Source: Candidatus Uhrbacteria bacterium (GTDB lineage: Bacteria > Patescibacteriota > Patescibacteriia > UBA9934 > GWF2-40-263). From it: a DNA stretch of 23,367 nt. Under the pieces are notes generated by a model. The model was not told where the DNA came from. It did no database searches and saw only the letters and a list, made by a program, of their open reading frames with translations. Location of the stretch: the NCBI GenBank assembly GCA_903831335.1, contig CAIKXH010000089.1, forward strand, positions 1 to 23,367, given 5' to 3'. The first letter of the stretch is position 1. The number at the start of each line of letters is the position of its first letter. Of this stretch, positions 1 through 23,367 are shown in pieces. The position numbers were made by a program, and so were the translations under genes.

Positions 1-754
1 CAGCCTTTTCTTCAATGGTTGGATAAAGAGGTTTTCCGCCAAATGTTTGCATGACGTTTCCAACAATTCCTTGCACTCCGCCGTGCGTACGTTCTGAACC
101 GAATAATTCTGTTGCTTCTTTTTTCTTCATGAGCACACGCTTCAATTCTAAAAGCGCTTGCGACAACATGTCTGCCGTAATGGTGATGGATTTTTTGGTG
201 GTTCCTTTTGTGGCGAATGTATCTTTGTCATACGCCTCAAGAGAGATCCACGTATCTGCGAAAACAGAAATCAATTCTAAGACGCTCGCGTGATCAATAT
301 TTGTTTCTGCGGGTATGAGTTGTTTAATATTCTGAATGGCCTTCTGAAATTCTGCGTAATGATTCTTGATAACTTTTGGATTAATGGTGTAGCCCTTTGT
401 GATGTGCTGACGCAAAGTCTTTGTTGCCCATTGGCGAAATTCAATTGCTTTTTTAGAATTCGTTCTATAACCGACAGCCAAAACAATATCAAGATTGTAA
501 AACTGTACTTGATACGTTTTTCCATCTTCGGCAGTATGTGCAAATTTTGCACATACTGAACGTTTATCTAATTCCTTGTCCTTTAAAATGTTGCGAATAT
601 GCTTTGTGACAACAGAACGTTCTGCATCAAAAACACCAGCTATTTGTTGCTGCGTTAACCAAATCGTTTCTTTTTTACTGTCTGCTTTAAACTCAATCGC
701 GCCGTCCTTTGCCTGGTAAATCACCAGGTCTTTTTTGTTTTTTGTATTTTTCAT
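1..754 (-). CDS. RhuM-family protein with Fic/Doc region, 3' end cut by window edge
   Basis: Translating the minus strand from the ATG at 754 gives 251 codons without a stop up to base 1. Residues 10-130 match the Virulence_RhuM domain as I know it: an HTH-like stretch (WLTQQQIAGVF near 32-42), then DIVLAVGYRTNSKKAIEFR and LRQHITKGYTIN. The last visible residues, GGKPLYPTIEEKA, are those that precede the HPFxDGNKR catalytic loop of Fic/Doc domains in RhuM proteins, so that loop should lie just outside the window. Fic domains transfer AMP or other nucleotides to proteins. The substrate and role of RhuM proteins are not established, and they often sit in variable genomic islands. Only a weak purine stretch precedes the start. 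The gene diverges from the plus-strand gene at 1056, and the gap contains two palindromic repeats. Confidence 0.85.
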   Translation of the reverse strand, partial: MKNTKNKKDLVIYQAKDGAIEFKADSKKETIWLTQQQIAGVFDAERSVVTKHIRNILKDKELDKRSVCAKFAHTAEDGKTYQVQFYNLDIVLAVGYRTNSKKAIEFRQWATKTLRQHITKGYTINPKVIKNHYAEFQKAIQNIKQLIPAETNIDHASVLELISVFADTWISLEAYDKDTFATKGTTKKSITITADMLSQALLELKRVLMKKKEATELFGSERTHGGVQGIVGNVMQTFGGKPLYPTIEEKA

Positions 755-820
755 ATTAGGCGCATTTTCTCTTATCTGTCTGACGTGAACAAGCGAACTG
801 TGGATAAGAAATGTGAACGC

Positions 821-898
821 GAGATCCTTCGACTAAACCTGAAACGGTCGCTCAGGATGACAATTTAACGTGAGATTGTCGAAGGGCTCAGGATGACA
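821..898. repeat. Two TGTCAT/ATCTC-type palindromic repeat units
   Basis: Two units in the same orientation, 821-862 (GAGATCCTTCGAC to CAGGATGACA) and 872-898 (GAGATTGTCGAAGG to CAGGATGACA). The outer ends pair as ATCCT/AGGAT in the first unit. They fill most of the 301-bp gap between the divergent genes at 754 and 1056 and belong to the family seen at 2216, 3468, 4944 and 5775. Confidence 0.75.
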
Positions 899-918
899 AT
901 GTGAAACAAGTCATTCCA

Positions 919-946
919 TTGACACCCGCCTCTTCTCATGTACACT
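919..946 (+). promoter_or_regulatory. Putative sigma70-type promoter for the 1056 gene
   Basis: A perfect TTGACA at 919-924 is followed after 16 bp by TACACT at 941-946, directly preceded by TG. Transcription would start near 953, giving a 5' leader of about 100 nt before the ATG at 1056. Prediction from sequence only. Confidence 0.45.
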
Positions 947-1043
947 CAAATCGTCAGGAGAATCCTGGCCAAGAGCTCTTTACCAACCATTTACTTCGCT
1001 GCGGCATGTGCTTACGCGAACCATTGGGTTGGACGAGGGTGAT

Positions 1044-1048
1044 GGAGG
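1044..1048 (+). promoter_or_regulatory. Shine-Dalgarno site setting the start at 1056
   Basis: GGAGG lies 7 nt upstream of the ATG at 1056. This makes that ATG a much better start than the in-frame GTG at 1008. Most other genes in the window lack such a site. Confidence 0.75.
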
Positions 1049-1055
1049 ATGTGCG

Positions 1056-2123
1056 ATGGAAAATGCAACCGGAAATAATCGTGTGGACATGAGATTGTTT
1101 CAGAGTCTCATCGAACGGATGAATGCGAAACGGAGCAACATCTCGGAAGAGCAAACGCGACGTTTTGCGAAATACCCGAGCGGATCTGTTTCTGATCTGT
1201 GTGTGAGTGTGAGACGTGTGCCGAATGCATGCGGTCGCACCGTAGCGAGCGCTGAGCGTTTGCCGATCACGGATCTGATGGCGACACCGAATGGCGAACC
1301 GTGCATTCTGACGGTCATGAACAGCATGCACACCGTGACGTGCGGTGATGTTGTCTACATGTTGTTGCCAGACAAGAAAGGAAAAGAGACAAAGACCATG
1401 CGGGTGGACCTGCTCGGGTTCGCTGCTGACGGAAAACCGATCACGCGCGTGTACGGTGTGTGCGACGAACCGTTTGCGATTCCGCCGTTCTACATCTTTC
1501 ACGGAGACAAAGGTCTCTACAAAAACGAAACGGGTTTTCATGGAGCGACTGTGCTCAAAGATGGAGACCTGGTCTACTGCGTTGATGATGGAGAGCAATC
1601 CTTTTTGTATCGCAACGAAAAAATCGTTGCGCAACGCGAAGGAGTTGTTTCGACAGCTCTTCCGATTCAGTTCTGTGAACTGCACGAGAATCGATTCGTC
1701 TGTCTTGTGCAAAAAGAAGAAAGCGGAGCGCCTCCGTATCGTCTCACAACATTCACAGAACCAAACCAAGTGTTTGGACGCGAATACGTGGACATTCGGA
1801 TGACAAATACAGGACTCCTTGCGATCACCCACGACTGTTTTGTGGATGACCCTTTCGCAACAGACGGAGAAACGTTTTTCACTCCTCAAAGCAGCAATCC
1901 ATTTGGAAACAATCCGTACCTTGCAGACCTGAAGAAACTTCCCGATGGACGCATTGCGTACATCGGAGAATCCACACGCGATCATCTGCGATGCATCGTG
2001 GTCGACAAGAAAGAACAACCGGGATTCGATCTCGTGAGCGGGTTGTTCGAGCGTAACGGCGTCTGGATGTACTACGGGATCATCGGATACCATTTGTACT
2101 CCATGGAAATTCCACCTCTGTGA
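1056..2123 (+). CDS. Conserved-looking hypothetical protein, possibly beta-propeller-like
   Basis: 355 codons from an ATG with GGAGG 7 nt upstream, ending in TGA inside a terminator stem. I do not recognise the family. There is no signal peptide and no obvious membrane segment, so it is probably cytosolic. From about residue 40 onward it alternates short strand-like hydrophobic stretches with polar turns, such as FIAxP-like and DGDLVYCVDDG, and recurrent patterns like LKKLPDGRIAYIG. That is what a propeller or other repetitive beta fold looks like. An overlapping minus-strand frame at 954-2132 is also open, but it is Arg/His/Cys-rich and has no SD site, so I take this strand as coding. The base composition is more G+C-rich than in the neighbouring genes. 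Confidence 0.7.
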   Translation: MENATGNNRVDMRLFQSLIERMNAKRSNISEEQTRRFAKYPSGSVSDLCVSVRRVPNACGRTVASAERLPITDLMATPNGEPCILTVMNSMHTVTCGDVVYMLLPDKKGKETKTMRVDLLGFAADGKPITRVYGVCDEPFAIPPFYIFHGDKGLYKNETGFHGATVLKDGDLVYCVDDGEQSFLYRNEKIVAQREGVVSTALPIQFCELHENRFVCLVQKEESGAPPYRLTTFTEPNQVFGREYVDIRMTNTGLLAITHDCFVDDPFATDGETFFTPQSSNPFGNNPYLADLKKLPDGRIAYIGESTRDHLRCIVVDKKEQPGFDLVSGLFERNGVWMYYGIIGYHLYSMEIPPL

Positions 2124-2147
2124 ACGATTCAATCGTTCATTTTTTTT
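2121..2147 (+). terminator. Rho-independent terminator of the 1056 gene
   Basis: Perfect 8-bp stem TGAACGAT / ATCGTTCA with a 3-nt loop (2121-2139), followed by eight T residues (2140-2147). The TGA stop codon of the gene is the first three bases of the stem. Confidence 0.9.
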
Positions 2148-2152
2148 ATGCG

Positions 2153-2189
2153 AAAAAAAACGCGGGGATGGTCACGACCATCCCCTGCG
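2153..2189 (-). terminator. REP-like palindrome acting as tyrS terminator
   Basis: GGGGATGGTC (2164-2173), a 2-nt loop and GACCATCCCC (2176-2185) form a perfect 10-bp stem, extended by three more pairs around a bulged T. Read on the minus strand, the stem is followed by eight T residues (complement of A at 2153-2160), a strong intrinsic terminator 70 nt after tyrS. The same palindrome recurs at 17555-17582 beside the transposase, so a mobile repeat seems to have been adopted as a terminator. Confidence 0.8.
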
Positions 2190-2215
2190 TTCTGTTCCGT
2201 TCTGTTTCTTAAACG

Positions 2216-2256
2216 GAAGATTGCTTCGTCGTCGAAGACTCCTCCTCGCAATGACA
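2216..2256. repeat. Palindromic repeat unit, ATTGC/GCAAT subtype
   Basis: One unit running from GAAGATTGCTTCGTCG to CTCGCAATGACA, with terminal stem ATTGC/GCAAT, immediately downstream of tyrS. It is the same subtype as the pair at 3468-3555 on the other side of tyrS. Confidence 0.7.
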
Positions 2257-2257
2257 A

Positions 2258-3460
2258 CTAGATAACACGGATAAAAAATCGTTTTCCTTTTTGGATCAAT
2301 GGTTTTTTGGATGGATCGATAACCAATTCATAATCCGCCACAACAACTTCATCCACTTTCACTCCTCCACCATCAATCAATCGACGTGCTTCACTTTTGG
2401 ATGGCGCGAGTTTTGTTTCTACGAGAACATCGATGATGGACATTGCGCTTGCGAGTTTTACTTCTTCGATATTTTCTGGAATCGCGTGCTCTTGAAAAAG
2501 TTTGTTGAATCGATCAACCGCTGCGTCACCCATCGCTCTGTCGAAAAACGTTGCAACCACTTCTGCCGCAAGTTTCACTTTATAGTCGCGTGGATTTACT
2601 CCGTCCCCCATCGCAATTTTCATTTCTTTGATTTCTCCATTTGGAAGATCTGTGAGAATTTCAAATCCTGGAATAATCATGCCATCAGTCCAACTCATGA
2701 CTTTGCCGAACATATCATCTGGCGTGTCGGAAAGCGTGATCATATTCCCTTCACTCTTTCCCATCTTCTTTCCTGTTGGATCAACAAGCAACTTCGAGGT
2801 GATGACGAACTTTTCTTTTCCTTTGAGTGCTTTCATCAAATCACGCCCCGCAAGCATATTGAACGTCTGATCGTTTCCTCCGATCTCTCCGTCGACATTC
2901 ATGGCGACCGAGTCGTAAGCCTGCATGAGCGGATATAAAAACTCGTGCAAATGAATAGGTTTTCCCTCTTCAAGACGCTTTTCGAACATGTCGCGCTCCA
3001 TAAACTGTTGGACAGTAAAGTTCGATGCAAGTTCTGTTGTGTCTCTAAGCGTTAACTTATCGAGCCACTCACTGTTATATTTGAGTTCTGCAGCATTTTC
3101 TCCTTCGAACGAAATAATTTTGCTTGCTTGCGCTTTATACTTCGATGCATTTTCGAGAACTTGCTCACGAGTCAACCGAACCCGTGTCGCTGACTTATCA
3201 GTCGGATCTCCGATCATTCCTGTGAAATCTCCGACAAGCAAAATCAATTTGTGTCCGAGTTTTTGAAACTCAGCCATTTTGCGAAGAGGAATCGCATGAC
3301 CCAAATGCAAATCTGGTCCTGTTGGATCGATTCCCAAATAAAGCGTGAGTTGCTTTCCGTCTTTGAGTCGTGATTCAATAAAATCAAACGACGGGTAGAT
3401 ATTTTCTACACCGCGTGTAAGCAAGGTATTGATAGCTGTTTCATCTGTATTGATGTTCAT
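2258..3460 (-). CDS. tyrS: Tyrosyl-tRNA synthetase
   Basis: Cytosolic class I aminoacyl-tRNA synthetase that charges tRNA-Tyr with tyrosine using ATP. The 400 residues match the family length. The Rossmann catalytic core carries the HIGH-type motif as HLGH at 52-55 and the KMSKS-type loop as KMGKS at 232-236. The tyrosine-recognition region reads YDSVAMNVDGEIGGNDQ at 182-198. A C-terminal S4 RNA-binding domain runs from about 335 to 400. The ATG at 3460 gives the expected N-terminus, with no clear SD site. The gene lies 103 bp downstream of the mutase gene on the same strand, with a repeat pair in the gap, so they may or may not share a transcript. A strong terminator follows at 2153-2189. 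Confidence 0.96.
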   Translation of the reverse strand: MNINTDETAINTLLTRGVENIYPSFDFIESRLKDGKQLTLYLGIDPTGPDLHLGHAIPLRKMAEFQKLGHKLILLVGDFTGMIGDPTDKSATRVRLTREQVLENASKYKAQASKIISFEGENAAELKYNSEWLDKLTLRDTTELASNFTVQQFMERDMFEKRLEEGKPIHLHEFLYPLMQAYDSVAMNVDGEIGGNDQTFNMLAGRDLMKALKGKEKFVITSKLLVDPTGKKMGKSEGNMITLSDTPDDMFGKVMSWTDGMIIPGFEILTDLPNGEIKEMKIAMGDGVNPRDYKVKLAAEVVATFFDRAMGDAAVDRFNKLFQEHAIPENIEEVKLASAMSIIDVLVETKLAPSKSEARRLIDGGGVKVDEVVVADYELVIDPSKKPLIQKGKRFFIRVI

Positions 3461-3467
3461 ATAATAG

Positions 3468-3555
3468 TGTCATTGCGAGGAGTCAGACGACGAAGCAATC
3501 TTTGTATGTCACCCGATACGTGCGAAAAGATTGCTTCGCTCCGCTCGCAATGACA
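3468..3555. repeat. Inverted pair of palindromic repeat units
   Basis: Unit 3468-3502 starts TGTCATTGCGAGG and ends GAAGCAATCTT. Unit 3527-3555 is its inverse, AAGATTGCTTCG to CTCGCAATGACA. Together they fill the pmm-tyrS gap and could fold as one large hairpin or two small ones. Each unit keeps the terminal ATTGC/GCAAT pairing. Confidence 0.8.
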
Positions 3556-3563
3556 AGATTAAT

Positions 3564-4949
3564 TTAAACTGTTTCCTTTATCAGCGCAACCAATTCATCC
3601 CGTTTCTGTTCCATAAGTTCTTTGCTCGAAGCTTCCACAATCAAGCGCAAGAGTGGCTCTGTATTTGATGGCCTCACAATAAACCACCAATCTTTCGCAA
3701 ATTCACAGCGAATCCCATCCAATCTGTTCACTTTCGTCGCGCCCGCTGCATATTGTTCGAGCTTGTCGAGAACCTGTTGTTTCTCATGCACCTCAATATT
3801 TACCTCACCGCTGTTTGTGTATGCCCGATATGGTCGGACCATGTCAGCAAATGTTTGCCCAGACTTTTTCCAGATCGATAAAATGCGAACAATCGCGTGA
3901 TCTACTGCCTCAAGTCCGTGTGATTCTTGGAAATAAAAATGGCTTGAAACTTCTCCACCAAGCACAGCGCCTTGCGTTTGGAATGCTTCGACAACGAACT
4001 TGCGACCGATTCGACACTCAAGCGGAACGCCGCCATTTTCTGTCACAGCATCGAACGTGGTCCAACTTTGGTTTGGAGAAACAACAATCTTTGAGCCAGG
4101 TTTCTTTGAGAGAACATCTTTTGCAAACAATGCGAGTGTAAGATCTCCGCGCAAGCTGATTCCTTCGTTGTCGATAAATCCAACACGATCCGCGTCTCCA
4201 TCAAGCGCAATTCCAAAATCTGCACGTTCTCGAATCACAGCCGCTTTCACATCTGCGAGTGTTTCTTCTTTTGCCGGATTCGCTTCATGATTTGGAAAAT
4301 GTGCATCTGGTTCAGGATAAAGTTCTACAACATCAATATTCAATCGCTTACAAAGTTCACGAACAGACATCGCTCCCATTCCATTTCCATAATCAATGAC
4401 CAGTTTCGTTCCAGAAAAATCAGGAAGATCATCAACACCAACACACATGTCAAGATAGTCTGACAAAACATCCTGCTGCGTCACACTTCCCTTTGTCACC
4501 TTTGTCACCTCTGCCACCTTTGTCACCTCTTCCAAAATTTCTAATCCTGAAATCGGGAGCCCGCTTCCGAGGGCCATTTTTATTCCGTTAAATTCTGGCG
4601 GGTTGTGAGAAGCCGTTACCATGAGTCCGGCGTCGATATGTGATTGGCTTGAAACAGCAAAGTTAAACATGGACGTACTACAAAGTCCGATGTCGATCAC
4701 GTTTGCACCCGTTGAGACGATTCCCTCGATTGCCGCACGTTCGAGTTCCGGACTGGTTTCGCGCATATCACGCCCGACAACTACGGTTTTTGCCCCTGTT
4801 TTTGACACAAGCGCAACACCAACCGCTCGAGCAATCTCGACAGTCACTTCATCGAGCAATCCGCGAATATCATAGGCACGAAAGATGTGTTTTGGAATCT
4901 CCATATTTTTTGACGAATCAGTGATTTTTACGTAGAATTTATCTGTCAT
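3564..4949 (-). CDS. Phosphomannomutase/phosphoglucomutase (alpha-D-phosphohexomutase)
   Basis: Interconverts hexose 1- and 6-phosphates for sugar-nucleotide and envelope polysaccharide synthesis. Four domains are visible: the phosphoserine loop TASHNPPEFNG at 112-122 (catalytic Ser114), the Mg-binding loop DGDADRVGF at 250-258, the sugar-binding loop GEVSSH at 332-337 (GExSGH is usual, so one Gly is Ser here), and the phosphate-binding loop RPSNTEPLLRL at 426-436. Residues 142-153 are a VTK/VAE tandem repeat. The length of 461 is normal. The start is uncertain. The ATG at 4949 falls inside a TGTCAT repeat, and an in-frame ATG at 4904 begins MEIPKHIFRAYDIRG, the usual N-terminus of the family. 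Neither has an SD site. The preference of the enzyme for mannose or glucose cannot be told from sequence. Confidence 0.92.
   Translation of the reverse strand: MTDKFYVKITDSSKNMEIPKHIFRAYDIRGLLDEVTVEIARAVGVALVSKTGAKTVVVGRDMRETSPELERAAIEGIVSTGANVIDIGLCSTSMFNFAVSSQSHIDAGLMVTASHNPPEFNGIKMALGSGLPISGLEILEEVTKVAEVTKVTKGSVTQQDVLSDYLDMCVGVDDLPDFSGTKLVIDYGNGMGAMSVRELCKRLNIDVVELYPEPDAHFPNHEANPAKEETLADVKAAVIRERADFGIALDGDADRVGFIDNEGISLRGDLTLALFAKDVLSKKPGSKIVVSPNQSWTTFDAVTENGGVPLECRIGRKFVVEAFQTQGAVLGGEVSSHFYFQESHGLEAVDHAIVRILSIWKKSGQTFADMVRPYRAYTNSGEVNIEVHEKQQVLDKLEQYAAGATKVNRLDGIRCEFAKDWWFIVRPSNTEPLLRLIVEASSKELMEQKRDELVALIKETV
4492..4527 (-). repeat. Four tandem 9-bp repeats inside the mutase gene
   Basis: TTTGTCACC occurs at 4492-4500, 4501-4509 and 4519-4527, with the variant TCTGCCACC at 4510-4518. 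Read on the coding strand they give VTK-VAE-VTK-VTK, in frame, in the segment after the phosphoserine domain loop. Confidence 0.85.
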
Positions 4950-5194
4950 TTCGACTGAAGGCCCCAGTTTATCTCAGGGCCGAAACGGAGAAATCTCCCG
5001 CGCCTTGCTCTGTCATTTCGACCGACGAGTCATCGAGGAGCGGAGAAATCTCATGTTAACACACGAGATCTCTCGACTAGACCAACAACGGTCGTTCGAG
5101 ATGACACAAAAGATCCATAAACTCTTTAATTATCAACTTGAGATCCCTCGGCTGCGTCACAATGAACAACAGTGTGACTCCGCTCGGGATGACA
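4944..5194. repeat. Cluster of four palindromic repeat units between pmm and lemA
   Basis: Units at 4944-4997 and 5011-5052 (both TGTCATTTCGAC to GAGAAATCTC), 5065-5106 (inverse, GAGATCTCTCGAC to GAGATGACA) and 5140-5194 (GAGATCCCTCGGC to CGGGATGACA). The last unit has an extra inner stem, GTCAC/GTGAC. The cluster fills the whole gap between the divergent pmm and lemA genes. It supplies the possible ATG of pmm and an open frame in front of lemA. Confidence 0.8.
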
Positions 5195-5214
5195 AGAAAC
5201 TAACCTTCACTCAT

Positions 5215-5766
5215 ATGTCCCTCCTTTGGATTCTCATCGGCGTTCTCATTGTTTTAGGACTTTGGCTTATTCTATCATATAACGGACTCATCTCTCTTCG
5301 GAATCGTTCTGATGAGGCTTGGTCTGACATTGAGGTGCAAATGAAGCGCCGATATGATTTGATTCCAAATTTGATCAATACAGTTAAAGGATACGCTACG
5401 CATGAAGCGAGTGTCTTTGAACAAGTCACAAAAGCGCGTGCATCTGCAATGGGAGCACAAACCCTTGAAGAACATGCGCAAGCAGAAGGAATGCTTACAA
5501 ACACCCTCAAGTCTTTGTTTGCTGTTTCAGAAAATTATCCAGCCCTTCAAGCTTCACAAAACTTCCTTGAATTGCAACACGAACTCCGTGATGCAGAAGA
5601 CAAAATTCAAGCCGCTCGCAGATTCTATAACGGAAATGTACGCGTATATAACACAAGCCTCCAATCCTTCCCCGTAAACATGATGGCAAAATCCTTTGCC
5701 TTCACAGCAAAAGAATTTTTCAACATGCCAGAAAATGAAAAGGTTGTACCAGAAGTGAAGTTTTAA
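5215..5766 (+). CDS. lemA: LemA family protein
   Basis: 183 residues, the family norm. An N-terminal membrane helix (about 2-23) is followed by LISLRNRSDEAWSDIEVQ and MKRRYDLIPNLINTVKGYA, the conserved LemA core, then long helices and the closing FFNMPENEKVVPEVKF typical of the family. It is probably anchored in the cytoplasmic membrane with the helical body outside. The molecular function is not settled. The frame stays open upstream to 5005, but that part translates repeat DNA, so I start at the ATG at 5215. There is no SD site. It sits 108 bp before htpX, and lemA-htpX pairing is common in bacteria, suggesting a role in membrane protein quality control. Confidence 0.93.
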   Translation: MSLLWILIGVLIVLGLWLILSYNGLISLRNRSDEAWSDIEVQMKRRYDLIPNLINTVKGYATHEASVFEQVTKARASAMGAQTLEEHAQAEGMLTNTLKSLFAVSENYPALQASQNFLELQHELRDAEDKIQAARRFYNGNVRVYNTSLQSFPVNMMAKSFAFTAKEFFNMPENEKVVPEVKF

Positions 5767-5774
5767 TTTCCCAA

Positions 5775-5864
5775 TGTCATCCTGAGGGAGTTCGACGACC
5801 GAAGGATCTCGCGCTTATAAACAAGTTTTTAAACATGAGATCCTTCACTGCGTTCAGGATGACA
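5775..5864. repeat. Inverted pair of palindromic repeat units between lemA and htpX
   Basis: Unit 5775-5810 (TGTCATCCTGAGG to GAAGGATCTC) and inverse unit 5837-5864 (GAGATCCTTCACTG to CAGGATGACA), of the ATCCT/AGGAT subtype, separated by an A+T-rich spacer. They occupy nearly all of the 108-bp gap. Confidence 0.8.
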
Positions 5865-5874
5865 CAAATACAAT

Positions 5875-6771
5875 ATGATCTACGAACAAATCTCTTCAAA
5901 TAAAAAAATGACCTGGTTTCTAATCTCGCTCTTTTCGATCGTGATTGTGTTACTGGGTTGGGCGTTTGGTGCCTGGATGGGAGATTCGTTCTCTGGAATT
6001 TTTCTTGCAACGATTGTTTCTGTTGTCATGACACTTATCGGATTTTATAAAGGTGATTCTGTTGCGCTTACAACTTCTGGAGCGAAGATGATTGAAAAAT
6101 CTGATAGTCCAGAGCTGTATCGTCTTGTAGAAAATCTCTCGATCGCTGCAGGACTCCCAACGCCAAAAATTTACATCATGCAAGATTCCGCCATGAATGC
6201 ATTTGCAACAGGGCGTGATCCAGAACATGCATCGATCGCTGTTACAACAGGACTCTTGCAAGCACTCGATAAACAAGAACTAGAGGGAGTGCTCGCACAT
6301 GAACTTTCACACATCGGAAATTATGACATCCGCGTCATGACGATTGTCGTCGTACTCGTTGGTGTTATTTTGTTGTTATCTGATTGGATGACAAGATCCT
6401 TCTTCTTCGGTCGCGGAAATCGTGACAATGACAACAATTCGAATGCAGGCATCATGCTCGTGATCGGAATCATCCTTGCGATCTTATCGCCGATTTTTGC
6501 CGAGCTCATCAAACTCGCCATCTCTCGCCAACGAGAATATCTCGCTGATGCGTCCGCTGGTCTTCTCACGCGCTATCCTCAAGGTCTGATCGGAGCGCTC
6601 GAAAAAATTGCTTCACAAGATCAACCCATGTCTCGCGCAAACCACGCAACCGCCCACCTCTTCCTCGCAAACCCATTTGACCCACACGTCACAAAAAAGT
6701 TTGAACAAATGTTCTCCACACACCCACCGATTGAAGAACGGATCGCGAGATTGAAACAGGCCGGGCTGTAA
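5875..6771 (+). CDS. htpX: HtpX-like membrane zinc metalloprotease
   Basis: 298 residues. The start MIYEQISSNK is the usual HtpX opening. Two membrane helices lie at about 14-34 and 40-56. The zinc site is HELSH at 142-146, with the third ligand Glu221 in REYLAD. Two more helices lie at about 154-171 and 192-213. The C-terminus FSTHPPIEERIARL is the standard family ending. M48 proteases of this type cut damaged or misassembled membrane proteins on the cytoplasmic side. The gene follows lemA with a repeat pair between them, so co-transcription is likely but not certain. No SD site is visible. Confidence 0.95.
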   Translation: MIYEQISSNKKMTWFLISLFSIVIVLLGWAFGAWMGDSFSGIFLATIVSVVMTLIGFYKGDSVALTTSGAKMIEKSDSPELYRLVENLSIAAGLPTPKIYIMQDSAMNAFATGRDPEHASIAVTTGLLQALDKQELEGVLAHELSHIGNYDIRVMTIVVVLVGVILLLSDWMTRSFFFGRGNRDNDNNSNAGIMLVIGIILAILSPIFAELIKLAISRQREYLADASAGLLTRYPQGLIGALEKIASQDQPMSRANHATAHLFLANPFDPHVTKKFEQMFSTHPPIEERIARLKQAGL

Positions 6772-6787
6772 TGTATTCATGATAATC

Positions 6788-6816
6788 CGCGGGCGGGTCT
6801 CGACCCGTCCCTACAG
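6788..6816. repeat. REP-like GC palindrome upstream of clpC
   Basis: Core CGGGTC TC GACCCG at 6794-6807, inside a GGGCGGGTC...GACCCGTCCC arm pair with one offset, followed by CTACAGGCGC. It lies in the 104-bp htpX-clpC gap and is not followed by a T run on either strand. It resembles the palindromes at 2164, 17555 and 23187 in layout but not in exact sequence. Confidence 0.55.
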
Positions 6817-6875
6817 GCGCGTTCATTTCCCCTTTTGTCATTTGGTGCTTTCTCTTTGGAATTTCTTTTACCTTT

Positions 6876-9392
6876 ATGGATATCATTGAAAAATTTTCCT
6901 CGAATTTGAAAACAGTGCTTACACGAGCGCTTTGTCTTGCGGTTGAAACGAATGATGAAATGATCATGCCAAAACATTTGCTTTGGGCGCTTGGAACACA
7001 AAAAGGATGCATTGCCGCAGAGCTTTTGAAAAAAGCAGGAGTGAAAACAACAGAATTGAAAAAACTGGTCGGAGAAAAAAGAACCCCTGTGGATGTTGCG
7101 ATTCTGACCGAAGGGGTTGTGTTGCACTTATCCGATGAAGCAAAACGTGTAGTTGAAAAAGCGGTCCTCACCGCAAATATTTATGGCCACCGCTACATTG
7201 GCACAGAACATTTGCTCACCGGACTCTTGCAAATTGAATTCCCTGCCCTGCTTTCTTTTTTTTCTGAGCAAAAAACAGATCTCAAATTCTTGCGCGAACA
7301 AATCGCCATTGTGTTGAAAAACACTTCAAGATTCCCAGAAATGACAGAGTCGATCAAACTGGATGAAGCTGTGGAACTCATGGGAGGCATTTCAGAAAAC
7401 GAACAACAAAATGAACCGCAAGTGCAAAAACTTCAGGCGCTCACCTTTTTCTCTCGGGAACTCACTTCTCCAGAAATGCAAAAGAAGATTGATCCCGTTA
7501 TCGGTCGCGAATCAGAAATCGAACGCGTCATGGAAATTCTGTGTCGCCGCACAAAAAACAATCCTCTTCTTGTTGGAGAACCTGGTGTTGGAAAGACGGC
7601 CGTTGTTGAAGGTCTTGCGAAAAATATTTTCGAAGGATCTGTTCCTCCCCTTTTACAAAACAAACGCATCTTTGCACTTGATCTCGCCCTTCTTGTTGCG
7701 GGCACCATGTACCGTGGAGAGTTCGAAGGACGCCTCAGACAAATTATCGACGAAGCCAGTAAATCTGACGATGTGATTTTGTTTATCGATGAACTGCACT
7801 CCATTGTCGGCGCAGGCGCAGCCTCTGGATCCATGGATGCAGCGAATATTTTAAAACCTGCTCTTGCCCGTGGTGAAATTCACTGTATTGGGGCAACCAC
7901 ACACGCAGAATTTAAAAAACATATTGAATCAGACAGCGCCCTTGAGCGACGTTTCCAATCTGTAAATGTCGAAGAGCCGAGCGTAGAGGCTGCGATTGAA
8001 ATCTTGCAAGGCATCGCTCCTCATTACGAAACATTTCACGGAGTTCGCATCGCCCCAGAAGCGATCGAACACGCCGTAAAATTATCCACACGTTATTTAA
8101 CCGATCGCCGCTTGCCAGACAAAGCTATCGATCTCCTCGATGAAGCTTCCGCAGCCGCAAGGATTCGCACCACAGAACTTCGCCCCCTTGAAAAACGCAA
8201 AGCCATTGAACGACAAATTGAACTTCTTTCAAATGACAAACGTCAGGCCGTCATTGAAGAACGCTTCCTCGACGCTGTGCATCTCAAAGCAACAGAGGAT
8301 TTATTAAAACAAGAATTGGAAAACCACACCTTTGCCACAACAGAAACATCCTCGCTCGTCATTAATGGCGAAGACGTCGCGCGTGTGATCTCACGCATGA
8401 TGCACATTCCCCTTTCGGATCTCCTCGCAAAGGACCAATCCTCTTTTGTCGATATTGAAACAAGGCTTTCTTCACACGTATTTGGACAACCAACGATTGT
8501 TTCCCGTGTCGCAAACGCCCTCAAGCGCGCAAAAACTGGAGTTGCCCATCCATCACGTCCGCTTGCCTCATTCTTATTCCTTGGCCCATCTGGCGTTGGA
8601 AAAACAGAATTAGCAAAAGCGATCGCCCAACAATTCTTTTCATCGTCGAAGCATCTTATCCGCCTCGACATGTCCGAATACTCAGAAGGATTCACGATGT
8701 CAAAATTGATCGGCGCACCGGCCGGATATATCGGTTACAAAGAAACAGCGAATCTTACAGATCGCGTAAAACAAAAACCGTACGCTGTTGTTTTGTTTGA
8801 TGAGATCGAGAAAGCACATAAAGATGTGCAAAATTTGTTGTTGCAAATTTTAGAAGAAGGAGAACTCGCCGATGCCACAGGAAAAATGGTAAACTTTAGG
8901 AACACGATTGTGGTTCTTACCTCAAACGTTGGACTCGAACGTTTTGAATCCGGCGGTATTGGTTTTTCGGAAAAGGCGGAAGGAGCGGAGAGGGCAGAAA
9001 TGTCGAAAGACATCGAACAAGAACTGAGAGAACGTTTTCGACCAGAACTCTTGAACCGCATTGATCACACATGTGTATTTGATCCACTCTCCCCTACAGT
9101 ACTTTCGGAAATTTTCGACAAGCAACTGAAAGAACTCGTTTCTCGAATGCAAGATCAAGGAATTGAATTATCGATTGAAGACCTTGTCACAGAACATCTT
9201 GTAAAAAAGATCGACATGAAGTCTGGCGCCCGCTCGGTTCGCCAACTCATTCAATCAGAAATAGAATCCATTTTGGCAGAACGATTGCTTAAGGCAGATA
9301 AAGCAAAGAAACTCAAAATCACGCTCGATAAAAAATCCAGCAAAACTGGATCCGGCTCCGCAGGACAACTCACGATCCGTAAAACACGTTAA
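6876..9392 (+). CDS. clpC: ClpC-type AAA+ unfoldase
   Basis: 838 residues, ClpC length. The N-terminal double Clp_N repeat is at 1-150. The first AAA+ module has Walker A GEPGVGKT at 234-241 and Walker B ILFIDELHS at 301-309. A short middle region (about 430-480) is compatible with ClpC and too short for the ClpB coiled coil. The second module has Walker A GPSGVGKT at 570-577 and Walker B VVLFDEIEKAH at 638-648. An IGF tripeptide at 695-697 lies where ClpP-docking loops occur, so it probably feeds a ClpP peptidase, which is not in this window. It unfolds substrates with ATP in the cytosol. No SD site is seen and the upstream promoter is not evident. The next gene starts 2 bp after the stop. 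Confidence 0.93.
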   Translation: MDIIEKFSSNLKTVLTRALCLAVETNDEMIMPKHLLWALGTQKGCIAAELLKKAGVKTTELKKLVGEKRTPVDVAILTEGVVLHLSDEAKRVVEKAVLTANIYGHRYIGTEHLLTGLLQIEFPALLSFFSEQKTDLKFLREQIAIVLKNTSRFPEMTESIKLDEAVELMGGISENEQQNEPQVQKLQALTFFSRELTSPEMQKKIDPVIGRESEIERVMEILCRRTKNNPLLVGEPGVGKTAVVEGLAKNIFEGSVPPLLQNKRIFALDLALLVAGTMYRGEFEGRLRQIIDEASKSDDVILFIDELHSIVGAGAASGSMDAANILKPALARGEIHCIGATTHAEFKKHIESDSALERRFQSVNVEEPSVEAAIEILQGIAPHYETFHGVRIAPEAIEHAVKLSTRYLTDRRLPDKAIDLLDEASAAARIRTTELRPLEKRKAIERQIELLSNDKRQAVIEERFLDAVHLKATEDLLKQELENHTFATTETSSLVINGEDVARVISRMMHIPLSDLLAKDQSSFVDIETRLSSHVFGQPTIVSRVANALKRAKTGVAHPSRPLASFLFLGPSGVGKTELAKAIAQQFFSSSKHLIRLDMSEYSEGFTMSKLIGAPAGYIGYKETANLTDRVKQKPYAVVLFDEIEKAHKDVQNLLLQILEEGELADATGKMVNFRNTIVVLTSNVGLERFESGGIGFSEKAEGAERAEMSKDIEQELRERFRPELLNRIDHTCVFDPLSPTVLSEIFDKQLKELVSRMQDQGIELSIEDLVTEHLVKKIDMKSGARSVRQLIQSEIESILAERLLKADKAKKLKITLDKKSSKTGSGSAGQLTIRKTR

Positions 9393-9394
9393 GT

Positions 9395-10696
9395 ATGGCG
9401 ACCCCTGCTCAATCAAATATCCCGCCAAAAGAAACCGCCATGCAAAAAGGCGGGCGAGGTGTTGAGACTGCAGGAAAAGCAGTTCAAAGAACAGGACAAG
9501 GCGTAGAGGCAACAGGAAAAGGAATGGAGGCGGGTGGCAAAGGCATGGAAGTAACAGGAAAAGGAATGCAAGCCGGCGGTAAAGCTATCGGAGCGGGCGG
9601 AGACACTGCCATGAAAGGCGGACAAGCCATGACAAGAGCTGGGGTTGCCCTTTCAAGCACTGGTCTTGGAGCGATTGCCGGAGTTCCTCTTGCTGCCATC
9701 GGCGCTGTCACAACTGGAGCTGGGGCGGTCGGAAAAGGTGCGGGAAAAGCAACGGAGGGTGCAGGAAAAGGAACACAGGCCGCAGGAAAAGGTATGCAGC
9801 AAGCCGGAAAAGGGGTGCAGAGAACTGGACAAGGGATGCAGCAAGCCGGAAAAGGTATGCGGACCGGAGGGCGCGCGATGCAAAATGCAGATACGCTTGC
9901 GAATCGCAAAAGTCAGTTTGCACAAAGCAAAGTCCCAAAAAATCTGATGAGACAAATCAAACCACCTTCTCCCATGCGGCAAATTCCAGGAGGAGGCGGG
10001 ATAAGTCCTCCACCAATGCAAAATGAAGCGGCAAGAAAAGCTATGCTGCAATCAAACATGATGCAGGCGCAAAAAAATCCACTCAGACAAATGCCATCGA
10101 AAGCGGCAAACGACGATCAAGAACAACAAGATGAAGAAGGACAAGAGGAAGAACAAAAACCATCTTTTCGATCCGCAATGCAAATGAAAGGAATCATTGC
10201 GCAGAACTTGGGTGCTCAAATGGAAGAAGAAACACAAACAGCTGCACAAGGCCAGGCACAAGTTGCCGCACAGCAAGCAGCAAAAAAAATGGCACCAAAA
10301 GCAGTACCCTACTTCATAAATATCATCAGTGATGTGGTGGGTGGAGGAACGGGTGGAGTTGGTTATCTTGTCACGATTTTTCCAAAGCTTGCCGTATTAC
10401 TCTGGTGGAATGCACAAATGTTCCTTGGAATCTATCTTTTCAAAAGAAAAAGCAAATTGATTCCCCCACTTGATTGGGAACCGATTCGCATCATGGTCTC
10501 CATTGATCCAAAAGCACTTCTCTTCCAGTTTGGAGTCCTTCTCATGGATGTCGTTCTCTTGGCTATCGTGGCTATTATTGTGGGTCTTATCGCCATAATC
10601 ATTTATCTGCTCACACATCCATGTGATGCCCTTACCTATATAGGACCAAGTTGGACAAGCTGGGTTACAAACGCTGTTTGTGGCGCTGTAAACTAA
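9395..10696 (+). CDS. Glycine-rich heptad-repeat protein with C-terminal membrane segments
   Basis: 433 residues, family not recognised. Residues 17-162 are about twenty copies of a 7-residue unit close to GKGMQxA/GKGVxxT, broken at 85-115 by a hydrophobic Gly/Ala stretch (GLGAIAGVPLAAIGAV). A Pro/Gln/Met-rich linker (185-235) and an acidic run (240-253, DDQEQQDEEGQEEE) follow. The C-terminal part is hydrophobic: about 305-348 (one or two segments with GGGTGG) and a clear helix at about 375-407, then a short tail with two Cys. The N-terminal repeats are probably cytosolic or periplasmic helices of glycine-zipper character. The gene lies between clpC (2 bp gap) and the propeller gene (7 bp gap), so it is surely co-transcribed. 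I infer a scaffold or channel part of the envelope apparatus encoded downstream. The role is unproven. Confidence 0.85.
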   Translation: MATPAQSNIPPKETAMQKGGRGVETAGKAVQRTGQGVEATGKGMEAGGKGMEVTGKGMQAGGKAIGAGGDTAMKGGQAMTRAGVALSSTGLGAIAGVPLAAIGAVTTGAGAVGKGAGKATEGAGKGTQAAGKGMQQAGKGVQRTGQGMQQAGKGMRTGGRAMQNADTLANRKSQFAQSKVPKNLMRQIKPPSPMRQIPGGGGISPPPMQNEAARKAMLQSNMMQAQKNPLRQMPSKAANDDQEQQDEEGQEEEQKPSFRSAMQMKGIIAQNLGAQMEEETQTAAQGQAQVAAQQAAKKMAPKAVPYFINIISDVVGGGTGGVGYLVTIFPKLAVLLWWNAQMFLGIYLFKRKSKLIPPLDWEPIRIMVSIDPKALLFQFGVLLMDVVLLAIVAIIVGLIAIIIYLLTHPCDALTYIGPSWTSWVTNAVCGAVN

Positions 10697-10703
10697 AAAC
10701 TCT

Positions 10704-11951
10704 ATGCAAGAACAAACGAAGCGTATCCTCTCCATTATTCTTTTCATCGGATCGGCTGTTGCTATTGGTCTGGTTCTCTATACAGTCTTTTTTGCTGAAG
10801 AAAAAACAGATAAGACCCCGGGGGCAATAACCCCAACAGAAGAACAAACAGGAGGTGCGCTTGTTCCTTCCAAAGAAGGAACACTCGGAGGTGTTGGAAT
10901 TCCTGCAACAACAGAAGGAGGTCTTCTTCCTCAAGCATCCGCTATTGCTGTTGGCGGACTCACACTCACCACAGCTCTTACAACCGGACCTGTTCAAAAC
11001 ACCACATTAAGTGCAAATGGAAAGGGAATAAATTTTTACAACAATGAAGACGGACGCTTTTATTCCATAGACAAAGACGGCAACATCGTAAAACTCTCCA
11101 GTCAAACTTTTCCAGATGTAAAAACAGTTGCCTGGAATGGAAGTTCAGAAAAAGCTGTTCTCACATTTCCGGATGACTCAAAAATCGTCTACGATTTTCA
11201 AAACCAAACACAAGTGACTCTTCCAAAACACTGGGATGACGTCAATTTCTCTCCAACCTCAAATCAATTGATTGCAAAAAGTCTTGCACTTGATCCAAAC
11301 AATCGCTGGCTTGTTGTTTCTTCAGATAATGGTTCAAATGTTGTTCCTATTGAAGCTCTTGGAAATAATGCAAATAAAGTCGATATTAGTTGGTCTCCAA
11401 ATGACCAAGTCATTGCATTTGCAGATACAGCTTCTTTAACAGGCGGTGAAACCACTTCAAGTTTTGATTCAAAAATTATTTACCCTGTCGGAAAAAATCA
11501 AGAAAATTTCAAAGGACTTCTTGTCGAAGGTTTTGGATTCAAACCCTCTTGGTCACCAAGCGGAAAAACGATTCTTTACTCTGTCTATAGTGATTACTCC
11601 CAAGGCAAACCGCTTTTGTGGCTCGTTGACGGAACCTCCTCTACCATGGGAGATCATCGCAGAAGCATGGGTCTCAATACGTGGGTAGATAAATGCACAT
11701 GGAGCACAGACACAACCGTTTATTGCGCTGTTCCACAAAACCTTCCAGAAAATGCAGGACTACAACCAACACTCTATGCAGATCTTCCGGATGTTCTCTA
11801 TAAAATCGATCTTGCAAACAATCTCACAACAGCCATTGCTATTCCAGCCACAGACACAACCATGAAAAATCTCTCTGTAAGTAAAGATGAATCCGCTCTC
11901 TATTACACAGACGCTGTAACAGGACAACTTCAACTGATAAAGTTGAAATAA
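10704..11951 (+). CDS. Membrane-anchored beta-propeller-like (TolB/WD40-type) protein
   Basis: 415 residues. One N-terminal membrane helix at about 9-30 has no cleavage site, so it is an anchor. A Thr/Gly-rich linker (32-75) follows. Then come repeated four-strand blades marked by SxDGxxxxS-like and WSPxG patterns: ISWSPNDQVIAF, PSWSPSGKTILY and LSVSKDESALYYTD. This is the look of a TolB- or WD40-type propeller on the outer face of the cytoplasmic membrane. Propellers of this kind bind proteins or glycans, and no enzyme residues are recognisable. The gene is 7 bp after the heptad-repeat gene and 116 bp before the DsbA-like gene, and the gap holds a long inverted repeat. Confidence 0.85.
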   Translation: MQEQTKRILSIILFIGSAVAIGLVLYTVFFAEEKTDKTPGAITPTEEQTGGALVPSKEGTLGGVGIPATTEGGLLPQASAIAVGGLTLTTALTTGPVQNTTLSANGKGINFYNNEDGRFYSIDKDGNIVKLSSQTFPDVKTVAWNGSSEKAVLTFPDDSKIVYDFQNQTQVTLPKHWDDVNFSPTSNQLIAKSLALDPNNRWLVVSSDNGSNVVPIEALGNNANKVDISWSPNDQVIAFADTASLTGGETTSSFDSKIIYPVGKNQENFKGLLVEGFGFKPSWSPSGKTILYSVYSDYSQGKPLLWLVDGTSSTMGDHRRSMGLNTWVDKCTWSTDTTVYCAVPQNLPENAGLQPTLYADLPDVLYKIDLANNLTTAIAIPATDTTMKNLSVSKDESALYYTDAVTGQLQLIKLK

Positions 11952-12060
11952 GTGGGAACAACGTAGAAGAGAAGTAAGGTAGAAAAGTAGTAGAGTTGGA
12001 ATACAATCGTTTCTGATCGCTCTACTACTTTACTACTCTTCTACTTTACTACTTCCCCAC
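11952..12060. repeat. Long imperfect inverted repeat with internally repetitive arms
   Basis: The left arm (11952-11995) starts GTGGGAA and consists of GTAGAAGAG/AAGTAAGG/AAAGTAGTAGAG-like pieces. The right arm (12020-12060) is its approximate inverse and ends ACTTCCCCAC. About 24 unpaired bases lie between. The arms are themselves tandem 8-10-bp motifs. It fills the gap inside the operon and could form a very long RNA hairpin. No T run follows, so it is not a classic terminator. A similar element is at 21630-21746. Confidence 0.75.
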
Positions 12061-12067
12061 CCTCCCT

Positions 12068-12727
12068 ATGCATAATCGTTACTTGTCATTTTTCGTCATT
12101 GGAGTTCTGACACTTATTGTTTTCATTTTCTTTTTCATCCGAACTCAACCTATCCCCCTTCCAAAACCAAAAATATCCACATCAGATTCTACGGGTGCAA
12201 AAACCCCCATTGTCACATTTGCCGATCCGGTTTTGGGGCCAGCAGATGCAAAAATTACCCTTGTGGAGTATGCAGACTTTGAGTGTGTGGCCTGCAAACA
12301 ACTCTCCCCTATTATCGAAGTTGTCATGAACACCTATCCAAATGACGTGCGTCTTGTTTGGAAAGATGTACCAAACGATTCTGCACATCCAAACGCCACT
12401 ACATCATCTGTCGCCGCTCACTGCGCACAACTCCAAGGAAAGTTTTGGGAATTTTCAAAAGCCCTCTTTGAACAGCAATCGATTTTATCGGATTCAAAGT
12501 ATTCACAAATTGCCACATCTCTTGGAATCAACGTAGAAAAATTCAACAAATGTGTCACGAACAAAGATACACTTCCACTTGTTCAAAAAAATCTTCAAGA
12601 AGGGCTGGATCTTGGAATCATTGCTACCCCAACCTTGTATGTAGGTTCTGAATCATTTGTTGGAGTTCCAACCATCGAAGATCTTACCAAAGCCATTTCC
12701 AGCCAACTGCTGACACTCCCTCAATAA
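12068..12727 (+). CDS. DsbA-like exported thiol-disulfide oxidoreductase
   Basis: 219 residues. A membrane anchor or signal helix lies at about 6-24, then a Pro-rich linker and a thioredoxin-fold domain of the Thioredoxin_4/DsbA type. The redox motif is CVAC at 73-76 in YADFECVACKQL, and the cis-proline loop is ATPTLYVG with Pro188. Further Cys residues are at 119 and 162. It should act outside the cytoplasmic membrane, forming or shuffling disulfides. The next two genes, 11 bp downstream, encode exported proteins with unusually many N-terminal cysteines, which are natural substrates. No SD site is visible. A ScoI-like or plain thioredoxin role is less likely, given the insertion between CxxC and cis-Pro. 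Confidence 0.92.
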   Translation: MHNRYLSFFVIGVLTLIVFIFFFIRTQPIPLPKPKISTSDSTGAKTPIVTFADPVLGPADAKITLVEYADFECVACKQLSPIIEVVMNTYPNDVRLVWKDVPNDSAHPNATTSSVAAHCAQLQGKFWEFSKALFEQQSILSDSKYSQIATSLGINVEKFNKCVTNKDTLPLVQKNLQEGLDLGIIATPTLYVGSESFVGVPTIEDLTKAISSQLLTLPQ

Positions 12728-12738
12728 AAGACACGTAC

Positions 12739-14322
12739 ATGCCCCTCTCTTTTAAGCGCAACCTCATTTTCTTTCTTTTTCTCAGTGGAATCATCTTTCC
12801 ATCCACTGGTATCTTTGCGTCGACGGCCTGTGTTTGTACAACCTCTGATAAAGACTGCCGCGAGGTCACACTCTCATCAGCGGAATTATTAAAACCAGGC
12901 TGCACAATAGACTGCAAAAAAAAACTCTGTGACACCACATGCAAAAAAGAACTTGGAACAAAATACGGTTCTTCTGAATTTGGACAGGATATTGAAGGAG
13001 ACATGAGGCGGGATGCGTGCAAAAAAACAAATCAAACATTTCTTGCGACCGCAGCAGCGGCGGCAGCATCATCAAAGCCTGCAGAAGAAGCAATCATTCC
13101 AAAAGGAACCATCACCCCAACACTCAACATTGATATCCCTGGTTTAAGTTTCACCAGTGCTGTTTCTGGAGCCTGTAAAAACAGCGATGGAGGAACATGC
13201 ATCAGATCCAATTTTCTCGCAGACTATCTTACGGGAATCTATCAATTCCTTATTGCAGCATCAATCTCCATCGCCATCATTATGGTGATGATTGGTGGAT
13301 TGCAATACACTCTCGGCGCAGGAAGCCCTGGCATGGTGAGCAAAGGAAAAACACGCATTCATAATGCTGTGATTGGTCTTGTTTTACTTCTTGGAGTTTA
13401 CCTTATTTTATACACAGCAAACCCACAACTAACCATTTTAAAAACCGTTGAATTGCAAAATGTCGAGGAAGAGATATTTGATTTTACTTCAGATACTTCA
13501 ACGGAAGCAGAAGACGAAAGCTTTAAAAAAGAAGACTATAAATTTAAGTATTTCAAAAGTGGGTGCCCTATTACTTTAACCAATCCAGCTATTATCAAAG
13601 ATGAGGCAAAAAACCTCGCTGGCGACATCAGAAAAAATGTTCCGAGAAGATTAGAATTCCACCAAAAAATAAAAAGTCTTCTTAGTGGCAATATTCAGCA
13701 ACGAGTCATCATGGCCGTTGAAGCAGCCTCAAAATGCAAGATTCATTACGAAAACTGCGGTGTTGTAACAACGAATATGTATGCGTTAGCAGCACCAAGC
13801 GGTAGCTATGCAAACGCCTGTCTTGCAAATGAAAAAGGGAAAAGCGCCTGCAATATACTTGGTTATAGTAAGGATACCATCAAAAAAAGTATGGTCCTTA
13901 ATATGACTGGAGTGAAAACGAATATTCTAAGCGCGACGGGAACTAATCTCACTGTAGCAAGAATGCTCAGAGGATTTTATTGCCCAAGTGTAGCCAAATG
14001 TGGCACGAAGACATATTGGCCAGAACCTTGCATAGCAAACAAAGCACAAGCCGCACAAAGACTTGCATCTATTTTAAAGGCGACTGGCCAGTGGTCATTG
14101 AGCGATGTGGATAAATTGCAGCCAGGTGATTATTACATGATCGTAAACTGGAACTCATCTTGCCAATCTACCCACTCAGCCATGTTCTTGGGGTGGCAAG
14201 ATAAAGCAAACAGAATCGCTTGGGTAGAAAAAGGAGACGCCTTTAAGTTTGTCAGGACAGGTTCAATTAAATTTGGCGCCTCAGATTTGGTGATCCAAAT
14301 CAGCAGACCATCTGGACCATAA
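12739..14322 (+). CDS. Exported VirB2-like pilin domain fused to NlpC/P60-like C-terminus
   Basis: 527 residues. Signal peptide 1-28, then a Cys-rich segment with eight Cys (31, 33, 40, 55, 59, 64, 68, 94) and an Ala-rich linker. The core (about 124-245) begins ITPTLNIDIPGLSF, has a membrane helix at about 165-188 (IIMVMIGGLQYTLGAG), a basic loop and a second helix at about 208-227, which is the layout of TrbC/VirB2 pilins. An acidic linker leads to a C-terminal domain with a helix, then ENCGVVTT (Cys340) and STHSAMFLGW (His479). Those are the order and surroundings of the Cys/His pair of NlpC/P60 or CHAP cell-wall hydrolases. The pilin call is moderately secure and the peptidase call weaker. 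Paralogue of the next gene, which starts 14 bp downstream. Confidence 0.8.
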   Translation: MPLSFKRNLIFFLFLSGIIFPSTGIFASTACVCTTSDKDCREVTLSSAELLKPGCTIDCKKKLCDTTCKKELGTKYGSSEFGQDIEGDMRRDACKKTNQTFLATAAAAAASSKPAEEAIIPKGTITPTLNIDIPGLSFTSAVSGACKNSDGGTCIRSNFLADYLTGIYQFLIAASISIAIIMVMIGGLQYTLGAGSPGMVSKGKTRIHNAVIGLVLLLGVYLILYTANPQLTILKTVELQNVEEEIFDFTSDTSTEAEDESFKKEDYKFKYFKSGCPITLTNPAIIKDEAKNLAGDIRKNVPRRLEFHQKIKSLLSGNIQQRVIMAVEAASKCKIHYENCGVVTTNMYALAAPSGSYANACLANEKGKSACNILGYSKDTIKKSMVLNMTGVKTNILSATGTNLTVARMLRGFYCPSVAKCGTKTYWPEPCIANKAQAAQRLASILKATGQWSLSDVDKLQPGDYYMIVNWNSSCQSTHSAMFLGWQDKANRIAWVEKGDAFKFVRTGSIKFGASDLVIQISRPSGP

Positions 14323-14336
14323 TTATAAATCCTACC

Positions 14337-15644
14337 ATGAAGACATTTAGAAAAACCATTTTGCTTGTCTCCCTCTTTATCGGAATCGTTCTTCCGACGC
14401 AATTTGTGTTTGCAGCAGAATGCTGGTGTGGATTAAAAAATACAGATTGTTCTGTCATTCCCCTTACGGGTTCTGATTGTAATGTGGAATGTACAAATAC
14501 GTATAAAGAAAATTTTGAGAAAATTCTTTTTGGAGATATTGGAAGTGAGTCTGTGTGTACCATAAAACACAACGTGTTTCTCGCAAAAGAGGCAGATGCA
14601 AAAAAAGCGGCCGCGGCAACAACCGCAACACCTTCCACTCCACCAAAATCATCAATTACTCCAACATTAAATGTTGAGATCCCAGGCCTCACATTCTCCC
14701 CTGCTGTCATCTCTGCCTCTACAGTGAAATCAAATTTCCTTGCGGATTACATTAATGCAATCTACCTTTTTCTCATCGGCACAGGGGTCGTGTTTGTGAT
14801 CATCATGGTCATGATTGGTGGATTGCAATACACCATCGGTGCAGGAAGTGAGGCGCAAATCGGAAAAGGAAAAGAACGAATTCGGAATGCGATTACTGGA
14901 CTCGTTTTATTACTCTGCACATTCCTTATTTTGAAAACCACAAACCCACAACTTGTTACGATGAAAATGTTGGAGTTGCAAAATGTTCTTGAAGAGGGTC
15001 TTGGAAACAATGAGGCAGTAGACCCCGCTGACGCCACAGCAAATTATCCATCAGTTTCTATAACCGCAGGCCAACTTCCGCAATTTAAACAATGCGCAGG
15101 CGGCTGGAAATCGACCCCATACAAGGGAGCAAATGGTGCCCTTGTAACGTGTGGACCAAATAAACACAATTCAGCGAATCACGAAGACAATATTTGCGAG
15201 AGTGGATGTGGTCCAACATCTACAGCTGTTGTGTTGGGATATTATGGACAGAACGTTTCCCCACCTATTGTTGCAGATTTTGCCTCAAGTATTGGTGCAC
15301 ACACATCTTGTTCCAGTGGAACAAATCTCGCAAAATTATGCGATAAGATTAAATCGAAATGGCCAGACATGACCTGCAAAGGTCTTTCACCAAAAAACAC
15401 AGGAGTGATTGCAAATTTACTGACGCAAAAAAAACCCATCGTCTTCTCTTGCCATAAATGTACAGGAATACGAAAAGATGGTTCTGCAAAAACCTACAAA
15501 GGTCATTTCATGGTTTTAACTGGTGTCTCAGGAAATAATTTCACTGTCTTTGATGTCGGGAGCCAAAATGGAATTATTTCCGTTCCTATCAGTGAATTTG
15601 TTAATGACAAAATCGGAAGTACCTATCTCATTGAGAAGAAATAA
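14337..15644 (+). CDS. Exported VirB2-like pilin domain fused to C39-like cysteine peptidase
   Basis: 435 residues. Signal peptide 1-26, six Cys in the next 50 residues (29, 31, 38, 48, 52, 74), and an Ala/Thr linker. The same pilin-like core as the previous protein lies at about 106-220 (ITPTLNVEIPGLTF; helices near 142-165 and 184-200). The C-terminal domain (about 240-435) has ESGCGPTSTAVVLGYYG with nucleophile Cys291, GHFMVLTGVSGNNFTVFDVGS with His390 and likely Asp406, and a closing YLIEKK. This is the classical Peptidase_C39_2 (papain-like) pattern. Eight further Cys in this domain suggest disulfides. It may trim peptidoglycan or process a secreted partner. The substrate is unknown. radA begins 1 nt after the stop. 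Confidence 0.85.
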   Translation: MKTFRKTILLVSLFIGIVLPTQFVFAAECWCGLKNTDCSVIPLTGSDCNVECTNTYKENFEKILFGDIGSESVCTIKHNVFLAKEADAKKAAAATTATPSTPPKSSITPTLNVEIPGLTFSPAVISASTVKSNFLADYINAIYLFLIGTGVVFVIIMVMIGGLQYTIGAGSEAQIGKGKERIRNAITGLVLLLCTFLILKTTNPQLVTMKMLELQNVLEEGLGNNEAVDPADATANYPSVSITAGQLPQFKQCAGGWKSTPYKGANGALVTCGPNKHNSANHEDNICESGCGPTSTAVVLGYYGQNVSPPIVADFASSIGAHTSCSSGTNLAKLCDKIKSKWPDMTCKGLSPKNTGVIANLLTQKKPIVFSCHKCTGIRKDGSAKTYKGHFMVLTGVSGNNFTVFDVGSQNGIISVPISEFVNDKIGSTYLIEKK

Positions 15645-15645
15645 T

Positions 15646-16932
15646 ATGTTCCACTGTACTCACTGTGACGCACAATCCTCCAAATGGTCTGGCAAATGTC
15701 TGACGTGTGATCATTGGGGTACCATAAAAGAAGAGGATGATGTTGCTCCCGCCTCCCCTGCCGCACGTGCGGGAGGAAAAGCAAAAGCCAAAGAACCAAC
15801 GTCTCTCAAAAACATCAAATCACAAGATGAACACACACGTCTCTCCATCGGAGATCCGGAAATTGATCGTGTGCTTGGTGGTGGAATTGTGAATGGTTCC
15901 ATCACGTTGCTATCGGGTGAACCTGGAATTGGGAAATCAACGCTTGTCGCTGGTATTGCTGCAAAAATCGCCTCGACAAAACACAGCATTCTTTATGTAT
16001 CGGGAGAAGAATCTGCAACCCAATTAAAATCGCGTTTCGATCGTTTGCACGCAGAATTGGCGCAAATCAATTTTCTAGAAATGGTTTCTGTGGAAGATTT
16101 GGTTGCAACGCTTGAAAAAGAAAAACCAGCCCTCGCGATCGTTGATTCTGTGCAGACCATGTATTCAAATGCGATCGATGCACAAAGCGGTTCACCAACA
16201 TTGGTTCGCTATGCAACGTCATGTCTGCTCGAGCTTGCAAAGCGCACAGGTATTTCCCTTCTTCTTGTTGGACAGGTCACAAAAGACGGAACCGTCGCAG
16301 GACCAAAAACACTCGAACATCTTGTCGATACTGTCTTGTCACTCACGGGAGAGCCATCACATGAATTAAGAATCCTCGAAGCAACAAAGAACCGATTCGG
16401 TGCAACAGACGAGGTTGGAGTTTTCGAAATGACATCTGAGGGACTGAAAGCCGTAGAAAACCCAAGTGCACGATTCCTCGCCGAGCGCGCAAATGTTCCT
16501 GGTTCCGTGATCGCGACGGTCCGCGAAGGATCTCGCATCTTTCTTGTCGAAGTTCAGGCGCTCGTGGAAAAATCTTTCTATGGAAACCCTGTTCGTCGCG
16601 CAAACGGCATGGATCAAAACAGATTACAGATGCTCATCGCGATTCTTTCGAAGCGCGCCGGATTACACCTTGGCGAATCAGACGTCTATGTAAACGTTGT
16701 CGGAGGAATGCAGCTCAAAGAGCCTGCTTCCGACCTCGCCGTCTGCGCGGCAATCATGAGCGCTGCGAAGAATCGAGTCGACACAGAACCAATCGTGTAT
16801 ATCGGCGAAGTCGGACTCGGTGGCGAGGTCAGAAACGTCATGGCGGTTGATAAACGTGTTGCAGAAGCGAAACGCGTTGGGATTGAAAAATCCGTGACGC
16901 CAAAAACGATTAAAAGCGTGAAGGATTTGTAA
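15646..16932 (+). CDS. radA: DNA repair and recombination protein RadA (Sms)
   Basis: 428 residues. N-terminal zinc finger of two CxxC pairs (Cys4/Cys7 and Cys18/Cys21), RecA-like ATPase with Walker A GEPGIGKS at 91-98, the RadA-specific KNRFG at 248-252, and a Lon-protease-like C-terminal domain (about 280-428) containing GEVGLGGEVRNV. RadA is a hexameric helicase that drives branch migration in homologous recombination. In naturally competent bacteria it extends the D-loop of incoming DNA. The frame is open further upstream within the previous gene, but the ATG at 15646 gives the zinc finger at the correct place. The C-terminus is slightly shorter than usual. It is the last gene of the plus-strand cluster, and its position after a pilin pair fits a DNA-uptake context, though this is inference. 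Confidence 0.95.
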   Translation: MFHCTHCDAQSSKWSGKCLTCDHWGTIKEEDDVAPASPAARAGGKAKAKEPTSLKNIKSQDEHTRLSIGDPEIDRVLGGGIVNGSITLLSGEPGIGKSTLVAGIAAKIASTKHSILYVSGEESATQLKSRFDRLHAELAQINFLEMVSVEDLVATLEKEKPALAIVDSVQTMYSNAIDAQSGSPTLVRYATSCLLELAKRTGISLLLVGQVTKDGTVAGPKTLEHLVDTVLSLTGEPSHELRILEATKNRFGATDEVGVFEMTSEGLKAVENPSARFLAERANVPGSVIATVREGSRIFLVEVQALVEKSFYGNPVRRANGMDQNRLQMLIAILSKRAGLHLGESDVYVNVVGGMQLKEPASDLAVCAAIMSAAKNRVDTEPIVYIGEVGLGGEVRNVMAVDKRVAEAKRVGIEKSVTPKTIKSVKDL

Positions 16933-16951
16933 AATATCCACAAAGGAACCA

Positions 16952-16982
16952 TTGACAATAAGTCATTTTTCTGATGTACTAT
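16952..16982 (+). promoter_or_regulatory. Putative promoter upstream of the transposase
   Basis: A perfect TTGACA at 16952-16957 and TACTAT at 16977-16982. The 19-bp spacer is longer than ideal. A transcript would start near 16990 and meet the hairpin at 17026 about 40 nt later. Confidence 0.45.
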
Positions 16983-17025
16983 TTATAGATGATTGAGTCG
17001 ATACTTTCACTATCAATAAAGAATT

Positions 17026-17056
17026 CCCCCTGAATAATTTTCTGGGGGTTTTTATT
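17026..17056 (+). terminator. Intrinsic terminator between radA and the transposase
   Basis: CCCCC (17026-17030), a 13-nt loop and GGGGG (17044-17048), followed by TTTTTATTTTTT. It ends 4 bp before the ATG of the transposase. It can serve as the radA operon terminator and as a leader attenuator that limits the transposase. The promoter at 16952 plus this hairpin would also define a small RNA of about 65 nt. Confidence 0.75.
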
Positions 17057-17060
17057 TTTT

Positions 17061-17522
17061 ATGAACAGAAAACAATTTGGGAATAGAAAATCCATTCGGC
17101 TTCCCGATCACGATTATTCATCGTCCTGTTTATATTTTATTACCATCTGTGTTGATTGGTATGTGGAATGTTTGGGTTCGATTCACAATAATGCAATGAA
17201 TTTAAACGAATACGGAAAAATCGTGGAACAACAATGGTTGTGGTTGGCAAAACAATATTCATACATTGAATTGAATGAATATATTGTCATGCCAGATCAT
17301 TTTCATGGGATTGTTATGATCAATGACGAAAACGAACCAACGACCAAAATTAAACCATTGTCAGAAATAATTGGTGCATTCAAGACAACATCATCAAAAT
17401 TGATTCATCAAGCAGGATTAACAGATTTTAAATGGCAACGTTCGTTCCATGAACGCATCATCCATAATTTGTTTCAATTGGATAACATACAAACATACAT
17501 CAAAAACAACCCAACAAAATGA
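17061..17522 (+). CDS. REP-associated tyrosine (Y1, IS200-like) transposase
   Basis: 153 residues. The HUH metal site is HFH at 80-82 in YIVMPDHFHGIVM, and the catalytic tyrosine is Tyr146 in IQTYIKNNP. The N-terminus RKSIRLPDHDYSSSCLYFITIC is typical of REP-associated transposases (RAYT), which nick single-stranded DNA at imperfect palindromes. The stop falls directly after NNPTK. Related proteins usually continue with Trp and a short tail, and the TGA here is one base from TGG, so the end may be slightly truncated. A perfect 28-bp palindrome lies 33 bp downstream. Expression is probably low, given the terminator just before the start and no SD site. Confidence 0.9.
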   Translation: MNRKQFGNRKSIRLPDHDYSSSCLYFITICVDWYVECLGSIHNNAMNLNEYGKIVEQQWLWLAKQYSYIELNEYIVMPDHFHGIVMINDENEPTTKIKPLSEIIGAFKTTSSKLIHQAGLTDFKWQRSFHERIIHNLFQLDNIQTYIKNNPTK

Positions 17523-17554
17523 AACGTTTCGCGTGCATGTTCGCGTTCGTGTTC

Positions 17555-17582
17555 GCAGGGGATGGTCGCGACCATCCCCTGC
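17555..17582. repeat. Perfect 28-bp REP-like palindrome beside the transposase
   Basis: GCAGGGGATGGTCG (17555-17568) followed by its exact inverse (17569-17582). The copy at 2161-2189 shares the core GGGGATGGTC/GACCATCCCC and a similar pyrimidine-rich tail (CGTTCTGTTCCGTTC there, CGTTCC...GTTCCGTTCC here) on the same side. The rest of 17523-17710 is low-complexity TTCGCGT/GTTCC sequence with no gene I can support. Confidence 0.85.
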
Positions 17583-17714
17583 CGTTCCCATTCGCGTTCC
17601 GTTCCATTCCCATTCGCGTCGCATCACGTCCCGACCATGTCCCCAAACGTCATCACCACCACATTCCATGTTATTGCGTTCCGTATTACACACGATTCCA
17701 TCAACGCATAATAT

Positions 17715-17739
17715 AAAACCACCCATTTCGGGTGGTTTT
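17715..17739. terminator. Terminator downstream of recG
   Basis: AAAACCACCC (17715-17724), loop ATTTC, GGGTGGTTTT (17730-17739): a perfect 10-bp stem, flanked by T-rich sequence on the plus strand and A/T-rich sequence on the minus strand. It lies 4 bp beyond the recG stop, so it should end recG transcripts and could also stop transcripts coming from the transposase side. Confidence 0.85.
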
Positions 17740-17742
17740 GTT

Positions 17743-19818
17743 TTATTCTAAATGGATCTGTTCCAACGCTTCTTCGATTCTTTCTCTTACAAGCGGATGT
17801 GCTTCGAAAAAACTTGCATCCTCTAACAGCTTCATTGCCCAATCTCGCGACAGTTTCATGAGCGGAACATCTGCAGTTGTTGCGAATTTGAAATCGGGGA
17901 ATCCTGATTGTGCATTTCCAAATACGTTCCCCGCCCCGCGTAATTGCAAATCTTTTTCTGCAAGTTCGAAACCATTTTGAGAATCAACAACCGCTTGCAA
18001 GCGCTGGCTCGATATTGGCGATGCGTCATCAGGCAATAAATAACAATACGATTGCATGTCAGATCGACCAACACGCCCTCGCAACTGGTGAAGTTGCGCG
18101 AGACCGAATCGCTCCGCGCTCATAATCACCATCACGGTCGCGTTCGGTACATCCACACCAACTTCGACGACGGTCGTCGACACAAGAACGTCGATCTTTC
18201 CATCACGAAAATCTTCATTCCGTTTTTGTTTTTCATCGGACTTCAATTTTCCATGAAGCACACCAATCCGAACGCCCGTCAGAATCTTTTTCAGCATCTT
18301 TTCTACGTCCATGACCGATCGCGAACCGAGTGCGTCGGATGGATCTATCAAGGGACACACAACAAATACTTGTCGTCCGCTCGAAATCTCAGATCGGACG
18401 TGTTTCCACATGTCTTCCCTGTGCTGTTCTGGAACAATCGCCGTTCCAATCGGTTTGCGGCCCTTCGGAAGTTCGTCGAGAATTGAAAGTTCGAGATCTC
18501 CATAAATAGTAAGCGCCAATGATCGAGGAATCGGCGTCGCAGTCATCGATAACAAATGTGGGGCGTGATTCGGATCGCGTTCGAGCAAAGCATGGCGCTG
18601 TTCGACTCCGAATCTGTGCTGCTCGTCGACAACAACAAGGGCAAGACGAGAAAGATCGATTCCATCCTGCAAAATCGCATGCGTTCCAATAAGACAATCG
18701 ACTTCACCGTTCGACAGCGCATCGATAACATCCGTCTTTTTACACACTTCCCCATTCAACATTTGTCGCGATCGCGTCAACAGTGCCACACGAGAATCTT
18801 TTAGCGATTTGAAAAATGATCGCTCTTGTTGAGCGGCGAGGATTTCTGTTGGCGCAAGATATGCAACCAGAGACCTCCCCCTAGCCCCCTCCTTGGTAAG
18901 GAGGGGGGATTTAGAAACTGTATGCGCAGCAATCGCCGCTACAACCGTTTTTCCGGATCCGACATCTCCTTCGAGCAAACGGTTCATTGGAACTGGTTTC
19001 GACAAATCCTGAACAATCTCCCATGCGGCGAGTTTCTGAGCTTTGGTGAGCTGAAACGGAAGTGAATCAACAAATGTTTTGAGTGCTTGCTCATCGATTG
19101 CGATGGGGGTCGCATTTTTGATTTTACGATCGCGCCTGACCTCATCAAACAACATTTGATGCAAAAACAACTCATCGAACTTGAGTCGATCAATCGCGCG
19201 ATTCAGTTCTTCGTGCGAATTCGGAAAATGCACGTTCAAAAGCGCATGTGACAGCGTCGGCAACTTTTCCGACAGAACAATCTCTTGCGGCAACCAGTCT
19301 GGAAGTGTATCCACAACCGAAAGCGAACGCTGCATAGACTCACGCAACTTTCGCATCGTAAGCGAACCTGTGAGGCTGTACACAGGAACAATGCGTCCTG
19401 TATTCACGTTTCGCCCCATGGGTTCATGAATGGGATTTGAAAGTGTTTTTCCAAATCGATAATCCACAAGCCCCGCAAACGAATGACGTGATCCAACGGG
19501 CAACGTCTTCACAAGATACGGCTGATTAAACCAAATCACTTTCAGTTCCCCACTCTCATCCTCGATCACGGCATCGATAATCGTCATGCGCCCCTTGCCT
19601 GGTCGAAGCTTGATTGATTTCACGATTGCATCAATCGTCACAGGAATATTGAACGGAACCTTCGCAATCATCTCCCGACGAGAAAAATCATCATATCGAA
19701 ACGGCACATACCACAACAAATCCCGCACGGTTTTAATCCCGATCGAAGCAAAATCAGCCGCGGCTTTATCCCCATTTCCAGGCAACCCGGAAACAGGTGT
19801 GGATAAATGAATAGCCAT
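17743..19818 (-). CDS. recG: ATP-dependent DNA helicase RecG with in-frame palindromic insert
   Basis: 691 residues from the ATG at 19818. The frame is open 20 codons further, but that part is tRNA-terminator DNA without family similarity. RecG regresses stalled replication forks and processes recombination intermediates. The N-terminal wedge/OB region is at about 1-250. Helicase motifs: Walker A GDVGSGKT at 284-291, LAPTEILAAQ (Ia), DEQH at 398-401, SMTATPIPRSLA (III), VVEVGVDVPNA (V), QLRGRVGRS (VI). The TRG/C-terminal region follows. Residues about 304-315, SPLLTKEGARGR, are an extra loop encoded by a repeat element. The corresponding stretch in E. coli RecG is about ten residues shorter as I remember it. 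Terminator at 17715. No SD site. Confidence 0.95.
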   Translation of the reverse strand: MAIHLSTPVSGLPGNGDKAAADFASIGIKTVRDLLWYVPFRYDDFSRREMIAKVPFNIPVTIDAIVKSIKLRPGKGRMTIIDAVIEDESGELKVIWFNQPYLVKTLPVGSRHSFAGLVDYRFGKTLSNPIHEPMGRNVNTGRIVPVYSLTGSLTMRKLRESMQRSLSVVDTLPDWLPQEIVLSEKLPTLSHALLNVHFPNSHEELNRAIDRLKFDELFLHQMLFDEVRRDRKIKNATPIAIDEQALKTFVDSLPFQLTKAQKLAAWEIVQDLSKPVPMNRLLEGDVGSGKTVVAAIAAHTVSKSPLLTKEGARGRSLVAYLAPTEILAAQQERSFFKSLKDSRVALLTRSRQMLNGEVCKKTDVIDALSNGEVDCLIGTHAILQDGIDLSRLALVVVDEQHRFGVEQRHALLERDPNHAPHLLSMTATPIPRSLALTIYGDLELSILDELPKGRKPIGTAIVPEQHREDMWKHVRSEISSGRQVFVVCPLIDPSDALGSRSVMDVEKMLKKILTGVRIGVLHGKLKSDEKQKRNEDFRDGKIDVLVSTTVVEVGVDVPNATVMVIMSAERFGLAQLHQLRGRVGRSDMQSYCYLLPDDASPISSQRLQAVVDSQNGFELAEKDLQLRGAGNVFGNAQSGFPDFKFATTADVPLMKLSRDWAMKLLEDASFFEAHPLVRERIEEALEQIHLE
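18874..18913 (-). repeat. Palindromic repeat inserted in frame in recG
   Basis: CCCCCTCCTT (18885-18894), loop GGT, AAGGAGGGGG (18898-18907): a perfect 10-bp G+C-rich stem, flanked by CCTCCCCCTAG on one side and GATTT on the other. On the coding strand it reads SPLLTKEGARGR, a peptide I know from a widespread bacterial intergenic repeat. It is in frame and keeps recG open. Confidence 0.8.
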
Positions 19819-19862
19819 AGATACTGGTATGTTAGCAGAAAAGACAGAAAGAGGAATCAAAC

Positions 19863-19892
19863 AAAAAACTCGATCCAAAGATCAAGTTTTTT
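19863..19892 (-). terminator. Terminator directly after the stranded tRNA-Arg 3' end
   Basis: A 13-bp stem with one T-G wobble (19880-19892 with 19863-19875) and a 4-nt loop. The distal arm ends in six T residues on the minus strand. It begins 1 nt after the CCA of the tRNA fragment at 19894, as expected for the terminator of a once intact tRNA gene. Confidence 0.85.
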
Positions 19893-19893
19893 G

Positions 19894-19959
19894 TGGTGCG
19901 CCCAGCAGCCCGCCCGACTGAACGTCTATTCATCAGTCGTTCGGGCGAGGATTTGAACC
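19894..19959 (-). pseudogene. 3' half of a split tRNA-Arg gene, interrupted by a 41-bp palindrome
   Basis: On the minus strand: the T-loop piece GGTTCAAATC (19950-19959), then a 41-bp insert (19909-19949), then CTGCTGGGCGCACCA down to 19894. Without the insert this equals the T-arm and acceptor end of the complete tRNA-Arg at 20213-20289, including CCA. The rest of the tRNA is missing here and is replaced by the GIY-YIG reading frame. Confidence 0.8.
19909..19949 (-). repeat. 41-bp imperfect palindrome (copy A) inside tRNA 3' fragment
   Basis: Outer stem CCCGCCC/GGGCGAG, a 4-nt GTTC bulge on one side, inner stem GACTGA/TCAGTC, loop of 11 nt. It lies exactly between CAGCAG and GATTTGAAC of the tRNA sequence. 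It also supplies the last seven codons and the TAG stop of the GIY-YIG gene. Confidence 0.8.
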
Positions 19960-20204
19960 CCGCCTCTCAACACAAAATGATCTTTCAAGAATCGTCTTCC
20001 TGATGCAGTCTTTAAATACAATTCAAAAGCGCGCGCATGTTCAAACATTTCAAATTCTTTTATAAAAACAACGCGTAGATTTTTCATCGAACGCGTTGTT
20101 TGGGTGTGACCCCTTTTATGCTCCTTTAATCGACGATCAAAATCTTTCGTCATTCCTTTATAACGTCGACCTGACTCATCCTCAATAACGTAAACTGTAT
20201 ACAT
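19926..20204 (-). CDS. Small GIY-YIG endonuclease
   Basis: 92 residues, a single GIY-YIG domain. The motif appears as VYVI (4-7) and YKG (15-17, where YIG is usual), then Arg24/Arg25 in FDRRLKEH and the catalytic Glu61 in AFELYLKT. The C-terminus is unusual: GVQI (82-85) is translated from a tRNA T-loop fragment and LARTTDE with its TAG stop from the 41-bp palindrome, so the native end seems to have been replaced. The start lies 8 nt after the CCA end of the complete tRNA-Arg, with no terminator between, so tRNA and mRNA are probably made together. Related small GIY-YIG proteins are often labelled UvrC-like or UPF0213. Here the position suggests an endonuclease mobile with a tRNA target. Confidence 0.88.
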   Translation of the reverse strand: MYTVYVIEDESGRRYKGMTKDFDRRLKEHKRGHTQTTRSMKNLRVVFIKEFEMFEHARAFELYLKTASGRRFLKDHFVLRGGVQILARTTDE

Positions 20205-20212
20205 AATTGAAG

Positions 20213-20289
20213 TGGTGCGCCCAGCAGGATTTGAACCTACGACCCTCAGCTCCGCAAGCTGATGCTCTATCCAGCTGAGCTATGAGCGC
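20213..20289 (-). tRNA. tRNA-Arg(GCG), complete with CCA
   Basis: 77 nt. The acceptor GCGCTCA/TGGGCGC pairs with one T-G wobble. D-arm GCTC/GAGC with A20, an arginine identity base, in the D-loop. Anticodon stem TCAGC/GCTGA with loop TTGCGGA, anticodon GCG. T-arm GTAGG/CCTGC with TTCAAAT loop. Discriminator A and encoded CCA. It should read CGC and CGU. No terminator follows directly. Confidence 0.93.
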
Positions 20290-20333
20290 ATAAAAATTCT
20301 GGATTTCTTTGATTGTGACAGTCTAAACTTTTT

Positions 20334-20429
20334 GATTTGAACCTACGACCTCTCGGGCTGATGCTCCCCGCCCGAACGACCGAATGACTTATGTTCGGTC
20401 GGGCGGGTATCCAGCTGAGCTATGAGCGC
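20334..20429 (-). pseudogene. 5' part of a split tRNA-Arg gene, interrupted by a 41-bp palindrome
   Basis: On the minus strand, 20429-20408 equals the first 22 nt of the complete tRNA-Arg. A 41-bp insert follows (20407-20367), then GAGCATCAGC, a shortened and altered anticodon arm (about 7 nt missing), and GGTCGTAGGTTCAAATC ending at 20334. The similarity stops at the same T-loop position where the 3' fragment at 19950 begins. Confidence 0.8.
20367..20407 (-). repeat. 41-bp imperfect palindrome (copy B) inside tRNA 5' fragment
   Basis: On the minus strand: outer stem CCCGCCC/GGGCGGG, inner stem GACCGAA/TTCGGTC, loop CATAAGTCA, and a GTTC bulge on the same side as copy A. It is the same length as copy A and inserted cleanly between GGATA and GAGC of the D-arm. 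Confidence 0.8.
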
Positions 20430-20461
20430 ATCATGGAAAACGTTCTTTTTTGTACGTTTCG

Positions 20462-20983
20462 CTACAGTTTATACAGTCTCCGCATGAGATCCGTCAAGTC
20501 TTCTTCGTTTCTCTTGAGATTTTCAATACAAAATGGCAAAAGACTTTCACGGACAATATTTGGATCAATATCTTCAAGCGAAACAGACAACATTGGATGA
20601 CTCAACGCGAAGAAATCTAGGTAGAGTAATTTTACATCTGGTGGATCATACACAACGGAAAAATCACGGATCGATTGATAATCATAATACACATCTCCTA
20701 TCACCACACCGTTTGTGGTAATCACCACAGGAATCTTTTCTGGTTTTGAGAATTCAGAAAGAATCATGATCACCGCGGACATGAGAATGATAACGGCAAA
20801 CAAAAAGTTCGAAGTCGCAATCGAATAGATAATAAGCCCAATACCAATAACTCCAGCAAGAATGTACCACAATTTAGAACGCTGGTGCTGTGCGTATTCA
20901 TCTACTTCCCAGTTCACCAAAATATCCCCGAATTCATCAGGGTGATATTCAAATACCTGTGATTCTGTTTCCTCTTGTTGCAT
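20462..20983 (-). CDS. Hypothetical two-helix membrane protein
   Basis: 173 residues, not recognised. An acidic N-terminal part (1-35) is followed by two membrane helices at about 38-54 and 58-75 with a short turn, then a soluble domain beginning KIPVVITTNGVVIGDVYYDYQSI. Its strand pattern and position recall PH-like domains of bacterial membrane proteins, but I cannot confirm that. The C-terminal helix ends in DLMRRLYKL. A TTG two codons upstream (20989) is in frame, but the ATG at 20983 fits the promoter better: a TATAAT lies 8 nt before it, so the mRNA is probably leaderless. No terminator is obvious after the stop. Confidence 0.8.
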   Translation of the reverse strand: MQQEETESQVFEYHPDEFGDILVNWEVDEYAQHQRSKLWYILAGVIGIGLIIYSIATSNFLFAVIILMSAVIMILSEFSKPEKIPVVITTNGVVIGDVYYDYQSIRDFSVVYDPPDVKLLYLDFFALSHPMLSVSLEDIDPNIVRESLLPFCIENLKRNEEDLTDLMRRLYKL

Positions 20984-20991
20984 ACACAAGG

Positions 20992-20997
20992 ATTATA
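20992..20997 (-). promoter_or_regulatory. Extended -10 box for a leaderless mRNA
   Basis: On the minus strand TGGTATAAT, a consensus -10 with the TGn extension. The ATG at 20983 begins 8 nt downstream, so transcription would start at or next to the start codon. No good -35 box is seen. Confidence 0.6.
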
Positions 20998-21016
20998 CCA
21001 AAATGAAAAGAAAAAA

Positions 21017-21628
21017 TCACGCTCGAGGAATTTTTTGTTGCAATGTGAACCGCGTAAAATATCCGAAACTCCATGCGCTTGCGCCTCCGATCGCGAGCAT
21101 CATCACAAACCATCCAATCCCAATCATCATCCACGTACTTCCGATTCGATGTTCAACCTCTGCAAGCGAGCGACCAGCAACAATGTATCCATTTCTCAAC
21201 CCAGAAAATTTCGTTACCACAACCGTCTGACGAATCCCCTTCTTGGGTTGCCAGGTGATTCGGTTCTCTCCTTGTTTATCTACGCGCTCGAATACTTCTT
21301 TTGGAACACGTGGGGTTGATTGTGCATCTGATGTCATCATGGATGAATAGAGATTTTCTCCGGACGCATCATAAATCTGAATCCACGGCGTCAAACTTGT
21401 TTCTATATTGACTTGGATCTTTGAAGGAATAAACGTTTCAAAACTGGATTTTAATGTTTCTTCTGTGAATTGATTATTCAAAAAGGCAGCAGACATTTCC
21501 TTTGCAATCTGAATCTGCGGATCATTCGCTTCTTGTCGAAAACTCTGCCGTACCACAACTCCAATAAGGCCACAGAAACATGTGACAATTACAGCCGATA
21601 GAATCCACGGAATGAAGCGACGGGACAT
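21017..21628 (-). CDS. Hypothetical protein with an extracytoplasmic sensor-like domain between two helices
   Basis: 203 residues. Membrane helices lie at about 8-28 and 165-190. Between them are about 135 residues predicted outside, with the sequence IQIYDASGENLYSS and a later GYIVAGRSLAEVEHRIG. These resemble the PAS-like/Cache sensor domains of two-component receptors as I know them. There is no kinase or HAMP-kinase part after the second helix, only about 13 basic residues, so it may be a solitary sensor or a truncated receptor. The start at 21628 abuts the inverted repeat at 21630. The stop is 20 bp before the promoter of the 20983 gene. Confidence 0.8.
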   Translation of the reverse strand: MSRRFIPWILSAVIVTCFCGLIGVVVRQSFRQEANDPQIQIAKEMSAAFLNNQFTEETLKSSFETFIPSKIQVNIETSLTPWIQIYDASGENLYSSMMTSDAQSTPRVPKEVFERVDKQGENRITWQPKKGIRQTVVVTKFSGLRNGYIVAGRSLAEVEHRIGSTWMMIGIGWFVMMLAIGGASAWSFGYFTRFTLQQKIPRA

Positions 21629-21629
21629 A

Positions 21630-21746
21630 GGGGAAGTAAAGTGAAAAAGTGAAAAAGTGAAGGAAAGAAACAGCTTTTTATTTTTTAAAATAAATTAAAT
21701 GCACCATCCAACACTCTTTCACTTTTTCACTCTTTCACTTTTCCCC
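21630..21746. repeat. Second long inverted repeat with internally repetitive arms
   Basis: The left arm (21630-21667) starts GGGGAAGTAAAGTGAAAAAG and continues with AAGTGAA repeats. The right arm (21711-21746), CTCTTTCACTTTTTCAC and on to CTTTTCCCC, is its approximate inverse. The 40-bp middle is A+T-rich. The outer ends GGGGAAGT/ACTTTTCCCC match the layout of 11952-12060, although the arm motif differs. It fills the whole gap between uppP and the 21628 start. Confidence 0.75.
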
Positions 21747-22543
21747 TACCTCAAAAACAACAAAATCAATATACCTAAAATAATTCGATAATGACCAAAT
21801 GAACCAAGGGAATGCTTTCGGATAAACTGCATGAACTTTGAAACTACAAGGAGGGCGACAAAAAACGTTGTGAGGAATCCGATAGCAAGAACGGCCAGAT
21901 CTGTGCTAGACATTGCCTGCCAATGTTTTATGAGCGCATATCCCGAAGCGGCAATCATGGTTGGAATCGCAAGGAAGAAGGAAAACTCAACCGCCACAAC
22001 ACGGGACGCACCGAGCAATAATGCACCAATAATTGTCGCCGCACTACGGGAAGTCCCAGGAATCATCGCCAAGCACTGAAATAGTCCAATCAACAAAACC
22101 GTTTTCGTACTCAAGGATTTAATGGAAGTAAATTGCTCTTTGTGTTTTCTCTTTTCAATAAGCACCAACACAATACCACCCAAAATTAACATGACTGCAA
22201 CAGTGAACGGATTGAAAAGCTTTTCTTCAATCTTGCTTGCGAACAAAGCTCCAAGAACAATCGCTGGCAACACACCAATCAGCAACTTTTTCCAAAGTGC
22301 AAAAACTTCTGCACGCTTTTCCTTCCCTGCCATGCACGGACAAATCTCTTTTCTGAAATATACAAACACTGCAAGGATCGCTCCAAGCTGAATTACGACA
22401 TCAAATAATTTTGTAAATGCAGGATCAAAAGAAATCCATTGATTTACAATGATGAGGTGCCCGGTCGAAGAAATCGGGAGAAATTCCGTAACCCCTTCCA
22501 CAATCCCAAGAATAATTGCATTCCACACAAGAAGTAAATCCAT
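21746..22543 (-). CDS. uppP: Undecaprenyl-diphosphatase UppP (BacA)
   Basis: 265 residues, normal length. It dephosphorylates undecaprenyl diphosphate so that the lipid carrier of peptidoglycan and other envelope glycans can be re-used. It is an integral membrane protein with about eight hydrophobic segments. Both catalytic signatures are present: EGVTEFLPISSTGH at 16-29 and PGTSRSAAT at 162-170. The ATG at 22543 is 3 bp after the stop of the small membrane protein upstream, so the two are co-transcribed. The TAG stop touches the inverted repeat at 21630-21746. Loss or gain of UppP affects bacitracin sensitivity in other bacteria. Confidence 0.97.
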   Translation of the reverse strand: MDLLLVWNAIILGIVEGVTEFLPISSTGHLIIVNQWISFDPAFTKLFDVVIQLGAILAVFVYFRKEICPCMAGKEKRAEVFALWKKLLIGVLPAIVLGALFASKIEEKLFNPFTVAVMLILGGIVLVLIEKRKHKEQFTSIKSLSTKTVLLIGLFQCLAMIPGTSRSAATIIGALLLGASRVVAVEFSFFLAIPTMIAASGYALIKHWQAMSSTDLAVLAIGFLTTFFVALLVVSKFMQFIRKHSLGSFGHYRIILGILILLFLR

Positions 22544-22546
22544 ACC

Positions 22547-22810
22547 TTATTTTTTATTTTTATTTCCCCATCTCCAAGACGGCTTTTCTCCCATCCTATA
22601 ACAAATCAAAACCAAAACACCAACAAGCAAAAGAGTTTCCAAGATAAGCTCAATGGCAATTTTCTCTTGCGATACCCCTTTCATCGAATCTAATCGATAA
22701 GCATTTCCGACATCCAACACAAGAAACACAAACAAGACAAGCCACCCCTGCCATGCGGATGGATACCATCCCCACCCATAAGACCTCGCTTTAAACCAAA
22801 GTTTTTTCAT
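22547..22810 (-). CDS. Small two-helix membrane protein upstream of uppP
   Basis: 87 residues. The N-terminus KARSYGWGWYPSAWQGWLVL is Trp/Gly-rich and flows into a membrane helix (about 20-36). A short loop (DSMKGVSQEK) and a second helix at about 52-71 follow, then a basic tail RWGNKNKK. I recall similar YGWGWxPxxWQGW proteins as uncharacterised small membrane proteins in several phyla, but give no function. It precedes uppP by 3 bp and has its own promoter-like sequence, so it is the first gene of that pair. Confidence 0.85.
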   Translation of the reverse strand: MKKLWFKARSYGWGWYPSAWQGWLVLFVFLVLDVGNAYRLDSMKGVSQEKIAIELILETLLLVGVLVLICYRMGEKPSWRWGNKNKK

Positions 22811-22819
22811 ATCTCGTCC

Positions 22820-22848
22820 ATTTTACCGTGAATCAAAGATAATGAAAA
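22820..22848 (-). promoter_or_regulatory. Putative promoter of the small-protein/uppP pair
   Basis: On the minus strand TTTTCA (22848-22843), a 17-bp spacer and TAAAAT (22825-22820). The ATG at 22810 is only 9 nt beyond the -10 box, so the leader would be a few bases at most. Confidence 0.4.
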
Positions 22849-22857
22849 TAATGGGTC

Positions 22858-22886
22858 TTGCCCAATTCAGATAAATATCGTATCCT
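22858..22886 (+). promoter_or_regulatory. Putative promoter of the tRNA-Ser pair
   Basis: TTGCCC (22858-22863), a 17-bp spacer and TATCCT (22881-22886). The first tRNA starts 13 nt later. There is no comparable sequence in the 17-bp gap between the two tRNAs, so they probably share it. Confidence 0.5.
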
Positions 22887-22899
22887 GACGGCACCTTCT

Positions 22900-22994
22900 G
22901 GAGAGATACCCAAGAGGCTGAAGGGGGGAGATTGCTAATCTCCTAGGTCGGCTTTAAACCCGGCGCGAGGGTTCAAATCCCTCTCTCTCCGCCA
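22900..22994 (+). tRNA. tRNA-Ser(GCT)
   Basis: 95 nt including CCA. Acceptor GGAGAGA/TCTCTCC, anticodon stem GGAGA/TCTCC with loop TTGCTAA (anticodon GCT), a long variable arm as in class II tRNAs, T-arm GAGGG/CCCTC with TTCAAAT, discriminator G. It reads AGC and AGU. Confidence 0.95.
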
Positions 22995-23011
22995 GAATAC
23001 TTACAACTTAT

Positions 23012-23100
23012 GGAGAGGTGGCCGAGTGGTTGATGGCACCAGTCTTGAAAACTGTCGAAGTTAATAGCTTCCGCGAGTTCGAATCTCGCCCTCTCCGCCA
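23012..23100 (+). tRNA. tRNA-Ser(TGA)
   Basis: 89 nt including CCA. Acceptor GGAGAGG/CCTCTCC, anticodon loop CTTGAAA (anticodon TGA), long variable arm GAAG...CTTC, T-arm GCGAG/CTCGC with TTCGAAT, discriminator G. It reads UCA and related serine codons. It begins 17 nt after the first tRNA, and a terminator follows 3 nt after CCA. Confidence 0.95.
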
Positions 23101-23115
23101 GACAAAAATACCGAG
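23083..23115 (+). repeat. 33-bp direct repeat, first copy (tRNA-Ser 3' end and terminator start)
   Basis: Covers the last 18 nt of tRNA-Ser(TGA), with CCA, and the first 15 bp downstream. It is identical to 23201-23233. Confidence 0.9.
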
Positions 23116-23136
23116 TATGAACTATTCGGTGTTTTT
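23104..23136 (+). terminator. Terminator of the tRNA-Ser pair
   Basis: AAAAATACCGA (23104-23114) pairs with TCGGTGTTTTT (23126-23136), 11 bp with one T-G pair and an 11-nt loop. The second arm supplies the T run. Confidence 0.8.
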
Positions 23137-23200
23137 GTTTGGCGAAACCAAACCGAAGGTTTGGACAGACCGCAAAGCAGGATGTGGGGCGAGACCTCCC

Positions 23201-23233
23201 ATCTCGCCCTCTCCGCCAGACAAAAATACCGAG
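23201..23233 (+). repeat. 33-bp direct repeat, second copy
   Basis: Exact repeat of 23083-23115, placed 118 bp further on without the rest of the tRNA. Its first bases pair with GGGCGAGA at 23187-23194 to make an 8-bp REP-like hairpin. The 85 bp between the copies hold another hairpin, CCAAACC GAA GGTTTGG (23148-23164). Confidence 0.9.
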
Positions 23234-23254
23234 CATTTACGTTCAGTATTTTTG
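23221..23254. terminator. Second terminator-like hairpin after the duplicated tail
   Basis: CAAAAATAC (23221-23229) pairs perfectly with GTATTTTTG (23246-23254). It works in either direction and would suit the minus-strand gene ending at 23280. Confidence 0.6.
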
Positions 23255-23279
23255 ATCTGTTGTGGCTTTATCGAGTAAA

Positions 23280-23366
23280 TTATTTCTTTCTTAATATTTG
23301 AGCCTGATAAATTGTTGCGGTTACCTGGATGATTCCCATGATCAAAAATAAAGCATTAAACGAAGC
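23280..23366 (-). CDS. C-terminal end of an unknown, probably membrane, protein
   Basis: On the minus strand the last frame entering from the right edge reads 28 residues: a hydrophobic stretch (ALFLIMGIIQVTATIY) and a basic tail LRKK before TAA. That is a plausible end of a protein finishing in a membrane helix, and the hairpin at 23221 would terminate it. It is too short to identify and could be chance. Confidence 0.4.
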   Translation of the reverse strand, partial: ASFNALFLIMGIIQVTATIYQAQILRKK

Positions 23367-23367
23367 A

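Follow-up and report, generated by a model that had tools for sequence, protein, structure and literature searches.

The locus described here raises the question of how a tRNA-Arg gene came to lie in two pieces on either side of a second, complete tRNA-Arg gene and a small GIY-YIG gene. It was found in a 23,367-nucleotide contig of a Candidatus Uhrbacteria bacterium, analysed over its whole length and referred to here as the window. On the minus strand, an upstream ORF is followed by the 5′ piece of tRNA-Arg, 44 bp, a complete tRNA-Arg(GCG), 8 bp, the GIY-YIG gene, the 3′ piece, a terminator and recG (named by reading of the ORF). An insert made up of the complete tRNA-Arg and a 92-codon GIY-YIG gene interrupts the native tRNA-Arg(GCG) gene. 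This order and its coordinates, proposed in a first-pass annotation, were recovered with ARAGORN, Rfam, PF01541 and the repeats of the locus (Table 1). Exact repeats of 24, 17 and 16 nt exclude chance as the origin of the tRNA pieces. We consider it probable that a minimal free-standing GIY-YIG homing unit entered the host tRNA-Arg gene and left a complete copy behind.

Table 1. Features of the interrupted tRNA-Arg locus, in minus-strand order, and the tRNA-Ser pair of the window.
Feature	Position	Strand	Remark
Upstream ORF	20989-20462	-	First in minus-strand order of the locus
Native tRNA-Arg 5′ piece, nt 1-22	20408..20429	-	Exact repeat of complete tRNA
Hairpin H1, 41-nt palindrome, between tRNA nt 22 and 23 (D-loop edge)	20367..20407	-	
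Rest of the 5′ piece: nt 23-32, 6 foreign nt and nt 46-62, with T-loop GGTTCAAATC at its end	20334..20366	-	
Spacer of insert, 44 bp	20290..20333	-	
Complete tRNA-Arg(GCG)	20213..20289	-	ARAGORN; Rfam 67 bits
GIY-YIG gene, 92 codons	19926..20204	-	PF01541, E 2.9e-12
Doubled T-loop 10-mer GGTTCAAATC, tRNA nt 53-62, right edge	19950..19959	-	
Hairpin H2, 41-nt palindrome in inverted orientation to H1, placed between tRNA nt 62 and 63	19909..19949	-	
Native tRNA-Arg 3′ piece, nt 63-77 with CCA	19894..19908	-	
Native terminator (inverted repeat and T run)	19861..19894	-	Conserved in G001, G002, G004
tRNA-Ser(gct) and tRNA-Ser(tga), 17 bp apart	22900..23100	+	

The outer tRNA-Arg pieces span 20429-20334 and 19959-19894, and 374 bp (20333-19960) lie between their T-loop edges, each of which carries the 10-mer. 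The first-pass annotation was right about these edges, but the pieces are not the clean halves that it described: they are interrupted by H1, six foreign nucleotides, a gap of nucleotides 33-45 and H2, and the anticodon arm is partly lost from the 5′ piece. The two palindromes, one in each outer piece, had been missed. They are inverted relative to one another (77% complementary over 43 nt), with fold energies of −22.7 kcal/mol for H1 and −19.4 kcal/mol for H2, which the script read as a 39-nt insert (z of −4.6 for each, mononucleotide shuffles). The last codons of the GIY-YIG gene, described as tRNA-derived, are so only in part, as the tail of the ORF runs through the T-loop piece into H2, which supplies the final stretch and the stop codon. 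Likewise, a 10-mer is indeed doubled as in the proposed target duplication, but tens of tRNA nucleotides are doubled at other loci; recombination or repair thus fits better than a transposase footprint.

In the insert, the GIY-YIG gene is the sole ORF listed, with no other of at least 70 aa on either strand and no integrase among ORFs of that size, and no Rfam intron was found in the window. Genomic islands with tRNA attachment sites also insert at a tRNA gene and retain a complete copy; the present insert differs in having one ORF and no integrase. Elsewhere in the window (17061-17522), a gene resembling a REP-associated tyrosine transposase (RAYT; PF01797 above cut-off, NF047646 below its cut-off) lies beside a perfect 14-bp inverted repeat (17555-17582). 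An origin of the insert as a RAYT/REP product was considered and dropped. This repeat differs from H1 and H2, and the ends of H1 have no second exact match in the genome itself (G000), a draft metagenome-assembled genome (MAG) of 176 contigs that is 81% complete.

The upstream ORF is present in all five genomes of the genus that were compared. The first-pass annotation had proposed looking for an uninterrupted tRNA-Arg in relatives, and three congeners (G001, G002, G003) provide it: one intact tRNA-Arg follows the upstream ORF, identical base for base to the complete tRNA-Arg of the window, with no GIY-YIG gene and no tRNA pieces seen at the locus. In G004, the same place holds a tRNA-Arg, a different GIY-YIG gene and then tRNA nucleotides 41-77. 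The gene is therefore present at the locus in two of the five species, as two unlike genes, and absent from three. The G004 protein shares 61% identity with that of L017 (G011, beside tRNA-Ala) and 35% with that of the window, so two unlike genes entered one tRNA gene within one genus. The complete tRNA of G004 differs from that of the window by two bases, which form the pair 7:66 (G7:C66), and its 3′ remnant retains the genus type U66.

The flanks outside both tRNA pieces align with those of the congeners, upstream at 76.7-80.9% and downstream over 49-209 bp at 74-92% in G001, G002 and G004 and over shorter stretches in G003; recG lies on the other side in G001, so that only the upstream flank and the terminator match there. 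Judged from these alignments, the sequence outside the two tRNA pieces is native. The gene-free sites are not pristine. An ORF-less stretch of ∼125 bp with 19-bp inverted-repeat ends lies upstream of the tRNA-Arg in G001 (L127), where 147 bp separate it from the upstream ORF, and another of ∼125 bp with 18-bp inverted-repeat ends lies between tRNA-Arg and terminator in G003 (L126); both count against a simple insertion picture. G002 has 137 bp upstream of its tRNA-Arg without a strong inverted repeat. The tRNA-Ser pair of the window is also found in G001 and G004 with a GIY-YIG gene between its members (L013, L015), a candidate orthologous place. A second unit in the window's own genome, at tRNA-Glu (L004), consists of a 5′ half with a double hairpin, a GIY-YIG gene, a complete tRNA-Glu and a 3′ part in which this hairpin recurs at the identical position.

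The association with tRNA genes extends well beyond the genus. We collected 78 GIY-YIG places, seven family matches from the window's own genome and 71 from a protein search of 38 relatives; two of the relatives' places, both tRNA-linked, are within the 78 but outside the piece, hairpin and tree counts below. A same-strand tRNA lies within 230 bp at 54 of the 78 (ARAGORN without introns), the farthest among 52 of these being at 223 bp. In the control, comprising 30 of 71 Y1-transposase places from the same 39 genomes, none was within 230 bp of a tRNA and one was at 263 bp. The 24 places that are not linked are heterogeneous, and the non-linked GIY-YIG types were separated by eye; their profile scores overlap. 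One lies by a tmRNA (L048). Three (L051, L055, L056) adjoin a tRNA, called Thr by ARAGORN and read by eye as Asn, whose anticodon loop holds a group I intron; the intron does not enclose the ORF. L009 adjoins a partial tRNA match with masked bases. Ten (L001, L002, L003, L006, L007, L066, L069, L070, L073, L077) are other GIY-YIG types by reading, UvrC included; none of their loci contains a tRNA, and four of the ten lie close to a contig end. A contig end cuts three more (L029, L033, L041), L053 has masked bases and a tRNA at 707 bp, and L046 has a tRNA at 364 bp. The remaining four (L036, L045, L047, L071) fall in none of these groups.

Profile matches occur in 141 of 192 genomes of the window's phylum, taken to be Patescibacteria, up to 17 per genome, with GIY-YIG types that are not tRNA-linked included. 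Among 28 loci from the best-scoring of these 141 genomes, 19 have a same-strand tRNA within ∼280 bp, four a tmRNA (L171, L176, L177, L180) and five neither. Among the best 80 of 499 confirmed loci in named genomes, 76 have a same-strand tRNA within 330 bp (22 of 23 Patescibacteria-type and 54 of 57 others), which is not an unbiased rate because these are the top loci and were drawn with a tRNA-Glu type profile. The 57 others are mostly from Bacteroidota, but also from Omnitrophota, Ignavibacteria, Planctomycetes and more, three being without a phylum; many hosts are MAGs, in which binning errors can mix phyla. Six of the seven NZ_ records within the best 80 are linked, and the seventh (L324) runs to the contig end. 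Five of the 80 repeat loci of the relatives' search and were removed for the tree and the deduplicated counts. The tRNA-adjacent layout thus recurs across several bacterial phyla. The small GIY-YIG genes beside tRNAs for which the first-pass annotation had proposed a search therefore exist, tightly linked and with cognate tRNA pieces on the far side.

These pieces were counted at 147 tRNA-linked loci, 100 with the tRNA downstream of the gene and 47 with it upstream. A cognate 5′ piece, defined as an exact copy of at least 10 nt that begins at tRNA nucleotide 1-8, is found upstream of the gene at 78 of the 100 tRNA-downstream loci (74 of 95 without the five duplicates), compared to a mean of 2.55 per 100 with non-cognate tRNAs. 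A 3′ piece (ending within 4 nt of the tRNA 3′ end) is found at 10 of the 47 tRNA-upstream loci (control 0.1); the other 37 have no 3′ piece of at least 10 nt, which counts against the homing reading. The counted pieces are exact copies interrupted at few places, not copies with changes scattered through them. A piece of nucleotides 1-22 upstream of the gene is seen in isolate records such as L263, L267, L306 and L311. Units are carried by isolates of Arenibacter, Winogradskyella and Maribacter, among others (L306, L263 and L289). The stop codon of the GIY-YIG ORF lies inside the tRNA at 49 of 95 loci (duplicates removed).

The edge of the unit can be approached in G081, in which two paralogous units (324 of 414 bp identical) directly follow tRNA-Ala and tmRNA. 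Their near-identical run begins at TCCACCA, the end shared by the two RNAs, which places the left edge at, or no more than 7 bases inside, the RNA end. At upstream-tRNA loci (L010, L013, L014, L021, L027, L028, L040 and the G081 Ala/tmRNA pair), CCA is followed at once, or nearly so, by the start of a stem and then by a TG(C/T)C...AGC...GCGA... hairpin. Stem and hairpin are possibly a conserved leader RNA of the unit. An HDV-like ribozyme in this CCA-to-ORF leader was considered and dropped, as no HDV-type Rfam match was obtained at E up to 2 for 20 upstream-tRNA loci.

Hairpins inside tRNA pieces are widespread: 44 inserts at 39 loci were read by script, with a mean length of 31 nt and 69% GC; 37 of the 44 have a z below −1.5 (mononucleotide shuffles), and 24 of the 44 follow tRNA nucleotide 21-24. 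The palindrome CCTGCCTGCCGGCAGGCAGG occurs in pieces from the window's order (L011), Bacteroidota (L313, L314, L322) and Omnitrophota (L271), and the window shares with Aequorivita (L267) and Arenibacter (L311) H1-like palindromes at nucleotide 22|23 of tRNA-Arg. Genomes hold between 0 and 17 matches to the CCGGC palindrome family, perfect palindromes being counted on both strands, and the 20-mer palindrome is present at 0 to 13 places per genome, its only copy in G024 and in G038 sitting in a GIY-linked tRNA piece (L012 and L011, respectively). Some palindromes lie inside ORFs. The idea that the CCGGC hairpin family is bound to GIY-YIG genes only was dropped, since it also occurs in ORFs and in tRNA pieces without such a gene. 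The CCGGC double hairpin is read in frame within long ORFs (L082, L096, L100 and others), amidase-like and DnaJ-like ones among them (names by reading).

Some GIY-YIG genes lie at other structured elements. Two in G081 are found at the RNase P RNA gene (196476), between inverted-repeat arms read as the P3 stem, and in an inverted repeat just before tsaD (412424). These two and four others (L160, L165, L178, L186) make up the six, among 11 genes away from tRNA and tmRNA, that have arms at both ORF ends, equalled by at most 1 of 110 mismatched pairs. The arms of L174 are weaker (5 of 110), and none were found at L036, L045, L047 and L071 (32-63 of 110). What the insertions have in common may be a site in a loop of structured RNA; the GIY-YIG ORFs reported at stem-loops of CPR rRNA insertions (PMC11270868) agree with this.

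The window protein contains Tyr5, Tyr15, Gly17, Arg25, His29 and Glu61, so the catalytic residues of GIY-YIG enzymes are present in an intact ORF; Arg25, His29 and Glu61 are invariant in all 140 proteins of the tree. The domain profile search recognised no DNA-binding domain. The nearest solved sequences are the single-domain UPF0213 proteins 1zg2 and 1ywl (E 3.4e-6 and 0.022). In the 39 genomes, nine further small GIY-YIG genes, which by reading of their sequences belong to other types, lack a tRNA in the locus. On the tree, tRNA isotype changes 52 times, compared to a mean of 98.7 (87-106) in 500 shuffles and to 84-99 when shuffled within phylum group and side. The same holds outside Patescibacteria (14 changes against 25-30 shuffled, 53 proteins) and within Patescibacteria alone (39 against 54-66, 87 proteins). 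Thus, the nuclease lineage tracks tRNA isotype across hosts. The tRNA-Glu group of the tree mixes members from Patescibacteria and Bacteroidota; L282 and L287, both from MAGs, share 75% identity over 80 residues. A phage source was dropped, as none of 53 viral-contig stretches that matched a pattern was confirmed; this search, like that which gave weak matches in 11 phage and 11 plasmid records, used one tRNA-Glu type query.

Together with the gene-free congeners, the tRNA linkage supports the first-pass suggestion of a small mobile unit that targets a tRNA gene; how it would cut and move we infer. The nuclease would cut the cognate tRNA gene in a stretch coding for the D, anticodon or T loop, and the break would be repaired from a copy carrying the unit. 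The insert would bring along sufficient tRNA sequence for one complete tRNA gene to survive, so the unit would cost the host no tRNA, and it may spread horizontally. In the 5′ layout, the unit stands before the complete tRNA, with a 5′ piece upstream; in the 3′ layout, that of the window and G004, it stands after the complete tRNA, with a 3′ piece downstream. GC-rich hairpins are found in or near the loops of the left-over pieces. Several observations count against homing. Hairpins interrupt the tRNA pieces, but the complete tRNA is the same as in the gene-free congeners, so nothing obvious protects it from cutting. Since no DNA-binding domain is recognised, the choice of isotype is left without explanation. 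The 24 non-linked places also weigh against it, as do tRNA pieces without a GIY-YIG gene, seen at tRNA-Glu in L079/L091 and, as pieces of at least 13 nt with no such gene within 700 bp, at six tRNAs, five of them in G081 and the other in G024 contig 1.

Such gene-free pieces would be expected if the tRNA had first been duplicated in tandem, the GIY-YIG gene being a passenger or by-product and the redundant copies decaying. This account is unlikely: each of the three gene-free congeners has a lone tRNA-Arg without any visible piece, the counted pieces are exact copies interrupted at few places, and a passenger would not follow the tRNA isotype over phyla.

An amplifying nuclease has a precedent in SegB, a GIY-YIG homing endonuclease of phages T4 and T6. 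According to the sections of PMC13096335 available to us, SegB cuts inside tRNA genes, with the motif RAWTSGAAC at 23 of 83 cut sites and no favoured isotype seen by the authors, and yields tRNA+segB repeats; microhomology between segB and tRNA-Tyr is also reported there. The complement of the motif appears to read like a T loop. Like the present genes, segB (L332) is a free-standing GIY-YIG gene that lies among tRNA genes and shares their strand. It differs in being phage-borne, whereas the window unit is chromosomal, and in the length of its product (221 aa compared to 92 aa); NUMOD3 matches SegB only at E 0.14 and the window protein not at all. No homology beyond the GIY-YIG motif was detected by BLASTP (E 21), hhalign (probability 2.4% over 19 columns) or domain profiles, and hairpin-bearing tRNA pieces do not feature in those sections of PMC13096335. 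SegB is, by analogy, the nearest working precedent, without close homology.

By the same analogy, the nuclease might multiply the tRNA gene for its host, for example as dosage against tRNA-cleaving toxins, and not spread itself. Repeated tRNA pieces at L259, L294 and L313 are consistent with such amplification, as are the ORF ends inside the tRNA, which recall the segB/tRNA-Tyr microhomology reported in that part of PMC13096335. We regard it as improbable, because inspection of loci by eye showed extra copies that were truncated or interrupted, so that working tRNA dosage is not raised there. A host-domesticated factor, co-transcribed with the tRNA and acting in its processing or control, would account for the nearest tRNA being on the gene's strand in every linked case listed, and the stop codons inside tRNAs imply that tRNA 5′ processing would cut the message. 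It is nevertheless highly improbable given the patchy presence between congeners, the many isotypes and subfamilies, and the occurrence of such genes at RNase P RNA or within plain inverted repeats. An assembly artefact, conceivable from the window contig alone in so fragmented a MAG, can hardly be the explanation, as the same anatomy in other genomes, the isolate records mentioned above included, makes a mis-join unlikely.

The homing unit proposed here also has a counterpart in CPR bacteria, for which PMC11270868 describes sparse GIY-YIG genes in rRNA insertion sequences, placed by its authors outside spread by homing. These are alike in being ORFs outside introns at stem-loops of structured RNA genes in Patescibacteria, and unlike in having an rRNA host, the word tRNA not being found in the main text of that paper. 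Among the matches listed from the open-licence literature, with subscription papers outside coverage, no title reports chromosomal tRNA-linked GIY-YIG units. The present genes look like a little-noticed class of minimal mobile genes living on tRNA genes. If so, many unexamined small “GIY-YIG nuclease family” genes would be explained as parasites of tRNA or other structured RNA genes, and the units would rank among the smallest mobile units known, spread over several phyla and leaving a complete tRNA. They would also offer a set of candidate tRNA-gene-specific nucleases, and they pose the sharp question of what lets a single small domain distinguish between tRNA isotypes, and for what reason palindromes sit in the left-over tRNA pieces.

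Short GC-rich hairpins in RNA genes are known from the hairpin elements of mitochondrial genomes; here, the hairpins differ in lying in broken tRNA copies beside a nuclease gene. It is a distinctly doubtful idea that the broken, hairpin-bearing copy is a working part of the unit. The tRNA fragment, transcribed just before the ORF, could be the guide to its own target in RNA-guided GIY-YIG homing, with the palindrome as protein-binding scaffold; in a weaker form, the palindromes could be a second mobile element moved by the nuclease into the loops that it cuts. Either, if true, would explain the isotype fidelity of a nuclease of ∼80 residues without a recognised DNA-binding domain, as well as exact tRNA pieces that bear similar palindromes at one tRNA position in both Patescibacteria and Bacteroidota.

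Two minor observations concern tRNA genes in G081 and G024. At tRNA-Gly(ccc), Asp and Tyr of G081 and tRNA-Gln of G024 contig 1, 3′ pieces lie 234-265 bp from the start of the complete tRNA, the nearest 700 bp being free of GIY-YIG genes, and are perhaps non-autonomous insertions. G081 also contains a structured-looking repeat of ∼170 nt, GGGGACCCCGAAATGGTCTAG...GAGGAACGA...TTTTGGGG..., copies of which in L233 and L238 did not themselves match any Rfam family at E up to 0.5. The repeat is often found between or before tRNA genes, with copies near 127497, 272040, 331064, 341402, 341743, 430754, 431480 and 641667.
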